From: Spelaeicoccus albus
GTDB taxonomy: Bacteria; Actinomycetota; Actinomycetes; Actinomycetales; Brevibacteriaceae
Assembly (NCBI RefSeq): GCF_013409065.1
Contig: NZ_JACBZP010000001.1
Span: 1,240,001 to 1,304,000 of the forward strand
Reading direction: 5' to 3'
Length of the DNA stretch: 64,000 nt
Positions 1 through 64,000 of the stretch are shown one piece after another. The position numbers and the translations under genes were made by a program. The notes beneath the pieces were generated by a model. The model did no database searches and was not told the DNA's origin. It saw only the letters and a program-made list of their open reading frames with translations. Position 1 is the first letter of the stretch; each line of letters opens with the position of its first letter.

Positions 1-671
1 AGATTCCAAAACACTTCGCCGATACCGAACACGCCGATGATCGGGATGATCGGGTCGATGCCTTCGAGGAATCCGGACAGGCCGAACGTGAACCGCGGGG
101 TGCCGGTCTGCAGATCGGTGCCGACCGTCGCAACGATGAGCCCCAGGATGATGGCGATGCAGCCTTTGACGACCGAACCGCCGACGAGCGTTCCGCTGAG
201 CAGCAGCGCCATGACGACGACGGCGAAGTAGACGTTGGGACCAAAAGCGAGTCCGACGCTGGCCATGGGCGTGGCGAGAAATACCAGTCCGATGACGGCC
301 AGGATGCTTCCAATGAATGAGGCGACTGCCGAGATCGCCAATGCCGTACTGGCCCGGCCTTGCTGGGCCATCGGATAGCCGTCAAGGGTTGTCATCAGCG
401 CGCCCGGGTCGCCGGGAATGTTGAGCAAGATGGCTGCGATACGGCCGCCGTATTCCGCGCCCAAATACAAGGAGACCATCATCACGAGGGCGTGAGTGGG
501 ATCGAGAGACATCGCCACCGGCAGGAGCAGCGCGATTGCGGTCGACGGGCCGAGTCCGGGCAAGAGCCCGGCAACAGTCCCGAGAAACACGCCGACCACT
601 ATGAATACGAGGTTGATGGGGTCGGTGAAGAGGTTGGCGAACCCGATTCCGAGCTGTGTGAGGGATTCCAT
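1..671 (-). CDS. tctA: Tripartite tricarboxylate transporter permease TctA (partial, runs off left edge)
   Basis: Large membrane subunit of a tripartite tricarboxylate transporter, which imports carboxylates handed over by the lipid-anchored binding protein TctC. The frame opens at ATG 671 and continues past base 1, so about 223 of the usual ~500 residues are present. Family signatures are visible: GLLPGLGPSTAIALLLP within the first 60 residues and NIPGDPGALMTTLDGYP near residue 85, set among long hydrophobic segments. It is the last gene of a tctC-tctB-tctA operon, 42 bases after tctB. The substrate (citrate, another carboxylate or an aromatic acid) cannot be read from the sequence. Confidence 0.93.
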   Translation of the reverse strand, partial: MESLTQLGIGFANLFTDPINLVFIVVGVFLGTVAGLLPGLGPSTAIALLLPVAMSLDPTHALVMMVSLYLGAEYGGRIAAILLNIPGDPGALMTTLDGYPMAQQGRASTALAISAVASFIGSILAVIGLVFLATPMASVGLAFGPNVYFAVVVMALLLSGTLVGGSVVKGCIAIILGLIVATVGTDLQTGTPRFTFGLSGFLEGIDPIIPIIGVFGIGEVFWN

Positions 672-713
672 GGTGCTTTCAGTCGTTGAGGAGCATACGG
701 GGCGCGGCGGTGC

Positions 714-1259
714 TCAGAACCCGAAGAGTCCAAGAGGCAGCAAGACACCGAGCAGATAAACGAAGAGGGCGTTGAGCGCGAACGACGTGACAATGCCGAA
801 TACGAGAGGCATCAGGAAGTCGCGGGCGCCGGCGGGCTTACGTCCGCGGAAGATCATTGCGAACACTGCGAGATAGAGCGTCGTCGCAATGATGAATCCG
901 ACCGGTTCGAATGCCGCAACGTACGCGGCCGTGAGCAGGACCGAACCAACGAGCGTGACAAGTGTTCGTCGTCCGTCACTGCTTTGTCGCTTCGTCGCGA
1001 CCCGGCCCGGGGCGGCCCGCTTCAGCTGCAGGATGGATTGGACGGCCATCGTCAACGTCAAAGCGGCCAGCAGAATGCCGACCCAGACGGGGTACGTGCC
1101 CGCCCCGAGGTCCGTACTGTTTTCCGGGCCGCTCGGCAGGCCCAATGCCATGACGAGGTAGCCGACCGTGACGACGGCCAGCAGTCCGCAGGCAATGAGG
1201 CCTCCGAGGGCTTGACGCTTATTTTCCAATGCCGAGCTTCTTAATGATTTGTTTGGCAT
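714..1259 (-). CDS. tctB: Tripartite tricarboxylate transporter small membrane subunit TctB
   Basis: Small membrane subunit of the TctABC importer, 181 residues, with about four hydrophobic helices (roughly residues 17-40, 52-75, 100-120 and 150-178), the normal TctB topology. It lies between the binding-protein gene and the large permease gene. From ATG 1259 the frame overlaps the end of tctC by 41 bases. A TTG at 1229 with a purine-rich stretch just upstream would shorten the overlap to 11 bases and is an equally credible start. TctB is poorly conserved, so the call rests mostly on size, topology and position. Confidence 0.85.
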   Translation of the reverse strand: MPNKSLRSSALENKRQALGGLIACGLLAVVTVGYLVMALGLPSGPENSTDLGAGTYPVWVGILLAALTLTMAVQSILQLKRAAPGRVATKRQSSDGRRTLVTLVGSVLLTAAYVAAFEPVGFIIATTLYLAVFAMIFRGRKPAGARDFLMPLVFGIVTSFALNALFVYLLGVLLPLGLFGF

Positions 1260-2229
1260 CTTTGCGTCCGGGCTCGATCACATTCTTCAAGAATTTGTCG
1301 CCGGGCACGAAATCCACCGTGAGGTCGAGGTTCTTGGTCTTCTTGGCGAACTCATCGGTTGCGGTGGCTTTCTTGATGGAATCTTTCCACCAGGTGACTG
1401 CTTCTTTTGGCATATTCGCCGGCCCGAAAACCCCGCGCCAATGCGGAATGACGACGTCGAGCCCCTGCTCTTTCCAGGTGGGCACGTTTTTTGCGCTCCC
1501 GACGCGTTTCGGGGCTGCAACAGCGAGGATCTTGAACTTGCCGGATTCGGCAAGAGTGATCGCCTCGGACAGACCGGTCGAGGCGACTTCGACGTGTCCG
1601 CCCAGCAGCTCGGTATTCAAATCGCCGCCCTCCTTGAAAGCGACGACGTTTAACGCCGAAATGTCCTTGATACCCGAATGCATGGCCGGCAACAGGATAT
1701 TGAATTGATCGTCGGACGGTGTCGTGCCAACGCCGAATGACACCGACTTTGGGTTCTTCTTGGCTGCTTTGAGGACATCTTTCGCGGTTTTGAACTTCGA
1801 GCCGGACTTGACCACCCACACTTCGTAGTCACTGGTCAGGCTCGCGAGCGGCGTGAAATCCTTGACCTGCATCTTCGTCGTATTCATCAGCGGCGACAAA
1901 TAGATCCGGTCCGATTCGACGACGACCGAATAGCCGTCGTTCGGGCGCTTCAGCAATGCGGCCCGGGCCGGGTTTCCTCCGCCCCCGCCGATGTTCTCAA
2001 CCTTGAAATTCGCGTCGATGTCCGTGGCTTTGAATCCCGACTGGAGAGTTCGGGTTGCCGTGTCCAAACCTCCGCCCGGTGAGCCGGCCGCGATCATCGT
2101 CAAACCGTGTTTGGGGAAACCCTCTTCGCTGGAGCTGCTTGAGTCGCGTGTTCCGCGGCATCCGGCCAAGAGGGTTGTGGCGGTGGCGACGCCACCCACT
2201 GCAAAAAGGCTTCTTCTGTTCAGGTCCAC
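1219..2229 (-). CDS. tctC: Tripartite tricarboxylate transporter substrate-binding lipoprotein TctC
   Basis: Extracytoplasmic solute receptor of the TctABC system, 336 residues. The start is GTG 2229, preceded by a GAGGAA-type ribosome site. The N-terminus (RRSLFAVGG then LLAGC) is a lipoprotein signal with Cys24 as the lipidation site, so the mature protein should be anchored to the membrane outer face. The body matches the Bug/TctC family, including the glycine-rich loop SPGGGLDTATRTL near residue 50 and a typical total length. It is the first gene of the operon and its leader faces a palindrome-rich spacer. The ligand is unknown. Confidence 0.92.
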   Translation of the reverse strand: MDLNRRSLFAVGGVATATTLLAGCRGTRDSSSSSEEGFPKHGLTMIAAGSPGGGLDTATRTLQSGFKATDIDANFKVENIGGGGGNPARAALLKRPNDGYSVVVESDRIYLSPLMNTTKMQVKDFTPLASLTSDYEVWVVKSGSKFKTAKDVLKAAKKNPKSVSFGVGTTPSDDQFNILLPAMHSGIKDISALNVVAFKEGGDLNTELLGGHVEVASTGLSEAITLAESGKFKILAVAAPKRVGSAKNVPTWKEQGLDVVIPHWRGVFGPANMPKEAVTWWKDSIKKATATDEFAKKTKNLDLTVDFVPGDKFLKNVIEPGRKDAKQIIKKLGIGK

Positions 2230-2511
2230 GGAGAATTCCTCGCGTTCTTATACGACGTTGTATTGGGGACGGCGGCACGCGGACATGCCGCGGATGTCGC
2301 GAGCGCGATGGGAACCGTAGCGGCCTGGGGATCGCCCGTGGGCTTGCCGTCTGCGCGTTAGGGGTTGAACGCGCGGACGCGTGCGCGGTTCGCATCAAAA
2401 GCTCTCGATGCATCCTATATCCGATAGATAAATTTTCCGAATGACTGCCGCACTTCGTGGATGGAGCTTTGCCGGCCCTCACCGACCAGCTGCTCCCGCT
2501 CTCTTACCGCT

Positions 2512-2560
2512 CTCGTACCCGCTTTTCTCCTCCGCCCTCGTACCCGTTTTCTCCTCCGCC
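2512..2560 (+). repeat. Imperfect tandem direct repeat, pyrimidine-rich
   Basis: Two adjacent copies, 2512-2536 (25 nt) and 2537-2560 (24 nt), each begin CTCGTACCCG and end TTTTCTCCTCCGCC. They differ only by one extra C in the first copy. A third, degenerate start (CTCTTACCG) lies just upstream. It directly precedes the palindrome at 2581. Function unknown. Confidence 0.8.
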
Positions 2561-2580
2561 CGCCTTTCTCCGACCCTCCC

Positions 2581-2674
2581 GCGCCGAGTGGTGGCGAATG
2601 GCTGCGAAATCGGCGATTTCGCAGCCATTCGCCACCACTCGGCGCGGCCGGACCGCCATTCGTCACCACTCGGG
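2581..2674. repeat. Perfect 65-nt palindrome plus trailing half copy (copy 1)
   Basis: Bases 2581-2612 and 2614-2645 are perfect inverted complements (32-nt arms) around a single G. A partial third arm, GCCATTCGTCACCACTCGGG, follows at 2655-2674. The central 57 nt are identical to the palindrome at 7926-7982, which has the same trailing half copy. It sits between divergent genes, so it is not simply a transcription terminator. A REP-like or miniature mobile palindromic element is the likeliest class. Confidence 0.9.
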
Positions 2675-2772
2675 CCTGCTCGCGTAGACTGCCGAATATC
2701 CTGTAGTCCGAACTTGCCCGATGCGGCGTTCCACGCACAGCCTCGGCAGTTCACGCACGAACGGAAAGACAC

Positions 2773-3153
2773 ATGATCAACGACGACCAGTCGCCAAAGC
2801 CGGGCGAGCCGGCGCGCCCGGCCGAGAACGGCGGCGCTCCCGGCGAACCAGCTTCCGGCAAGCTCGAGCACGCCTTCGCCCACATCCGCCCGAAGCGTCC
2901 GGCACTCTGGCTCTTGGTGATCCCCACGATCCTCTACCTGCTCACGCCGGTCGTGGCCAATAGCATTCACCCGATTCTGTTGGGCATGCCGTTCATCGTG
3001 TTCTACACGGTCGTCGTCACGGTGTTGACCTGGGCGATCATTTGGCTGACCGCGCGAATCGACCCGATTTACCGGGCCGGCGCCGTCGAACCGGTCCCCG
3101 CGGACATCGCCTTCGGTGAAGCGCCGGCCGAGGACAAGGAGGCCGGTCGATGA
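2773..3153 (+). CDS. DUF3311 small membrane protein, partner of symporter
   Basis: A 126-residue protein with a proline- and charge-rich N-terminal tail (residues 1-45) followed by two membrane helices (about 50-70 and 76-98). The second includes the DUF3311-type core IHPILLGMPFIVFYT. DUF3311 genes usually sit directly before a sodium:solute symporter gene, as here: the stop overlaps the next start in an ATGA. It is probably an accessory subunit needed for assembly or activity of that carrier; this is inference from family context. Confidence 0.85.
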   Translation: MINDDQSPKPGEPARPAENGGAPGEPASGKLEHAFAHIRPKRPALWLLVIPTILYLLTPVVANSIHPILLGMPFIVFYTVVVTVLTWAIIWLTARIDPIYRAGAVEPVPADIAFGEAPAEDKEAGR

Positions 3154-4631
3154 GCGGCGACGCAATAATTGCCATAATCATCTTTGCAGCGGCCATGGTC
3201 GCAACAGTCGGCGTCGGGCTCTGGTCCGGACGCGGACGCGAGAAATCGATGACGGAATGGTCGATTTCCGGGCGCGGCCTCGGCGTGATCTTCATCCTGC
3301 TGCTGATGGCCGGCGAAACGTATACGAGTTTTTCCTTCCTGGGCACGGCCGGCTGGTCGTACGAATACGGCGTCCCGATCCTCTACCTGATCGCCTATTT
3401 GAGCGTCGGACTGGTCGTGGCGTACCTGGTGGCACCGCTCTTGTGGACATACGCCTCCCGGCACGACCTCGTATGCATCTCCGACTTCGCCGAACACCGA
3501 TTCAAATCCCGCCCGCTGGGCATCCTGGTCGCCGTGCTGGCCACGATCTTCCTGATCCCGTACATCCAGGTGCAGATCCAAGGCATGGGCGCGGTCGTCA
3601 ACGCCATGTCGTACGGAGCGATCGACCTGAACGCGGCAGCAATCATTTCGTTCATCGTGGCCGAAGCGTTCATCTTGGTGTCGGGCCTGCGCGGGTCTGC
3701 CTGGGTCAGCGTGCTCAAGGACGGCCTCGTGATCTTGTCGGTCGTGTTCCTGGCGGTCTACGTGCCGCTGCACTACTTCGACGGCATTGGCGAATTCGTC
3801 ACGAAAATGGTCGCCGAGAAGCCCGAATGGCTCACATTCCCCGGCCACGGCCCCGGCACCTTCGGGTCGACTTGGTTCATTTCGACGATCGTGCTGAACG
3901 CCGTCACCATCGTCATCTTCCCGACGACCGTCGCCGGATACTTGAGTTCGAAGTCGCCGAACACGCTGCGCCGCAACTCGATCATCCTGCCGTGGTACCA
4001 GCTGCTGCTCATCGTGCCCATGGTGATCGGTTGTGTGGCGCTGTTCGTCGTTCCGGCGTTGAAGGATTCCGATTTGGCGCTGTACAGCGTCGTCGTCGAT
4101 TCCCTGCCGGCGCCGATCGTGGCGGTCATCGGAGTGGCCGGCGCGTTGTCCGCGATCGTGCCGATGAGCGTGTTCATGCTGTCGATCGGCACGATGTGGG
4201 GTCGGACCATCCTCGGCGGCGGGATGCGCGGGCCGGCAAAGACTGAGGCTCAGGATGCGCGGCAAAAGCAGATCGCGCAGCTCGTGTGCCTGCTGGTCGG
4301 CGTCCTGGCATTGGCCGGAAGCCTGTTCTTGCCCGGCGCGCTCGTCAACTTGTCCGTGCTGTCGTACGAGGGCCTGGCGCAGCTGGTCCCGGTCGTGCTG
4401 CTCAGCCTCTACTGGCCGCGCATGAGCAAGGTGGCCGGAGCGTCCGGACTCATCGTCGGCTCCATCGCCATGGTCGTTTTGCATTACACGGGGCACGACC
4501 CGCTCTGGGGCATCAACGGCGGGCTGATCGCGCTGGCTCTGAACTTGATAGTCGTCATTGCGGTGACCGCGGCCAAGCCCGATCCGCGCTCCCGTGCAGC
4601 GTCCGCGCGGGCGACGGCGGAGGTGAACTGA
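3150..4631 (+). CDS. Sodium:solute symporter family (SSS) transporter
   Basis: A 493-residue carrier with about 13 hydrophobic helices, typical of the SSS family, which couples Na+ (or H+) entry to uptake of sugars, amino acids, vitamins or organic acids. The N-terminal region has the family pattern of a short lead helix, a SMTEWSISGRGLG loop and an AGETYTSFSFLG segment where the sodium site forms. It overlaps the DUF3311 gene by 4 bases and is followed one base later by a C45-type hydrolase. The operon suggests a substrate bearing an amide or acyl bond that is cleaved after import. Substrate not determined. Confidence 0.92.
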   Translation: MSGDAIIAIIIFAAAMVATVGVGLWSGRGREKSMTEWSISGRGLGVIFILLLMAGETYTSFSFLGTAGWSYEYGVPILYLIAYLSVGLVVAYLVAPLLWTYASRHDLVCISDFAEHRFKSRPLGILVAVLATIFLIPYIQVQIQGMGAVVNAMSYGAIDLNAAAIISFIVAEAFILVSGLRGSAWVSVLKDGLVILSVVFLAVYVPLHYFDGIGEFVTKMVAEKPEWLTFPGHGPGTFGSTWFISTIVLNAVTIVIFPTTVAGYLSSKSPNTLRRNSIILPWYQLLLIVPMVIGCVALFVVPALKDSDLALYSVVVDSLPAPIVAVIGVAGALSAIVPMSVFMLSIGTMWGRTILGGGMRGPAKTEAQDARQKQIAQLVCLLVGVLALAGSLFLPGALVNLSVLSYEGLAQLVPVVLLSLYWPRMSKVAGASGLIVGSIAMVVLHYTGHDPLWGINGGLIALALNLIVVIAVTAAKPDPRSRAASARATAEVN

Positions 4632-4632
4632 G

Positions 4633-5721
4633 ATGGCTGAGCTGCCGTTGCCGCTCATTCAACTGACCGGCACTCCCGCCGAGATCGGCGGCCGGCTGGG
4701 CGAACGGACGTCGGGCGCGGTGGCCGAGTCGATCGCCTGGTATCGGCGCCAATTTCAGGACGCCGGCGGGCTGAGTTCCGCCGACCTGGCTCGGCTCGGC
4801 GGCGGGTTCCGTGAGCAGACCGCGGCCTGGCATCCGCGGATCGCCGCGGCACTCGACGCGCTCGCGGACGGCGCCGGGGTCGACGTCGCCGACGTGTACG
4901 CCATCAATGCGCGCACCGAGCTGATGTCGGCAAGTCCGCTGCCGCCGGTGGACGGATGCACTGCCGCGGCAGTGACGGAGGGCGCCGGCGCGAAGAGACA
5001 TCTGCTGCTTGGGCAGAACTGGGACTGGGGCGTCGACGTCCCCGATACGACAGTGCTGCTGGCCACGCGCGATGAACGCGGCCATGGCGTCGTCACGCTG
5101 GCCGAGCCGGGCATGTTGGCCAAGACCGGACTGAACGATGCCGGCGTCGGGCTGACCGTGAACATTCTGCGCACCGGCGCGGACGCCCCCGCCGCCGGCG
5201 TCCCCTACCATGTGCGGCTCCGGGCCGTGCTCGAACAGCGCGACTTCGACGGTGCTCGGAGAGCGGCCGAGGCCGGGCCGTGCGCGGCAAGCATCAATAT
5301 GATGGTCGCGCACGGCGGGCGGGCCGTGGATCTCGAGGTGACGCCGGACGGCGTGCACGCGATCGACCCGGACGGCGGGCTCCTGGTGCATACCAACCAT
5401 TGCGTGATCGAGTCGGCCGCGGACGACGTCGGGCCGCTCACGATGCCCTCGACGACAGCCCGGCAGTCGAGGGCGCAGCACATCCTCGACGGCAAGCGCG
5501 GCGCGATCACGGCCGGCGACCTGCGGGCGGTGTTCACCGATCATGACGGCGGCATCGACCGCATCTGCCGGCACGCCGGAGCCGATCCGAGGGTGGCGCC
5601 CGGCGACAAAACCGTCTACAGCGTGGTGATGGATCTTGATGACCGCACCTTCGCGGTGGCGCGGGGGCCGGTTTGCGAAAATCCACACGTCGAGCGGACG
5701 TTGACCGAGCTGCTGCCGTGA
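4633..5721 (+). CDS. C45-type autoproteolytic acyltransferase/hydrolase (penicillin acyltransferase-like)
   Basis: A 362-residue N-terminal-nucleophile enzyme of the peptidase C45 / acyl-CoA:6-aminopenicillanic acid acyltransferase class. These are made as precursors that self-cleave before a Gly-Cys pair, and the freed Cys hydrolyses or transfers amide-linked acyl groups. The expected site is DGCTAAAV, with Cys109 as nucleophile, followed by the conserved GQNWDWGV at about residues 125-132. The gene starts one base after the symporter stop, so the two are co-translated. Most bacterial members have unknown substrates; antibiotic or N-acyl amino acid hydrolysis is possible but not shown. Confidence 0.88.
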   Translation: MAELPLPLIQLTGTPAEIGGRLGERTSGAVAESIAWYRRQFQDAGGLSSADLARLGGGFREQTAAWHPRIAAALDALADGAGVDVADVYAINARTELMSASPLPPVDGCTAAAVTEGAGAKRHLLLGQNWDWGVDVPDTTVLLATRDERGHGVVTLAEPGMLAKTGLNDAGVGLTVNILRTGADAPAAGVPYHVRLRAVLEQRDFDGARRAAEAGPCAASINMMVAHGGRAVDLEVTPDGVHAIDPDGGLLVHTNHCVIESAADDVGPLTMPSTTARQSRAQHILDGKRGAITAGDLRAVFTDHDGGIDRICRHAGADPRVAPGDKTVYSVVMDLDDRTFAVARGPVCENPHVERTLTELLP

Positions 5722-5776
5722 CTATCATCAGTTCCAAGCGCCCCGCCCGAGCCGAGCGACCGAGAGGACAACACTC

Positions 5777-7384
5777 GTGATCGACACCATCCCGACGATT
5801 TTCCGAGCAGCATCGATCGTGGCGCAGGCCGGTAGCGGTCCCGAACCGGAAGCGATGGCCGTGGCGGACGAATTGGTCGTGGCCATCGGCACGGTACCCG
5901 AGTTGACGGACCGTTTCCCGGACGCTCCAGTGGTCGATTTCGGGGAAGCGACGATAGTGCCGGGGTTCAACGACGGCCATGCGCATATCGCCATGACTGC
6001 CGAGGACATCTTGCACAGCGATCTGTCGTACGACGCCGTGAAAACAATGGACGAACTGCTGACGGCAGTTACCGAAGCAGCGCGGGAAACGCCGGACGGC
6101 GAGTGGGTGCGCGGCAGCAGGTTCGATGACCAAAAGACGGGTATGTTCACGCGCGACGATCTGGACCGGGTCGTGCCGGGGCACCCGGTCTTAGTCACTC
6201 ACGTGGCCGGGCACTGGGGCGTCGTGAACTCGAAGGCCCTCGAACTGCTGGGAATCGACGAGTCCTCCGAGGATCCGCCGGGCGGTCAGTACGACAGGTA
6301 TCCGGACGGCCGCCTGAACGGCAGGCTCGTCGAGCGGGCGCTGATGAACGTCTCGCTGCCGGCGACCGCTCACGAAGGGCCGGGCGTGCCGGCCAGCAGC
6401 TTCGCCGACTTGCAACGCGGCGTGGCCAAGGTGATCCGCAGATGGAACGCGGCAGGGCTGACGTCGGTGTGCGACGCGCTGGTGGGGCCGGACGACGTCC
6501 GGATGTTCTCGGCTGCGCGGCATGCCGGCAACCTGACCATGCGGATTGGAATGCTGCTGTCGATCGATCATTACGACAAGGCCGTGCAGCTGGGCGTCGG
6601 AAGCGGCTTCGGTGACGACTATCTGCGGCTTGTCGGGGTGAAGGCGTTCTTGGACGGCGCGATCGGCGGACGGACCTGCCTGCTCTCCGAGCCGTTCACG
6701 GGTACCGACTACCGCGGCCTGCAGACGACGTCGACCGATGACTTGAACCGGAATGTCGCCCGCGTGCACGCCGACGGCAATCGGATAGGAGTACACGCCA
6801 ACGGCGACGAGGCGATCCGGCTGGTACTGGATGCGTTCGAGACCGCGCAGCGGGAAATGCCCAGACCCGGGCTGCGGCATCGGATCGAGCATTGCAGCGT
6901 GATCGACGACGAGATAGTGGCACGGATGAAGGCCCTGGACGCCATTGCCGTGCCGTTCGCGGGATACGCGGCGTATCACGGCGGCGCATTGAACGGATGG
7001 TACGGCGAGGAGCGGACGAGCCGCATGTTCGCGCACCGGACCCTGCTGGACGCCGGGCTGACGGTGGCCGCGTCGTCGGACTACCCGTGCGGGCCGTTCC
7101 AGCCGCTGGTCGGCATGCAGTCGATGGTCACCCGCACCGGCATGGACGATGGCGCGGTCGTCGGCGGCAATCAGCGGATCAGCGCTGCCGAGGCGCTCAA
7201 AGTGTTCACGATCGGATCGGCCGATGCCAGCGGCGACGCTGCCGTCAAGGGCCGGTTGGCGCCGGGATATCTGGCGGATTTCACGGTGCTGGGCGAGAAC
7301 CCGCTCGAGGCCGATCCGATGGGGATCGCCGACATCGACGTGGAGGCGACGTACGTCGGGGGAACCGTCGTCCACGAGCGCTAA
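5777..7384 (+). CDS. YtcJ-like metal-dependent amidohydrolase
   Basis: A 535-residue member of the amidohydrolase superfamily, YtcJ/AepA type. The start is GTG 5777 behind a GAGAGGA ribosome site, 55 bases after the C45 hydrolase. Metal ligands are recognisable: the HxH of NDGHAHIAM near residue 71, later histidines in GVHANGDEA and RIEHCSV, and an aspartate in SSDYPCGP. The protein is probably cytoplasmic and cleaves C-N bonds in a small amide or cyclic amide. It closes the DUF3311-SSS-C45 operon, so it may act on the imported substrate or on a C45 product. Confidence 0.88.
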   Translation: MIDTIPTIFRAASIVAQAGSGPEPEAMAVADELVVAIGTVPELTDRFPDAPVVDFGEATIVPGFNDGHAHIAMTAEDILHSDLSYDAVKTMDELLTAVTEAARETPDGEWVRGSRFDDQKTGMFTRDDLDRVVPGHPVLVTHVAGHWGVVNSKALELLGIDESSEDPPGGQYDRYPDGRLNGRLVERALMNVSLPATAHEGPGVPASSFADLQRGVAKVIRRWNAAGLTSVCDALVGPDDVRMFSAARHAGNLTMRIGMLLSIDHYDKAVQLGVGSGFGDDYLRLVGVKAFLDGAIGGRTCLLSEPFTGTDYRGLQTTSTDDLNRNVARVHADGNRIGVHANGDEAIRLVLDAFETAQREMPRPGLRHRIEHCSVIDDEIVARMKALDAIAVPFAGYAAYHGGALNGWYGEERTSRMFAHRTLLDAGLTVAASSDYPCGPFQPLVGMQSMVTRTGMDDGAVVGGNQRISAAEALKVFTIGSADASGDAAVKGRLAPGYLADFTVLGENPLEADPMGIADIDVEATYVGGTVVHER

Positions 7385-7423
7385 GCGGCGGCGAGCCCGT
7401 CGTCGTCGCCACCCGCGGCGGGG

Positions 7424-7846
7424 CTAACCGGCGGTGCCGTACGTGTGAGTGAGCCGTAGATGCAAGGGCAGCCGTCGCTCGGCCACCATCGCTTGGCGGA
7501 ACTCGGTCCAGTCGGGATGCTCGCCTTGCACGCGGCGGTAAATGTCGACCAGATCGTCGGTGCTCGCGTCGTCCGGATTCTTGCACTCGGGGAGCAGACC
7601 GGCGTCCGCCTCCGCTACGGCGTAGATCCAGGGCCCTTCGCCGTGCACGAGAAGTGTGGCGCGCGGATCTCGTCGTAGATTAGCCGTCTTGGCGCGATCG
7701 GCAGTGATGGACACGCGAACCAGATCGGTGTCGCGGTCGTACGCGTAGGTGACGACGGACATCTGCGGCCTGCCATTTCGGCGGATTGTCGCAAGCGTGA
7801 CGAAGTGCTGAGACTCGATGACGTCGCGGATCGGATCGGCGGCCAT
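7424..7846 (-). CDS. PPOX-class F420-dependent flavin-fold oxidoreductase
   Basis: A 140-residue split-barrel protein of the pyridoxamine-5-phosphate-oxidase superfamily, in the subgroup usually annotated as F420-dependent (TIGR03618-like). The N-terminus FVTLATIRRNGRPQMSVV, the strand VRVSITADRAKTANLRRDP and the LLVHGEGPWIYA segment give the expected order for cofactor binding. Such proteins reduce small unsaturated metabolites or bind F420. It is alone on the minus strand, convergent with the amidohydrolase and separated from the next minus gene by the second palindrome. Actual cofactor and substrate are inferred from family only. Confidence 0.85.
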   Translation of the reverse strand: MAADPIRDVIESQHFVTLATIRRNGRPQMSVVTYAYDRDTDLVRVSITADRAKTANLRRDPRATLLVHGEGPWIYAVAEADAGLLPECKNPDDASTDDLVDIYRRVQGEHPDWTEFRQAMVAERRLPLHLRLTHTYGTAG

Positions 7847-7925
7847 GGTGTGTCCTTCGGTGTTGGTGAGAACTTCTTTTCACCTTACGTCGCCAGCCTG
7901 GTGTTGCTGTGTCCTCTGCGCCCAT

Positions 7926-8016
7926 CGAGTGGTGGCGAATGGCTGCGAAATCGGCGATTTCGCAGCCATTCGCCACCACTCGGGGAGGGGGAGCAGCCAT
8001 TCGCCACCACTCGGCG
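7926..8016. repeat. Perfect 57-nt palindrome plus trailing half copy (copy 2)
   Basis: Bases 7926-7953 and 7955-7982 are perfect inverted complements (28-nt arms) around one G, identical to the core of the palindrome at 2581-2645. A half copy with the same arm sequence lies at 7993-8016, in the same orientation and at similar spacing as in copy 1. Here it lies between two minus-strand genes, 14 bases before the end of the amidohydrolase gene, so on the minus strand it could also serve as a transcription terminator. Confidence 0.9.
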
Positions 8017-8030
8017 GCCGGGAGGAGGCT

Positions 8031-9272
8031 CTAGCGCCGTTCCGCGACGACCGAACCGCCCTGAATCACCGTATCGATGCGTCCCTCGGCCAGTACCGAG
8101 ATGTTGTCGAGCGGATCGTCGTCGACGATGAGTGCATCACCGTGCGCGCCGGGCCGGAGGACTCCAAGTTCGCCGGTACGTTGCAGCAGGTCGGCGGCGT
8201 TCACCGTGGCGCTGCGGATTACGTCGATAGCCGGCTGAACGTCGGCGCGAATCTGGAACTCGCGGGACTGGTGCCTTTGCATACCTCCCAGCAGGTCGGT
8301 GCCGTAAGCGATGTTCACCGTGCCGCGCGCAGCGAGTTCGAGTCCGCGAAGCCCGGCGTCCAGAACTTCCGAGACCTTCTCCCAACTGTCTTGCGGCAAA
8401 CCGAATTCGCGGCCTTCGCGCTGCAGCGACCAATAGGTGACGAGAGTGGGCACCAGAAACGCCTCGTGCTCGGTGAGCAAGCTGATGCTTTCATCGTCGA
8501 TGAGGTTGCCGTGCTCGATGCCGCGAATGCCGGCTCGCAGTGCTCGGTTGACCGCCCGCGCCGTATACGCGTGCGCCGTCACATACCGGTTCGCGGCTTC
8601 GGCCTCGTCGACTATCGCGCGTAATTCGTCCATCGAATATTGCGTGGAATCGACCCGATCGGTGGGTGATGCCACGCCGCCGGACCCCATTACCTTGATG
8701 TGATGCGCGCCTTTGCGCAATTCATCGCGTGCAGCGGCGCGTACCGCATCGACGCCGTCCGCCACCCTGCCCAAGCCGGCGCAGCATTGGTGCGAGTCGG
8801 AGACCGAGGCGCCGCGAGGACGGGAATCGCCGTGTCCGCCGGTCTGGCTAAGAGCCTTCCCGCAAAAGAACAGCCGCGGCCCGCGAAGCAGTCCCTCGGC
8901 CTGCGCGTCGTGAAGGCCGAAATCCGCGCCCGAGCAATCCCGCACGGTGGTGAAACCGCGGTCCAGCATGTCGCTCATGAGTCGACCTGCTTGGAACGCC
9001 ACGTAGGACGGCGACCAGCTGGTGAGGCTTCCGAGATCGGCGGTCGCCGCCGTGACGTGCACGTGGGCGTCGATGAGGCCCGGCAGTACGTATCGACCTC
9101 CGGCATCAAGCGTGCGGACGTCGTCCGGTGCCGTTAGTTTTGCGCCGGTTTCGACAACGACGCCGTCACTGATCCGGACGTCGTGCTCCGAGTACTTGCC
9201 GGTGACCGGGTCGAGCACCGTGGCGTGCCGAATGAGCAGGTTGGCATTCAATGATTCGTGAACGGGCGACAT
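8031..9272 (-). CDS. Imidazolonepropionase/prolidase-like amidohydrolase
   Basis: A 413-residue metal-dependent hydrolase of the amidohydrolase superfamily (DAEP/prolidase-like group). The start is ATG 9272; the frame stays open upstream but enters the symporter gene. Metal-site motifs are clear: GLIDAHVHV near residue 70, a lysine in AHHIKVMGSGG, histidines in VTAHAYT and GIEHGNLID, and an aspartate in IAYGTDLLG. Family members hydrolyse dipeptides with proline, N-acyl or cyclic amides. It is followed upstream on the same strand by an SSS symporter and a YhdT-like subunit, so it probably acts on their imported substrate. Confidence 0.88.
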   Translation of the reverse strand: MSPVHESLNANLLIRHATVLDPVTGKYSEHDVRISDGVVVETGAKLTAPDDVRTLDAGGRYVLPGLIDAHVHVTAATADLGSLTSWSPSYVAFQAGRLMSDMLDRGFTTVRDCSGADFGLHDAQAEGLLRGPRLFFCGKALSQTGGHGDSRPRGASVSDSHQCCAGLGRVADGVDAVRAAARDELRKGAHHIKVMGSGGVASPTDRVDSTQYSMDELRAIVDEAEAANRYVTAHAYTARAVNRALRAGIRGIEHGNLIDDESISLLTEHEAFLVPTLVTYWSLQREGREFGLPQDSWEKVSEVLDAGLRGLELAARGTVNIAYGTDLLGGMQRHQSREFQIRADVQPAIDVIRSATVNAADLLQRTGELGVLRPGAHGDALIVDDDPLDNISVLAEGRIDTVIQGGSVVAERR

Positions 9273-9295
9273 GGTGGACAGTCTAGAGCCGCGCC

Positions 9296-10801
9296 CTACG
9301 GAGTTCGATCCAGTTCGAGCTTTTGGATCTCGCGGTTCGTTCCCCAGAACTTGACGAGAACCTCGCGCGGCGGGGGCGGCGTGAGCAGGCTGACGCCGAC
9401 GTACAAGATGATGGCAAACACCACTGCCGTGACAACGGGCATGAATCCGAGTCCGAGGGCCGGAACCCATTGTTGGCCGACGATGTACCAGACGAGCCCG
9501 CCGATCATGGCGGAAATAGCACCGGGCCGGTTTCCGCGCGGCCAGTAGAGCCCGCCGAGGAGCGGTACGAAGAATGTCGCACCCAGTCCCGAAATCGCGA
9601 AGATGACTATCAATTCGAGCGCGGGTGGCGGCTTCAGGGCAATGAGCAATACGACGAACCCGATGACCAGGCTGACGACCATACTCAGTCCGGCCCGACG
9701 CGAATCGGCCAGATTCTTGTTGATGAAATTGTTGTAAATATCGCGGACGACGGCGCCGCTGACGATCAGCAGCATGGACGACACTGTTGACATGATCGCG
9801 GCCAACGGGGCTGCAAAGAGAGCCCCGCCGATCGGGCCGGAGAGCGACTTTTCGATGAGCGTCGGAATGGCCAGGTCGGGATTGGACAGGTGCGAGTCGA
9901 CGAGCCGTGCCACCACGCCCATGATCGCGAACCCGAGCGAGAACACGGCCATCACGACCGGGCTCCACACCATGGCCCGATGCGCCGTTTGGGAATTCCG
10001 GTACGACATTGCCCGAACCGCAGTGTGCGGCATGGCCACGATCATCAGCCCGAAGATGACCGAGTAGGACAGGAAATTGACCGGAGTCGCGTCAATGCCG
10101 CCCGGCAGTGTGACGAGGTCGGGAAAATTGAGCGCGAACTTGTGGTCCATGGGCGTCGGTGTTCCCAGGTAAGCGAAGACGCCGAACCACAACACGATGC
10201 TGCCGACAAACATGATGACGCCTTGCGCGGTGTCGTTGATCGATGCGCCCATGAACCCGCCGAACGCCGTATAGAGCGCCACGATTCCGGCGAATATCCA
10301 GACGAGCGTTGAATACGGCACGCCGGTCACCGAGTGCAGAATATGAGATCCGCCGGCGTATTGGGCGACCATGTAGGCAGTGAGGAAGATGATGATTCCG
10401 GCCGCGGCAATTCCGACGACGATCTTGCTGTTGTAGCGCTCTTTGAAGAAGTCGGTGTACGTGTAGAGGTGTAGTTTCCGGGCGAGGATGGCGTATTTCT
10501 TGCCGAGCAGGCCCACCGTCAAAAACGCCGTCGGTGTTTGGAACAGTCCCATCAGCACCCAGCCGAGGCCGCTCTGGTAGCCGAGTCCGGGTCCGCCGAT
10601 GAACGTGCCCGCGCTTGCGGCCGACGCCAGGATCGTGAAGATGAGCACGAACGGGCCAAGACGCCGTCCGCCCACGTAGTAGTTCTCGGTCTTCTTTCCG
10701 GTCGCCGATCGCTTTTGGTCGAGTGCCGCCCAGATGCCGATTCCGGCGATCAGCAACAAGTACACGATGATCGGGATGAGCTGTGCGTAATTGATATTCA
10801 T
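9296..10801 (-). CDS. Sodium:solute symporter family transporter (pantothenate-permease-like)
   Basis: A 501-residue SSS carrier with about 13 membrane helices. The N-terminus has the family pattern KKTENYYVGGRRLGPF followed by an ASAASAGTFIGGPGLGY segment. It overlaps the preceding YhdT-like gene by 4 bases (ATGA), the gene order seen for panF/yhdT-type carriers, and is followed 23 bases later by the amidohydrolase. It therefore mirrors the DUF3311-SSS-hydrolase operon at 2.8-7.4 kb, though the two carriers are clearly different in sequence. The substrate is not readable from sequence. Confidence 0.92.
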   Translation of the reverse strand: MNINYAQLIPIIVYLLLIAGIGIWAALDQKRSATGKKTENYYVGGRRLGPFVLIFTILASAASAGTFIGGPGLGYQSGLGWVLMGLFQTPTAFLTVGLLGKKYAILARKLHLYTYTDFFKERYNSKIVVGIAAAGIIIFLTAYMVAQYAGGSHILHSVTGVPYSTLVWIFAGIVALYTAFGGFMGASINDTAQGVIMFVGSIVLWFGVFAYLGTPTPMDHKFALNFPDLVTLPGGIDATPVNFLSYSVIFGLMIVAMPHTAVRAMSYRNSQTAHRAMVWSPVVMAVFSLGFAIMGVVARLVDSHLSNPDLAIPTLIEKSLSGPIGGALFAAPLAAIMSTVSSMLLIVSGAVVRDIYNNFINKNLADSRRAGLSMVVSLVIGFVVLLIALKPPPALELIVIFAISGLGATFFVPLLGGLYWPRGNRPGAISAMIGGLVWYIVGQQWVPALGLGFMPVVTAVVFAIILYVGVSLLTPPPPREVLVKFWGTNREIQKLELDRTP

Positions 10802-11133
10802 CGGTCGGCGTCCTCACTGTCGGCTGTCGCATGCTCATCCGCGTCAAGCGAATAGTCGCGATAGAAGAAGCGGACGATGAAATACGGGATTATGCACAGA
10901 ACAGCGGTCGCGACACCGGCCGACCAGAAGAACCAGTCCGGGAATCCGAAGATGAAATGGATGTCCTTGGCCGGCTTGTTCAGGCCGATCGACAGCGCCA
11001 CGACCGAGATGACTATCAGGTAGAGCACCCAGTAGAGGAACGCGACGAGTGCTTCCTTATTGGCCTGTCGATAGCGCGGATCAACTTCGAAATCGAACTT
11101 CTGCTTCTTCGGACTGCGTTGCGGTTGAGGCAT
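10798..11133 (-). CDS. YhdT-like (DUF997) small membrane subunit
   Basis: A 111-residue protein with a basic N-terminal stretch, two membrane helices (about residues 32-52 and 70-92) and an acidic tail. The segment FGFPDWFFWSAG followed by a helix and FFYRDYSLD matches the DUF997/YhdT family, encoded next to pantothenate-type sodium symporters. It overlaps the symporter by 4 bases and is the first gene of the minus-strand operon. It probably assists carrier assembly or function. Confidence 0.82.
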   Translation of the reverse strand: MPQPQRSPKKQKFDFEVDPRYRQANKEALVAFLYWVLYLIVISVVALSIGLNKPAKDIHFIFGFPDWFFWSAGVATAVLCIIPYFIVRFFYRDYSLDADEHATADSEDADR

Positions 11134-11345
11134 TTCGTCCTCGAATCGAATGACGGCGGCAGTGCTGGACGGCGTGCAGAACCGGTCTGGATAGTCGGCC
11201 TGCGGATTCGGGCGGTGTCTCGAAGTGTAGTCAGACTTGAGCCCACCGGACTAGATCAATTGAACTAATTGGTTCCTATTTGGTTGTGCAAACAAACAAA
11301 ATCGCAGCTATTGACGTGACTCGCATCACCCTGCGTATGATGACG

Positions 11346-11357
11346 GTAATCGTTTAC
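11346..11357. promoter_or_regulatory. LacI-family-type operator before sugar ABC importer
   Basis: GTAATCGTTTAC is a near-perfect palindrome centred on CG, the classic LacI/GalR-family half-site arrangement. It lies 34 bases before the GTG start of the solute-binding protein gene, a position suited to repression. No LacI regulator is encoded in this window, so the regulator would act from elsewhere. Confidence 0.5.
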
Positions 11358-11390
11358 TGCATTGCGTGCATGAGATCGGAAGGATCCATC

Positions 11391-12731
11391 GTGGAATCGA
11401 ACGGTACACGGCTGCAAGACCAGGTCGCTTCGGCATTGTCGCGGCGGCGTGTGCTCCAAGTTCTCGGCGCGGCGGCCGCCGTTCCGCTGGTCTCGTCAAT
11501 GGCCGCATGCGGCGGCAACCCGGGCGGCTCCAGCGGGGGCGACGACACCGCGCTGCGATTCCTCTACCTCGGAGACGCCACCCAACAGAAGGCCTTCAAC
11601 AAGCTCTTCAAGAGTTTTGAAAAGAGTCATCCCACGATCACGCTCAAGCCGACCGGCCTGGCCAGCGGCACGTGGGCGAAATTCGCCAGCACGGTGTCCA
11701 CGCAGATCGCCGGCGGCAAGATCCCCGACAGCATGCAGGTGGCCACCGAAGGCCAAGCGCTCTTTGCCTCGAAGGACCTCTTGGAGCCGCTGGACTCCTA
11801 TATGAAGAAGGACAAGAAGTACGTCGACGACTATTACGGCGCCATCGACTCCAATTTGAAGAAGTGGACCGATAAGTTCGGGTCGACCGACGACCACACG
11901 TATTACATGCCGGGCGGCTACAACCCGGTAGTCATGTACCTCAATACCGACGTGTTCAAAAAGGCCGGAGCGACGATCCCCGACAAAGACTGGACGTGGG
12001 ACGAGTTCCTTGACGCCGGCAAGAAGATCAAGAAGAAGACCGGGGCATACATCATGGCCGCCGGGTACGCCTTTTCGTTCGTCGACATCATGCCTTGGCT
12101 GCTCACCAACGGAGCCAGCACGCTGAACGACGACTGGACCAAGGCCGTCTACAACAGTCCCGAAGCCGTCGAGGCCGCGGAGTTCATTCGCGGCATCGTC
12201 GAGGCGAAACTTTCGCCCAAGCCCGGCGGCGAATTCGATGCGGCCGATCAAATGAAGAAGGGCAAGCTGGCCACGCTGGGCGGAGGCCGCTGGCCGACCC
12301 TCGACATGCGCCGGCTCGGCATCGTCGACAAGGTCAAGATCGTCAACTGGCCGCACAAGAAGCGCAAAGGCTCGCCCATCGGCTGGGACGCGTGGCCCAT
12401 GTTCAAGGAGTCGAAGAACAAGGACGACGTGTGGAAGCTCATCAAATACCTGATGTCGACCGACGCGTCGAAGTATTTCGCGACGGTCGGCGGCACCAAC
12501 GTGCCGGCCCGCGACGACGTGGCCCACAGTCAAGACTTCTTGAAGGACGCCCCGGAGGGCAGCGAGTTGCTTCCGGAGGCAGTCTCGTTCGGCACTCCGA
12601 TCCCGTCCCCGCCCCGCGGCGGCGAGATGGACAAGCCCATCACCGAAGCTTGGCAAAAGGCCATCTTGGGACATTCCTCGGCCAAGTCCGCCCTCGACAA
12701 AGCCAATGAAGAGCTAAGCAAACTGCTGTGA
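11391..12731 (+). CDS. ABC transporter substrate-binding lipoprotein, carbohydrate type (family 1)
   Basis: Extracellular solute-binding protein of a sugar ABC importer, 446 residues from GTG 11391. That start is chosen because GGAAGGA lies 7 bases upstream and the signal peptide follows directly: twin-arginine-like SRRRVLQVLG, then a hydrophobic core ending in SSMAAC, with Cys40 as lipidation site. The frame is open upstream but lacks a ribosome site. The body matches the MalE/UgpB class, including MYLNTDVFKKAG and a lysine-rich tail. It heads an operon with two permeases and a small membrane protein. No ATPase gene is present, so a shared MsiK-like ATPase probably energises it. Confidence 0.92.
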   Translation: MESNGTRLQDQVASALSRRRVLQVLGAAAAVPLVSSMAACGGNPGGSSGGDDTALRFLYLGDATQQKAFNKLFKSFEKSHPTITLKPTGLASGTWAKFASTVSTQIAGGKIPDSMQVATEGQALFASKDLLEPLDSYMKKDKKYVDDYYGAIDSNLKKWTDKFGSTDDHTYYMPGGYNPVVMYLNTDVFKKAGATIPDKDWTWDEFLDAGKKIKKKTGAYIMAAGYAFSFVDIMPWLLTNGASTLNDDWTKAVYNSPEAVEAAEFIRGIVEAKLSPKPGGEFDAADQMKKGKLATLGGGRWPTLDMRRLGIVDKVKIVNWPHKKRKGSPIGWDAWPMFKESKNKDDVWKLIKYLMSTDASKYFATVGGTNVPARDDVAHSQDFLKDAPEGSELLPEAVSFGTPIPSPPRGGEMDKPITEAWQKAILGHSSAKSALDKANEELSKLL

Positions 12732-13675
12732 CGACGTCCGCACGCCTCGCGGCGGGCACCAACGCCACCGGTCCGCCGTCCGGCACTCCCCGCACCACGA
12801 ATCGTCCTGCCAAGGGGTCGTGGCAGGGATACGTATTTCTTAGCCCCGCCATGATCTTGTTCATCGCGTTCATCGGCGGCCCGTTCGTCGCGGCCATAGT
12901 GTTGAGCTTGTTCAGCTGGGATCTGCTGACACCGCCGAAGTTCGTGGGGCTGGAGAACTTCCGGGCGATGTTCTCCGACCCGCTGATGCTCAGGGTGCTC
13001 GGTAACACGTTCGTGTTTGCGCTGGCGTCGGTCGTCACGCACTTGGTGGGCGGCCTGCTGTTGGCGTTGGCAGTCAATCGCGCCATGAACCGGGTGCTGA
13101 ACTATTTCGTGCGCACCGCCATCTTCTTCCCGTTCTTGATCTCGTGGGCGGCCGTTTCGCTGCTGTGGCGGTACGTGCTCGACCCGACGTTCGGGCCCTT
13201 CACGTACTATCTGGACAAGCTCGGCATCAGCGCCCCCGGCTGGTTCACCGATCCCGACTGGGCGCTGGCCTCGATCATCGGCATCGACTTCTGGCACACC
13301 ATCGGATTCACGTTCATCATCATGCTGGCCGGCTTGCAAACGGTGCCGAAGCAGCTCGTGGAGGCCGCTCGCACGGATGGTGCGAACAACCGGCAGGTGT
13401 TCTTCAACGTCACGATCCCGCTGATGTCCCCGACGCTGTTCTTTGCGTCGGTGATCACGTTTCTCGGCGCTTTTCAGATCTTTGACCCGGTCCAGATCAT
13501 CACCCAGGGCGGGCCGGACAACTCGACGATGACGGTCATCATGTACTTGTACGAAAAGGGGTTCGAGGCGTTCCATATCGGGTACGCCTCCGCCGTGGCG
13601 CTTTTGGTGTTCATCATCATGATGCTCGTGACGTTGCTGCAATTTTGGGGCGCGAAGAAGTGGGTGCATGACTGA
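12728..13675 (+). CDS. ABC sugar transporter permease (MalF-like)
   Basis: Inner-membrane permease of the carbohydrate importer, 315 residues with six helices. The start is GTG 12728, overlapping the binding-protein stop by 4 bases. The ABC-coupling EAA loop is visible at about residues 212-230 (LVEAARTDGANNRQVFFNV then IPLMSP). It begins with a non-conserved cytoplasmic tail of about 35 residues before the first helix. It pairs with the MalG-like permease directly downstream to form the heterodimeric channel. The sugar cannot be named. Confidence 0.93.
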   Translation: MTTSARLAAGTNATGPPSGTPRTTNRPAKGSWQGYVFLSPAMILFIAFIGGPFVAAIVLSLFSWDLLTPPKFVGLENFRAMFSDPLMLRVLGNTFVFALASVVTHLVGGLLLALAVNRAMNRVLNYFVRTAIFFPFLISWAAVSLLWRYVLDPTFGPFTYYLDKLGISAPGWFTDPDWALASIIGIDFWHTIGFTFIIMLAGLQTVPKQLVEAARTDGANNRQVFFNVTIPLMSPTLFFASVITFLGAFQIFDPVQIITQGGPDNSTMTVIMYLYEKGFEAFHIGYASAVALLVFIIMMLVTLLQFWGAKKWVHD

Positions 13676-14568
13676 TGGCCGACTTGAAGCTGCCCGCCCC
13701 GAAACTGGACGCCACGCCGTCCGGCGCTTTGACCGGCAGGCGCCGGCGCAAACTGAGCACGGGGTCTCTCGTCCTCGACCTCGTGATGCTCGTGGTCGGC
13801 ATTCTCATGGTCGCGCCGCTGATCTGGCTGATCGTGCAGAGCCTCACGGCCGAAAGCGACGCGTTCGGCATTCCGCCCAGCTGGATCCCGCATCCGTTCA
13901 CGCTCGACAACTTCGCGGGCGTGTCCGGGCTCATCCCGTTCGGGCGGATGGCGATCAACAGCCTCGAGGTCGGCGTGATTTCGACCGTCGGGTCGCTGTT
14001 CGTCAGCGTTCTTGCCGCGTACGCATTTTCGCGCCTGCGGTTCCGCGGTCGGAGCGGTCTTTTCGTCGTGATGCTCTCGGCGTTGATGGTGCCGCCGCAG
14101 CTGATCGTCATCCCGGTGTTCATCCTGATGCGGTATCTGGGGCTGATCGACAATCTGATGGCGCTGTGGGTGCCGGCGCTGATCAACGTGTTCGCCATCT
14201 TCTTCCTTCGGCAGTACTTCAACACGATTCCGAAAGAGCTCGACGAGGCGGCGATCATTGACGGCGCCGGGCACTTGTGGATCTTGTTCCGCGTGATAGT
14301 TCCGCTGTCCGGGCCGGCGCTGGCGGCACTGGCCATCTTGAGTTTCGAAGTGTCGTGGAACAACTACTTCGGCCCGCTGATCTTCCTCTCGAGCCCGGCG
14401 AACATGACGCTCCCGCTCGGGCTCGTGACGCTGCAAGCCGGCCAAGGCGGCGCGGCCGTCGTCGTGTTTGCAGCCATCACGCTCGTCGTGCTGCCCGTGC
14501 TCATCGTGTTCTTGATCTTCCAGCGCAGCATCGTCGAGAGCATCGCGACGGCGGGGATTCGGGGCTGA
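13675..14568 (+). CDS. ABC sugar transporter permease (MalG-like)
   Basis: Second permease of the importer, 297 residues with six helices. Its ATG shares one base with the upstream stop (TGATG), indicating coupled translation. The EAA loop that docks on the ATPase is at about residues 190-208 (ELDEAAIIDGAGHLWILF then IVPLSGP). It also carries the FRQYF-type motif of MalG homologues (FFLRQYFNTIPKEL). Together with the preceding gene it forms the transmembrane pore. It is followed one base later by a small membrane protein gene. Confidence 0.93.
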   Translation: MADLKLPAPKLDATPSGALTGRRRRKLSTGSLVLDLVMLVVGILMVAPLIWLIVQSLTAESDAFGIPPSWIPHPFTLDNFAGVSGLIPFGRMAINSLEVGVISTVGSLFVSVLAAYAFSRLRFRGRSGLFVVMLSALMVPPQLIVIPVFILMRYLGLIDNLMALWVPALINVFAIFFLRQYFNTIPKELDEAAIIDGAGHLWILFRVIVPLSGPALAALAILSFEVSWNNYFGPLIFLSSPANMTLPLGLVTLQAGQGGAAVVVFAAITLVVLPVLIVFLIFQRSIVESIATAGIRG

Positions 14569-14569
14569 G

Positions 14570-15283
14570 ATGCGCGAGTTGCGAGGCGCACGTGTCGGCG
14601 AGGAGGCGGGTGATACCGCGGGTGAAAATCTCATCATGCGGCGGGCCGTGCGCGGCGTCTGGCCGCACCTGCCGGTGCTGCTCATCGGCAGCATCGCCGT
14701 GTGCGCCGGCGCTGCGATCGCGACGCTCATCGCGCCCGGGCTCACCCCCGTGTCGGTCCTCGTGATCGCTCTGCTCGTGATACCGCCGTTCGCCGCGCTG
14801 ATCGCCGTGGCCAACGGCATCGTCGTCCGCGGCGACGCGACGGTTCGGCAATGGGGCGGCAGTCTGATCCGGTCGGGGTGGCGCGCTGTCACGGTGGCAG
14901 TCCCGCCGGTCGTGGCGCTCGCGCTGTTGCTGACGGCGGTGGAGGTGTGGCGGATCAGCGGTCAGTCGTGGGTACTCGTGCCGCTCGGGGTGGCCGCCAC
15001 CGTCAGCGCGATCGGCGTGCTCGGCTTGACGGCGGCACTGCCCTTGGCGCTCGAGCGGCCCGGATTGCGTGGGACGGCGTTATGGCTCTCCGCGCTCTTC
15101 CTGGTCGCCAAACGCCCGCTGTCGTTCATCGCGGTCGCGTGCCTGGCCGGGATGGGAATTTGGGCGGCAACGGCGTGGACGGCGTCCCTGCTGTTGTTGC
15201 TGCCCGCGCCGGTCGCGCTGGTGGCTTCCGCCGCCGTGTGGACGTCGGCCGCCCGCCTGGGGTTGGCCGCTCCCAAAGAGTAG
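14570..15283 (+). CDS. Predicted membrane protein, YesL/DUF624-like, in sugar ABC operon
   Basis: A 237-residue protein with six or so hydrophobic segments (about 35-55, 60-80, 103-122, 136-160, 176-198 and 200-222) and a short basic N-terminus. Size, topology and position after two sugar permease genes resemble YesL-type (DUF624) proteins found in glycoside-uptake operons. Sequence similarity is weak by eye, so the family name is tentative. It starts one base after the permease stop and is surely co-transcribed. Its role is unknown. Confidence 0.6.
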   Translation: MRELRGARVGEEAGDTAGENLIMRRAVRGVWPHLPVLLIGSIAVCAGAAIATLIAPGLTPVSVLVIALLVIPPFAALIAVANGIVVRGDATVRQWGGSLIRSGWRAVTVAVPPVVALALLLTAVEVWRISGQSWVLVPLGVAATVSAIGVLGLTAALPLALERPGLRGTALWLSALFLVAKRPLSFIAVACLAGMGIWAATAWTASLLLLLPAPVALVASAAVWTSAARLGLAAPKE

Positions 15284-15315
15284 GCGGCATTGCCCTGCGG
15301 CTGTGCGGGCAGGCG

Positions 15316-16227
15316 TCACGGCAGGTCGTAGTCGACGACCACCGGCGAATGGTCCGAAAGTCGGCGTCCGCGGAACTCCCGGTCGACAGCGGAACGGACC
15401 GCGGCGCGCGCGAGACGGGGCGTCGCGAGGTGGTAATCGAGGCGCCAGCCCGAGTCGTTCGCGAACGACTGCCCGAGCCACGACCACCACGAGTAGGGGC
15501 CGTCGTCGTTCGGGTGGAGACGACGCACGACGTCGACGAGCGTGCGCGGGGAGAGCTGGCGGCCAAACCAGTCCCGCTCCTCCGGGAGGAAGCCGTCATG
15601 GCGCTGGTTGCGCCGCCACGCCGCGAGGTCCTGCCTGGTGTGCGCAATGTTGAGGTCGCCCATGAGCAGGAACTCACGCCCGGCCGCGGCGGCGGCGCGC
15701 CGGGTCCGGACGAGGTAGCGGGCGAATGCCGACATGAACCCCATCTTCCGGGCGTAGCGCGCACCGCCGTCGGGCGCCTCGCGCATCCGCTCGGTCAGCT
15801 GCAGCTCGGCGGGCAGACCGCCCTTGGGCAGGTACAAGCACGCGATGGTGAGCGGAGCGTCCGAGAGGTCCACCTCGAGGTAGCGGCCCTGAGCCGCGAA
15901 GGGGCCGAGTCCGCGCGCAAGCGGCACGCGGTCGGGCGCCGGCACGCGGTCGGGCTGACGGGCGCCGACCAGCGCGGCTCCGGCCCACGTCCGGACGGCG
16001 TCGGGCACGTGCCGCGTGAGCACGGCGACGCCGTTGCGGCCGGGAATGGTGCCGGTATCGAGGGCAACGTGGTAGTCCCCGAACGCGCCCGCGGGGAGCT
16101 TGTCGGCTTGTGCTCGGACCTCTTGAAGCGCGACGACGTCGCAATCGCGTGCGGCGAGCCAGTCGCCGAACCCCCGGCGATGCGCGGCCCGGATTCCATT
16201 GACGTTCGCGGTGGCGATGCGCAGCAT
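15316..16227 (-). CDS. xth: Exodeoxyribonuclease III (Xth/AP endonuclease family)
   Basis: DNA repair enzyme that cuts abasic sites and removes 3' blocking groups, 303 residues from ATG 16227; the open frame extends ten codons upstream without a ribosome site. Active-site signatures are in order: MLRIATANVNGIRAA at the N-terminus, ALQEVRAQ with the metal-binding Glu, LMGDLNIAHTRQD in the centre and LSDHSPVVVDYDL at the C-terminus. It is convergent with the ABC operon and divergent from the dehydrogenase gene. It is housekeeping in type and unrelated in function to its neighbours. Confidence 0.93.
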   Translation of the reverse strand: MLRIATANVNGIRAAHRRGFGDWLAARDCDVVALQEVRAQADKLPAGAFGDYHVALDTGTIPGRNGVAVLTRHVPDAVRTWAGAALVGARQPDRVPAPDRVPLARGLGPFAAQGRYLEVDLSDAPLTIACLYLPKGGLPAELQLTERMREAPDGGARYARKMGFMSAFARYLVRTRRAAAAAGREFLLMGDLNIAHTRQDLAAWRRNQRHDGFLPEERDWFGRQLSPRTLVDVVRRLHPNDDGPYSWWSWLGQSFANDSGWRLDYHLATPRLARAAVRSAVDREFRGRRLSDHSPVVVDYDLP

Positions 16228-16322
16228 GCTCTCGAGGCTACGTGACCGACTGACCAACCCGGCGGCCGTATAGCGTGGGAAGGTCGGGTTCGAGATAGTT
16301 GTCGCTGTTCGGGAGGTACCAC

Positions 16323-17348
16323 GTGAAAGCCGTCAGGATCCATGCCGCGGGCGATTTGCGCGTTGAAGACGTGCCGTATCCGACGCTCCGGCCGGGCGAG
16401 GTCATCGTGCGGATGGAGTGGGGCGGCATTTGCGGGTCCGACCTCTCGTATTGGAAGCACGGCTCGACGGGGACCGCGACGTTGACCGAGCCCATGGTGC
16501 TCGGGCACGAAGTTGCCGGACGGATTGCCGAGGTCGCCGGCGATGTCGCCGGCCTTGAGGTCGGACAGCCGGTCACGGTGCATCCGGCCACGATCGTGCC
16601 CGGGCAGCAGTTGCCGGAGCGGCTGGCCGGCCGCGACAATCTGTATCCCGAGGTCCGGTATTTCGGCTCGGCCGCATTTTCCCCGCACGAGCAGGGCGGG
16701 TTCGCCGAATACCGTGCCGTGGCGGCCGGGCAGATCCGTGCGCTTCCGGACGGCGTGAACACCCGTCAGGGCGCGGTGGCCGAACCGCTGGGCGTGGCCG
16801 TGCATGCGATCAACAGGGCCGGCGGCGTGGCGCGGCGGCGTGTGCTCGTCAACGGGAGCGGGCCGATCGGCGCGCTCGTGGCGGCCGCCGCGCGCCGGAT
16901 GGATGCGGCGTCGGTGATCGTTGCAGACTTGGCCGAGGCGTCGCTGGACGTCGCGCGCACACTGGGCGTCGATCGAACCGTGAACGTGGCTGCGGGGGAA
17001 GCCCTGCCGGAGGACGTCGACGTGACATTTGAGGCGTCCGGGGCACCGGCGTCGCTCGGTGCGGTGTTCAATGCGACGGGGCGCGGCGGCGTGGTGGTGC
17101 AGGTGGGCAACGTGCCGAGCGGAGCGGTGTCGGCCGAGCTGGCCGCGATCGTGACGCGGGAGATTGAATACCGCGGGACGTACCGGTTCGTTGACGAGAT
17201 CTCCGACGCGCTCGACCTGTTGGCCGGCGGTCTCGACGTCGAGCCGTTGCTGACGCATTCGTTCCCGATCGACGACGCTGCCGAGGCGTTCGCCGTCGCG
17301 GGGGACCGGAGTACGGGCAGCAGCAAGGTGATGCTCCAGCTGTCGTAG
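16323..17348 (+). CDS. L-idonate 5-dehydrogenase-like zinc alcohol dehydrogenase
   Basis: Medium-chain dehydrogenase of 341 residues from GTG 16323, chosen because GGAGG lies 6 bases upstream. The catalytic zinc site is recognisable (GICGSDLSYWKHG and GHEVAG), as is a nucleotide-binding glycine motif (NGSGPIGALVAAAA). The stretch EVRYFGSAAFSPHEQGGFAEY is characteristic of IdnD, which oxidises L-idonate to 5-ketogluconate. The lobe that normally carries four structural-zinc cysteines (about residues 85-105) has none. The gene is convergent with a gluconate-type permease, which supports a role in sugar acid metabolism. Confidence 0.82.
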   Translation: MKAVRIHAAGDLRVEDVPYPTLRPGEVIVRMEWGGICGSDLSYWKHGSTGTATLTEPMVLGHEVAGRIAEVAGDVAGLEVGQPVTVHPATIVPGQQLPERLAGRDNLYPEVRYFGSAAFSPHEQGGFAEYRAVAAGQIRALPDGVNTRQGAVAEPLGVAVHAINRAGGVARRRVLVNGSGPIGALVAAAARRMDAASVIVADLAEASLDVARTLGVDRTVNVAAGEALPEDVDVTFEASGAPASLGAVFNATGRGGVVVQVGNVPSGAVSAELAAIVTREIEYRGTYRFVDEISDALDLLAGGLDVEPLLTHSFPIDDAAEAFAVAGDRSTGSSKVMLQLS

Positions 17349-17376
17349 CGTCAGCCGGCGCTGTCATCGACGGCAG

Positions 17377-18732
17377 TCAGACGAAGAGTCCGAGCAGGAG
17401 CACGAAGCCGAGACCGCAAACGGCGATGACGGTTTCAAGTACCGTCCAGGTGGCAAGGGTTTCCTTGACCGAGAGGCCGAAGCTTTCCTTGACGATCCAG
17501 AACCCGGTGTCGTTGACGTGTGAGGCAATGAGGCTGCCGGCGCCGGTGGCCAAGGTGATGAGAGCGAGATTCACGTCGGAGTCCTGGACGAGCGGAATCA
17601 CCAGGCCGGCAGTGGTGAGCGCGGCAACTGTCGCCGACCCTTGGGCGATGCGCACGACCGAGGCGATGATCCACGCAAGTAGCAGCGGGGAGAGAGTGCT
17701 CCCGGCGAACATGTCGGCAACGTAATCGCCGACGCCGCCGTTGATCAGTACTTCCTTGAGCGAGCCGCTGACGCCGATGATCAGCAGCAGCATGCCGACG
17801 GCCTTGACTGACGATTCGGCCGATTCCATCAGCTTGGACATGGGGATCTTGCGGTGGATACCCATGGTGTAGACGGCGAAGAGCACCGAAATGAGCATGA
17901 CGGTGCTGGGTTTGCCGATCATGGCGACGATGCGGAAGGCGAGATTGTCGTCGACGCCGGCGGCCTGTCGGACGAGGTCGGTGATGGTGGCGATCATCAT
18001 GAGGATGACCGGGAAGAGGGCGGTCAGGGCACTGATGCCGAATCCGGGAGTGTCCTCCAGGTCGCGTTGTTCGGCGTCGCCGATGGTGGCCAGGACGCCG
18101 GCCTTTTTGTTCATGGCGAAGGCGCCGGGCGCGTATTTGCGGGCCACCGCGGTGAACAACGGTCCGGCGATGACGACCGTGGGAATGGCGATGATGACGC
18201 CGTAGAGCAGGACCATGCCGAGATTGGCGTGGTATTGGGCAGCGATCACCGTCGGCCCGGGGTGCGGCGGGAGGAACCCATGCATGACGGACAGGCCGGT
18301 GGCCATGGGCAGGCCGAGGTACATCAGCGGCAGCTTCACCTGCTTGGCCATCTGGTACACGATGGGCACTAGCAGCACGATGCCGACCTCGAAGAAGAGC
18401 GCGACGCCGAGAATGAGGGCCACGAGGACGACGGCCCACTGGATGTAGCGCTGTCCGAACTTGCCGACAAGAGTTTCGGCGATGCGTTGGGCGCCTCCGG
18501 AATCGGCGATCAGCTTGCCGAGGATCGCGCCGAACCCGAAGATGAGCCCGACGGAGGCGAGGGTGTCGCCGAATCCTCCTTCGATCGATTCGACGATTTT
18601 CGACACGGGCATCCCGAGAGCGATAGCCGTGAGGAACGAGACGATCACCAGGGCTATGAACGTGTGAACCTTGAATTTGATGATGAGGAGCAGCAATACG
18701 ACTATCGCTGCCGCGACGATGACGAGGGGCAT
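17377..18732 (-). CDS. GntP-family gluconate:H+ symporter
   Basis: A 451-residue permease with 12-14 hydrophobic segments, the length expected for GntP/GntT carriers of gluconate and related sugar acids. The start is ATG 18732; the frame is open further upstream but only MPLVIVAAA begins the family alignment. Diagnostic stretches are HGFLPPHPGPTVIAAQY near residue 140 and GSLIASHVNDTGFWIVKE near residue 400, both typical of GntP. It is convergent with the idonate-dehydrogenase-like gene, so the pair may handle L-idonate or gluconate. The exact substrate is inferred. Confidence 0.92.
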   Translation of the reverse strand: MPLVIVAAAIVVLLLLIIKFKVHTFIALVIVSFLTAIALGMPVSKIVESIEGGFGDTLASVGLIFGFGAILGKLIADSGGAQRIAETLVGKFGQRYIQWAVVLVALILGVALFFEVGIVLLVPIVYQMAKQVKLPLMYLGLPMATGLSVMHGFLPPHPGPTVIAAQYHANLGMVLLYGVIIAIPTVVIAGPLFTAVARKYAPGAFAMNKKAGVLATIGDAEQRDLEDTPGFGISALTALFPVILMMIATITDLVRQAAGVDDNLAFRIVAMIGKPSTVMLISVLFAVYTMGIHRKIPMSKLMESAESSVKAVGMLLLIIGVSGSLKEVLINGGVGDYVADMFAGSTLSPLLLAWIIASVVRIAQGSATVAALTTAGLVIPLVQDSDVNLALITLATGAGSLIASHVNDTGFWIVKESFGLSVKETLATWTVLETVIAVCGLGFVLLLGLFV

Positions 18733-18907
18733 TGTCGGAACTACCTGACTGCATTGGGGAAAGTTGCGCGTCCATCTTGGCAGCGAGCGCGAGGGGCGCG
18801 CCGGCGATCCCACGGTGTGGACACCGCCGGCACGGCATGGGGAAGCTTGTGCGAGACATGAGGTGCCCGTACCGAATCTCTCACGCGGTGGCTGAAGTAC
18901 CGGAAGT

Positions 18908-18921
18908 ATTCCGTCCGGAAT
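18908..18921. promoter_or_regulatory. Small palindrome in divergent spacer (possible operator)
   Basis: ATTCCGTCCGGAAT has 6-nt inverted arms around TC. It lies in the 208-base spacer between the gluconate permease and the cyclase-fold gene, about 20 bases before the latter's ATG. A short palindrome like this can arise by chance, so the regulatory role is only a suggestion. Confidence 0.25.
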
Positions 18922-18940
18922 TGGGGTTAGTGTCGCGAGC

Positions 18941-19924
18941 ATGAATACTGACACAGCTTCACAAGACAACGTGACGACATGGCTGCTGGACGCCGATCCG
19001 GCGATCACGTGGCAAGCGCTTCGCGACCTGACCGACGCATCGGCCGCCGCCGTCACGGCCGAACGCGCCCGCGTGGCGGAGACCGGGTGGGGCAGGCGGC
19101 TGCTCGACCTGCAGGACGACGGCCAGTGGGCGGGCGGCGCCTGCTTCCCCGGCCGGGGCTGGCGACCGACCGGCCCGGCCGTTGGCGACCCGGACGGTCA
19201 ACCGTGGGTCGCCACGATGCCCACGTTGCGCCTGTTGCGAGAATTCGGCATCGACCCGGCGGACCGCGCGGTGCGCGAGGCGGTGAACGGCGTCCGGGAA
19301 CAATCGACGTGGGAGCATGCCGGTCAGCGATTCTTTGACGGCGAGGTGGAACCGTGCATCAACGGCGACACTGTCGCGGTCGGTGCGTACTTCGGGGAAA
19401 ACGTCGACGGTGTCGCCCAGCGGCTGATCGGGGAGCAGCTCGAGGACGGCGGCTGGAACTGCGAGGCCGAGAACGGGTCGATCAGATCGTCGTTCCATTC
19501 CACGATCTGCGTGTTGGATGGCCTGCTGGAATACGAGCGCGCCGGCGGACAGGTGCCCGTTGCCGATGCGCGGCGGCGTGGTGAGGAATATCTGCTGACG
19601 CGCGGCCTGTTCCGCCGAGCAAGCACCGGAGAGGTCGTCGACGGAGACTGGTTGCAGTTCTCGTTCCCCACGCATTGGCATTACGACGTTTTGCGTGGGC
19701 TCGACTACTTCCGGACAGTTGGCGGTACGCCCGATCCACGGCTCGCCGAAGCAGTTGAGCACGTGCGCTCCAAGCGCCGGCCCGATGGCACCTGGGCGCT
19801 GGAGAATACGCACCCGGGTCTCGTGCACTTCGAACTTGAAGACGGCGATGGTAAGCCGAGCCGGTGGAACACGTTGCGGGCGAAGCGCGTCCTACGCTGG
19901 TACGACGCCGCGCGGCCTGCCTGA
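18941..19924 (+). CDS. Alpha/alpha-barrel (terpenoid cyclase-fold) protein of unknown function
   Basis: A 327-residue soluble protein with several QxxDGxW-like repeats spaced along the chain: LQDDGQWAGG (about residue 58), LEDGGWNCEAENGS (about 167), and RRPDGTWALEN near the C-terminus. These resemble the repeats of squalene-cyclase/prenyltransferase folds, in which they stabilise an alpha/alpha barrel. There is no DxDD or other obvious catalytic aspartate motif, so enzymatic cyclase activity should not be assumed. Actinobacterial homologues are generally annotated as hypothetical or squalene-cyclase-like. Neighbouring genes give no functional clue. Confidence 0.75.
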   Translation: MNTDTASQDNVTTWLLDADPAITWQALRDLTDASAAAVTAERARVAETGWGRRLLDLQDDGQWAGGACFPGRGWRPTGPAVGDPDGQPWVATMPTLRLLREFGIDPADRAVREAVNGVREQSTWEHAGQRFFDGEVEPCINGDTVAVGAYFGENVDGVAQRLIGEQLEDGGWNCEAENGSIRSSFHSTICVLDGLLEYERAGGQVPVADARRRGEEYLLTRGLFRRASTGEVVDGDWLQFSFPTHWHYDVLRGLDYFRTVGGTPDPRLAEAVEHVRSKRRPDGTWALENTHPGLVHFELEDGDGKPSRWNTLRAKRVLRWYDAARPA

Positions 19925-20041
19925 AATTGCCGGAGGACGCCAAACCGCACGTGGGAGGTGCCCTCGACCGGTTCGACCGAGCTCTTGGACGTAGGATCGA
20001 CAAACACGGCGAGTAGCAGGCCACGAGGTGGAGGACACGCA

Positions 20042-21622
20042 ATGGGTAGATTTCTCATCATCACGATTCTCGCCGTAGTAATAGTCATAGTCGGCTGGGC
20101 GGCGATCATCGGCTCATGGGCCTGGCTGGTCGTCGTGGTCGTCCTGTTGGCGTTCTTGGGCGTCGGAATCTATGACCTGCTCCAAAAGAAGCATTCGGTA
20201 CTGCGCAACTATCCCATCATCGGCCATATGCGCTACCTGCTGGAGAGTGTCCGCCCGGAACTGCAGCAATACTTCATCGAACGAAACTGGGACGGTCGCC
20301 CGTTCGACCGCGATATTCGCTCGGTCGTGTATCAGCGCGCCAAAGGCATTCACGGGGAACAGGCCTTCGGCACTGAACGCGACGTCAATGCGACCGGATA
20401 CGAGTACCTCGTCCATTCGCCGGTGCCGCTGGACGAGCCAAAAGAAGTGCCGCGGGTGAACGTTGGCGGACCGGATTGCAGCAGGCCCTACAACATGGCG
20501 TTGATGAACGTGTCGGCCATGAGTTTCGGGTCGCTGTCCGCAAATGCCATCCGCGCCCTGAATGCCGGTGCGAAAATGGGTGGGTTCGCCCACGACACCG
20601 GCGAGGGCGGACTGTCCCCGTATCACCTTGAAAACGGCGGGGACCTGGTCTGGGAGATCGGATCGGGCTATTTCAGTACGCGCACGAAGGACGGCGATTT
20701 CGACCCGGAACAATTCAAGGAGAATGCGGCTCACGACCAGGTGAAATGTGTGTCGCTGAAATTGAGTCAAGGAGCCAAGCCGGGCATCGGCGGTGTGCTG
20801 CCGGCCGCGAAGGTCAACGCTGAGATCGCTCGAACGCGCGGCATCCCCGAGGGGCAAAAATGCGTGAGCCCACCCGGACACAAGGTCTTTCATACGCCGA
20901 CCGAGTTGATCGAATTCATCGCGCGAATGCGTGAGATGTCCGGTGGAAAGCCCGCCGGATTCAAGCTGTGCGTCAGCTCGCGTCGACACGTATTGGCCAT
21001 GTGCAAGGCGATGATTGAGGTAGGTACGGCGCCCGATTTCATCATCGTCGACGGTTCCGAGGGTGGTACCGGGGCAGCGCCGCTGGAATACGAGGATCAC
21101 GTCGGGACGCCGTTGACCGACGGCCTGATGATTGTGCACAACGCGCTCGTCGGAGCTGGACTGCGCGACAAGGTGCGGGTGGGCGCCAGCGGAAAGGTGG
21201 CGGCCGGCAACGACATCGTCAAGCGACTCATTCAGGGGGCCGACTATACGAATTCGGCGCGAAGCATGATGATGGCCGTTGGCTGTATTCAGGCACAGTT
21301 GTGTCATACCGGTAAGTGTCCGGTCGGGGTGGCGACTCAGGATCCGCGGCGCGCCCGTGCCCTCGTGGTTCCCGATAAGAGCGTCCGGGTGAAGCAATAC
21401 CAGGAAGCGACAGTGCAGCAAGCCGCCAAGATCATGGCGTCGATGGGTACGTATGATCCGGGCACGTTGACGCCGCACCAACTGCGCAGAAACGTCTCTC
21501 CGACCCAGAACCTCTCATACGCCGAGCTCTACGAATGGCTCGAGTTCGGTCAGCTCCTGACCGATGCACCGAAATCGTGGCGGTCGGATTGGGAATCCGC
21601 CAGCTGTGACACCTTTGCGTGA
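20042..21622 (+). CDS. FMN-binding glutamate synthase-like protein with membrane anchor
   Basis: A 526-residue protein whose main part (about residue 90 onward) is the FMN-binding domain of glutamate synthase, recognised by MSFGSLSANAIRALN, GEGGLSPYH, VDGSEGGTGAAPL and the CHTGKCPVGVATQDP cysteine cluster region. The N-terminus carries two membrane helices (about residues 5-20 and 22-40), so it is probably membrane bound. It has no amidotransferase domain, as in the stand-alone GltB2-type family, whose true reaction is often unknown. The start is ATG 20042 behind GTGGAGGA. It is 30 bases upstream of a PoxB-like gene and probably in the same operon. Confidence 0.88.
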   Translation: MGRFLIITILAVVIVIVGWAAIIGSWAWLVVVVVLLAFLGVGIYDLLQKKHSVLRNYPIIGHMRYLLESVRPELQQYFIERNWDGRPFDRDIRSVVYQRAKGIHGEQAFGTERDVNATGYEYLVHSPVPLDEPKEVPRVNVGGPDCSRPYNMALMNVSAMSFGSLSANAIRALNAGAKMGGFAHDTGEGGLSPYHLENGGDLVWEIGSGYFSTRTKDGDFDPEQFKENAAHDQVKCVSLKLSQGAKPGIGGVLPAAKVNAEIARTRGIPEGQKCVSPPGHKVFHTPTELIEFIARMREMSGGKPAGFKLCVSSRRHVLAMCKAMIEVGTAPDFIIVDGSEGGTGAAPLEYEDHVGTPLTDGLMIVHNALVGAGLRDKVRVGASGKVAAGNDIVKRLIQGADYTNSARSMMMAVGCIQAQLCHTGKCPVGVATQDPRRARALVVPDKSVRVKQYQEATVQQAAKIMASMGTYDPGTLTPHQLRRNVSPTQNLSYAELYEWLEFGQLLTDAPKSWRSDWESASCDTFA

Positions 21623-21652
21623 CAATCGCCGAAGCATTGAGGAGAAGACGTC

Positions 21653-23371
21653 ATGACAACAGTTGCCGAGCAAATCGTCGACGCACTGAGCCAGCACAAG
21701 GTGACAACCGCTTGGGGCGTGGTAGGCGACGCTCTGAATCCGATAACCGACGCCATCCGCAGGAACGACGAGATCGAATGGATCGGCGTCCGGCACGAGG
21801 AGGCCGCTGCTTTTGCGGCCGGCGCGCAAGCACAGCTGACGGGCAGGCTCGGAGTGTGCATGGGAACCGTCGGGCCGGGATCGGTGCACTTGTTGAACGG
21901 GTTGTACGACGCGAAGAAGTCGCATGCCCCCGTGCTGGCCATTTGCGGTCAAGTACCCACGCCGGACATCGGCAGCGACTTCTTCCAGGAAGTGAACAAT
22001 GACGTGTTGTTCAGCGACGTCGCGGTGTTCGCCCATACCGTCACTGCGGCGAGTCAGATGCCGTATCTGCTTGAGCAGGCGGTCAACGCGGCAATGGCGG
22101 AGGAAGGGGTTGCGGTGCTGACGGTCCCCGGAGATGTGGGCAGCCTCGACGTGGAAAATGCCCGTCGTCCGCAGTTCGCCCCGTATGCGGCACCGGCCGC
22201 CGCCCCCGACGTGCAGGTATCCGCGGCGGCGGACGTCCTGAATGAGGCCGAGAACGTGACGTTGCTGGTGGGGATGGGCGCTCGCGATGCTCGCGGTGAA
22301 GTGCTGGAGCTCGCAGAGCGGCTGCAATCGCCAATGGTTGTCACGTTGAAGGCGAAGGAAGGGCTGGAAAAGGACAACCCCTATCAGGTCGGCCAGACCG
22401 GCCTGATCGGTAACCCCGCGGCCGCGAAGGCACTCGACGACGCGGATGTGCTCGTGATGCTGGGCACCGATTTCCCGTATCGGAACTGGTATCCGAAGGA
22501 TAAGACGGTTATTCAACTCGACAATCGTATCGAGCACATAGGACGCCGCGTCGGGGTGCAACACTCGCTCGTCGGCCATGTGCAACCGACCGTGAAGGAG
22601 CTGCTGAAGCGTCTCGCCGGCGATAGGTCGGCCAAACATCTGGAGAAGGCGCGCAAATCGTTTGCCACTTGGCAGAAGCATCAGAACAAGCTCGCCGATC
22701 CGGATCATGACGACTCGATTCTCGGTAAGATTCGCAGCATCGGCGACAACCCGGACGAACGGATCCGACCGGAGATCGTCGCTGCAGCACTGCATGAGCA
22801 CGCCGCGTCCGACGCCATTTTCACCACCGACACCGGCATGTCCACCGTGTGGCTTTCCCGCTTCGTTACGATGACGGGCGACCGTCGCCTGCTCGGTTCG
22901 TACAACTTGGGCTCAATGGCGAACGCGATGCCGCAAGCCCTGGGAGCGCAGGCGCTCGATCGCCATCGTCAGGTGATCGCGTGTTGCGGCGATGGTGGCC
23001 TGATGATGTTGTTGGGCGATTTACGTACAGCTGTCACCTACGGGCTGCCGGTGAAGTTCGTCGTGCACAACAACGGACGACTCGGCATGGTGAAACTCGA
23101 GCAGGAGGAAGGCGGGCTGCCCGAGTTCGGAACCGAACTGGACAACCCGAACATCGCCGAGGTCGCTACCGCCATGGGAGTGAAGTCGACGCGCGTGACG
23201 GACCCGGACAGCCTTGACGACGCAGTCCGCGAAGCCTTGGACACCGACGGGCCGGTATTGCTGGACGTCGTGACCAATCCGGACGAAGTGTCCTTGCCTC
23301 CGAAGGTCACGCCGGCGGAGGCGTGGGGATTCGCCATCGCCAAATCGACGGAATTCATCGAAAGCGCCTGA
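21653..23371 (+). CDS. poxB: Thiamine-diphosphate enzyme, pyruvate:quinone oxidoreductase (PoxB)-like
   Basis: A 572-residue ThDP enzyme, the same length as E. coli PoxB, which decarboxylates pyruvate to acetate and passes electrons to quinone. The N-terminal domain has the catalytic glutamate in GVRHEEAAAFAAGAQA (about residue 51), the FAD-type middle domain follows, and the C-terminal ThDP motif starts at GDGGLMMLLGDL with NN 27 residues later. The start ATG 21653 follows a GAGGAGAAG ribosome site. It sits behind the glutamate-synthase-like gene. A pyruvate oxidase using oxygen or another 2-oxoacid enzyme of this superfamily is the alternative. Confidence 0.88.
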   Translation: MTTVAEQIVDALSQHKVTTAWGVVGDALNPITDAIRRNDEIEWIGVRHEEAAAFAAGAQAQLTGRLGVCMGTVGPGSVHLLNGLYDAKKSHAPVLAICGQVPTPDIGSDFFQEVNNDVLFSDVAVFAHTVTAASQMPYLLEQAVNAAMAEEGVAVLTVPGDVGSLDVENARRPQFAPYAAPAAAPDVQVSAAADVLNEAENVTLLVGMGARDARGEVLELAERLQSPMVVTLKAKEGLEKDNPYQVGQTGLIGNPAAAKALDDADVLVMLGTDFPYRNWYPKDKTVIQLDNRIEHIGRRVGVQHSLVGHVQPTVKELLKRLAGDRSAKHLEKARKSFATWQKHQNKLADPDHDDSILGKIRSIGDNPDERIRPEIVAAALHEHAASDAIFTTDTGMSTVWLSRFVTMTGDRRLLGSYNLGSMANAMPQALGAQALDRHRQVIACCGDGGLMMLLGDLRTAVTYGLPVKFVVHNNGRLGMVKLEQEEGGLPEFGTELDNPNIAEVATAMGVKSTRVTDPDSLDDAVREALDTDGPVLLDVVTNPDEVSLPPKVTPAEAWGFAIAKSTEFIESA

Positions 23372-23392
23372 CTCACCGGGAAACGCCAGGCA

Positions 23393-23456
23393 AAACGCGC
23401 CGTGGCGTCGGGAACGCGCCGTCATGACGACGCGTTCCCGACGCCACGGCGCGTTT
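23393..23456. terminator. Long bidirectional hairpin between convergent genes
   Basis: Perfect 26-nt inverted arms (23393-23418 and 23431-23456) flank a 12-nt loop that itself contains a small palindrome. It lies between the poxB-like stop and the MFS pump stop, where a two-way terminator is expected. There is no T-run, as is common for actinobacterial terminators. Confidence 0.75.
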
Positions 23457-23510
23457 CACGATGGTACGACGCCGTGCAGCCGGGCTGAGCGTCTTGCCTC
23501 CCGCTCTCCG

Positions 23511-24704
23511 TCAGGAAGCCTCCGGACGCTGCAGCAGCGGCCTCGCGCCGACAAAACCCGTGAGCATGGCGACGACCGAGAAGCCCGGCACGACGAGGAA
23601 CGCCGTGTGCGCGTCAAAGGCGTCGACGGCTTGACCGGCGACGGCCGACCCGGCCGAGATACCGATGCCCAGCGCCGTGCTGATCCAGGCGAGGGCTTCG
23701 GTCAACTGCTCGGGCCGGGCGTACGCCTGCACTACTGCGTTTCCGCCGATGATGGTCGGGGCGACCGAGATGCCGATGCCGAAGAGTGTGGCCGTCACGA
23801 AGAACACGTTGCCCGATAGCGGCAGCCCGGCCGACATGACGGCCAAGAGTGCAAGCGTGACGATGAGGCGGACGCCGTCCTTCGACTTCCACTGCACCGA
23901 GCCATAGACGAACCCGGCGAGCAGAGAGCCGAGTGCCAGCACGGCGAGTAGGAGGCCGGAGTACCCGGCGATCCCCAGCTCACGCGTATAGGCGACGACT
24001 ACGACGTCCACGGCTCCAAGGCCCGAGCCGGCGAAGATGAACGCGAAAATCACGACGAGCACGGCGGGGATGCGCAGGACCGATCCGCCGGTCCCGGACT
24101 TCGACCCGGTAGGCGCCGGCTCGGTACTGCGCTGCGAATACAAGATCGTGCTGCCGACGGCCACGGCCAGCAGGGCGGTGACCATGCCTGCCGCTGGATG
24201 GATCCGGGCGGCCAGGGTTGTGACAAGGATCGGGCCGATCATGAAGACCATCTCGTCGACCATGGCCTCCCACGAGAACGCGGTGTGCCGCTGCGCCGGG
24301 TTTGCCGTCACGTGCACCCACCGGGCGCGAACGAGCGAACCGACGGATCCGACGGCAGCACCGGCGATCACGGCCGCCAGGATGAGCACCCAAGCGTCGA
24401 GTTCGACTATCGCAGCAGCGATCAGCCCGGCGAGCGCCAGGGAATGCACGACGGCGGCCGGCACCATGACCTTCCGCTGTCCGTGTCGGTCGACGAACCG
24501 GGCAAGGGACGGCGAGCACACGGCTCGGGCGATCATGAACGCTGCCGCGACGGCGCCGGCCAAGCTGTACGAACCGCTGGTGTACGACACCAGCACGATC
24601 GCGCCCAGGCTGATCATCGAAATCGGCAATCGGGCCAGCAAGCCGGCGGCAGAAAATGCGAGAGCTCCGGGAAGGGAAAGGATTTCGCGGAACGGACGCA
24701 GCAT
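23511..24704 (-). CDS. MFS transporter
   Basis: A 397-residue major facilitator protein with 12 predicted helices. The loop between helices 2 and 3 carries FVDRHGQRKVM, matching the MFS loop motif (G/D-x-x-x-D-R-x-G-R-R/K). It starts MLRPFREILSLPGALAF, a start common in actinobacterial drug- or metabolite-efflux members of the YbfB/CynX-like group. It is divergent from a small unknown gene and convergent with poxB. Substrate unknown. Confidence 0.88.
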   Translation of the reverse strand: MLRPFREILSLPGALAFSAAGLLARLPISMISLGAIVLVSYTSGSYSLAGAVAAAFMIARAVCSPSLARFVDRHGQRKVMVPAAVVHSLALAGLIAAAIVELDAWVLILAAVIAGAAVGSVGSLVRARWVHVTANPAQRHTAFSWEAMVDEMVFMIGPILVTTLAARIHPAAGMVTALLAVAVGSTILYSQRSTEPAPTGSKSGTGGSVLRIPAVLVVIFAFIFAGSGLGAVDVVVVAYTRELGIAGYSGLLLAVLALGSLLAGFVYGSVQWKSKDGVRLIVTLALLAVMSAGLPLSGNVFFVTATLFGIGISVAPTIIGGNAVVQAYARPEQLTEALAWISTALGIGISAGSAVAGQAVDAFDAHTAFLVVPGFSVVAMLTGFVGARPLLQRPEAS

Positions 24705-24756
24705 TGCTCCATTATCGCCGCACGGAGCCCGTGCCGTCTCGGATTAATATCGGGGC

Positions 24757-25092
24757 ATGGCGAACATACTCATGGACGACGACACCGTCACCGTTTCCTT
24801 GTCGGCGCTGGAGAAAGTCGAGGCTCTGCACGGAGATGTCAGTGTTGCCCGGTCGGCGATCGTCGGGATACACGAAGTGCCCGATGGGCTGGCCGAAGTG
24901 CACGGTGTGCGCTTACCCGGCACCGGACTGCCCGGAATGATCCTTGTCGGAACTTTCCGCGAGCCCGATCGGCGGACGTTCGCGGTCTGTCACGGTGCAA
25001 ACCCGGCGGTGGTGTTCGATCTCAAAGGCGAACACTTCGATCGACTGGTCGTCACGGTGGACAACCCGGAAGCGCTTGTCGGGCTCGAATAG
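24757..25092 (+). CDS. Conserved small protein of unknown function
   Basis: A 111-residue protein without signal or membrane segment, predicted to be mostly beta-strand with a repeated hydrophobic/glycine pattern (VRLPGTGLPGMILVGTF, then VVFDLKGEHFDRLVVTV). Its composition resembles small PH-like barrel proteins of actinobacteria, but I cannot name a family. A TAATAT box (24745-24750) lies 6 bases before the ATG and no ribosome site is seen, so the mRNA may be leaderless. It is divergent from the MFS gene. Confidence 0.7.
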   Translation: MANILMDDDTVTVSLSALEKVEALHGDVSVARSAIVGIHEVPDGLAEVHGVRLPGTGLPGMILVGTFREPDRRTFAVCHGANPAVVFDLKGEHFDRLVVTVDNPEALVGLE

Positions 25093-25117
25093 CCGATTCA
25101 CAAGACGGCTCGGTGAC

Positions 25118-26167
25118 TCATCGAGGGCGCGATATCGCCATGAGGTCGTTCGGCGTCCGGTAGTTGGTAGGGCCATTGTTCGGTGTGCCGTAGAGGAAGT
25201 ACTCCGTAGGCAGCGGTGAACCGTACCAGATGACGGCCGTGTCGACGTTCTCCTCGGTCCAGGTCACGGGCTTCCAATTCGGGTCGAAGATGAGATATCC
25301 CGCGTCGCCGAACAGCTCGATGCGGTTGCCGCCGGGCTCGAACACGTACAGGAACTTCGCCTGGCTGACTCCGTGTTTGCCTGGCCCGGCTTCGATCTCG
25401 ACCCCGTTCTCCACACACAGGTCCGCCAGGTCGTCCAGGTGCTGCGGGTAGCCGTACCAGAACGCGAGGTGATGCAGACGACCATTGCCGTTCGCGGACT
25501 GGCCGGACTGATCTCCGAGGTTCGCGATCTCGTGCACAAGCGGACTGACGCTCATCCACGCCGCACCCTCCCGGCCGTTCCGGTCAACGATATTCTCGCG
25601 CAGCCGGAACCCCAGTGTGTCGCGGAGAAATTCGCGATTCGTGGTCACATCGTCGACGAGGTGGTTCACGTGGTCCAGGCGGCGCACCGGGATACCTCGG
25701 GTTGGACGCTTTTGCGGACGGCTGAGCAGGTCGCTCTTCTGGCTTTCCGGCGGCCGATAATAGTCCAAGTCCCACAGCAGCGAATGGTGGTGGCCCGCCG
25801 TGTCCGTGAAGCTGTAGGTAGGGCCCTGAGCAAAGTCGCCGTCGTCCCAGGAGCCCTTGATCCCGTATCGTTCGATGGCATCGACACGACGGTCCAGGGC
25901 AGCCGGTGCGCTCGTACGCCAGACGGTTCGTCCGGTGCCGCACGACTGGCGATACGTGACCTTGAGGGAATAGCTGTACCAGTCTTCAAAGGCACGCAGG
26001 TAGACCGATTCGCCCTCACGACGAACTTCGGTCATTCCGAGAAGTTCCTTGAAGAACCACAGTGTCTCGTCGACTGTGGGCGAGAACAATTCGGCGCTGA
26101 CAAGCTGGTGCAGGTCGTGGTTGGGCTCGACAAAAGAATCATAATTGTTGTCGTTGACTGTGGGCAT
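25118..26167 (-). CDS. Extradiol ring-cleavage dioxygenase (catechol 2,3-dioxygenase-like, VOC fold)
   Basis: A 349-residue two-domain VOC-fold dioxygenase that would open a catechol ring next to the hydroxyls using Fe(II) and oxygen. The start ATG 26167 follows AAGGAG. The C-terminal domain supplies the metal triad: His in LDHVNHLVDD (about residue 172), His in RLHHLAFWYGY (about 236) and Glu in GGNRIELFGD (about 287). The N-terminal domain is the usual inactive repeat. An MmyB-type regulator gene ends 43 bases upstream on the same strand, so the two may be co-transcribed. The natural catechol is unknown. Confidence 0.9.
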   Translation of the reverse strand: MPTVNDNNYDSFVEPNHDLHQLVSAELFSPTVDETLWFFKELLGMTEVRREGESVYLRAFEDWYSYSLKVTYRQSCGTGRTVWRTSAPAALDRRVDAIERYGIKGSWDDGDFAQGPTYSFTDTAGHHHSLLWDLDYYRPPESQKSDLLSRPQKRPTRGIPVRRLDHVNHLVDDVTTNREFLRDTLGFRLRENIVDRNGREGAAWMSVSPLVHEIANLGDQSGQSANGNGRLHHLAFWYGYPQHLDDLADLCVENGVEIEAGPGKHGVSQAKFLYVFEPGGNRIELFGDAGYLIFDPNWKPVTWTEENVDTAVIWYGSPLPTEYFLYGTPNNGPTNYRTPNDLMAISRPR

Positions 26168-26210
26168 TGTGGCTCCTTGTTTGCGTAATGTGCCGGGGCG
26201 TCGACAACGG

Positions 26211-27050
26211 CTAGCGCGTCGCACCAGAGGTCGAGGAGTCGAGCGATTGGCGAACCGATTCGAGGATGCGCGCCGATTGTGTGCCGGGCTCAGCGGTGTA
26301 GAGCACGAGAGTTTGCCCGGTTGGGTAGGCAGTCATGAACGCGTCCCAGGAGACGGTCATTGTGCCGAATTGCGGATTGAATATTTGCTTGGTGCCCGAC
26401 GAGTGTCCATGTACGTCGTGTCGGGCCCAAAGGCTTCGGAAGTGGTTGCTGCCGGCGGAAAGCCGACCGAGCGTGGCGTGCAACACCGCGTCGTCTTCTC
26501 GTCCCTTGACCATGCTGCGGAATGCCGCCACCGCCTCGAGCGCCACGGCATCCCAGTTCGGATATGTGCGCGGGGCATCCGGATGCAGGAATACGTATTC
26601 GAGTTGGTTGCCGTGTGCCGCCTCACCGAGGAATGCCTCTGCCGCCCGGCTATGTGCGACGATCTCGAAGTACGGGCCGAGGATGTAGGCGATCTCGTTG
26701 TCGAAACGGGCCAGCGCTCGGGCCAGTCCCGGGGCCGGCTTCGCAACTTCGTCGGCGTCCGGCGTGTGTCCGATCGGCCACACCAGCGAATGCAAGTAGC
26801 GCACGCCTTCGGAGTCGAGGCGTAGCGCCGCGGCAAGGGTGTCAAGCACTTGACGTGAGGGTGAGCGGTCTTTGCCGCGCTCCAGACGCGTCAGGTACTC
26901 GACGCTTATCCCGGCAAGTGAAGCCACTTCTTCTCGGCGGAGCCCGGGGACGCGACGTCCGGGAGTCCGCGCCGGGAACCCCGCTTCCTCGGGGCCGATG
27001 CGCCCGCGACGGGCGAAAAGAAATTCGCCGAGTCGGTTCTCTGTATGCAC
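26211..27050 (-). CDS. XRE/MmyB-type transcriptional regulator
   Basis: A 279-residue regulator with an N-terminal helix-turn-helix (about residues 8-75: GLRREEVASLAGISVEYLTR, then RLERGKDRSPS) and a C-terminal MmyB-like ligand-binding domain that in homologues binds a fatty acid or hydrophobic ligand. It lies just upstream of the extradiol dioxygenase gene and is divergent from an SDR gene. It may control one or both. A second member of this family is at 53646-54536. Confidence 0.9.
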   Translation of the reverse strand: MHTENRLGEFLFARRGRIGPEEAGFPARTPGRRVPGLRREEVASLAGISVEYLTRLERGKDRSPSRQVLDTLAAALRLDSEGVRYLHSLVWPIGHTPDADEVAKPAPGLARALARFDNEIAYILGPYFEIVAHSRAAEAFLGEAAHGNQLEYVFLHPDAPRTYPNWDAVALEAVAAFRSMVKGREDDAVLHATLGRLSAGSNHFRSLWARHDVHGHSSGTKQIFNPQFGTMTVSWDAFMTAYPTGQTLVLYTAEPGTQSARILESVRQSLDSSTSGATR

Positions 27051-27151
27051 GCTGTGAACGATACCGCGTGTTCAGCCGATGAGCCTGGCCCTGCGAGGTC
27101 CCCCTGCAGCGGGGTCTGCCCGGGATGGCGCGAACACGAGAAGCTGACGAC

Positions 27152-27925
27152 ATGACATCTGAAATTTCCTCTGCCGACAGCCCGCCGTCCCTGCAAGGCA
27201 AGGTCGCTCTCGTCACCGGCGCTTCGTCGGGGATCGGGGCGGCCATTGCTCACACGCTTGCCTCCAACGGAGCCGTCGTCGCGGTGGCGGCGCGTCGCAG
27301 CCGGCTACTCGAGCAACTCGTCGTCGACATCGAATCCGCGGGTGGATCCGCGGTCGCGATAGAACTGGACGTCACCGATGAGAAGGCTTGCCGAGCCGCC
27401 GTCGAGCAGTGTGTGGATCGGCTCGGCGGCATCGATGTTCTGGTGAACAATGCCGGAGTGATGTTGCTCGGTCCCATCGAGAACGCCGATGTGGATGATT
27501 GGCGACGCATGATCGACACCGACGTTCTCGGGGTGATGTACATGACCCACGCCGCCTTGCCGCACCTGCTGCGCGACAAAGGCACCATCGTGCAGATTTC
27601 CGGGGTCGACGGCCGGACCGCGGGGTACCTGACGGGTGTTTACAACGCCAGCAAATGGGCGGTCAACGCGTTCTCGGAGTCGCTACGCCAGGAGGTGACC
27701 GCCCGGGGAGTGCGGGTCGTCGTGGTCGAGCCGGGAGCAACGGCAACCGAGATCAGCTCACACATCACCCATTCCCCCACCCGAGACGCGGTTGAAGAGT
27801 TTGCCGCGGCTTTGCAGCCGCTGACGCCGGACGACGTCGCGGCGGCTACTTTGTACGCGGTCACCCAACCTCCGCACGTTGCAGTCAACGAAGTCCTTCT
27901 TCGCTCGGTGGACCAACAACGATGA
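27152..27925 (+). CDS. Short-chain dehydrogenase/reductase
   Basis: A 257-residue classical SDR. The cofactor motif TGASSGIGAAIA follows about 20 residues of leader, NNAG appears near residue 95, and the catalytic YNASK is near residue 162. ATG 27152 gives the length nearest to the family; an ATG at 27125 in frame cannot be excluded. It is divergent from the MmyB-type regulator and overlaps the next gene by 4 bases (ATGA), so it probably works with the flavin oxidase downstream. Substrate not known. Confidence 0.88.
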   Translation: MTSEISSADSPPSLQGKVALVTGASSGIGAAIAHTLASNGAVVAVAARRSRLLEQLVVDIESAGGSAVAIELDVTDEKACRAAVEQCVDRLGGIDVLVNNAGVMLLGPIENADVDDWRRMIDTDVLGVMYMTHAALPHLLRDKGTIVQISGVDGRTAGYLTGVYNASKWAVNAFSESLRQEVTARGVRVVVVEPGATATEISSHITHSPTRDAVEEFAAALQPLTPDDVAAATLYAVTQPPHVAVNEVLLRSVDQQR

Positions 27926-29277
27926 CCACCGCGGAGACGACACACGCCGGAAAGGACACGAGGATCGGCGCCGCACGGACCGAATTGACGAGCCGGATCG
28001 ACCCGGGCCGAATCGTGACTAAAGCCGCCGGGCTCACGAAGGCGGCTGCGATATGGAACGGAGCGGTGAATAATCGCCCGGCAATGGTGGTGCAATGTAA
28101 GACGACCGCCGACGTACAACACGCCGTGCGAACGGCCGGGAAATTCAACCTACCCCTGTCGGTCCGTGGCGGCGGGCACGACTGGGCCGGGCGGGCCATC
28201 CGTGCGGACGGCCTCGTCATCGACCTCACGAACATGCGAGACGTCTCGACGCACGGCCGGATCGCTACCGTCGAGGGCGGAGCCACTGCGGAGGACGTGG
28301 CCGCTGCCGCCGACCGCCTCGGCCTCGCGGTGGCCACTGGCACCGTCGGCTCGGTGGGAATGACCGGCCTGACCTTAGCGGGCGGGTACGGGCCGTTCTG
28401 CGGTCGATTCGGGCTGGCCGCCGACAACTTGGTCGGCGCGGAGGTTGTCCTTGCGGACGGGCAGATCGTGCATGCCGGTCGGGAAAACAACCGTGATCTT
28501 CTCTGGGCGCTCCGCGGCGGCGGCGGAAACTTCGGCGTCGTCACCTCCATCGACGTGGCGTTGCACCCACTCGCCGAAATCCTGTCGGGTTCGTTTACTT
28601 TCCCGTTCGAGGACGCACGGACGGTGCTGGCCGGGTATGGTGAACTGGTCGACAGAGCGCCCGACGATCTCACCGCAGTACTTTCGATCGTGCCGGGCGA
28701 CGATGGCGATCCGGCCATTGTCGTCTCACCAACATGGTCGGGGCCCATCGCTGACGGTTACTCGTTCATGGACGAATTCGCCGCACTTGCGCCGCCGCTG
28801 GCCACCGATGTTTCGGTGATATCGCCGTTGACCAAGCTGCGCCGGTTGGACGGCATGCTTCCCGACGGCGCCAATTACGCGATCCGTACCCGCAACATCG
28901 CGGCTCTCACCCCGGTGGTGGCGTCAGGGCTGCTTGAGGCGTATTCGGCCAGGAGAGAAGTCGGATCGTTCCTCAACGTTCATCACTTCCACGGCGAGGC
29001 CGCGCACCGGGCCGTGGAGAGCACGGCATTCGGACGGCGGGACAATCACCTGATGGTTGAAATGATCGAAACCGCGGGGGTTGTGTCCGACTGGACCATG
29101 ACCGCCTCCACAATGCTTGCCACACATGCGTTGCCCGGCGGATACCCGAACCTCCTGGGCCCCGACGACGAGGAGCAGACAGCCGCTGCCTTTGGGCCCA
29201 ACGCTCCGCGCCTACTCGACGTCAAGGACCGTTTTGATCCGCACGCGGTGTTCCGCGCGGTCGGGGCGATACGTTGA
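27922..29277 (+). CDS. FAD-binding oxidase, berberine-bridge-enzyme type
   Basis: A 451-residue flavoprotein with an N-terminal PCMH-type FAD domain (about residues 50-215) and a C-terminal BBE segment. The FAD attachment region RGGGHDWAGRAI (about residue 90) carries the histidine used for covalent flavin linkage in this family. The GGYGPFCGRFGL loop follows, and the C-terminus ends in RLLDVKDRFDPHAVF, a typical BBE ending. Such enzymes oxidise sugars, alcohols or secondary metabolites with oxygen. It overlaps the SDR gene by 4 bases, forming a two-gene oxidoreductase operon. Confidence 0.9.
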   Translation: MTTAETTHAGKDTRIGAARTELTSRIDPGRIVTKAAGLTKAAAIWNGAVNNRPAMVVQCKTTADVQHAVRTAGKFNLPLSVRGGGHDWAGRAIRADGLVIDLTNMRDVSTHGRIATVEGGATAEDVAAAADRLGLAVATGTVGSVGMTGLTLAGGYGPFCGRFGLAADNLVGAEVVLADGQIVHAGRENNRDLLWALRGGGGNFGVVTSIDVALHPLAEILSGSFTFPFEDARTVLAGYGELVDRAPDDLTAVLSIVPGDDGDPAIVVSPTWSGPIADGYSFMDEFAALAPPLATDVSVISPLTKLRRLDGMLPDGANYAIRTRNIAALTPVVASGLLEAYSARREVGSFLNVHHFHGEAAHRAVESTAFGRRDNHLMVEMIETAGVVSDWTMTASTMLATHALPGGYPNLLGPDDEEQTAAAFGPNAPRLLDVKDRFDPHAVFRAVGAIR

Positions 29278-29331
29278 GAGCCGCGCAGACGATCCGCTCC
29301 AACCATTGATACCGAGAAAGGCGAACGTCGC

Positions 29332-29820
29332 ATGGGTCGAGCTTCTGAATACACGTTAACCCCCTTTGAGGCGAGCGATGCAGCAGAAGTGACGGTACTC
29401 CAGCAGTGCTGTTGGGTGCCCGAAGCAATCGTGAATAACACCCTGAATATCCCCGCGCTTCACGAGACGGTCGACGACGTGTTGCGATGGCCCGAATCAT
29501 GGGCAACGCTCTGCCTACGGCGCGGAAATCGACTTGTCGGTGCCGTGCGAGGGCAATCCACGGCTGATAATTCGTGGGAGATCGGCCGCCTGATGGTGGC
29601 ACCCGATCTGGCAGGCCAGGGGCTTGGCCGTTGGCTTCTGAAGGCCGGCGAAGACCTAGCGCCCGAGTCGACAACCCGGTTCGTCTTGTTCACCGGGGCG
29701 AAAAGCGAGCGCAATATCCGCATCTACCAACGAGCCGGCTATCAGCTCTGCGAACCGCCCGCCGGCATCGGCGACCACGTTGAAGGAGCCGTCTACTTAG
29801 CTCGCCCGGCGCTGCCGTGA
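29332..29820 (+). CDS. GNAT-family N-acetyltransferase
   Basis: A 162-residue acetyltransferase with the GNAT fold. The acetyl-CoA-binding loop is LMVAPDLAGQGLGRWLL (about residues 86-102), followed by the SERNIRIYQRAGYQ region that closes the fold. The ATG is preceded by GAAAGGCGAACG, a weak ribosome site. It may be the last gene of the SDR-oxidase unit, 54 bases downstream, or independent. Acceptor substrate unknown. Confidence 0.85.
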   Translation: MGRASEYTLTPFEASDAAEVTVLQQCCWVPEAIVNNTLNIPALHETVDDVLRWPESWATLCLRRGNRLVGAVRGQSTADNSWEIGRLMVAPDLAGQGLGRWLLKAGEDLAPESTTRFVLFTGAKSERNIRIYQRAGYQLCEPPAGIGDHVEGAVYLARPALP

Positions 29821-29846
29821 CCCCGCCGGGCGGGGCCACGGCAGCG
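29810..29846. terminator. Bidirectional hairpin terminator
   Basis: CGCTGCCGTG pairs with CACGGCAGCG, extended inward by CCCCGCC/GGCGGGG with one mismatch. The left arm overlaps the GNAT stop codon and the structure sits between two convergent genes. There is no T-run. Confidence 0.7.
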
Positions 29847-29853
29847 GACCGTT

Positions 29854-30582
29854 TCAGCCGGCTTGGGTGTGAATGTGGCGCACAGCCTGCGGGTAGGTCG
29901 TCACCGGGTCGGCTGACAACGTTGCCTTGACCGTGCGGGTTTCGTCATCGGCCAGAACCTCCAACTCGCCTGCTTCGAGCCCGTCGAGCGCCGCAATGAC
30001 AACGGCTTGCGGGGTATTTTTCGACATATCGAAGGCGGCAATCATGTCGGTGTCGGTGCTCGCCATATATAGCCCCGTGACCTGTGTATTTTGACCACTG
30101 AGCTCGACTCGGAGTGCATTCGTCATGGCCCAAACGGCCGCCTTCGAGGCGCCGTAGCCGTTGGAGTGCTCCAGGCCGAGCCAGGCTGCTGCGGAGGAGA
30201 CATTGAGAATACTGCCGCCGCCGTTCGTGGCCAGCGCGGGTGCAAACGCGCGGACCATCGCTAGCGTCCCGAAGTAGTTGGTTTCCATTTCCCGGCGTAT
30301 ATCGTCGAGGTTTCCGCCCACAAGAGGAGCGAACGTGGTGATGCCGGCGTTGTTGATGAGCACGTTGACGTCAGCAGCGAACGAGGCGGCATCGGCGACG
30401 GCGTCCGCGTTCGTGATGTCGAGGGCGACGGGTACGACGCGCGGGTCGTCAACGATCGAGGAAGCGTCGCGGGCGGCGGCGTAGATCTTTGCGGCACCGC
30501 GGGCGAGCAGCTCGGCGACGAATGCGCGGCCGATACCGCGGTTGGCGCCGGTGACGAGGACGACGGCGTTGTTGATGTGCAT
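29854..30582 (-). CDS. Short-chain dehydrogenase/reductase
   Basis: A 242-residue SDR starting at ATG 30582 behind AAGGAGA. The cofactor loop TGANRGIGRAFV follows the first strand, NNAG lies near residue 80, SSAAAWLG carries the catalytic serine and NGYGASKAAV the tyrosine and lysine. It is close to SDR family 6/7 proteins often annotated as oxidoreductases of unknown substrate. It is the third gene after an efflux pump and a Dabb protein on the minus strand, 86 bases downstream of the latter, and is probably under the same TetR-controlled promoters. Confidence 0.9.
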   Translation of the reverse strand: MHINNAVVLVTGANRGIGRAFVAELLARGAAKIYAAARDASSIVDDPRVVPVALDITNADAVADAASFAADVNVLINNAGITTFAPLVGGNLDDIRREMETNYFGTLAMVRAFAPALATNGGGSILNVSSAAAWLGLEHSNGYGASKAAVWAMTNALRVELSGQNTQVTGLYMASTDTDMIAAFDMSKNTPQAVVIAALDGLEAGELEVLADDETRTVKATLSADPVTTYPQAVRHIHTQAG

Positions 30583-30668
30583 GGCGGTTCTCCTTGAAAA
30601 CTTCATTGGATATGCGTTCGTCAGGGTTGACGGCACTTCCCGCAATGGGGATCTTTCTTCGGCAGGTT

Positions 30669-31073
30669 TTACTCGGGTGAGGCACTCCCCTCGTACAGCG
30701 GAAGATCGCGCACGAGTTGCGTGAGTTCGGCGTTCTGGGCGTAGCGTCGGCGGTGCAGGTCCGCGATTTTCTTCTCGATCTCGGGGTCTGGATCGTCCGT
30801 GATGTCGAAGGAGTGGAACTTTTCAAGCAGCGGAAGGCCTATTCGGTCCGTGTGTGCGTGAGACGGGGCCATCAGGTACTCCCAGTAGCCTTCGAGATCT
30901 TCGATCGCGAAGACTGCGCCAAACTCGAAGTCGCCGCCGAAGTCGGGCCCGACGACGTAGCTTTTCACCGCATCGATGGACGCTCCTTGGTTGCGGAGGC
31001 TGTCGAGAGCCTCCTCGCGCTGCTCCGGCGTGACGTCCTTCTTCATGGTGAAACGGTTGCCGTGGTAGATCAT
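30669..31073 (-). CDS. Dabb (stress-responsive alpha/beta barrel) domain protein
   Basis: A 134-residue protein starting at ATG 31073, overlapping the MFS stop by 4 bases. Residues 1-95 form the dimeric alpha/beta barrel seen in Dabb proteins: MIYHGNRFTMKKDVTPEQRE, DFGGDFEFGAVFAIED, then YLMAPSHAHTDRIGLPLLEKF. Members include polyketide cyclase-like and detoxifying proteins. The C-terminal 40 residues form an extra charged helix not part of the core domain. Co-translation with an efflux pump suggests a role in handling a toxic or aromatic compound. Confidence 0.85.
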   Translation of the reverse strand: MIYHGNRFTMKKDVTPEQREEALDSLRNQGASIDAVKSYVVGPDFGGDFEFGAVFAIEDLEGYWEYLMAPSHAHTDRIGLPLLEKFHSFDITDDPDPEIEKKIADLHRRRYAQNAELTQLVRDLPLYEGSASPE

Positions 31074-32284
31074 CGTTCTGTCCTTTCGTTTTTCTGGTGA
31101 GTGCGGCGACCGACAGTGGCGACGGTCGTCGCGAGGATGGCCAATATGGCCGCGGCCGCGAAGAAGGCGCCGCGGATTCCGATCGCACCGATGATGGGTG
31201 CGAGGAGCATGGGTGAGAGGAACTGCCCGCCGAAAATGGCGGCGACCAGGCCTCCGAGCGCGGTGGCGCGTCGCGGGCCTGACACGACGTCGCTCATCCA
31301 CACGTTGAGGTCGGGCACAATGGCGCCGACGCCGATGCCGCCCACCAGCGCTCCCGCGATGACGCCTATTGGCGTCTCGGATCCGCTGGAGCCGATCACG
31401 ATCCAGCCGATCCCGAGCATCAGCAGACTGCCGGCCGCGATGGCGCCGAAGTCGAAGCGACGTCGCAGCGCCGGGAAGAGCAGTGCGCCGACGATCCCGG
31501 TCGCGGTGCTGGCCGCGACGGCAACGCCTGAGAGCACCGGGGGCAGCCCGGCGTGGGCGAGAAGGAACGGTATCTGAGTGGGGGCCATAAAGAACACGGC
31601 CGTGCCGATCACCGCAACGCCCAGCACCAAGGCGACGACCGGAGCCTGCGCGCGGCGAGCGGAATCCGGTGGCGGGGGAGCGGAATCCGGTGGCGCGGGA
31701 GCGATACGGCGGCGCGGCAGCAGAGGAACCGCGAGGGCAAACGGCAGGATGACGACGGCGACTGCATAGAGCGCGAACGGTATGCGCCATCCGAGCGGAG
31801 CCAGGATTCCGGCGAGCGGGAGGAACACGACTCCTCCGAGGCTGGCGAATGCTTGCTGCGCGGCCATCATCCGAGCGCGAGCGGGGCCGTTCCACAGACC
31901 GGCGATGGTCGTGGTGACGGAGGTCATGATCATGCCGCCTGCGATGCCAAGAATGATGCGGGAGGCGAGAAGCGCGACGATTCCGGCTACCCAGAGTCCG
32001 GCGGTCCCGGCGAGGGTATAGGCCGCCATTCCGGCCGCCAGTACCGGGCCGGATCCGATGCGTTGTATGAGGGCGCCGGCGAACGGTGCCGTCACTGCGA
32101 TCGCGGCGGAGGTGAGCGTGACGACCTGACGTACGACCAGGGGAGAAGCGCCGGGAAAGGCTGACTGAATGGCCGGCAGACTCGGCGAAACGATCGCCGC
32201 TGCCATGATCGTGAGGGTCGATGCTGCCAGCAGAACTGCGGTCGCCGCAGGACTGACGCGGCGAGGGACGGCGACTTCTACCAT
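31070..32284 (-). CDS. MFS efflux transporter under TetR control
   Basis: A 404-residue 12-helix MFS protein; start ATG 32284 is chosen because TAAGGAA lies just upstream. The central cytoplasmic loop holds a 7-residue tandem repeat rich in PPDSA (coded at 31658-31699). It is divergent from the TetR gene at 32489 and its leader carries two palindromic sites of that regulator's type, the usual arrangement for a drug or metabolite pump induced by its substrate. It overlaps the Dabb gene by 4 bases. Confidence 0.88.
   Translation of the reverse strand: MVEVAVPRRVSPAATAVLLAASTLTIMAAAIVSPSLPAIQSAFPGASPLVVRQVVTLTSAAIAVTAPFAGALIQRIGSGPVLAAGMAAYTLAGTAGLWVAGIVALLASRIILGIAGGMIMTSVTTTIAGLWNGPARARMMAAQQAFASLGGVVFLPLAGILAPLGWRIPFALYAVAVVILPFALAVPLLPRRRIAPAPPDSAPPPPDSARRAQAPVVALVLGVAVIGTAVFFMAPTQIPFLLAHAGLPPVLSGVAVAASTATGIVGALLFPALRRRFDFGAIAAGSLLMLGIGWIVIGSSGSETPIGVIAGALVGGIGVGAIVPDLNVWMSDVVSGPRRATALGGLVAAIFGGQFLSPMLLAPIIGAIGIRGAFFAAAAILAILATTVATVGRRTHQKNERTER
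31658..31699. repeat. 21-nt tandem repeat inside MFS gene
   Basis: Two nearly identical 21-nt units (31658-31678 and 31679-31699) begin GAGCGGAATCCGGTGGCG, with the start of a third unit following. The repeat is in frame and encodes a heptapeptide repeat in the pump's central loop, so its copy number could vary without breaking the gene. Confidence 0.8.
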
Positions 32285-32310
32285 GAGTTCCTTACTCCCA
32301 ATGTCTAGAA

Positions 32311-32324
32311 AGTGATTATTCACT
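32311..32324. promoter_or_regulatory. Palindromic operator site a (4-nt spacing)
   Basis: AGTGATTATTCACT is an inverted repeat (AGTGA/TCACT) lying 27 bases before the MFS start. Its minus-strand reading, with flanks, is nearly the same as the site at 33104-33117. It is probably bound by the TetR protein encoded next door. Confidence 0.55.
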
Positions 32325-32338
32325 CATTGATAAGTTTG

Positions 32339-32367
32339 AAAAAAAGCCCCTTCGTGTGTAGAAGGAA
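32339..32367 (-). terminator. Weak hairpin plus T-run in MFS leader (possible attenuator)
   Basis: Read on the minus strand, TTCCTTC pairs with GAAGGGG around a short loop and is followed by seven T (32345-32339). It lies just downstream of the promoter at 32380-32408, inside the MFS leader. The stem is short, so termination efficiency is doubtful. Confidence 0.35.
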
Positions 32368-32373
32368 TTTCTA

Positions 32374-32408
32374 TGAGTGACTGTACACCCACTCATTGAT
32401 GAGATCAA
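32374..32408 (-). promoter_or_regulatory. Predicted MFS operon promoter with overlapping operator b
   Basis: On the minus strand, TTGATC (32408-32403) and TACAGT (32385-32380) are separated by 17 bases, a good -35/-10 pair. The -10 box is inside the palindrome 32374-32395 (TGAGTG at one end, CACTCA at the other, TGTACA in the centre). A repressor bound there would block the promoter. Confidence 0.6.
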
Positions 32409-32452
32409 CTTTGCGCGGTCGGTGATCTCGACGGTCGTCCACCGGTGTCGAG

Positions 32453-32488
32453 TTGTGCTCACTCAGAGGTGATTGTATAGTCACTCTT
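32453..32488 (+). promoter_or_regulatory. Predicted leaderless TetR promoter with overlapping operator c
   Basis: TTGTGC (32453-32458) and TATAGT (32476-32481) are 17 bases apart. The -10 box ends 7 bases before the ATG at 32489, so transcription should start at or next to the A of ATG; no ribosome site is visible. An operator-like palindrome, GTGATTGTATAGTCAC at its core, covers the -10 box and predicts autorepression. The same arrangement recurs at 38190-38224. Confidence 0.65.
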
Positions 32489-33049
32489 ATGGCATCGACT
32501 GGTTCAACTCTCTCTACTGCCGAATCTCGGCGTCCCGTTGTGATTGCGGCGGCGCTGACCAAGTTCGCGGACGGTGGATTCCACGGAACGACTATCGCCG
32601 ATGTTGCGCGGGAGGCGAAGATTTCTCCGGCGTACGTGTTCAAGTTATTTCCCGGTAAGGCGAGTCTGTTCGCTGCGGCGTTGGAGGCGTGTTACGAGGA
32701 AATCGTCCAGACGTTGGGGCAGAGTGCGGAGATCGCCGACCAGAGCCCCGCGGCGATCCTTGATGCTATGGGCGGTGCGTACGCCGAGTTGATCGGTGAT
32801 CGGCGATTGCTGATGATGCAGGTGCATGCGCAGTCCGTCGCCGATGTTCCCGAGATCGGGCAGGTGTTGCGGAGCGGAATTGCTCACGTGACGACGTTCG
32901 CTCAGGAACGCTCCGGCGGCAATGACGACGAGGTTCAGCAGTTCATGGCCTATGGTCAGCTCTGTCATTTGATCGTCACCGCCGGCGTCGATGGCATCTC
33001 CGACCGGTGGGCCGAAGTTCTGGGGCACGGTATTCGGCACCCGGGCTGA
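32489..33049 (+). CDS. TetR-family repressor, probably autoregulated
   Basis: A 186-residue TetR regulator. The N-terminal DNA-binding domain (about residues 12-58) has the HTH GTTIADVAREAKISPAYVFK followed by LFPGKASLF. The rest is a helical ligand-binding domain. ATG 32489 follows a leaderless-type promoter overlapped by a palindromic operator. It is divergent from the MFS-Dabb-SDR operon, whose promoter carries similar palindromes, so it most likely represses that operon and itself until an inducer is bound. A decayed paralogue with the same upstream region is at 38084-38188. Confidence 0.93.
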   Translation: MASTGSTLSTAESRRPVVIAAALTKFADGGFHGTTIADVAREAKISPAYVFKLFPGKASLFAAALEACYEEIVQTLGQSAEIADQSPAAILDAMGGAYAELIGDRRLLMMQVHAQSVADVPEIGQVLRSGIAHVTTFAQERSGGNDDEVQQFMAYGQLCHLIVTAGVDGISDRWAEVLGHGIRHPG

Positions 33050-33103
33050 TTGCGCAGCTCGCCTGAGGGAATAGAAGCCCGTGTTCCTTGTCGACGTTAG
33101 TGA

Positions 33104-33117
33104 GTGAACAATCACTT
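33104..33117. promoter_or_regulatory. Palindromic operator site d (4-nt spacing)
   Basis: AGTGAACAATCACT has AGTGA/TCACT arms and, with its flanks (TGAGTGAA-AATCACTTT), differs by about one base from the minus-strand reading of site a at 32311-32324. It lies 28 bases before the short frame at 33146, suggesting that frame's promoter is or was controlled by the same TetR protein. Confidence 0.55.
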
Positions 33118-33145
33118 TGTGTCGGTCGTTTGAAGAGGAGAAGAC

Positions 33146-33289
33146 ATGACCAATCCACAACAGCAGTACGCGTCGGTGCAAAGCCTGTCAAAGGACTTGT
33201 CCGCCACATGGCTCGTGCTGATCACGGTTGCCGCCGGTGCAGCGTTGCTTCGCTTCTGCCTCGGTGATCGGGGCGGGCGTCGTCGTTGA
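33146..33289 (+). CDS. 47-residue frame, likely 5' remnant of a lost TetR-regulated gene
   Basis: ATG 33146 follows a strong GAGGAG ribosome site and an operator-like palindrome, the hallmarks of a real gene start. The product is only 47 residues, with a polar N-terminus (MTNPQQQYASVQSLSKDL), a short hydrophobic stretch and a basic end (GDRGGRRR). From about 33188 it runs antisense to the end of the alpha/beta hydrolase. The likeliest reading is the beginning of a gene whose remainder was removed by a deletion or inversion. A functional small peptide cannot be ruled out. Confidence 0.45.
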   Translation: MTNPQQQYASVQSLSKDLSATWLVLITVAAGAALLRFCLGDRGGRRR

Positions 33290-34171
33290 CATGAACGGCA
33301 CCAGTTCGTGCAACAGTTGCTCGGGCTGTTCCTCCGAAACGAAATGGCCACTGGCCTTCAGTGTCACAGTGGTGAGGTCGTGCGTGACGGCACGTAGGTT
33401 GTCGCCAAGGCGCCTACCGACAGCGAGTTCACCCCCGATGGTCATGGTCGGTACCGTCAGGTTTCCCCCAGCCTCAGTCCAGCTGCGGTTGGCGCGACCG
33501 TCCTCGAGCAGCGTGCGGTAATGCTCGAAACCGCAGCGCAGCGCCTCCCGTCCGGTGTAGGCGGCGGCGATCTCGTCGAGGACGTCGGCCGTAAACGGCT
33601 CGTGATTGGCGGCAAGGTGATCGAACCACCAGCCGAAGAACTCCCGTTCATGTCCGTCGAGTAGCAATTCAGGCACCTCACGGGTCATGAAAAGCCCGAA
33701 ATGCCAACGCCCGCCCCGGGCCACGTCCATGGCTTCTTCCAGTCCGAAGCCGGGCACCGCAAGCTCGAGGAGAGCCAGGCGTTCGATCTCTTCCTAGTGG
33801 CGCCGCGCCCACGAGAAAGCGATCATGCCGCCGATGTCGTGGCCGACCACGCGAACCTTGTCCCGTATTCCCAAGTGACGCATCAGACTACGAATGTCGT
33901 CACTCTGATTGTCTTTGTCGTATCCGTGCGCGGCACGTTGCGAGTTCCCCGCCCCTCGCAGGTCCGGGGCGACCACCGTGTATCCCGCGTGAGCGAGCGG
34001 GCTCAGCAGGAAGCGCCACGCGAGAGCTGTCTGGGGCCAGCCGTGCAGCAACACCACCGGCGGACCGTCGCCGCCGATCAGGTAGCTGAGCTCAACATCA
34101 TTCACTTCGGCGCGACGGCGCACGAATCCGGTGGGTATTTTTTCGTCGATGTAATCGTCGGTCACGTTCAT
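33188..34171 (-). pseudogene. Epoxide-hydrolase-like alpha/beta hydrolase broken by an in-frame amber codon
   Basis: The minus-strand frame from ATG 34171 (behind AGAAGGG) encodes an alpha/beta hydrolase: VVLLHGWPQTALAW (oxyanion HGWP), then GHDIGG with the nucleophile Asp. Codon 126 (33796-33794) is TAG. The same frame then continues uninterrupted to 33188 with the family's remaining parts: EERLALLELAVPGFG-like text, cap domain, and the catalytic His in ASGHFVSEEQPE. So one base change separates this from an intact 327-residue enzyme. The last ~15 residues (GGNRDQHEPCGGQVL) look foreign and are antisense to the frame at 33146. Confidence 0.85.
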
Positions 34172-34232
34172 TACCCTTCTTTGGGGTCGACCTGCTGTTG
34201 GTGATGGTGTGCGGGTATGACACACGGTCGGG

Positions 34233-35195
34233 TCAGTCGGTCGGGAGGTTTTCGATGGCGTACCGGGGGCCCAGCTGGATGGCTGAGTCGAGCGTCGCCT
34301 CCATTTCGGCGGGGCTCAGGGTGGGGACGGAAGTGCGGGAGGGGAGCGGTTGTCCCCACTGGCTGAAGTATTCGTCGAGTCCCGGCGGGGAAACCATGCA
34401 CAGCATGCGCGCATCGGCCTGCGACGAGTTGTGGAAGAAGTGGGGTGAACGCGCCGGGATGTTGACGACTTCGCCCGCTGAGATGGTGGTTGTTTCGCCG
34501 CGAAAAGTGACGTCGATGCGGCCCTCGAGTACGAAGAACATCTCCTCGAAGTCGTGCCGGTGTGGAGGCGGGCCCCCGCCGGGCGGCACGTGCATGTCGA
34601 TCAGTGCATAGCGCCCGTCAGTGTCTTCCCTGCCGAGCAGCATGGTGTAGTTATCGCCCACAACCCCGTAGTGCGGCAGACTTTCGTCGGTGCCCGGGCG
34701 CCGGACGGTGATGTCGCGTTGCGGATCCTCGGCGGCGATGCCGCCCGGCGCCGGCAGCTGGGCCGATCGTTCGGTGTGCGTGTGCGGCGTCAGCCTGATG
34801 ACGGGCAGTCGGCGTCCGGCGCGTTGCCGATAAGTCGTGAACGCTGCCGATCGCTTGACGAACCGAGAGAACGCGGGTTCATATTCCTCGCCGGCGAGTT
34901 CTTCTGCGCGGACCGAGATTGTGTGGATCTCCCCATCGATCGGGGCTTCGATCGTGGCCTGCGGGTGCGCGCGGAGGTTGACTGCCCAAGCCGGGTCTCG
35001 CGCCGCGCCCTTGGCCGAGGCGACGACGAGCCAGCCATCGCCGTCTTTCAGTGACAGAGCCGGGTTGACTCGTTCCAGGCCGGTACGGGATCCACGGGTG
35101 TGGAGGAGTATCAAGTTCGAGCCGAAGCCGGCGGAGTCGACTCGGCCATTGCGGGCGCGAAACTCTTCGATGATGCGGTCGTTGAATTCAGTCAT
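34233..35195 (-). CDS. Fusion of Ddn-like (F420) nitroreductase-family domain and cupin
   Basis: A 320-residue protein with two domains. Residues 1-137 match the deazaflavin-dependent nitroreductase family (Ddn, DUF385): NLILLHTRGSRTGLERVNPA, then DPAWAVNLRAHPQATIE. Residues about 170-285 form a cupin with both metal motifs: PHRHDFEEMFFVLEG (His212, His214, Glu218) and GEVVNIPARSPHFFHN (His255). Start ATG 35195 follows GGAAGGA. It is fourth in the NmrA-TetR-SDR operon. The fusion suggests F420-dependent reduction coupled to cupin chemistry or ligand sensing on one compound. Confidence 0.85.
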   Translation of the reverse strand: MTEFNDRIIEEFRARNGRVDSAGFGSNLILLHTRGSRTGLERVNPALSLKDGDGWLVVASAKGAARDPAWAVNLRAHPQATIEAPIDGEIHTISVRAEELAGEEYEPAFSRFVKRSAAFTTYRQRAGRRLPVIRLTPHTHTERSAQLPAPGGIAAEDPQRDITVRRPGTDESLPHYGVVGDNYTMLLGREDTDGRYALIDMHVPPGGGPPPHRHDFEEMFFVLEGRIDVTFRGETTTISAGEVVNIPARSPHFFHNSSQADARMLCMVSPPGLDEYFSQWGQPLPSRTSVPTLSPAEMEATLDSAIQLGPRYAIENLPTD

Positions 35196-35252
35196 GGGTT
35201 GTCCTTCCGTGGCGTTGAATATTTCGGGGGCTTCGTTGGGAGTGACCTCGGG

Positions 35253-35993
35253 CTAGTTCATGAACATTCCTCCGTCGACGTTCAACGTCTGGCCGGTAAT
35301 GAAGGCGGCATCCGGCGACGCGAGGAAAAAGACCGGGCCGGCGAGGTCCTCGGCGCGTTGGTCGCGGGCGATGGCGCGGCCAGCGCGTTGCGACTCGATG
35401 AGCGCGGGGTCGAAGTTCTCGGCCACCGGTTTCGTCAGGGTCAATCCGGGGGTGATGAGGTTGACGGTGATGCCCTCGTCGCCCACTTCACGGGCCAGGC
35501 TCCTGGTGAGCCCGACGAGCCCGGCTTTGGCGGAGACGTAGTGGACTTGTCCGGCGACGCCGGGGAACATCGAGGCGGAGCCGATGTTGACGATTCGTCC
35601 CCAGCCGCGAGCTTTCATGAGAGGCAGGAGCGCGTGGGTGACCACGTAGTTGCCCGTCAGGTTGATGTCGATCACGTTTCGCCACTGATCCAATGTCATG
35701 TCGGTGAACGTGGTGAAGGGGAAGGATCCGGCGCAGTTGATCAGGATGTCCAGCCCTCCGTGCGCACGTGCGAGCGCGGCCAGCTCGCCGACGTCGTCCT
35801 CGTCGGTGATGTTCGCGGTCGAGGTAATCATGGCCGGGTCTGCGCCGACTTCGCGTTCAAGATTGCTCAATGCCACAGCCGAGGCGTCGGTGCCGATCAC
35901 GGTGTCGCCGTTGGCGAGGAACCGTTTGACGACTTCCGTGCCGATGCCGCCGCCGGCGCCGGTGATGAGTACGACGCGCCTTGTCATAGACAT
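35253..35993 (-). CDS. Short-chain dehydrogenase/reductase (FabG-like)
   Basis: A 246-residue classical SDR. TGAGGGIGTEVVKRF binds the cofactor, NCAGS lies near residue 88, GSASMFPG carries the catalytic serine and HYVSAKAGLVGLTRSLA the tyrosine and lysine; the C-terminus ends GQTLNVDGGMFMN as in FabG-type reductases. Its ATG shares a base with the stop of the TetR gene (TGATG), so translation is coupled. It is likely to act on the same substrate family as the neighbouring NmrA-like and Ddn-cupin proteins. Confidence 0.92.
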   Translation of the reverse strand: MSMTRRVVLITGAGGGIGTEVVKRFLANGDTVIGTDASAVALSNLEREVGADPAMITSTANITDEDDVGELAALARAHGGLDILINCAGSFPFTTFTDMTLDQWRNVIDINLTGNYVVTHALLPLMKARGWGRIVNIGSASMFPGVAGQVHYVSAKAGLVGLTRSLAREVGDEGITVNLITPGLTLTKPVAENFDPALIESQRAGRAIARDQRAEDLAGPVFFLASPDAAFITGQTLNVDGGMFMN

Positions 35994-36610
35994 CAGGAAT
36001 TCTCCAATTCGGGTGGTCCCGGGGTCAGGCCCGCGAGGAAGATCTGCAGCTGGCGGTGCAATTCACGAGCGATTTGATCGGGATCGCTGGAAAGAGGTTG
36101 CGCGAGCAAGGCGCCGAAAAACACGATGTCCGCCGCCGCGACGTCGGCACGTACGGTGCGATCGGAGCGCCCGCGCTCGAGAACCTTGTCGATGCCGGCG
36201 TAAACCTCGGATTCAAGGTTCCGCGACAATTCCGTGAGCTCCGCCGGTCCGCCGTGCAGAGGTAGAACGAGTTGATCACGGTGGGAGATGGTGTCTTCGA
36301 GGAACGCTTCAAGCGCATCGATCGCCGAATGGCCGGTTGCGGCTGCCTTGTCGACGGCGTCTTTCACCAGCCGAAATGAGCGCTCGGTCAGGGCCATCAG
36401 CAGTGCATCTCGGGTGGGGTAATTGCGGTAAAGAGTGCCGACGCCAACGCCGGCCTCACTCGCAATCGTGGCCATTGGCACCTGGCGTCCCTCGCGCAAC
36501 ATCGACGTCACGGCTGCTGCGAGGACCCGTTCCTGATTCGCTATCGCGTCCCGACGGACTCGGTATTGTTCCCGTTCGGGCTTGTCGTCTGCTGCGTTAT
36601 TCGTCGTCAT
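35993..36610 (-). CDS. TetR-family regulator within oxidoreductase operon
   Basis: A 205-residue TetR regulator whose N-terminal HTH is VPMATIASEAGVGVGTLYRNYPTRDALLMAL (given in part; about residues 42-72). It is the second gene of a tightly packed minus-strand operon, overlapping the NmrA-like gene by 4 bases and the SDR gene by one base. The position means it controls its own operon if it acts locally. It is not closely related to the TetR protein at 32489, and I see no copy of that protein's palindromes upstream of this operon. Confidence 0.92.
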   Translation of the reverse strand: MTTNNAADDKPEREQYRVRRDAIANQERVLAAAVTSMLREGRQVPMATIASEAGVGVGTLYRNYPTRDALLMALTERSFRLVKDAVDKAAATGHSAIDALEAFLEDTISHRDQLVLPLHGGPAELTELSRNLESEVYAGIDKVLERGRSDRTVRADVAAADIVFFGALLAQPLSSDPDQIARELHRQLQIFLAGLTPGPPELENS

Positions 36611-37473
36611 TTCCCGGCCTCGATCCAGGTGCGCAGGTCGTATAAGTCAGGGACGAGTTCTCGGCCGAGACCGACGTCGGCTCGATATGCCGGAAGCGTC
36701 GCAAACCAGGTGAACATCGCTTTCTGATCCGCGTCGGGCAAGACGTCGACGGGCACCGGCTCGTAACGCGCCGGGATTCCGCGGGCTCGTGCAAATGCTG
36801 CCGCCATCTCTTCTCCCGTCAGCTCGTCCCCGGCAAGCTCGACCGCGCCGCCCGGAATTCGCTCGGGGTACAAGAGGGCCGCGGCAGCTACCCGCCCGAT
36901 GTCGCGAGTCGCGACCATCTGCAATGGCACATCGCCGGGCATCGGGAGCCGAATCACTAACTTGTCTTCCATCACGGGGCGGGAGAACGACGCGAAATTG
37001 TCCATGAAGAACGTGGGCCGAACAAACGTTGTCCGCAGCCCTAACGTCCCGAGGTATTCTTCAACGCGCCGTTTGCTTTCAAAGTGAGGGATTCCGGTAG
37101 CACGCTCGGCGCCGCCGACGGAGCTGTAGACCACCCGGGCCACGCCCGCTGCTTGAGCGGCATCCCCGATCGCCCGACCATGGGCCACTTCGCCTTCGGT
37201 TCCTCCCGGGCCGGTGAACGTCGTCATCGCGAACACTGCACCGGCTCCGCGGAACGCCTTGACAAGCGTGTCCGAGCTGTCGAGGTCAGCGGTGACCACG
37301 TCGGCCCCGCTACGAGCCAACTGTCGCGCTCGGGGCGAGTTCGGGTCTCGGACGAGAGCCCGGACCGGCGCTCCTTTTTCCAGAAGTGCCGAGACTACGG
37401 CTCTGCCTTGCTGGCCGGTGGCTCCGACGACAGCAAGCGGGCCGCGCGTCGTCGTGTTGTCGTAGATGTCCAT
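36607..37473 (-). CDS. NmrA-like NAD(P)-binding protein
   Basis: A 288-residue atypical SDR of the NmrA/HSCARG group. The cofactor motif is GATGQQGRAVVSALL near the N-terminus, followed by VRALVRDPNS; the usual YxxxK catalytic pair is not evident, as expected for this group, whose members act as redox sensors or quinone/isoflavone-type reductases. ATG 37473 is preferred over an upstream TTG because a GGAGA site is suitably placed. It is the first gene of the operon running to 33.2 kb. The leader to its right is AT-rich for this genome. Confidence 0.88.
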   Translation of the reverse strand: MDIYDNTTTRGPLAVVGATGQQGRAVVSALLEKGAPVRALVRDPNSPRARQLARSGADVVTADLDSSDTLVKAFRGAGAVFAMTTFTGPGGTEGEVAHGRAIGDAAQAAGVARVVYSSVGGAERATGIPHFESKRRVEEYLGTLGLRTTFVRPTFFMDNFASFSRPVMEDKLVIRLPMPGDVPLQMVATRDIGRVAAAALLYPERIPGGAVELAGDELTGEEMAAAFARARGIPARYEPVPVDVLPDADQKAMFTWFATLPAYRADVGLGRELVPDLYDLRTWIEAGK

Positions 37474-37706
37474 GGTGTTGGTCTCCAATCGCTCTGTTCC
37501 GTCGCTGGTTCCGCGACTATCAGTCAGTAGAAGACCCTATGCGGACGAAATATTCCAGAAAATACCGACCAAATACAAAAATTCGTGGAATCGCGCCTGA
37601 CATGGGGGGTAATTACGGACATATTAATCCGTTTATGGCTGACGAAGGTCGCTACCGCTTTCGGAAGGTCGCGCTGGTGGACCTCGGTGGTGTGCCTTGC
37701 CGGCGC

Positions 37707-37744
37707 CGTGCTTCGTCAGGGATGCCGCGCCCCGACGAAGCACG
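37707..37744. terminator. Hairpin terminator after the small-protein genes
   Basis: CGTGCTTCGTC (37707-37717) pairs with GACGAAGCACG (37734-37744), with additional G-C pairs inside the loop. It lies 7 bases beyond the stop of the 60-residue gene on the minus strand and probably ends that transcript. Confidence 0.65.
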
Positions 37745-37750
37745 CCGGCT

Positions 37751-37933
37751 TTAGTTCCAGAGCCCGAGCATGAAGAAGATGCTGAGCACGAGAATTCCGA
37801 AAGCGATCCACCAGGCGGTCTTTTCTCCGGTCCACCGGGCCGGCGGCCGTCTCGTGCTCTGCGCCGGTTCGTGACTTCGAGTTGAGTCGCTCTGCGGCGA
37901 GTAATTCGGGATTGTGTGGTTTTGGGGTTCCAT
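37751..37933 (-). CDS. Small single-helix membrane protein (60 residues)
   Basis: A 60-residue protein with a polar, proline-rich N-terminal half and one membrane helix at the C-terminus (TGEKTAWWIAFGILVLSIFF, ending MLGLWN). The AGGAGA ribosome site 8 bases before ATG 37933 is among the best in the region, which argues for real translation. It follows a 27-residue hydrophobic frame by 33 bases and precedes a hairpin terminator. I do not recognise a family. Such pairs of tiny membrane proteins are sometimes subunits of transporters encoded elsewhere. Confidence 0.6.
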   Translation of the reverse strand: MEPQNHTIPNYSPQSDSTRSHEPAQSTRRPPARWTGEKTAWWIAFGILVLSIFFMLGLWN

Positions 37934-37966
37934 GATGTTTCTCCTGGGCTCGAATTGGGTCGATAG

Positions 37967-38050
37967 TTACTGCCACTGCGTGAACATGGCGATGGCGAGC
38001 AGTGCAAGCGGGATCAGGGCGATCCAGCGCATGGTGATTTCGTTCGACAT
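37967..38050 (-). CDS. Tiny hydrophobic protein (27 residues)
   Basis: ATG 38050, or ATG 38053 directly before it, follows a perfect AAGGAGG ribosome site; spacing favours 38050. The product has a short start (MSNEITMRW), one hydrophobic helix (IALIPLALLAIAMF) and the end TQWQ. It resembles in size the small accessory subunits of secondary transporters, but no specific match can be claimed. It lies just after the TetR remnant, whose promoter is the only evident one upstream. Confidence 0.55.
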   Translation of the reverse strand: MSNEITMRWIALIPLALLAIAMFTQWQ

Positions 38051-38083
38051 CATTCCTCCTTCCTTAAATAAATGTATGGTCAC

Positions 38084-38188
38084 TCACTCTTTTGCGTAGG
38101 CTCCGCCCATCGTGCGCAAGATCTCCGTCGGGGACTGCGCCTTGGCGTCGTCCGCGTTGGTGGAAAGCGCTGGGTTTTACGTTGCCAT
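38084..38188 (-). pseudogene. Decayed paralogue of the TetR gene at 32489 (internal deletion)
   Basis: On the minus strand the start ATGGCAACG mirrors ATGGCATCG of the intact TetR gene, with an almost identical upstream region. A stop follows after three codons. The remaining text in the same frame, to TGA 38086-38084, reads NADDAKAQSPTEILRTMGGA then YAKE, which aligns with ADQSPAAILDAMGGAYAEL in the middle of the intact TetR. So the HTH part and everything after the alignment are missing. It is a clear gene remnant, not a functional regulator. Confidence 0.75.
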
Positions 38189-38189
38189 A

Positions 38190-38224
38190 TGAGTGACTAT
38201 ACAGTCACTCATCGAAGAAGGCAA
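38190..38224 (-). promoter_or_regulatory. Intact leaderless-type promoter with operator f upstream of TetR remnant
   Basis: Read on the minus strand, TTGCCT (38224-38219) and TATAGT (38201-38196) are 17 bases apart and the -10 box ends 7 bases before the remnant's ATG, exactly as at 32453-32488. A near-perfect palindrome, GAGTGACTATACAGTCACTC (38191-38210), overlaps the -10 box. It could now drive the two small membrane-protein genes. Confidence 0.65.
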
Positions 38225-38364
38225 CAGAGAGCATTGCCCGACTTGGGGTCGTTGCAGCCGGCGTTCGGTGGGACTCTGTTGTCGGCAAGGGTGTTCACGC
38301 TGCCTGAATTTCACAGGGCGGACTTGCGCTTTCAAAGTGTGAATTTTTGTGGCAATCTGCAGAC

Positions 38365-39495
38365 ATGACACTGCCACATGACGACATCGATCCCGACGGC
38401 CTCCTCGAATACTCGGTGGTTTTCACCGATCGATCTTTGAACCACATGTCGCAGCGGTTCGTCGGTGTCATGCAGGACTTGATCGGCATCCTGCGCGAGG
38501 CCTACAACGCGCACACCGTCGCCGTCGTCCCGGGCGGCGGCACATACGGAATGGAGTCGATTGCACGCCAGCTCGCCACCGGGCGCCGCTGCCTGATCGT
38601 GCGCAACGGCCTGTTCTCCTTCCGCTGGTCGCAGATTCTGGACGCAGGCACGATCGCGGACGACGTAACGCTCTGCAAGGCGCGCCCCACTAGCGATACG
38701 CATCAGGCGCCGTGGGCGCCCGCTCCGCTGGACGACGTATGCGAGCGGATTCGCGAGCAGAAGCCGGACGTCGTGTTTGCCCCGCACGTCGAAACCGCCT
38801 CGGGAATCCAGCTCCCTGACGACTACTTGCGCGGACTCGCCGAAGCCGTGCACGAGGTCGGCGGGACTTTCGTGCTCGACTGCGTGGCCTCCGGCGCGCT
38901 GTGGGTCGACATGGGCGACATCGGAGTCGATGTGCTGCTCACGGCTCCGCAAAAGGGCTGGAGCGGAACTCCGTGCGCGGCCTACGTCATGCTCAGCGAA
39001 GCCGGACGGAACGCGGTGCAGGCCGGAACGTCGACCAGTTTCTCCATGGATCTGGCCAAGTGGCTGTCGATCACCGAGGCCTACATCGACGGCAAGACTC
39101 CTTATCACGCGACAATGCCCACCGATTCGCTCGCGCACAATGTCGAGTTGATGCGTGAGGCTCGCGACGTCGGGTTCGAAAAGCTGCGTGCAGCCCAGAT
39201 CGAGCTGGGTACGCGGGTCCGCGCGGCGCTGGCCGACTCCGGGCTGCCGTCGGTCGCCGTCGATGACTACGCATCGCCGACAGTGGTCGTCGTCCATACC
39301 GACGACCCGGACCTGCACAGTGGGGCGGCGTTCAAGAAGGTCGGCCTGCAGGTCGCTGCCGGCGTACCGCTGCAATGCGGCGAGCCCGAGGACTTCTCGA
39401 CGTTCCGTATGGGCCTCTTCGGTCTCGACAAGCTGACAGACGTCGACGGCACGGTTGCCCGACTCAACGACGCACTGACAAAGCTCCGGGGCTGA
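38365..39495 (+). CDS. Class V aminotransferase (alanine-glyoxylate/serine-pyruvate type)
   Basis: A 376-residue PLP enzyme of the alanine-glyoxylate/serine-pyruvate aminotransferase group. The PLP lysine is in LLTAPQKGWSGTPCAAY (about residue 198), preceded by the cofactor-binding DCVASGALWVDM (aspartate about 173). A glycine-rich PGGGTYGMESIARQL near residue 60 binds the phosphate. The C-terminal substrate-binding Arg lies in FRMGLFGLD. ATG 38365 has no good ribosome site. It stands alone between the TetR remnant and the DinB gene. Amino-donor and acceptor are not determined. Confidence 0.9.
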   Translation: MTLPHDDIDPDGLLEYSVVFTDRSLNHMSQRFVGVMQDLIGILREAYNAHTVAVVPGGGTYGMESIARQLATGRRCLIVRNGLFSFRWSQILDAGTIADDVTLCKARPTSDTHQAPWAPAPLDDVCERIREQKPDVVFAPHVETASGIQLPDDYLRGLAEAVHEVGGTFVLDCVASGALWVDMGDIGVDVLLTAPQKGWSGTPCAAYVMLSEAGRNAVQAGTSTSFSMDLAKWLSITEAYIDGKTPYHATMPTDSLAHNVELMREARDVGFEKLRAAQIELGTRVRAALADSGLPSVAVDDYASPTVVVVHTDDPDLHSGAAFKKVGLQVAAGVPLQCGEPEDFSTFRMGLFGLDKLTDVDGTVARLNDALTKLRG

Positions 39496-39543
39496 TCGTC
39501 CGCCGCCCAGAGTGGGCGAGGGCGACGTCGAGCGTTGAACCAG

Positions 39544-39708
39544 TTATGTGGTGGGCCTTCCGGATGAGATCTCAGCGCCCAGGGCAACGATCTGCGGCCC
39601 TCGGAAGTCGGGATGGAAATTCACGGTGAGCCGCAGTGAGCGATCGAGCGCATCGCCATAGCTCCATGCGGCAACGTGCGCCACGGCGTCGGAGTAACCA
39701 TCAAGCAT
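39544..39708 (-). other. Short frame, possibly a truncated gene fragment
   Basis: A 54-residue frame starting at ATG 39708, which overlaps the DinB stop in ATGCTTGA, so coupled translation is possible. The text HVAAWSYGDALDRSLRLTVN followed by FHPDF recalls from memory the N-terminal part of DUF3626 proteins, which are about 300 residues long, but this is unverified. If correct, this is a 5' fragment whose remainder was lost. It may also be spurious. Confidence 0.3.
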
Positions 39709-40279
39709 GACGCCAAGCGTAGAGGTCGCGCAGTAGCGCGATCTCCGCACCGTGGTGAATGACCTCCCGATGAATGTGCAGGACGAGCGCCGCCATCGAC
39801 CAGTCGGCGAACTGCCCCTCGGCCGGTCCGCACTTCTCAGTCAGCCCGTCGTGTCCCAGACGCGTGACGCCGTCGATCCAGCAGTTGTACCCGGCGTCCA
39901 GCTGGTCGAGTGCTTCGGCGGCCGTTGCCGCATAGTCGTGAGTCTCGTAATCCACGGCCGGCCCGTCGAAATGCGAAGCGTTGCGCGCGCCGAACACGCC
40001 GACGATCAGGTGACCGAGACGCCACGCGATTGTCGTGACGGGCGCCGGTTCGGGCTCGGGAATAGCGAAATCGATAGTGTAAGCACCGCCTCCGGCGGCC
40101 ACCGGGGCAGTGCCGTGCCCACGTGGACGTACGTTCCAACACCCGGCAACCGGCTCCCAGAAATATTCCTCGTCGGTCATCTCCGTCAATCGGGGCCGCA
40201 GCTGATTGGTCCAGTGCCATTCGAGTTGGCTGCGTAGTTCGGCATTCCAATTGATTTGCGTCTCTTGTGTGTTCATCAT
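39701..40279 (-). CDS. DinB-family protein
   Basis: A 192-residue DinB/YfiT-like four-helix protein. The metal-ligand histidines fit the family pattern: LEWHWTNQLRPRL (about residue 22), WRLGHLIVGVFGARN (about 90) and LHIHREVIHHGAEIALLRDLY near the C-terminus (part of the helix). Such proteins often act as thiol-dependent (mycothiol or bacillithiol) transferases or are of unknown function. It is divergent from a WYL-type regulator gene with a short shared spacer, so the regulator probably controls it. Confidence 0.88.
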   Translation of the reverse strand: MMNTQETQINWNAELRSQLEWHWTNQLRPRLTEMTDEEYFWEPVAGCWNVRPRGHGTAPVAAGGGAYTIDFAIPEPEPAPVTTIAWRLGHLIVGVFGARNASHFDGPAVDYETHDYAATAAEALDQLDAGYNCWIDGVTRLGHDGLTEKCGPAEGQFADWSMAALVLHIHREVIHHGAEIALLRDLYAWRHA

Positions 40280-40342
40280 GGCGCCGACTCTACGGAGTAA
40301 TGCGGACAGTTTGCGTCCGCATTTTCTGGCATTCTTGACTTT

Positions 40343-41359
40343 ATGGTCGACAGGTCAGGGCTCGACAACTCCGGGATCGATAATTCGGTGATCGGCAGTG
40401 CATCACGCCTGCTGCACCTGCTGACCCTTCTCACGACTCGCCGCGTGTGGGCCGGCGAGCAGCTCGCCGAGCGGTTGGCTGTGACCACACGCACCGTACG
40501 TCGTGATATCGAGCGACTCCGCGATCTCGAGTACCGGGTCGATGCTCTTCCCGGCCCGTCCGGCGGATACTCACTCGGAGCCGGCAGCGGCTCCGGAACC
40601 GGCTTGCCCCCGCTGGTGTTCGACGAGGATTCCGCTGTCGCCGTGGCCGTCGGACTGCGTACTGCCACGTCGGGAACCATCGCCGGCATGGACGAAGCCG
40701 CGGCCCGCGCATCCGCTGCGTTGGAACAGGTCATGCCGAGCCGGTTGCGACGCCGCGTCGAAGCAGTGCAAGCCGCGACGGTGCCGCTGGCCGCCGGCGG
40801 CAGTGCCGTCGACCCGGATATTCTCACGGTGCTGGCATTGGCCTGCCGCGACCACGAGCGACTTCGATTTGGCTACGCCGACCGGGACGGCAATGCCAGC
40901 TGCCGCCACGTCGAACCGCATCGACTGGTGTCGACTGCCCGCCGCTGGTACCTCGTCGCCCGCGATTTGGACCGCGACGACTGGCGCAGTTTCCGCGTCG
41001 ACCGACTCCGCGATCCGCAGCCGACCGGCCGTCGTTTCGCGCCCGTCGATCCGCCGGACCCCGCCCGGTTCGTCAGCGAAGGCATCTCGAGCCGGCCGTA
41101 CCGATGGCAGGCTCGCGTTCTGCTCGATGCCCCGGCCGAGGCCGTGACGGAGTTCGTGCCCGCCACCGTCGGTGTCGTTGAAGCCGTGAATGCCGCACAT
41201 TGCCTCCTCGTGGCCGGGTCGGACTCGCTGGACGCCATCGCCCTCCATGTGGCGCTTCTCGACATCCCGTTCACTCCGCTGGAGCCGCCCGAACTTCGCG
41301 AACGGTGTGCCGCGCTCGCGGAACAGCTTGCCCGGGCGGCGGCCGGCGGCGCCGACTAG
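40343..41359 (+). CDS. WYL-domain transcriptional regulator (YafY-like)
   Basis: A 338-residue regulator with an N-terminal DeoR-type winged helix (about residues 17-70: VWAGEQLAERLAVTTRTVRR then DIERLRDLEY) and a WYL effector domain (about residues 145-230). The second part contains the core RWYLVARDLDRDDWRSFRVD, followed by the WCX C-terminal extension. WYL regulators respond to nucleic acid or metabolite ligands. It is divergent from the DinB gene, a pairing often seen, and convergent with the copper oxidase gene. Confidence 0.92.
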   Translation: MVDRSGLDNSGIDNSVIGSASRLLHLLTLLTTRRVWAGEQLAERLAVTTRTVRRDIERLRDLEYRVDALPGPSGGYSLGAGSGSGTGLPPLVFDEDSAVAVAVGLRTATSGTIAGMDEAAARASAALEQVMPSRLRRRVEAVQAATVPLAAGGSAVDPDILTVLALACRDHERLRFGYADRDGNASCRHVEPHRLVSTARRWYLVARDLDRDDWRSFRVDRLRDPQPTGRRFAPVDPPDPARFVSEGISSRPYRWQARVLLDAPAEAVTEFVPATVGVVEAVNAAHCLLVAGSDSLDAIALHVALLDIPFTPLEPPELRERCAALAEQLARAAAGGAD

Positions 41360-41373
41360 AGCCGACGACAGCG

Positions 41374-42951
41374 TCAGTCGCGGATTTCGAAGTTCGCCAT
41401 CATCATCATGTCTTCGTGTTCGAGGTTGTGGCAGTGGAACACGTATTTGCCCGGGTATCCGGAGAAGTGGATGAGCAGTTCGCCGGTTGCGCCGTTGTCG
41501 AGATTGACGACGTCCTTGAGTCCCGCATCGTACGGCCCGGGCCGATCGGAGTTGTTGTTGGACGTGACGATTTGGAAGCCGTCTTCGTGGATGTGGAACG
41601 GGTGTGGCACGTTTTGTGCCCGGATGGTCCACTTCTCGGTCGTGCCGCGCCTGACCCGGGCATCGATTCGAGCCGGGTCGAACTTCTTGCCGTTGACGGT
41701 CCACAACACGCGGTCATCCGCCTTGGCGCCGCCGCGGGCAAACACGAATGTGCGGTGCGCGGCGATATTCGTGTCGGGGACGGGCTCCAGATCGCTGAGC
41801 TTGGCCGGGATCCGGGTGGTGTCGTTCGCCGATTCGGTCACCGTGAAACGCATGACGAGCCCGGTGTTTCCGCTGCCGTGCTCATTGCGCAGCGTGATGC
41901 TTTGCCCGACCTTGTACGCCGAGAAGTCCACGATGACGTCGAACCGTTCCGCTTGTGCGATGTCGATGGCATCCAGTTCGTGCGGGGAGCGTAAAAGACC
42001 TTGACCGGAGCCGACCTGCACGAAGGACGGCCCGTCGTCCGGCTTTGGATCGAGCGCGAGTTTGTAGCGGCGGGCATTGGAGGCGTTGAGAAATCGGAAC
42101 CGGTAGCGGGTGTTGCTGACGTTCAGCGTCGGCCAGGCGGCACCGTTGACGAGGATGCAGTCGCCGAGCACGCCGCTCATGAAGTCGTCGGTGACACCGG
42201 GTGTGTGACGCAGCGACGGGTCGACCGACGGGTAGTGCATGGCGCTGTCCTTGGCGAACGACCGGTCGACAATCATCAGCGGAATATCGCGATCGCCACG
42301 CGGGAGCGGCAGCTCATCCTCGACGCCGTCGCCGATCAGAAAGAATCCGGCCAGGCCGCGCCACACGGACGGGCCGGTGAAGTCCATCCGGTGGTCGTGG
42401 TACCACAATGTGGCGGCGCGCTGGTCCAACGGATATTCGTACGTGAATGATCCGTGGTGGACGCGGCCGGGGTGATGAAGGTCGGACGCCGGCCAGCCGC
42501 CCGTAGGAAGGACGTAATCGGTGGGGTAGCCGTCGCTTTCCGGCGGCGTCCGCCCACCGTGCAGGTGCACGACAGTGGGGACTCGGAGTTGGTTGCGTTG
42601 GTGGATCAGCACGGGCCGGCCGCGGCGGGCGTGGATCGTAGGCCCGGGGAATATGCCGTTGTAGCCCCAAATCGGCGTGGAGGGGCCGGGCAGGATGTGT
42701 GCACGCGCGGATCGCTGGGTGATCTCGTAATGGTCACCGTCCTCGTCGGATTTCGACGGCTTCAGCACGGGCGGAATCGGCAACGTCGAGGTGAACGGGT
42801 CGGGAAGCCGTGCGGTGCTGGACAGGACGGCGCCGGCGCTGGACTGGCTCTGATTGACCGGCCACCCGCAGCCGGCCAAACTCGTCGGCAGAATCAACGA
42901 GCCCGCAGCCAGTGCGCTGCCTTTCAACACGTCTCGCCGTGACGGAGTCAT
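41374..42951 (-). CDS. Multicopper oxidase (CueO/bilirubin-oxidase-like), exported
   Basis: A 525-residue three-cupredoxin oxidase. The start ATG 42951 gives a twin-arginine signal (SRRDVLKGSAL) ending in LAGC, with Cys28 as a possible lipid site; upstream in-frame codons lack these features. All copper motifs are present: HLHGGRTP, HDHRMDF, HPFHIHEDGF and HCHNLEHEDMMMM near the end. The methionine-rich tail is like CueO-type enzymes that oxidise Cu(I) or phenols. It is exported folded through Tat. It is convergent with the WYL regulator gene and probably not linked to it. Confidence 0.93.
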   Translation of the reverse strand: MTPSRRDVLKGSALAAGSLILPTSLAGCGWPVNQSQSSAGAVLSSTARLPDPFTSTLPIPPVLKPSKSDEDGDHYEITQRSARAHILPGPSTPIWGYNGIFPGPTIHARRGRPVLIHQRNQLRVPTVVHLHGGRTPPESDGYPTDYVLPTGGWPASDLHHPGRVHHGSFTYEYPLDQRAATLWYHDHRMDFTGPSVWRGLAGFFLIGDGVEDELPLPRGDRDIPLMIVDRSFAKDSAMHYPSVDPSLRHTPGVTDDFMSGVLGDCILVNGAAWPTLNVSNTRYRFRFLNASNARRYKLALDPKPDDGPSFVQVGSGQGLLRSPHELDAIDIAQAERFDVIVDFSAYKVGQSITLRNEHGSGNTGLVMRFTVTESANDTTRIPAKLSDLEPVPDTNIAAHRTFVFARGGAKADDRVLWTVNGKKFDPARIDARVRRGTTEKWTIRAQNVPHPFHIHEDGFQIVTSNNNSDRPGPYDAGLKDVVNLDNGATGELLIHFSGYPGKYVFHCHNLEHEDMMMMANFEIRD

Positions 42952-42966
42952 GACCGCAACCCTAGT

Positions 42967-43018
42967 GAAGCGACCCGGGCCAGCGCATCGTGCCGGAAGC
43001 GACATTCCGGGTCGCTTC
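42967..43018. terminator. Inverted repeat between dapA-like fragment and copper oxidase gene
   Basis: GAAGCGACCCGG (42967-42978) pairs with CCGGGTCGCTTC (43007-43018) around a 28-nt loop containing a third AAGCGAC. It lies after the stop of the dapA-like fragment and just before the oxidase start on the minus strand. It could terminate leftward transcription or serve as an operator for the oxidase. Confidence 0.5.
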
Positions 43019-43023
43019 CTGCT

Positions 43024-43236
43024 CTATCGGTTCGGGGCGGCGCGGATCTCGAGGGCGTCAATGACGTCGCCGACCCTGGCGTATGCTGCATCGTCGAGCC
43101 CGCGGATCGGAGGCGGGAGACTCGGACGGTGGACGAGACCCAACTGTTCGGCGACCGCCGCGATCACCCGGAGACTTCCGTACCGGGCGAACAAGTCCCG
43201 CAGCGGCTTCAGCCGGTTGGCCAGCGTCGTGACATC
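43024..43236 (-). pseudogene. C-terminal fragment of a dihydrodipicolinate synthase-family gene
   Basis: The minus-strand text LANRLKPLRDLFARYGSLRV, then IAAVAEQLGL and RPSLPPPIRGLDDAAYARVG, matches the last ~65 residues of DapA-family aldolases. Nothing of the upstream 230 residues is present: the frame reaches a run of ten G (C10 on the plus strand, 43236-43245) and then the hairpin at 43257-43315. It is therefore a truncated remnant. The original enzyme could have been any pyruvate-dependent aldolase of this family. Confidence 0.65.
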
Positions 43237-43256
43237 CCCCCCCCCAAAGACCGCAT

Positions 43257-43315
43257 GATGCGGATTGTTCCCCGCGATGCGGGTGCAACCAGCATCGCGG
43301 GGAACAATCCGCATC
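43257..43315. terminator. Long perfect hairpin
   Basis: Perfect 24-nt inverted arms (43257-43280 and 43292-43315) flank an 11-nt loop. It is 30 bases past the stop of the Bcr/CflA pump on the minus strand, so it could end that transcript. It stands directly beside the C10 run and the dapA-like fragment. Confidence 0.65.
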
Positions 43316-43344
43316 ACGAACGGGTGCGGGCGGAGTCGGGTCGT

Positions 43345-44568
43345 CTACCGTCGTTCCCCGCGGAAGGCGATGAACACGCAGGCGCACGCGGAAAGGCCGA
43401 CGCACACGGCAAAAGTTGCGCCGAACGGGTGTGGGTCGTGCTCGCCTGCCAGGCCGACCAGCGGCGACACGGCCGCGGCCAGGATGAACTGGGAGAAGCC
43501 GATCAACGCCGACCCGGTGCCGCCCATGTCGCGGGTTTGCGCCAGCGCCAGCGTGGTGGCGTTCGGCATGATTTGCCCCATCGACATCGTGAGTACGGCG
43601 ATACCGACCAGGAACAGCCAGAGCGGCATCCCCGTCAACGACGCCGTCAGCATGATTACGCCGGCCGCCAGCAGTCCGCCCATGCCAAAAGTCATCAATC
43701 GCTGTTGCGGCACTTTCCCGGCCAGCCGCCCCGTCGTGGTCACCGATGCCGTCAACACCAACGATCCCAACGCGAACGTGACTCCGTAGGCCAGCGGCGA
43801 GAACCCGTGCTGGGCTTGCAAGATGAACGACGACGCTGAGATGTAGGAGAAGAAGGCGCCGAACGCCAAGGCAAAAGACAAGAGGTAACCGAGGTAGAGC
43901 CGCCGGCCCAGCGCCGTCCCGAGCCCCTTGACCATCGTGGTCGCCCCGCTCGGTCGTCTCCGGTCGGCCGGCAGCGTTTCGCGGATACGCCCCACGATGA
44001 TGATCAGCGTCACGGCCATGACGGCGGCCAGGGCCCAAAACACGCTGCGCCAGCCGCCGAGCGAATTGAGCAAGGCGCCGATGAGCGGTGCCACGACCGG
44101 CGCGATGCCGACGATCGCCATCAGCGCGGCGATGAGCTTTGTGGTGCGCGCACCGGTGGTGACGTCCGTAATGATCGCGCGCGCCAGCACCACGCCTGCC
44201 GCGCCCGAAAAGCCCTGCACGACCCGTGCCGCAATGAAAAGCGAGATGGTCGGCGCCAGCGCGCACCCGATCGTCGAGAGGAGGCAAATGACTTCGCCGA
44301 TGATGATCAGCTTCCGCCGGCCCAACGCATCCGAGATCGCGCCGATGAGTAACTGGCCGAACGCCAGCCCGAGCATGAACCCCGAAAGCGTCAGCTGTAC
44401 GGCCGATGCGCTGGTGTTCAGATCGCCGACGACGTCCGGGAGCGAGGGCAGGTAGACGTCCGTGGCCATCGGCCCGATCGCGGAAAGCAGGACGAGCCCG
44501 ACCAGGCCGAGTCCGCGCGTCGGGTCCTTGGAGCGGGAAGGTTCGGACGACGCGGGAGGAGCCACCAT
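43345..44568 (-). CDS. Bcr/CflA-family MFS drug efflux transporter
   Basis: A 407-residue 12-helix proton antiporter. The N-terminal half shows the Bcr/CflA pattern: AIGPMATDVYLPSLPDVVGD near residue 30, then GLAFGQLLIGAISDALGRRK and VQGFSGAAGVVLARAI in the following helices. Such pumps export chloramphenicol, bicyclomycin or endogenous metabolites such as cysteine. It is divergent from an ABC exporter operon with a 116-base spacer. The real substrate is unknown. Confidence 0.92.
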   Translation of the reverse strand: MVAPPASSEPSRSKDPTRGLGLVGLVLLSAIGPMATDVYLPSLPDVVGDLNTSASAVQLTLSGFMLGLAFGQLLIGAISDALGRRKLIIIGEVICLLSTIGCALAPTISLFIAARVVQGFSGAAGVVLARAIITDVTTGARTTKLIAALMAIVGIAPVVAPLIGALLNSLGGWRSVFWALAAVMAVTLIIIVGRIRETLPADRRRPSGATTMVKGLGTALGRRLYLGYLLSFALAFGAFFSYISASSFILQAQHGFSPLAYGVTFALGSLVLTASVTTTGRLAGKVPQQRLMTFGMGGLLAAGVIMLTASLTGMPLWLFLVGIAVLTMSMGQIMPNATTLALAQTRDMGGTGSALIGFSQFILAAAVSPLVGLAGEHDPHPFGATFAVCVGLSACACVFIAFRGERR

Positions 44569-44684
44569 CCCAGTGTGCAGCCGGCGGACGTCGAATGGCG
44601 AGCGGCGACCGCCAATGGCTCCCGGCCGATTACGCCCAGTGAAAAAACATCGTTAGGCCGGCAGAAAGCCCATAAGCTACCTAC

Positions 44685-45680
44685 ATGGCTCCGATCGCCG
44701 ACAACCACGACGGGACACCGACGCCCCCGGCGACACCCGTCATCGACGTGGCGGATCTGCGGATGCGTTACGGCTCCAAAGATGTGCTGCTCGGTGAGTC
44801 GTTCACTGTTTCGTCGGGAGAGGTCGTCGCTTTGCTCGGCCCGAACGGCGCGGGGAAGACCACGACCATCGAGGTGCTCGAAGGCTTCCGAATGCGCTCG
44901 GACGGGCACGTGTCGGTGCTCGGCGTCGACCCCGGTCACGGTGACGAAAGGTGGCGGGCGCGCCTCGGCATCGTGCTGCAATCGTGGCGCGACCACGGTA
45001 AATGGGGCGTACGCGAACTGCTGTCACATATCGCCGCGTACTACCCGCCGTACGCAACCCCCGCCAGACCCCGCCCGCGCGATGTGGACGAACTGATCGC
45101 GACAGTTGGCCTGAGTGACCATGCCGGCAAGAAGGTCAAAGAGCTCTCCGGCGGCCAGCGGCGACGTCTCGACGTGGCAATCGGCATCGTCGGATCCCCC
45201 GAAGTGCTTTTTCTCGACGAGCCGACGGCGGGTTTCGATCCGGAGGCCCGGCAGGAATTCCACGAAGTCGTCCGACGGCTGGCGGCTACCGAAGACACCG
45301 GTATTCTGCTGACCACCCATGACCTGGCGGAAGCGGAGAAACTCGCCGACAGGATTCTCATCCTGGCCGGCGGCCGAATCGTCGCCAATGGCACATCGGC
45401 CGAGCTGTCCCGTCAGGTGTCGATCGACGCGCAAGTGACCTGGAGCGTTGGCGGTCGGTTGTTTACCGAATCGACGGCGCAGGCCACCAAATTCGTCCGC
45501 GAGCTGTTCGACAGGTACGGCGACGAGGTTGACGACCTCGAGGTGCGCCGGGCCAGCCTCGAGGAAACCTATCTGGCGTTCGTGCACGCGTTTGAAACGG
45601 GCAGCGAGACCGATACGAGCGGACTTGACCTGACGTCGTCCGGCGTCACCGGAGCCGCCGGCGCGGAAAGAGGAAGGTGA
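44685..45680 (+). CDS. ABC exporter ATP-binding protein (DrrA-like)
   Basis: A 331-residue ATPase with a single nucleotide-binding domain: Walker A GPNGAGKT (residues 52-59), signature LSGGQ (154-158), Walker B VLFLDEP (about 174-180) and a downstream LLTTHDLAEA switch. The extra C-terminal ~90 residues are typical of DrrA/ABC-2 exporters for drugs or lipids. It overlaps or directly abuts the gene for its membrane partner. Together they form a two-gene exporter. The cargo cannot be read from the sequence. Confidence 0.93.
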   Translation: MAPIADNHDGTPTPPATPVIDVADLRMRYGSKDVLLGESFTVSSGEVVALLGPNGAGKTTTIEVLEGFRMRSDGHVSVLGVDPGHGDERWRARLGIVLQSWRDHGKWGVRELLSHIAAYYPPYATPARPRPRDVDELIATVGLSDHAGKKVKELSGGQRRRLDVAIGIVGSPEVLFLDEPTAGFDPEARQEFHEVVRRLAATEDTGILLTTHDLAEAEKLADRILILAGGRIVANGTSAELSRQVSIDAQVTWSVGGRLFTESTAQATKFVRELFDRYGDEVDDLEVRRASLEETYLAFVHAFETGSETDTSGLDLTSSGVTGAAGAERGR

Positions 45681-45685
45681 GAGAC

Positions 45686-46534
45686 GTGTCGATTGCCGTC
45701 AGCGTGGCCAAGGCCGGTCTTGTGCGCGGACGCAGCGAACTGCGGCATACGTTCACGAACTTCCAGGACCTCTGGGGGTACGTGTTCCCGGCGGGGATTT
45801 TGCTCGTGGTGATGCTTCTGCAACGCGGCGCGACGGTTGGCCCCACCGGGTTCTCGCTCGGAGCGACCACGCTTCCCGGGGCTATCGGGATGAGCATTGC
45901 GTTTTCCGGCCTGATGTCGGTCGCGGCCCAGCTGATCACCGAGCGCGAGGACGGCACGCTGCTGCGCAACAAGGCGATTCCGCACGGCATGACCGGCTAT
46001 ATGATCGGCAAAATCGTGCTGACCATCGGGATGAGCGTGGTCAGTCTGCTGCTGTTGCTGATCCCCGGGATGATCATTTTCGACGGCGTGCAGATGGGCA
46101 TCGCCGGCGCGGTGACGCTGGTGTGGGTATTCGTGCTCGGGATGGCTGCGACGATGCCCATCGGCGCCGTAATCGGGTCGCTGTTTTCCAACCCGACGAG
46201 CATGGGATTTGTGATGTTGCCGATGATGGGGCTGATCGGTATTTCCGGCATTTTTTATCCGATCGGTAAGTTCCCGGAATGGCTGCAAGGGATCGCCGAG
46301 GTCTTTCCGATCTACTGGCTCGGCCTGGGCATGCGCTCGTCCATGCTCCCGGACTCGCTCGCGTCGGTGGAAATCGGCCAGTCATGGCGGCACCTGGAAA
46401 CGTTCGGGGTACTGGGCGCATGGGCGGTGCTCGGGTTGGTGCTGGCCCCCATCGTGCTGCGGCGGATGGCCCGGCGCGAATCCGGATCGGCCGTGGCAAG
46501 CCGCCGCGAGCGCGCCATCAGTCGGCGCGGCTAG
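45686..46534 (+). CDS. ABC-2 type exporter permease (DrrB-like)
   Basis: A 282-residue membrane protein with six helices and the ABC-2 permease pattern (ITEREDGTLLRNKAIPHGM before helix 3, then a GLIGISGIFYPIGKFPEWLQ loop near the C-terminal third). GTG 45686 is preferred because GGAAGG lies about 8 bases upstream; a GTG at 45677 overlapping the ATPase stop is possible but too close to that site. It pairs with the preceding ATPase. The C-terminal tail is basic. Confidence 0.9.
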   Translation: MSIAVSVAKAGLVRGRSELRHTFTNFQDLWGYVFPAGILLVVMLLQRGATVGPTGFSLGATTLPGAIGMSIAFSGLMSVAAQLITEREDGTLLRNKAIPHGMTGYMIGKIVLTIGMSVVSLLLLLIPGMIIFDGVQMGIAGAVTLVWVFVLGMAATMPIGAVIGSLFSNPTSMGFVMLPMMGLIGISGIFYPIGKFPEWLQGIAEVFPIYWLGLGMRSSMLPDSLASVEIGQSWRHLETFGVLGAWAVLGLVLAPIVLRRMARRESGSAVASRRERAISRRG

Positions 46535-46753
46535 TCGAATTGGCCCGGCGAACGCGTGAATTAATTGGAAGGCGCGACCGGCGACTGTGTTGATAGTCTG
46601 AGTCGAGTTCGGTTGCCGACGCATCGTTGACTCTCGTCCCGAATAAATGGGCAGTGTCCGAGCGTTACATTCTTTGCCGAATTCAATCCCCGGATCGTCT
46701 GATCGGCGCAGTGCCTCGATGCGCCGCACGATCCGGCAGAAAAGAGAGAGTGC

Positions 46754-48175
46754 ATGTCCAAAACCACGAGCGACGCGATGCCGCCTATGGCCGAGCCCGC
46801 GCGCCCCGCCGCCAATCCGATGCTCATCATCGGAATCATGGTTGTCACGGCATTCGTGATGATCTTGAACGAGACGACCGTCTCGATCGCCCTTCCGCAC
46901 CTCGCCGAAGCGATGGCGGTGAGCACGGCTACCGTGCAATGGCTCATCAGCGGCTTCCTGGTCACCATGGCCGTGGTCATTCCGACCACCGGTTTCCTGA
47001 TCGAACGGTTCACGCCGCGCGCGATCTACCTGGCAGCTGTCGGATCGTTTGTCGCCGGCACGCTCCTGTGTGCCATCGCGCTGAACTTCCCGGCTCTGCT
47101 CATTGGCAGAATCGTTCAAGCGTGCGGGACGGCGGTCATGATTCCGCTGGTCATGACCACCGTGATGCGGTTAGTGCCGGCTAGTCGCCGCGGGACCACG
47201 ATGGGCACGATCTCCATCGTGATCGGTGTCGCGCCCGCGATCGGACCGACCGTCGGCGGGGCGATCCTCGCCGGCCTCGGGTGGCGTTGGATGTTCTGGC
47301 TGGTGCTGATCCTCGCCATCATCGTGCTCGTTTTCGCCATCGCGCGACTCCACGTGCCGGCAGAGCTCAAACCGGTGCCGCTCGATGTTCTCTCTGTTTT
47401 GCTCTCGGCCGTCGGTTTCGCCGGGCTCGTCTACGGCTTGTCGTCCATCGGTGAATCCGGCGGGTTCATCCCGTCGTGGGCCGCCGTCCTGGTCGGAGTC
47501 GTCGCTTTGGCGCTGTTCACCTGGCGGCAAAAGCGCCTTCAACTGCAAGACAAGCCGTTGCTCGATCTGCGGACGTTGACATACCGCCGGTTCTTCCTGG
47601 CACTCATCTTGGCGTTGTTCGTTTTCATGGCATTGCTCGGGGCCGGAGCCGTCCTGTTGCCGATCTATCTACAGAACGTGCTCGGCCACGGCACGCTCGT
47701 CGCGGGTCTTGCCCTTCTCCCGGGCGGCCTCGTGATGGCCGCCGTCTCACGCCCGGTCGGCAGAATGTACGACAAGTTCGGCGCCCGGCCGCTTGTCATT
47801 CCGGGCGCCATCGGCATGACTGTTGCGCTTGCAGCGTTCGCTGCGCTCGGCGCCTCGGCGCCGTTGTGGGCGGTCATCGTCTGCGACATTCTCTTGATGG
47901 CATCGCTCGGGTTCATGATGACGCCGCTGATGACCGATTCGTTGGATTCTTTGCCGGACGACCTGTACTCGCACGGCAGCGCGCTGCTGGCGACTTTGCA
48001 GCAGGTTGCCGGTGCCTTGGGCAGCGCGGTGCTCGTGATGATCGCCGCCGTCGGCAGCACCGGCCCGTCGGGGATCCCGGATGCGCACGGCATCAGCGTG
48101 GCGTTCTGGGTGGCCGCGGGTATCGGTGTCGGGGCCGTCATCGTGGCGTTCTTGTTCAAGCGTCGCGCGGCCTGA
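46754..48175 (+). CDS. DHA2-family MFS multidrug transporter (EmrB/QacA-like)
   Basis: A 473-residue pump with 14 predicted helices, the DHA2 topology. Family motifs are LNETTVSIALPHLAEAM in helix 1, WLISGFLVTMAVVIPTTGFL in helix 2, and the antiporter motif GVAPAIGPTVGGAI in helix 5. ATG 46754 follows AGAGAGAG. A 219-base spacer separates it from the ABC exporter and holds no recognisable regulator. It probably exports drugs or toxic metabolites using proton influx. Confidence 0.92.
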   Translation: MSKTTSDAMPPMAEPARPAANPMLIIGIMVVTAFVMILNETTVSIALPHLAEAMAVSTATVQWLISGFLVTMAVVIPTTGFLIERFTPRAIYLAAVGSFVAGTLLCAIALNFPALLIGRIVQACGTAVMIPLVMTTVMRLVPASRRGTTMGTISIVIGVAPAIGPTVGGAILAGLGWRWMFWLVLILAIIVLVFAIARLHVPAELKPVPLDVLSVLLSAVGFAGLVYGLSSIGESGGFIPSWAAVLVGVVALALFTWRQKRLQLQDKPLLDLRTLTYRRFFLALILALFVFMALLGAGAVLLPIYLQNVLGHGTLVAGLALLPGGLVMAAVSRPVGRMYDKFGARPLVIPGAIGMTVALAAFAALGASAPLWAVIVCDILLMASLGFMMTPLMTDSLDSLPDDLYSHGSALLATLQQVAGALGSAVLVMIAAVGSTGPSGIPDAHGISVAFWVAAGIGVGAVIVAFLFKRRAA

Positions 48176-48227
48176 GCGTCGTGACCTCCCGTCGGGAGGC
48201 GTATCGCAACGATAGGATGGCGTCGTT

Positions 48228-48794
48228 ATGTCCCGGCATTTCGCACTGGACTCGTTGGAGACCGATCGCCTCGTGCTTCGCCGTCGAAACGAGCGTGAGG
48301 CGGGCATCTATCGTCGCCTGTGGACCGAGAGAGACCCCAGGGTTCCGGCGCATCGACGAATAGACACCGAGGGACGGCCGACCCTGGAGGACATCCGCGC
48401 CGAAATACACCGGGAACGCCAATTGACGCGTCCGGGACTCCTGGCGGTGGAGCGGAAGATCGACGGCGATGTCATCGGATATTGCGGGCTGGTCTTCCAC
48501 GGGAACGGCGCTCCCGACGAGCCCGAACTGGCTTACGAACTGTTGCGCAGCACTCACGGGTACGGCTATGCAACCGAGGCCGGCGGCGCTGTTCTCGACT
48601 GGGCGGCGGAGGCGGGTTACGAGCGAGTGTGGGCGACCGTTCGTGATTGGAACGCCGCCTCACGCCGCGTTCTGGACAAGCTCGGCTTCGGTGAAACGGG
48701 CCAGGTCGAGGCCGACGCCGTTCACGGCGACTCGCTCCTGACCGTTCGAAAGCTCGGGGACGCCCACCGGGTAGGCCGCATCCGACCGAGATGA
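48228..48794 (+). CDS. GNAT-family N-acetyltransferase (RimJ-like)
   Basis: A 188-residue acetyltransferase of the Acetyltransf_3 (RimJ/RimL) type. It begins LETDRLVLRRRNEREAG, has GYCGLVFHGNGAPDEPEL in the central sheet and the acetyl-CoA region THGYGYATEAGGAVLDWA near residue 105, followed by NAASRRVLDKLGF. It is 52 bases after the DHA2 pump gene on the same strand and could be co-transcribed, but the spacer allows an own promoter. The acceptor is unknown. Confidence 0.88.
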   Translation: MSRHFALDSLETDRLVLRRRNEREAGIYRRLWTERDPRVPAHRRIDTEGRPTLEDIRAEIHRERQLTRPGLLAVERKIDGDVIGYCGLVFHGNGAPDEPELAYELLRSTHGYGYATEAGGAVLDWAAEAGYERVWATVRDWNAASRRVLDKLGFGETGQVEADAVHGDSLLTVRKLGDAHRVGRIRPR

Positions 48795-48850
48795 TCGCCC
48801 AGTTTGGGGCAGTACGGTAAAAATTTCATGACGACCGGACACCGAGAGGT

Positions 48851-48879
48851 CGGCGCGCCGTGAACTCCACGGCGCGCCG
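48851..48879. terminator. GC-rich bidirectional hairpin terminator
   Basis: CGGCGCGCCGTG (48851-48862) and CACGGCGCGCCG (48868-48879) form a perfect 12-bp stem with a 5-nt loop between convergent genes (GNAT and universal stress protein). No T-run follows. Confidence 0.75.
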
Positions 48880-48908
48880 TCAAGGTGCCAAGCGAACGGC
48901 ACCCACCT

Positions 48909-49841
48909 CTAATTGCGGACGACCATCACTGGTCCGGCGGCGTGGTTCAATAGCGCTTGCGACGTCGAACCGAGCAGCAGTCCGGTGAAGCCCCCGCGGC
49001 CCCGCGACCCTACGACGAGGGTTTCCGCCGTTGCGGAAATCTCTGCCAGGATGACGGCGGGCGGGCGGGCGTACACGTGCGAGGCGATGATGCGCTTGGA
49101 CACCTGCAAGTCGGGATAGTCCGTTTTCACCGTCTTTTCGCACTCGTCCAAGGTGGCGCGTGCTTCGGACGTGATCACGTCCAAATCGACAGACACGGTG
49201 GACCATCCGTAGGCGCCGTAGCTGACGTGTACGACGCCGACGATGGTGAGGGGCAGTCCGTGCGCGGCGGCCAAGCGGGCTGCCTCGGACGGCGCGCGGA
49301 TCCCCGACCCCGACTCATCGACGGCGACAACGACATTGCCCGAGAAGTCCGAATCCGCATCCGTCGTCGTTGAGGTTCTGCCCTTTGCGACCGCTTGTTC
49401 CGATGGCACGACCATCACCGGGCACTCCGCGTGGGCCGGAAGACTAGCCGCTACGCTGCCGATCAACCGGCCGAAAAATCCACCGGTACCACGCGCCCCG
49501 ACGACGGCGAGTTCGGCCGATTTCGACTGTTCGACCAGCACATCGATGGGGTTGCCGGGGCAGACGACCGATTCGACCTTGACCTCTTGATCGCGAGCGG
49601 TAGTGGAAGCATCGTCGATGGTTTTGGTCATCGCGGCGCGAGCCGCCTCGGAGAACCCGGGCACTGCGCCTATTCGCACCAGACCGGTTCCCGATATTTC
49701 CGAATCGGGATACGCGCCGACAATGCGTAGAAGTCCGTCACGCGTTTTTGCTTCATTGATGGCCCTGTCGAGCGCCAACTGGGCGTTTGGCGAGCCGTCA
49801 AAACCTAGAACAATAGTTTTGTTGCCATTCATTTTCGTCAT
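48909..49841 (-). CDS. Tandem universal stress protein (UspA family)
   Basis: A 310-residue protein with two Usp domains (about residues 7-150 and 168-308). Each has the ATP-binding glycine pattern: VVGARGTGGFFGRLIGS near residue 125 and VVGSRGRGGFTGLLLGS near residue 280, so both domains can bind ATP. Such two-domain proteins in actinobacteria accumulate in stress or low oxygen. Start ATG 49841 follows AGGATGACG; a second ATG three codons on is possible. It has a 295-base upstream spacer. Confidence 0.92.
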   Translation of the reverse strand: MTKMNGNKTIVLGFDGSPNAQLALDRAINEAKTRDGLLRIVGAYPDSEISGTGLVRIGAVPGFSEAARAAMTKTIDDASTTARDQEVKVESVVCPGNPIDVLVEQSKSAELAVVGARGTGGFFGRLIGSVAASLPAHAECPVMVVPSEQAVAKGRTSTTTDADSDFSGNVVVAVDESGSGIRAPSEAARLAAAHGLPLTIVGVVHVSYGAYGWSTVSVDLDVITSEARATLDECEKTVKTDYPDLQVSKRIIASHVYARPPAVILAEISATAETLVVGSRGRGGFTGLLLGSTSQALLNHAAGPVMVVRN

Positions 49842-50054
49842 CCTTTAACTGCACACAAGTTCGCGATGGCCGCTTGAGGTGGTACAGCGCCGGCGCCCGG
49901 CCCTAAAAATCGGGATGGCGTTTCGGCAATAAGTTCTCGCGCGTCGGGTAGAAAGCCCGCGGCCGATGAAACTCCTGGCTGTGGTCGGCGCGCAACGATG
50001 AAAGCAACTCGATATTTGCTCGCTCCAATCGCCGGCAGGTTGGCCACTAGCAAA

Positions 50055-50073
50055 CTTCTACGAATCGTAGAAG
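50055..50073. promoter_or_regulatory. Perfect 19-nt palindrome in spacer before stress gene
   Basis: CTTCTACGA and TCGTAGAAG are perfect inverted 9-nt arms around one A. It lies in the 295-base spacer between the GntR stop (50137) and the universal stress protein start (49841). It may be an operator for the stress gene or a weak terminator after gntR. Nothing else recognisable was seen in this spacer. Confidence 0.45.
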
Positions 50074-50136
50074 TAAATTCAGTTTACGGAAAGTAGGCCG
50101 GCTGTCAATCGAGTGGATGCCGGAAGCAGCCGGGAG

Positions 50137-50883
50137 TTATTCGTCTCTCAGGACGGCGAACGAGACATCGTAGCGGTCGGCGCGATAGATGCTGACGGTT
50201 CGCTCGATGGGATGGTCGCGGCGATTCAGGCCGATGCGCCGTATCCGCAGAGCAGGACTGCCCGGCGCAATGTCCAACAGCGCAGCATCTGCTCCGTCGA
50301 CGGACGTAGCGGTAACGACTTGTTCCGCCCGAGCCGGCCGCTCGCCATAGCGGGCCAGCTTTTCGTAGAGGGACCCTTCCAAACCGCCTTCCAACAAGCC
50401 GGGTACGCCGGCCGCCGGCAGGTACACCGACTCCAAGCACATCGGGGAGTCGTTGGCCAATCGCACCCGGATCAGTCGCACGACTGGTTCATCGGCAGCA
50501 ATCTGCAAGTCGGCGCCGATTTCGGCCCCCGCGGGGACTTCGTCGGCAGTCACGATACGTGAGCCGGGTCGCCACCCACGCTCGCGCATATCTTCGCTAA
50601 ATGACGTCAGCGATAGCGACTTGGACACGGTGGTGTTTGAGACGAACGTCCCCGCGCCCTGTACGCGGTAGACGAGCCTCTTGTCCTCCAGCGATCGCAG
50701 CGCTCGGCGCACTGTCGTTCTGCTGACGCCGTATTGTTCGGCGAGTTCGCGCTCGGTAGGAAGCGCCTCGTGGGCTGCTAGGTTCGCGACAACAGCCTGA
50801 AGGCGTCGACGAAGCCCTTCGTACACGGATCCGTCGGTAGTGGCCCGAGTGGCGGGTTTCTCCGACGCTGTGTGTTCGACCAC
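50137..50883 (-). CDS. GntR/HutC-family regulator with UTRA domain
   Basis: A 248-residue regulator. The N-terminal winged helix (about residues 20-88) has LPTERELAEQYGVSRTTVRR followed by LRSLEDKRLV and the wing VQGAGTFV. The C-terminal UTRA domain (about 105-245) binds small effectors such as sugars. It is divergent from a sugar porter gene whose promoter region carries a perfect 26-nt palindrome, so it most likely represses that porter and itself until its sugar or derivative is present. Confidence 0.93.
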   Translation of the reverse strand: MVEHTASEKPATRATTDGSVYEGLRRRLQAVVANLAAHEALPTERELAEQYGVSRTTVRRALRSLEDKRLVYRVQGAGTFVSNTTVSKSLSLTSFSEDMRERGWRPGSRIVTADEVPAGAEIGADLQIAADEPVVRLIRVRLANDSPMCLESVYLPAAGVPGLLEGGLEGSLYEKLARYGERPARAEQVVTATSVDGADAALLDIAPGSPALRIRRIGLNRRDHPIERTVSIYRADRYDVSFAVLRDE

Positions 50884-50905
50884 TGCCCCTCCTCGCCAAT
50901 CGTCG

Positions 50906-50919
50906 AGATAACGGTATCT
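50906..50919. promoter_or_regulatory. Small palindrome before gntR gene (possible operator)
   Basis: AGATAACGGTATCT has AGATA/TATCT arms around ACGG, 23 bases before the GntR start. A nearby ACCAATGTTA resembles one arm of the larger palindrome at 50993-51018. It may be an autoregulatory site. Confidence 0.4.
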
Positions 50920-50992
50920 ACCAATGTTAGCTGATAGGGCGGATTAGGTCCGATATTGAGGGCGAAACTCTTGCCATCGGCCCGAACTGGGT

Positions 50993-51018
50993 GCAATATT
51001 GGTTAACACCAATATTGC
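50993..51018. promoter_or_regulatory. Perfect 26-nt operator-like palindrome before sugar porter
   Basis: GCAATATTGGT and ACCAATATTGC are perfect 11-nt inverted arms around TAAC. The palindrome ends 18 bases before the porter ATG, just ahead of its AGAGGGAG ribosome site, and is AT-rich in a GC-rich genome. It is the obvious binding site for the divergent GntR regulator. Confidence 0.7.
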
Positions 51019-51036
51019 TTTTAGAGGGAGAAATCC

Positions 51037-52452
51037 ATGTCCGCCGAACAGCATTCGCCCGGTGCTCCGGCACCCGGGTCGGACACTCAGACGGGTAACG
51101 GGCCCAGCCGTGCCGGAGTTGTCCTGGGCATCACGATCATCGTTGGACTTGGCGGCTTCCTCTTCGGCTACGACAGCGGCGTGATCTCGGGAGCGCTGAA
51201 GTTCATCACCCAAGACTTCCATCTCTCTGCCGGCGTGTCCGGGCTCGTTGTCAGCTCCATCCTGGTCGGTGCCATGGTCGGTTCTCTGAGCTCGGGCCGG
51301 CTCTCCGACCGTTACGGACGGCGCACAATCATCATCGTGGCTGCCCTCGCGTTCGTGGTCGGCGCCGTCCTTGCCGCCCTGGCGCCATCCGTTGCGATAC
51401 TCCTGGCAGCACGCGTTATTTTGGGTCTTGGGATTGGCGCCGCATCGGCCTTGGTGCCGGTATTCATCGCCGAGGTCGCCCCGCCGGCCACCCGTGGACG
51501 ACTCGTAGCCGTCAATCAACTTCTCATCACCATTGGGATTGTTGCCGCTTACGTGGTCGGATACGCGTTCACGGACTCTCATAACTGGCGTGCCATGTTC
51601 GGGGTCGGGGCAATACCGGCGCTTGGCTTGGGGATCGGTATGTTCTTCATGCCGGAGAGCCCCCGCTGGTTGCTGGCCCGCGGCCGAGAGGGTCGCGCTC
51701 GCGCCGTCCTGACCAAGCTGCGGCCGAGCGCCGCGGCAGTCGAAGCCGAGCTAGCGGAGATCGGGCAGGTCCGACCCGATCATGGAACACGTTTGAAAGA
51801 TCTCGCCAAACGGTGGATGGCACCGGCGCTCATTGCCGGAATCGGGCTTCAGGTCCTCGGGCAGGCCACGGGCGTCAACACGGTCATTTATTATGCGCCG
51901 ACGATTTTCGGCCATGCGGGACTCGGAGCCTCGACGGCGATATTGGCCACCGTCGGTATTGGAATCGTCAATCTGGTCATGACCGTCGTCGGGATGATGC
52001 TTGTCGATCGCATCGGCCGCAGGCGGCTCTTGATCTCGGGCGTCACCATTATGACCGTCGCTCTCGTCGTGCTCGCCCTGACTCTGTCGATCGCCGGGCT
52101 TTCCGATACGACCGGGCTTGTCGCGTTCATCTGTATCGCCGTGTACATCGCGGCAGTTGCAGCGAGCCTGGACGTCGTGGTGTTCATCATCCCGTCGGAA
52201 ATCTACCCGCTGCGAGTGCGCGGTACCGCTATGAGTGTCACATTGTTCTCCAACTGGGGGATGAATTTCGTCGTCTCCTTGACCTTCCTGACGTTGTTGC
52301 AGGCGCTGGGGACCGCCGGAACGTTCTGGCTGTATGCCGCACTGTGCGCCGTCTTGGTGATCTTCACGCTGAAGTTCATTCCCGAGACCCGCGGGCGCAG
52401 CCTGGAGGAAATCGAGCGGGACTTTCACGGCGGCACCGTCGCCGAAAGGTGA
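51037..52452 (+). CDS. MFS sugar porter (xylose/inositol permease-like)
   Basis: A 471-residue, 12-helix proton-coupled sugar symporter of the sugar porter family. All key motifs are visible: GLGGFLFGYDSGVISGAL in helix 1, GRLSDRYGRRTIII after helix 2, PESPRWLL after helix 6, the sugar-contacting LQVLGQATGVNTVIYYAPTI in helix 7, and PETRGRSLEEIE at the end. The TGA stop lies inside the left arm of the hairpin at 52448. It is divergent from the GntR gene and likely induced by its substrate. Confidence 0.94.
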   Translation: MSAEQHSPGAPAPGSDTQTGNGPSRAGVVLGITIIVGLGGFLFGYDSGVISGALKFITQDFHLSAGVSGLVVSSILVGAMVGSLSSGRLSDRYGRRTIIIVAALAFVVGAVLAALAPSVAILLAARVILGLGIGAASALVPVFIAEVAPPATRGRLVAVNQLLITIGIVAAYVVGYAFTDSHNWRAMFGVGAIPALGLGIGMFFMPESPRWLLARGREGRARAVLTKLRPSAAAVEAELAEIGQVRPDHGTRLKDLAKRWMAPALIAGIGLQVLGQATGVNTVIYYAPTIFGHAGLGASTAILATVGIGIVNLVMTVVGMMLVDRIGRRRLLISGVTIMTVALVVLALTLSIAGLSDTTGLVAFICIAVYIAAVAASLDVVVFIIPSEIYPLRVRGTAMSVTLFSNWGMNFVVSLTFLTLLQALGTAGTFWLYAALCAVLVIFTLKFIPETRGRSLEEIERDFHGGTVAER

Positions 52453-52495
52453 ATGGATGCCCGGTTACTCGCCAGTAACCGGGCATCCATTCACC
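52448..52495. terminator. Hairpin terminator overlapping the porter stop, related to the palindrome family
   Basis: Perfect 22-nt arms (52448-52469 and 52474-52495) flank CGCC. The porter stop codon is inside the left arm. The right end (CCATTCACCACTCGGCGG) closely resembles the arms of the palindromes at 2581 and 7926, suggesting a diverged member of that family. It lies between convergent genes and may end both transcripts. Confidence 0.7.
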
Positions 52496-52528
52496 ACTCG
52501 GCGGAGGGTTACGGCCATTCGTAGCCGG

Positions 52529-53545
52529 TCAGCGCTCGCTGTCCAGCTCCGACATGGCGGCGTCGGGATAGCGTTCGCCGTGCACGGCGCCGGGCGGTAC
52601 CAACTTCGTGATTTCGGCCAGGTCGTCGCTGGTCAAGGTCACCCGGTTGCTGTCGACGAGCGACTGCACCTGGGACGTGCGGCGCGAACCGACGATCGGC
52701 ACGACGTGCTTGTCCTGTGCGGCGACCCACGCGATTGCCAGTTGCGCGAGCGTCGCACCCTTGGCCTCTGCGATGGTACGCAGCGGTTCGACGAGGGCTT
52801 GATTGTGAGCAAGGTTCTCGCCCTGGAAACGCGGGAACACGCTGCGGGCGCCGCCCGTCGTCCCTCCGCCGAGGAGCCCCTTGCCCAGCACGCCGTACGC
52901 CGTGATGCCGATACCGAGCTCGCGGCACGTCTCGAGAATCCCGTTGCTTTCGATGCCGCGGCTGAGCAGCGAATATTCGATCTGGACGTCGCTGATCGGA
53001 GCCACCGCTGCTGCTCGCCGGATCGTGTCGGCCCCGACCTCGCTGAGCCCGATGTGCCGAACGTAGCCGTCGTCGACCAAATCCTTCACGGCCCCGACCG
53101 TGTCCTCGATCGGCACGTCCGGATCAAGCCTGGCCGGTCGGTAGATGTCGACGTGATCGGTGCCCAGGCGCTGCAGTGAGTAGGCGAGGGACGTCTTGAC
53201 ATTCGCCGGCGAGCCGTTGAACCCCTGCGGAAGACCGGACGGCGTCAGCTGCGCGCCGAACTTCACCGAGAGCACGACGTCGTCGCGGCTGCGCTCGCGC
53301 AGCGCCCGTGCGATGAGCATCTCGTTGTGGCCGGCGGCGTAGAAGTCGGCCGTGTCGATGAGCGTGCCGCCGGCGTCGAGGTAGGCGTGCACCACGGCGA
53401 CGGACTCGTCCTCGTCAACGTGACCGTACGCGCCGGACAGGCTCATGCCGCCCAGTCCGGGCGATGTGACCGCCGGCCCCGCGGCGCCGAGAGTCCGAAT
53501 GGTGAGTGTGTGGTTGCTGATCTGGTCTTCTGTGGAATTCGTCAT
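52529..53545 (-). CDS. Aldo/keto reductase
   Basis: A 338-residue NADPH-dependent reductase of the YdhF/AKR-13-like group, a TIM barrel. The start ATG 53545 is chosen because MTNSTEDQ begins after the divergent spacer; longer frames upstream enter the regulator region. The catalytic set is seen: Asp and Tyr in IDTADFYAAGHNE (about residue 70), Lys in VVLSVKFGAQ (about 97). The usual histidine position reads DIYRPARLDP, as in this subgroup. It is divergent from an MmyB-type regulator that is probably its controller. Confidence 0.9.
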   Translation of the reverse strand: MTNSTEDQISNHTLTIRTLGAAGPAVTSPGLGGMSLSGAYGHVDEDESVAVVHAYLDAGGTLIDTADFYAAGHNEMLIARALRERSRDDVVLSVKFGAQLTPSGLPQGFNGSPANVKTSLAYSLQRLGTDHVDIYRPARLDPDVPIEDTVGAVKDLVDDGYVRHIGLSEVGADTIRRAAAVAPISDVQIEYSLLSRGIESNGILETCRELGIGITAYGVLGKGLLGGGTTGGARSVFPRFQGENLAHNQALVEPLRTIAEAKGATLAQLAIAWVAAQDKHVVPIVGSRRTSQVQSLVDSNRVTLTSDDLAEITKLVPPGAVHGERYPDAAMSELDSER

Positions 53546-53645
53546 GACTCCAGCCTGACCCGCAAATGCTGTCGTGTGCAGGCCGAGATTATCCGGGGAG
53601 AGGTCCTCCCTGGATAAATGCCGGCCCAGCCCGCACGATGGGAGT

Positions 53646-54536
53646 GTGACCAACCGTGCGGAACTTGCCGACTTTCTGCGCCGGCGGCGTGAACTTCTCC
53701 GTCCGGCCGATGCGGGGCTCCCGGCGGGTCCGCGTCGGCGAACTCCGGGATTGCGCCGCGAGGAGGTGGCAATGCTCGCCGGTGTGTCGGTCGACCATTA
53801 CACACGGCTCGAGCAGGCTCGCGGGTCGTCGCCGTCCGCGTCCGTCGTCGGTGCCATCGCCGGTGCGCTGCAATGCGATTTGGACCAGCGTGACCATTTG
53901 TTCTATCTCGCCGGCTTGCCGCCACCGGCGCGCCGGGCGGGTGTGTATGTGCGTCCCGGGCTGATTGCGATGGCCGACCGGCTCGTCGACATCCCGGTGC
54001 TGATCACGACGGATGTGGGCGATGTCGTCTGGTCGAATGTGCTCGGCCGCAGCTTCCTCGGCAGCTGGCCGGAGCACGCGGACGCCGGGTCGGCGGGCTG
54101 GGATGCTGCCGGCGACGCGGGCGCTCGTCCGCGAAGCCGGAACGTGGTCTGGCGGTGGTTCACCGAGCCGTCGGCCAGGCCGATCGCCGAGCCGGAGTGG
54201 CCGCGGATCTCGGCCGCCCATGTCAGTGACCTCCGGGCGGTGTATGCCCGCCGCTCCGGCGATGCGGACGTCGCGTCGCTCGTGGCCGATCTGCTGGAGA
54301 CAAGCGCCGAGTTCCGTGAGCTGTGGGAGCGGCACGACGTCGCCGTTCACCATGAAGACGTCAAGACCATGATCCATCCGGAAGTCGGTGACGTGCAGCT
54401 ACGCTGCGAGATCCTCTTGTCGCCGGACGCGGGCATCCAATTGCTCGCGTTCTTCCCTCTCCCCGGCACGGACGCCGCGGAAAAGCTCGAGTTGTTGCGC
54501 GTGATCGGCACGCAGGAGTTCCAACCCGAGCGGTGA
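53646..54536 (+). CDS. XRE/MmyB-type transcriptional regulator
   Basis: A 296-residue regulator, paralogous in type to that at 26211-27050. The N-terminal HTH (about residues 8-70) contains TPGLRREEVAMLAGVSVDHY followed by TRLEQARGSSPS. The C-terminal ~200 residues form an MmyB-like ligand-binding domain (VYVRPGLIAMADRLVDIPVL, then FRELWERHDVAVHHE). GTG 53646 is preferred; upstream in-frame codons overlap the divergent promoter space. It shares a 100-base spacer with the aldo/keto reductase and probably regulates it. Confidence 0.9.
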   Translation: MTNRAELADFLRRRRELLRPADAGLPAGPRRRTPGLRREEVAMLAGVSVDHYTRLEQARGSSPSASVVGAIAGALQCDLDQRDHLFYLAGLPPPARRAGVYVRPGLIAMADRLVDIPVLITTDVGDVVWSNVLGRSFLGSWPEHADAGSAGWDAAGDAGARPRSRNVVWRWFTEPSARPIAEPEWPRISAAHVSDLRAVYARRSGDADVASLVADLLETSAEFRELWERHDVAVHHEDVKTMIHPEVGDVQLRCEILLSPDAGIQLLAFFPLPGTDAAEKLELLRVIGTQEFQPER

Positions 54537-54715
54537 CGCCGGCGAAGGTCAGCGGCCGGCGAGTTGTAAACCTACGACGACACTACGACGAGTGGCCGAC
54601 GTCCAGACTGTTCCTTGCCGACAGTCGGCATGACGTCAATCGGAGTCGACGCATATGTTGCGCGCATACCGGCAATGCGGGCTGTCCGGCTCCGGAGATG
54701 GCCACCGAGTACGGT

Positions 54716-55477
54716 TCACGGGGCGTAGTGGTCTCGGCAGATCCGGATGGCTTCGTCGACGCGGCGCGGCGGGCGGACGCCGGGCGGAAGCGCCGCCATG
54801 ATCGTGTTCACCGGCAACTCGTCGGAGACCGGCACATAAACCACCGAATTGCCATCAAACGCGACGCCGGTCTTGGGCCGGGAATTGACCACGGAATAAC
54901 CTAAGCCGCGCGCTACCAACGACCGAATGGTTTCCATGTTGGTGCTCGGCCAGCGGAGCTTGGGATCGACGCCGGCGTGCCGGATCATTGCCGTCACGCG
55001 CTCGATGGTGGGCGGCACATCAAGCAGAATTGCATGTTCGTCAGCCAGCTCGCGAAAGGATACCGACTCGCGGGCGGCGAACCGGTGATCGGCCGCCAGC
55101 ATCAAGTGCAGTCGCACCGGAGCGATAGTTTGACGGTCGATCCCGTCTATTCGCTGCAGCGAATACAGGAACGTGATATCGAGCCGCAGTTCGCCGCGCA
55201 TTTCGGCCCAATTCCCGCTGACCGCCGCATCGATTTCGCCGGTCAACGACAGAATGCGCCGGGCTCGGTCCGCCAGCTCCCGCCCCGCCGAAGTCGGGGC
55301 GATTCCTTTGGACCGCTTGCGAATCAAGAGTTCGACGCCGAGCACGTGCTCCAATTGCCCCATCGCCATCGAAGCCGCTGCCTGCGAGATATTGGCCTCG
55401 CGTGCGGCGGCAGTGACCGATCCGGTGTCGACAACCGTCACGAAGTACTCGAGCTGTCGCAGTGTAATGTCCGACAT
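54716..55477 (-). CDS. LysR-family regulator, apparently lacking part of the effector domain
   Basis: A 253-residue LysR protein; full-length relatives have about 300. The HTH is normal (residues 1-60: LEYFVTVVDTGSVTAAAREA then NISQAAASMAMGQLE). In the effector domain, GELRLD is followed almost at once by ITFLYSLQRIDGIDRQTIAP, whereas about 55-60 residues of the first subdomain normally lie between these landmarks. The frame is kept, so this looks like an in-frame deletion. The start ATG 55477 follows AGGAG. It is divergent from the MBL hydrolase and MHS symporter genes. Confidence 0.85.
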   Translation of the reverse strand: MSDITLRQLEYFVTVVDTGSVTAAAREANISQAAASMAMGQLEHVLGVELLIRKRSKGIAPTSAGRELADRARRILSLTGEIDAAVSGNWAEMRGELRLDITFLYSLQRIDGIDRQTIAPVRLHLMLAADHRFAARESVSFRELADEHAILLDVPPTIERVTAMIRHAGVDPKLRWPSTNMETIRSLVARGLGYSVVNSRPKTGVAFDGNSVVYVPVSDELPVNTIMAALPPGVRPPRRVDEAIRICRDHYAP

Positions 55478-55568
55478 CAATTCTCCTGATGGTCGCGGTC
55501 AGCAACATTGTCTATGCAAAGTATGTGCCCGCGGTCACAATTGAGCTAATCAATCGTTGGGAGAAACA

Positions 55569-56591
55569 ATGACCTTAAGCAAGCAGCTCCGGCCCAGAGT
55601 CGTTGCCCTGGGTACGGCGGGCGGACCGAAGTGGTGGAAGTCGCGGGCCGGAGTACGCCGGGCGGGAATTGCCACCGCCGTCGTGGTCGGCGAAAAGTTC
55701 TACCTTGTGGACTGCGGACGCGGGGTTGGCGGGCAGCTCAGCCATGCCGGCCTCGACCTGGCGAACATGCGCGGAATCTTCCTCACACATCTGCATTCGG
55801 ATCACACGGTGGATTTGGCCGGCCTCGCCATCTTCGGCCTCTACGAAATGCTTGAGCGTACGGACGACCCGGTCCCTATCATCGGCCCGGGCAACCGCGG
55901 AATGCTGCCAATCGCTTCCCCGCGCGCCGCCATACCGCCGACGCCGCTCGCACCGAACTCGCCGACGCCCGGTACACGCGAAATGTTCGAGTTGTTGATG
56001 GCGGCTCATGCCACGGACCTCAACGACCGCATCATCGACAGCCTGCGGCCATCGCCGCTCGAGCTGTTCAACGCTTCCGATATCGAGATCCCCGGCGGCA
56101 TCGGCTACCACCCCAACGACTGCCCGACTCCCACGATGGAGCCGTTCGACATCTACGAGGACGACCTCGTCACGGTCTCGGCCATTCTCGTCGAACACCC
56201 GCCCATTGCGCCGGCGTTCGGCTTCCGTTTCGAAACCGAGGGCGGATCCGTCACCTTTTCCGGTGACACGACGTATACGCCGAACATGGCGACGCTGGCC
56301 CGCGGCACCGATCTGCTGTTCCACGAGGCGATCGACTTCGACTGGGTCGAAGCCGTCTACGCGAACAAGGCCGACGCGGCCTCCCGCGCATCGCGGGATC
56401 ACCATTACAAATCGCACACCAGCGTCCGGGACGCCGCGAAGCTCGCCTCGGAGGCGGGAGCCGGCCAATTGGCACTGCACCATCTGGTGCCCGGCAGCGC
56501 CCCCGATGCCACGTGGCAGCAGGACGCCGATCTCTTTGCTGGCCCCTTCCATGTTCCGAACGACCTCGACAGCATTCGACTTCGTCCGTAA
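55569..56591 (+). CDS. MBL-fold metallo-hydrolase
   Basis: A 340-residue metallo-beta-lactamase-fold hydrolase of the RNase Z/arylsulfatase-like group. The zinc motif is FLTHLHSDHTVDLAGL (about residue 78), with later ligands in SGDTTYTPN (Asp) and ALHHLVPG (His). A GAPPL-like N-terminus and a long insert near residues 120-190 are typical of actinobacterial members with unknown substrates. ATG 55569 follows GGGAGA. It is divergent from the LysR gene and 32 bases upstream of an MHS symporter, suggesting import and hydrolysis of an ester or lactone. Confidence 0.88.
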   Translation: MTLSKQLRPRVVALGTAGGPKWWKSRAGVRRAGIATAVVVGEKFYLVDCGRGVGGQLSHAGLDLANMRGIFLTHLHSDHTVDLAGLAIFGLYEMLERTDDPVPIIGPGNRGMLPIASPRAAIPPTPLAPNSPTPGTREMFELLMAAHATDLNDRIIDSLRPSPLELFNASDIEIPGGIGYHPNDCPTPTMEPFDIYEDDLVTVSAILVEHPPIAPAFGFRFETEGGSVTFSGDTTYTPNMATLARGTDLLFHEAIDFDWVEAVYANKADAASRASRDHHYKSHTSVRDAAKLASEAGAGQLALHHLVPGSAPDATWQQDADLFAGPFHVPNDLDSIRLRP

Positions 56592-56623
56592 CCTCCGGCC
56601 GTTCACCGTCAAGGAGACCAACC

Positions 56624-58027
56624 ATGCGCAACAGACCGAAATTCCAGGACAGTCCGGACGTCGCCGGGGCCACGGAGACAGCCAGTGAGACGGCCGCCGA
56701 GACGGCCACCGACGCGGCTTCGCCGAGCAACGCTGACGTCAATGACTCCGCAAGGCTGAACACCAAGGACATGCGGCGAATCCTGGCCTCGAGCTTCATC
56801 GGCAGCGCCGTCGAATATTACGACTTCATCCTCTATTCCGTCGCCGCCGCACTGGTTTTCAACCAAACGTTCTTCTCCGGACTGGGCCCGGGGTTCGCGC
56901 TTTTCGCCTCGTTCGCGACGCTGGCGATCGGATACGTGGTTCGACCCGTCGGCGGCATCGTCTTCGGGCATTTCGGCGACCGGATTGGTCGCAAGAAGAT
57001 GCTGGTCCTCTCCATGCTGTTGATGGGCGGGGCGACGACGGCGATCGGGTTGCTGCCGACGACTGCGCAAGCGGGGCTGATCGGCCCGATTGCGCTCATC
57101 GTGTTGCGCCTCATCCAAGGCTTCGCCGTCGGCGGTGAGTGGGGCGGTGCCGCCCTGATGGCGCTGGAGCACGCCCCGGCAAAGCGTCGCGGATTCGCAG
57201 CCTCCTTCGCCAATGCCGGCGGCCCGGCCGGCGCCATCCTGGCCACCCTCGTCGTCTCGGCGTTCACGATGGCCGCAGGCGATAAGTTCCTGGTGTGGGG
57301 GTGGCGGGTGCCATTCCTTATCAGCGCGGTGCTGATCATCGTCGGGCTCATCATCCGGCTAAAAATCGCTGAATCGCCGCTCTTTCAAAGACTGGTCGAG
57401 AAGGGAGAGAAGCGCAAGATGCCGATTTTGGACGTCGTCCGGAATCACCCTCGCGCCGTGCTCATCGCCCTGATGGCGACCATCAGCTTCTATTGCTGCC
57501 AAGGCATTCTCACGGTCTGGGGCGTCGCCCACGCCGTGTCGCAGGGTGTGGATCAGTCCGGCGTGCTCGACTTCAAGGCCCTCGGTGCCGCGGTCACGCT
57601 GGTCGTAACCTTCATCGCCGCGCGGCTCAGCGACAAGGTCGGACGTCGTCCGGTGCTAATGTCCGCGGGTGTCGCCGGGATCGTGCTCGCCTTCCCGACG
57701 ATCTGGCTGCTCGACAACGGCACCCTGTGGGGCTTTGCAATCGCGGACATCGTCGGCAACGGTGTCGTGCAGGGCTTCCTCTACGGGCCGATCGGGGCAT
57801 ATATCGCCGAACAGTTCCCCACTCGCCTGCGTTACAGTGGCGCGTCCTTGTCGTATCAGGGGGCGTCGATGATCGGTGCCGGGTTCACGCCGATGATCGC
57901 CAGTGGCCTCGTGATTGTCGGTGGAGGATCACCGTGGCTGGTGGCGGTATTCTGGATGGCGGTCTTGCTTGCCGGACTGCTTGCCGTGCGGGCCACTCCC
58001 GAAGGAGTCAAGGTCAACCTCGGCTAG
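56624..58027 (+). CDS. MHS-family metabolite:H+ symporter
   Basis: A 467-residue MFS carrier of the metabolite:H+ symporter family, which imports small organic acids. An extra N-terminal tail of about 45 acidic/threonine-rich residues precedes the domain. Family motifs are AVEYYDFILYS in helix 1, HFGDRIGRKKMLVLSM after helix 2 and GGEWGGAALMALEHAP in helix 5. ATG 56624 follows AAGGAG; the long frame upstream belongs to the hydrolase region. It is the second gene after the MBL hydrolase and convergent with marR. Confidence 0.92.
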   Translation: MRNRPKFQDSPDVAGATETASETAAETATDAASPSNADVNDSARLNTKDMRRILASSFIGSAVEYYDFILYSVAAALVFNQTFFSGLGPGFALFASFATLAIGYVVRPVGGIVFGHFGDRIGRKKMLVLSMLLMGGATTAIGLLPTTAQAGLIGPIALIVLRLIQGFAVGGEWGGAALMALEHAPAKRRGFAASFANAGGPAGAILATLVVSAFTMAAGDKFLVWGWRVPFLISAVLIIVGLIIRLKIAESPLFQRLVEKGEKRKMPILDVVRNHPRAVLIALMATISFYCCQGILTVWGVAHAVSQGVDQSGVLDFKALGAAVTLVVTFIAARLSDKVGRRPVLMSAGVAGIVLAFPTIWLLDNGTLWGFAIADIVGNGVVQGFLYGPIGAYIAEQFPTRLRYSGASLSYQGASMIGAGFTPMIASGLVIVGGGSPWLVAVFWMAVLLAGLLAVRATPEGVKVNLG

Positions 58028-58041
58028 TTCGGGCCGCACGG

Positions 58042-58575
58042 TTATTCCTCCGACACGAACGCGACGCGGCGGAGCAGGGCCTTCAAATGCAGCCTCTCTT
58101 CGTGTGTGAGAGGCGCCATCGACTGATCCTCGGCTTCGCGCACCGCGGCGCGGGCGTGATCGTAGAGCTCCCTGCCGGACGTCGTCGCGGCGACGACCTT
58201 CGAGCGGCGGTCGCGGGCGTCGGGTTCGCGCCGCACGGCGTCCCGCTTCTCCAAGCGGTCCACCAAGGACACGATCTGGCTGGGATCCAAATGCAGGAAC
58301 TCGGCCAGTTCACGCTGAGACGGCCCTTCGTCGCTGCACGCCAAGGCCAACACGCAATACGAGCTCACGCGCAGGTCCAGCGGGGCCAACATTGCGTTTG
58401 CCCGTGCCGTGCCGACCGAGCGCGCCCGTGCGGTGAGGAATTCGATCTCCGACGCCAGGTCCGTGGCCAGGAGGCGAAACGTGCCGTCGGCGGCAGCGAT
58501 CTGCTCGGCCCGATCGGATTCCTGGTTGAGCGGGGGCGATGACTGGGATGTATGCACGGATCCTCGTTCGTTCAA
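58042..58575 (-). CDS. MarR-family transcriptional regulator
   Basis: A 177-residue MarR regulator with a ~40-residue N-terminal extension. The winged helix is at about residues 80-140: GPSQRELAEFLHLDPSQIVS, then LVDRLEKRDAVRREPDARDR, where the last part is the DNA-contacting wing. It is divergent from the CoA-pathway operon starting at 58704. The spacer is AT-rich for this genome and contains GACAAC and GTTGTC as possible half-sites about 30 bases apart. Aromatic acids or their CoA esters are common effectors of such regulators. Confidence 0.92.
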   Translation of the reverse strand: MNERGSVHTSQSSPPLNQESDRAEQIAAADGTFRLLATDLASEIEFLTARARSVGTARANAMLAPLDLRVSSYCVLALACSDEGPSQRELAEFLHLDPSQIVSLVDRLEKRDAVRREPDARDRRSKVVAATTSGRELYDHARAAVREAEDQSMAPLTHEERLHLKALLRRVAFVSEE

Positions 58576-58703
58576 TTAGATGAAGAAGACAACCATTGAT
58601 TTATTCAAGAATATAAGTTGTCATTGGTTTCAAGTCCAGTTTTCATCACCACGAGCCGCACGGCAAATGGTCTCGATGCAGTACCCGACGCAGTAGGAGA
58701 GAA

Positions 58704-59660
58704 ATGTCTGAAGGAACCAGCGCCGTAACACCCCTGGCCGGAAAGGTCGCCATCGTCACCGGCAGCGGCCAGGGTCTCGGCCTTGCCTACGCCAAGGAAC
58801 TGGCCTCCCAGGGCGCCGCAGTCGTCGTCAACGACGTCAACGAGCAGGTCGCCGGCGACGCAGTCGCGGCCATCACGGGCGCCGGCGGCAGGGCCACCGC
58901 GGTCGTTGCCCCGGTCGGCAGCACGGAGACGGCCACGGCCCTGGTCGATGCGGCGGTGAATACGTTCGGCAGGCTCGACATCTTGGTGACCAACGCCGGA
59001 GTCCTGCGCGACAAGTCGTTGCTGAAGATGAGCGACGACGATTTCGACGTAGTTCTCAACGTGCACGTGCGCGGAACGTTCACGTGCGTGCGGGCGGCAT
59101 ACGGGTACTTCAAGGAAAACAAGATCGCCGGCCGGATCATCGCGATAGGCTCGCCGACGGGCCAGCGCGGCAACTTCGGACAAACCAACTACGCGGCGGC
59201 CAAGGCCGGCATCGTCGGCATGGTCCGCACCTGGGCCATCGAAATGAAGAAGGCCGGAGTGACCGCCAACGCAGTCATCCCTGTCGCGGCAACCGCCATG
59301 ACGAAGACCGTCCCGTTCTTCGCGAAAGCCGTGGAAGCCGACGAACGCGGTGAGGCGATGCCGGACTTCTTCCGCAAGGAACTCGGGTTCGGGCCGGCAG
59401 CGGACGTCGCGCCGCTGATCGCGTTTCTTGCCTCGGACGCCGCAGCAGGCGTGACCGGGCAGGCGGTCGGCATCGGCGGTGACCGCCTGCAGCTCTGGTC
59501 GCACCCCGAGCCGGTCGCTACCGGATATCACGACGGCGGCTGGGACTTTGCGGCATTGGCCCGCGGCTTCGACGGCATGTTCGGCGGCAAGCTGCAGAGC
59601 GTCGGCGAAGAAATGCCCGAGCTCCCCGCCGATCTGGCCCCCGACGCCGAAGGACGCTGA
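58704..59660 (+). CDS. SDR, 3-hydroxyacyl-CoA dehydrogenase-like
   Basis: A 318-residue SDR, longer than FabG by a C-terminal extension (about residues 265-318). It resembles the dehydrogenase domain of HSD17B4-type proteins that oxidise (R)-3-hydroxyacyl-CoA. Motifs: TGSGQGLGLAYAKEL, TNAGVLRDKSLLKMSDDDF and NYAAAKAGIVG (catalytic Tyr/Lys). It is the first gene of the operon with amidohydrolase, acyl-CoA dehydrogenase, MaoC hydratase, MHS symporter and CoA ligase, fitting the step after MaoC hydration. It starts behind AGGAGAGAA and is divergent from marR. Confidence 0.9.
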   Translation: MSEGTSAVTPLAGKVAIVTGSGQGLGLAYAKELASQGAAVVVNDVNEQVAGDAVAAITGAGGRATAVVAPVGSTETATALVDAAVNTFGRLDILVTNAGVLRDKSLLKMSDDDFDVVLNVHVRGTFTCVRAAYGYFKENKIAGRIIAIGSPTGQRGNFGQTNYAAAKAGIVGMVRTWAIEMKKAGVTANAVIPVAATAMTKTVPFFAKAVEADERGEAMPDFFRKELGFGPAADVAPLIAFLASDAAAGVTGQAVGIGGDRLQLWSHPEPVATGYHDGGWDFAALARGFDGMFGGKLQSVGEEMPELPADLAPDAEGR

Positions 59661-59661
59661 C

Positions 59662-60570
59662 ATGACCGCCACACGCCGCGAACCCGTCAGGTACGAACCG
59701 AACCTCGACGTCGGCGCGCTCCAAGCGATCGACATGCACGTGCACGTGGAAGTCGACAGCCACGGCCACGCATCACTGCCGCAGGCGCTGACCGACGCGT
59801 CCAGTAAATACTTCAAGGCCGAGGATCGATCGCCGTCACTGGACACGATCGCGGAGACCTATCGCGGCTTGAACATGGCAGCAGTCGTCTTCACCGTCGA
59901 CGCGCGCACCAACCTCGGGCAAGCGCCCAATAGCATCGAAGAGATCGCCGAAGGAGCCGCCCGGAACAACGACGTGCTCATCCCGTTCGGCTCGGTGGAT
60001 CCGCTCACCGGTGCCGACGCCATCGAGCGGGCCCGCCGGCTCGCCGGCGACTACGGCGTGCACGGCTTCAAATTTCACCCGAGCGTGCAAGGGTTCGACC
60101 CCTCCGACGAGCGGTTCTACCCCTTATGGGAGGCGCTTGAGCAGATTGGGCTGCCGCTGGTGTTCCACACCGGGCAAAACGGCATCGGCGCCGGACTTCC
60201 CGGCGGTTTCGGCATCAAGCTGCGGTATTCGAATCCGCTGTTGCTCGATGCGGTCGCCGCGGACTTCCCGGACTTGCCGATCATCATGGCCCACCCGTCC
60301 GTCCCGTGGCAGGACGAGGCCATCTCGATCGCTACGCACAAGTCCAATACCTGGATCGACCTGTCCGGATGGTCACCGAAGTACTTCCCCGAGGCTCTGG
60401 TGCGCGCAGCGAGTAAACGGCTGGCGGACAAGGTGCTCTTTGGTACCGATTTTCCGTTGATCACGCCCGCGAAATGGCTTGGTGCCTTCGAGAATCTGTC
60501 GATTCCGGACGACGTCCGGCCCAAAATTCTCAAACACAACGCCGCGGCGCTGCTCGGCTTGGGAACCTGA
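59662..60570 (+). CDS. Amidohydrolase_2 family hydrolase/decarboxylase (ACMSD-like)
   Basis: A 302-residue TIM-barrel enzyme of the ACMSD/amidohydrolase_2 family. The metal set is visible: IDMHVHVEVD (HxH), VFHTGQNGIG, IMAHPSVPWQDE and FGTDFPLI (Asp). Family members decarboxylate aromatic or 2-oxo acids, or hydrolyse lactones, using a divalent metal. It starts one base after the SDR stop, with no ATPase or signal. Presence inside a CoA-dependent operon suggests that it opens or decarboxylates a ring-derived intermediate. The start ATG 59662 is well defined by the upstream stop. Confidence 0.88.
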   Translation: MTATRREPVRYEPNLDVGALQAIDMHVHVEVDSHGHASLPQALTDASSKYFKAEDRSPSLDTIAETYRGLNMAAVVFTVDARTNLGQAPNSIEEIAEGAARNNDVLIPFGSVDPLTGADAIERARRLAGDYGVHGFKFHPSVQGFDPSDERFYPLWEALEQIGLPLVFHTGQNGIGAGLPGGFGIKLRYSNPLLLDAVAADFPDLPIIMAHPSVPWQDEAISIATHKSNTWIDLSGWSPKYFPEALVRAASKRLADKVLFGTDFPLITPAKWLGAFENLSIPDDVRPKILKHNAAALLGLGT

Positions 60571-60571
60571 G

Positions 60572-61789
60572 ATGACGGAGCCTGAGATGACGGAATCTCG
60601 CGCGATGCCGAAGGCCGAGCGTCTCTACGAATCGTGCGACTATTATGACGCCGAATCGCTGCTGACGGACGCTGAGCGTCACGTGCTCGGCAGGCTCCGG
60701 GCCTTTCTGGACGAACGCGCGCGGCCAGTGCTCGCCGAGTACTGGGAACGCGGAGAATTCCCTCCGGACCTGGGCCCTGCGCTCATCGACTTGGACCTGA
60801 TGGAACCGGCGGAGCTGACCGTCGACGGGCCGGCCCGCGGCATTTACCACGCGTTCCGTACCTTTGAACTCGCCCGCACCGACGCCTCGTTGGCGACGTA
60901 CTACACTGCGCAGGCAGGCCTGTTCCGCACGGCGGTGAGCGTCGGCGCTTCGGATGAGCAAAAGGCCGAGTGGATGCCGCGGATAATCGACTTCAGCCTG
61001 CGCGGAGTGTTTTGCCTGACCGAGCCGGAGCACGGGTCCGATATCGCTGGGGGACTGGCGACCACGGCGCGACGCGACGGCGACGAATGGGTGCTTGACG
61101 GCACCAAACGGTGGATCGGCGGAGCGTCGGAGGCCGACGTGCTGGCAGTCTTCGCCCGCGACGTCGACGACGGCAACGTGAAGAGCTTCCTCGTCGACAG
61201 GCACGCCCCGGGCGTCACGCTGGAGAAGATTGGCGGCAAGACCGCGCTGCGGATGATGCAGAACTTCGATATCGGGTTGGACGGCGTCCGGGTATCGGAG
61301 GCGGAGCGGTTGCACGCCGTCGAATCCTTCCGCGCCGTCGCCGCGATGCTGCGGGCAATGCGCTCGGACGTCGCGTGGATCGCCACCGGAATCCAAGCCG
61401 GCGCCTTCGAGGCCGCGCGCCGCTACGTTGCCGGCCGGCAGCAATTCGGCAAGCCGCTGGCATCCTTCCAACTGGTCCAGGAGAAGCTGGCCAGGATGCT
61501 CGGCAACGTCACGTCGTCCCTGTCGATGGTGGTGCGGCTGACCGAGCAGCAAGCCGCAGGCGTCTACCGCGACCAGGACTCCTCGCTGGCGAAGATGCAG
61601 TGCTGCCGCGCGATGCGTGAAACAGTCGCGCTCGCCCGCGAAGTGGCGGGCGGCAACGGCATCACCCTCGCCGCGGACGTCGGCAGGTTCCACGCCGACG
61701 CCGAAGCCGTCTATTCCTATGAAGGCACTCACGAAATCAACAGCCTGATCGTCGGGCGCAGCATCACCGGCACCGGCGCGTTCGTCTGA
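60572..61789 (+). CDS. Acyl-CoA dehydrogenase, glutaryl-CoA-dehydrogenase-like
   Basis: A 405-residue FAD acyl-CoA dehydrogenase. FAD/substrate motifs are FCLTEPEHGSDIAGGLATTA (about residue 150), and the catalytic Glu is in YSYEGTHEINSLIVGRSITG, a form closest to glutaryl-CoA dehydrogenases, which oxidise and can decarboxylate dicarboxylyl-CoA. A 15-base tandem duplication at 60566-60595 copies the stop/start region and offers two ATGs (60572 and 60587); the second has the better ribosome site, so the first five residues are uncertain. It is third in the operon. Confidence 0.9.
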   Translation: MTEPEMTESRAMPKAERLYESCDYYDAESLLTDAERHVLGRLRAFLDERARPVLAEYWERGEFPPDLGPALIDLDLMEPAELTVDGPARGIYHAFRTFELARTDASLATYYTAQAGLFRTAVSVGASDEQKAEWMPRIIDFSLRGVFCLTEPEHGSDIAGGLATTARRDGDEWVLDGTKRWIGGASEADVLAVFARDVDDGNVKSFLVDRHAPGVTLEKIGGKTALRMMQNFDIGLDGVRVSEAERLHAVESFRAVAAMLRAMRSDVAWIATGIQAGAFEAARRYVAGRQQFGKPLASFQLVQEKLARMLGNVTSSLSMVVRLTEQQAAGVYRDQDSSLAKMQCCRAMRETVALAREVAGGNGITLAADVGRFHADAEAVYSYEGTHEINSLIVGRSITGTGAFV

Positions 61790-61826
61790 GCGCAGCCAAA
61801 GAGCAATACCCACACGAAGGAGCATC

Positions 61827-62282
61827 ATGAGCACCACAACCGTCAGTTTCGACGACCTTCCCGGACTGGCCGGCAAGGATCTCGGCTACACGGACTACCT
61901 GGAAATCACGCAGGAACAGGTCAACACGTTCGCCGACGCGACAAATGATCACCAGTGGATTCACGTCGACCCCGAACGGGCAAAGGACGGGCCGTTCGGC
62001 GCCACGATCGCCCACGGATTCTTGACGCTGTCGCTCATCATCCCGTTGTGGGGCGAACTCTTCGACGTCGAGGGCGTCACCACCAAGGTCAACTACGGGC
62101 TCGACAGGGTTCGCTTCACCAGCCCCGTCCCCGTCGGCGCGAAGATCCGCATGCACTCGAGCATCGACGAAGTCGCCGAGGTCAAGGGCGGCGTGCAGAT
62201 CAAAACGGGCAACACGATCGAAATCGAAGGCCAGCAGCGTCCGGCGGTCGTCGCCGAGTTCCTGGCACGTTTTTACAAATAG
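61827..62282 (+). CDS. MaoC-family enoyl-CoA hydratase
   Basis: A 151-residue hot-dog-fold hydratase that adds water to enoyl-CoA to give an (R)-3-hydroxyacyl-CoA. The hydratase motif is ADATNDHQWIHVDPERA (catalytic Asp and His, about residues 37-53), followed by GATIAHGFLTLSL. The length is typical for single-domain MaoC/NodN proteins. ATG 61827 follows GAAGGAGC. It fits between the acyl-CoA dehydrogenase upstream and the SDR at the start of the operon as the hydration step of a beta-oxidation-like route. Confidence 0.92.
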   Translation: MSTTTVSFDDLPGLAGKDLGYTDYLEITQEQVNTFADATNDHQWIHVDPERAKDGPFGATIAHGFLTLSLIIPLWGELFDVEGVTTKVNYGLDRVRFTSPVPVGAKIRMHSSIDEVAEVKGGVQIKTGNTIEIEGQQRPAVVAEFLARFYK

Positions 62283-62339
62283 TGCGTTTCTACCAGTAGC
62301 CGCTTGAATCAATAGCACTGTCCCAGACAGGAGACCGGC

Positions 62340-63692
62340 ATGACAGCCCCATCGCAAAGGCGCGATCAAACCACCGAAGCCCAAACCACCGAAGCCCAGA
62401 CCGGTCGGGTCCGCACAAGGGAAGTGCGCACGGTGCTCGCGTCGAGTTATCTCGGCAGCACCATCGAGTACTACGACTTCCTGCTGTACGCGACGGCGTC
62501 GGCTGTCGCGTTCCCGCAGGTGTTCTTTGCCGGAATGGACCACTGGGTCGGCGTCGTCGCTTCCTACGGCACCTTCGCAGCCGGGTACCTCGCTCGGCCG
62601 CTCGGCGGGATCATCTTCGGTCACTTCGGCGACCGGGTCGGCCGCAAGAAGATGCTGATCATCTCCATGATGGTGATGGGCATCGCCTCGACGTTGATCG
62701 GTGCCGTGCCAGGCGGCACCACCATCGGCGCCTGGGGCGCGGTCATCCTCATCCTGTTGCGGGTGTGTCAGGGCATCGCCGTGGGCGGCGAGTGGGGCGG
62801 CGCAGCCCTGATGGCGCTGGAACACTCCGATCCGCGCAAACGGGGCTTCTCGGCGTCCTTCGTCAACGCCGGAGCACCCACCGGAGCCGTGCTCGGCACG
62901 CTCATGATGGGCGTATTTTCCGCGCTGCCACCTGATCAGTTCCTGGCCTGGGGCTGGCGCGTGCCGTTTCTGCTGTCGTTCGCACTGTTGATAGTGGGAA
63001 TGTTCATCCGGCTCCGCGTGCACGAGAGCCCCATCTTCGCCGAAGCCTTAGCCAAGGAAGCGAAAGAAAACGGGACGCCGAAGCTTCCGCTGCTGCGGGT
63101 GCTCCGTCGGCCGAAGGCGCTGATCTTCACCATGTTGGCCGGCGCCGCGGGATTCGGGCTGCAAGTCGTGCTTGCCACGTTCGCCGTGACCTACGCCGTG
63201 TCGAAGGGTGCCGACCAACAACAAGTGCTTTACGGGTTCGCCGGCGCATCGTTACTGTCGATCGGCTTCGTCCTCATCGGCGGCCGCCTCTCCGACAAGT
63301 TCGGACGACGTCCCGTCATGGTCGCCGGGTTGGGACTGTTCATCATCTATCTGCTGCCGATGTTCGCGATGTTTGCGTCCGGGAACCCTTGGCTGATTTT
63401 CGTCGCATTCACTGTCGGATTGCTGTTGCACTCGTGCCTCTACGGACCGCTGGCGGCTTTCGTGTCAGAGCAATTCGGAACGACGTCCCGCTACACCGGC
63501 GCCTCTCTCGGATACCAGTTGGCGACCCTGCTCGGGGCCGGGTTCACGCCGGGAATCGTGGCGGGGATCTACCAAAGCGCGGGCCACAGCATCGGGCCGG
63601 TGGCATGGTACTTGGCCGGGCTGGCGGCCGTATCCATCATCTTCATCGTTCTCACCCGTGAGTCCAGGCACAACGACCTGACGACGGTTTAA
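62340..63692 (+). CDS. MHS-family metabolite:H+ symporter
   Basis: A 450-residue MFS carrier of the MHS family, like that at 56624-58027 but with a different tail. The N-terminus has a 15-base tandem duplication (62367-62396) encoding QTTEA twice. Family motifs: TIEYYDFLLYATAS in helix 1, HFGDRVGRKKMLIISM after helix 2, GGEWGGAALMALEHSD in helix 5. It sits between MaoC and CoA ligase genes, so it most likely brings in the organic acid that the operon degrades. ATG 62340 follows AGGAGACC. Confidence 0.92.
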   Translation: MTAPSQRRDQTTEAQTTEAQTGRVRTREVRTVLASSYLGSTIEYYDFLLYATASAVAFPQVFFAGMDHWVGVVASYGTFAAGYLARPLGGIIFGHFGDRVGRKKMLIISMMVMGIASTLIGAVPGGTTIGAWGAVILILLRVCQGIAVGGEWGGAALMALEHSDPRKRGFSASFVNAGAPTGAVLGTLMMGVFSALPPDQFLAWGWRVPFLLSFALLIVGMFIRLRVHESPIFAEALAKEAKENGTPKLPLLRVLRRPKALIFTMLAGAAGFGLQVVLATFAVTYAVSKGADQQQVLYGFAGASLLSIGFVLIGGRLSDKFGRRPVMVAGLGLFIIYLLPMFAMFASGNPWLIFVAFTVGLLLHSCLYGPLAAFVSEQFGTTSRYTGASLGYQLATLLGAGFTPGIVAGIYQSAGHSIGPVAWYLAGLAAVSIIFIVLTRESRHNDLTTV

Positions 63693-63708
63693 ACAGAGAG
63701 GGTTGGTC

Positions 63709-64000
63709 ATGAAGAATTTCGGAGTCGGATCGTGGCTTCGTCGGCGCCGGCCCAAGACCGGCGACAGCGCCGCGCTCGTCACCGACGAGGCAACACTCAC
63801 GTATGCGCAGCTGTCCGACCGGGGCGATCGGCTGGCCGACGCCATGGCGACGCGCGGCATCGGCAAAGGCGACCGGGTGGCGTACCTCGGCGAGAACGAC
63901 CCGGCATTCGTGGAGACGTTCTTCGCCTGCGGCGTCCTGGGCGCGATCTTCGTGCCGCTCAATACCCGGCTGGCGCCCCCGGAGATTCGCTTCCAATTGC
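63709..64000 (+). CDS. Acyl-CoA synthetase/AMP-binding enzyme (partial, runs off right edge)
   Basis: N-terminal 97 residues of an adenylate-forming ligase, starting at ATG 63709 just after the symporter stop. The text TYAQLSDRGDRLADAMATRG, then GDRVAYLGENDPAFVETFFA and LGAIFVPLNTRL, is the standard N-terminus of fatty-acid/aromatic-acid CoA ligases. It would form the CoA thioester that the dehydrogenase and hydratase of the same operon use. The ATP-binding P-loop and most of the ~500-residue protein lie beyond the window. Confidence 0.9.
   Translation, partial: MKNFGVGSWLRRRRPKTGDSAALVTDEATLTYAQLSDRGDRLADAMATRGIGKGDRVAYLGENDPAFVETFFACGVLGAIFVPLNTRLAPPEIRFQL

Follow-up and report, generated by a model that had tools for sequence, protein, structure and literature searches.

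What do two very small genes do behind the promoter of a regulator that has itself collapsed? The locus lies in a 64,000-nt stretch of the Spelaeicoccus albus genome (the window; bare positions below refer to it). A known arrangement is a TetR/AcrR-family regulator that represses itself through an operator over its own promoter and is linked to a detoxification operon. A sequence-only reading of the window had proposed that the promoter of a dead TetR copy was captured to run two adjacent genes for tiny membrane proteins, here called A and B, under TetR control. Whether the small genes are newcomers or inherited members of the regulator's operon can be approached by comparing the locus with its relatives, and the comparison points to inheritance.

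Collapse of a TetR Gene Next to Its Promoter and Operator

Alignment with seven intact TetR genes bears out the claim that this copy is dead and its coding part reduced to a fragment. The wreck, on the minus strand at 38084-38188, comprises about 33 codons (reading MAT*NPALSTNADDAKAQSPTEILRTMGGAYAKE*), the fourth being an in-frame TAA. What remains corresponds to roughly the first 10 codons, codons 80-99 or so and a few others; the HTH region and everything past about codon 100, down to an operator-like element designated op2, are missing. With its HTH codons deleted it has no TetR_N HTH, and it is properly called a relic rather than a TetR. Its alignment to the TetR gene of G053, a genome of the same family, scores 30.0, against a maximum of 17.0 in 300 dinucleotide shuffles. 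The score against the window's own intact TetR is barely above the shuffles (17.5, shuffle maximum 16.5), so the wreck descends from a gene nearer the G053 type.

The surviving tetR promoter (38196-38224, minus strand) consists of a -35 box TTGCCT (38224-38219) and a -10 box TATAGT (38201-38196) separated by a 17-nt spacer, and matches 9 of 12 consensus bases. Overlapping it is the operator op1 (38190-38211, TGAGTGACTATACAGTCACTCA), identified by a pattern search for GAGTGA-N8-TCACTC, in which both arms are perfect (12/12 bases). Both elements are thus intact, as the sequence-only reading had it. Its further claim of an almost base-for-base match with the intact gene holds for the layout but not for the letters, given that op1 and the operator over the intact TetR promoter have 17 of 20 core bases in common and the flanks differ. 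A promoter scan of both strands of 37480-38400 returned two promoter-like sites, compared with a mean of 0.4 in shuffles. Since the deletion took the spacer between TetR and op2 as well, the old TetR promoter is the sole promoter-like site found on the minus strand, from which we infer that A and B are read from it with the intact TetR controlling it in trans. A leaderless start at the old ATG, position 38188, is predicted. The small genes' own operator, op2 (38070-38089, before gene A; identified by alignment with other loci), has a deviating right half-site in the window, ACATTT, where the other aligned loci read [T/A]CACT[C/T].

With up to three mismatches, the operator pattern is found at two places in the window (four strand matches) and in none of 100 shuffles. 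Perfect arms occur at two places in the 4.03-Mb genome, both at TetR wrecks, whereas at up to two mismatches there are 68 matches per strand genome-wide against 40 for a backward control, so that weaker sites say little. The second wreck lies outside the window at G000:C1:2515620-2515790 (L072 about 7621-7791), with its operator at G000:C1:2515624; the start codon and two large pieces are lost, and an NmrA-family gene follows directly. It scores 26.0 against the window's intact TetR and 16.0 against G053 (shuffle maxima 20.0 and 21.5, respectively). Two further alignments, to an L056 TetR target that extended several kb too far, were left out of account. Selection on op1 was also sought in a better retention of the operator than of the coding remnant, and the difference is not significant (10/10 invariant arm positions versus 33/38 invariant positions, p 0.29). 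With a similar outcome at the second wreck (10/10 versus 47/55, p 0.24), selection on the operators is not proven.

An Intact TetR as Candidate Regulator in trans

The candidate trans regulator of op1 is an intact TetR gene at 32489-33049 (plus strand), the only one of its subfamily found in the genome, where the runners-up are no more than short, weak matches. Its product carries TetR_N (PF00440, 43.5 bits versus a cut-off of 24) and is a member of the subfamily, with 66-67% identity over 186 residues to the TetRs of G053, L056 and L060, and 44-62% identity to those of G755, G605 and G239. Judged by eye, its promoter, TTGTGC-17-TATAGT, has the same layout as that of the wreck and lies 7 nt before its ATG. 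One operator is placed over this promoter (32467-32486, AGGTGATTGTATAGTCACTC), another, located by pattern search, between the gene and a divergent MFS gene (32374-32395), and an op2-like one after the gene (33098-33117, TAGTGAGTGAACAATCACTT). The operators of the intact TetR share half-sites with op1, and we propose repression in trans. Op1 matches the operator of a living regulator, and such control is plausible.

The divergent MFS gene (31073-32284, minus strand) encodes a protein that shares 44% identity with the MFS encoded in G755's TetR-A-B-MFS operon. The best relative of the G053 MFS in this genome is 43% identical, compared with 67-73% for the MFS proteins of five other named operons, indicating that the operon's usual transporter is gone from the genome; a relocated copy is ruled out by the same figure. 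At the locus itself, a tblastn search of 37401-38400 with two operon MFS proteins gave nothing convincing (best E 2.2).

Some further features of the window were recorded. After the op2-like operator of the intact TetR comes a 47-aa ORF (33146-33289, plus strand) whose ribosome site is good and whose product has a single hydrophobic stretch; no support for it as a relative of B was found. An alpha/beta-hydrolase gene (33188-34225, minus strand) apparently has a frame break near 33757-33797 and falls into two ORFs, of which only the first matches Abhydrolase_1, at its N-terminal third. Elsewhere, an 89-nt repeat occurs at 2585-2673 and 7926-8014 (91% identical), with an inverted repeat beginning CGAGTGGTGGCGAATGG.

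Two Small Genes Encoding Putative Membrane Proteins

Gene A (37967-38050, minus strand) encodes a 27-residue protein, MSNEITMRWIALIPLALLAIAMFTQWQ, behind the Shine-Dalgarno sequence AAGGAGG (38061-38055). Gene B (37751-37933, minus strand) encodes a 60-residue protein ending in WTGEKTAWWIAFGILVLSIFFMLGLWN, with the Shine-Dalgarno-like AGGAGA upstream. By eye, one membrane helix is predicted in A and one in B, and the two share a layout in which a charged N-terminal part is followed by the hydrophobic helix and, directly after it, the C-terminus, which in both closes with W plus a polar residue. Under the positive-inside rule, A and B are predicted to be N-in/C-out.

We define family A by a length of 26-27 residues, an R-W-x-x-L-x-P-L core, a later fixed F and W, and a gene beside B; and family B by a length of 29-60 residues, an E-[KR]-x-x-W core, one helix, a C-terminal W[ND], and a gene beside A. 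The window's A has all the features of its family and the window's B those of its own, the core of which begins with EQ in G370. No Pfam or NCBIfam family, known small transporter subunits included, reached its cut-off with A or B; below the cut-offs, B matched the LPXTG, LAXTG, invert_tail and EMP24 models and A none. Compared with five relatives, the window's A has a pN/pS of 0.31-0.49 and the core of its B one of 0.21-0.54; among the relatives themselves, with complete operons, the ranges are 0.19-0.55 and 0.33-0.78. All values come from 27 (A) and 26 (B core) codons and pool constraint from before and after the collapse. The window's A and B are thus coding-like, with pN/pS within the range of complete operons. 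Chance ORFs are ruled out by the conservation of A, B and their order. The small membrane-protein genes with good ribosome sites are therefore real, being conserved both as proteins and with their neighbors, and on the conservation of the small frames, where the sequence-only reading had staked its case, the outcome favors the genes.

The profiles of A and B give a gap-free alignment of 26 positions (E 5.4e-5, probability 66%). For controls, columns were permuted separately among the first nine and among the remainder; one of 200 attained the 22.5 of the real alignment, which the reversed profile approached with 18.5. In view of these controls, the alignment is no more than suggestive of a common origin of A and B. 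A literature search gave nothing resembling the A-B pair among abstract openings, which does not imply absence from print; the pair is old and conserved and, within that scope, apparently undescribed.

Directly after B, folding predicts a strong hairpin (37699-37749, minus strand), and a hairpin also follows B in all five relatives folded, with differing stem sequences. Having no T run, it is absent from the list of a consensus terminator scan. The terminator proposed earlier for this position thus has its strong stem (37749-37699) but lacks the T run, with the scan silent; the hairpin may act as one. The next gene downstream encodes an NmrA-family NAD(P)-binding protein (36607-37488, minus strand) and occupies the position that the MFS gene has in most relatives.

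Conservation of the TetR-A-B Operon

Among 60 genomes of the family, B has one clear relative, in G053 (E 5.8e-12; runner-up E 3e-4), where the gene order is intact TetR, A, B, MFS. A scan of named genomes yielded six loci, in Microbacterium sp. MPKO10, Brevibacterium sp. 239c, Microbacterium ulmi, Labedella populi, Labedella phragmitis and Actinotalea ferrariae. Each of these carries TetR, the op2 element, A, B and MFS in that order, with A frameshifted in L. populi; the Brevibacterium sp. 239c locus is the same sequence as G053 and is counted once. The frame of the L. populi gene (L059 about 5810-5892) is broken by a two-base difference from L. phragmitis, which is either real or an assembly error.

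The sampling was extended to 396 genomes of the order, 10 of which contain A at E 0.01 or better. The match is strong (<1e-5) in five (G000, G053, G239, G385 and G370), and in all five B adjoins A. Hits for B at E 0.01 or better came from 21 genomes; the other 16, without A hits and not read one by one, are taken as chance. In a class sample of 394 genomes, 12 have B at E 0.001 or better and 17 have A at E 0.01 or better. The two are adjacent in G000, G239, G605 and G755; G514 has hits for both, on different contigs, and in G613 B is present with A's place masked. The remaining class hits are weak, and the locus count rests on those read. In G628 (L115, reverse strand near 1488-1560) a relic resembling A has a stop codon in place of the conserved W, and no B was recognised.

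Besides the window, 12 loci were thus considered (G053, L056, L058, L059, L060, L061, G385, G239, G370, G605, G755 and G613). The same kind of TetR stands upstream of the pair in 11 of them, the exception being G370, and an MFS gene follows downstream in nine, so that homologs of the pair beside transporters, which the sequence-only reading had looked to, do exist. G385, G239, G605, G613 and G755 have related layouts. In G605 and G613 an epimerase-type (extended SDR-like) gene takes the place of the MFS gene, none of which was recognised within the approximately 6 kb read on either side; in G370 an epimerase-type gene lies upstream of the pair, and no MFS was recognised nearby. A Polyketide_cyc2-family gene is inserted between TetR and A in G385; the hydrophobic tail of its product (L037, 1811-2413, minus strand), FVLALSLWD, resembles the end of B. 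Taken together, these arrangements argue that TetR-A-B is an old operon, of which A and B are ancestral members.

Strong TetR matches (E 1e-40 or better) were present in 14 of 287 genomes of the order, and 11 TetR loci besides those of G000, G053 and G239 were read. At four of these (G300, G150, G115 and G202) TetR and then an operator-like element are followed by MFS without A or B, and at four others (G171, G210, G223 and G176; one Pfam-checked) by a dehydrogenase gene; G127, G132 and G246 show no clear target. The occurrence of TetR and MFS without A and B marks the pair as a cassette, present or absent. Furthermore, as the transporter is also found where the pair is missing, and the pair can instead accompany a reductase-like gene, A and B resemble a separable module rather than an obligate transporter subunit.

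Plasmids and viruses were considered as carriers of B and ruled out, as a search of 72,556 plasmid records with the B of L056 gave no match at E 0.01, and patterns derived from the B alignment gave none in viral contigs. TetR relatives at E <1e-20 are present on five plasmid records. Four were read; in three (Nocardia and two Deinococcus) a zinc-type or medium-chain dehydrogenase gene comes next, and in the fourth a hypothetical gene. Neither A nor B was detected when about 1.2 kb behind each of these four TetRs was scanned for motifs.

Origin and Present Role of the Locus

On balance, we favor the view that the locus represents the remains of a TetR-A-B-effector operon, in which A and B have come under the old TetR promoter and the paralogous TetR. 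Transcription would start at that promoter, leaderless at 38188, cross a relic leader of about 140 nt and then yield A and B, the transcript ending at, or being shielded by, the hairpin that follows B. Repression of op1 in trans would come from the intact TetR (32489-33049), which would leave op1 on binding its ligand. Less firmly, A and B, perhaps related by descent, would each cross the membrane once as a helix oriented N-in/C-out, and would together constitute a small membrane accessory module aiding whichever detoxifying effector the same TetR controls, which here could be the MFS at 31073-32284 and NmrA-family reductases. We thus hypothesize that A and B are an accessory module for detoxification systems under this TetR subfamily; the label detoxification derives from the neighbors (MFS, NmrA, dehydrogenase and epimerase families) and from general knowledge of TetR operons. 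More doubtful is the fuller proposal of a TetR-paired two-helix module with variable effectors, whose halves, A and B, are paralogues, and which outlived its regulator and transporter and was kept under the paralogous TetR. On this proposal, the second wreck with perfect arms suggests that regulon rewiring by regulator collapse happened twice.

In an alternative scenario, the TetR-A-B segment is simply decaying, and A and B are not yet broken. The TetR body and the MFS gene are lost and the right arm of op2 is altered, the collapse may be recent given how many invariant positions the remnant still holds (33/38), and the frameshifted A of L. populi together with the broken A of G628 indicates that the pair can be lost. 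However, the frames, ribosome sites, promoter, op1 and hairpin of the window are all intact, and pN/pS stays within the range of complete operons, although that constraint is undated. We regard plain decay as rather unlikely, though it deserves to be taken seriously. It is improbable that the two proteins serve only as subunits of the operon's MFS, and are hence useless here without it: an MFS gene is indeed next to the pair at 9 of the 12 other loci, but the same TetR subfamily and MFS type do without A and B in G300, G150, G115 and G202, and the pair keeps company with an epimerase-type gene in G605 and G613, with no MFS recognised, and lies beside such a gene in G370. As for capture in the strict sense, in which the TetR promoter, once its gene had collapsed, took over small genes from elsewhere, the distance of about 140 nt that the deletion left between promoter and A would suit it. 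Nevertheless, 11 of the 12 other loci have a TetR of this kind ahead of the pair, which contradicts the capture put forward in the sequence-only reading and leaves such an origin barely credible.

The inherited operon that we favor resembles other TetR/AcrR operons in having a TetR_N regulator, an operator over its own promoter and an MFS or oxidoreductase target. It differs from them in that the regulator has collapsed with promoter and operator left in place, and in the two tiny membrane proteins encoded between regulator and effector. Small proteins encoded beside secondary transporters include MetS and the MFS small subunit. A and B are similar to such subunits in size (about 30-60 residues), in their one helix and in a gene placed beside a transporter gene, but they fall below every Pfam and NCBIfam cut-off and their effector gene varies. 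AcrZ is reported to be a small protein of the AcrB efflux pump, linked to multidrug efflux (PMC7267776). The likeness to this small efflux-linked membrane protein is one of kind only; A and B form a pair in a regulator's operon and are not tied to one transporter.

Proteins of 27 and of 29-60 residues are easily missed by annotation. Being tied to one TetR subfamily while their effectors change, A and B would represent a testable, portable membrane accessory module. Moreover, the two wrecks in one genome indicate that an operator can persist after the loss of its regulator gene, and that the genes behind it may pass to a paralogous regulator.
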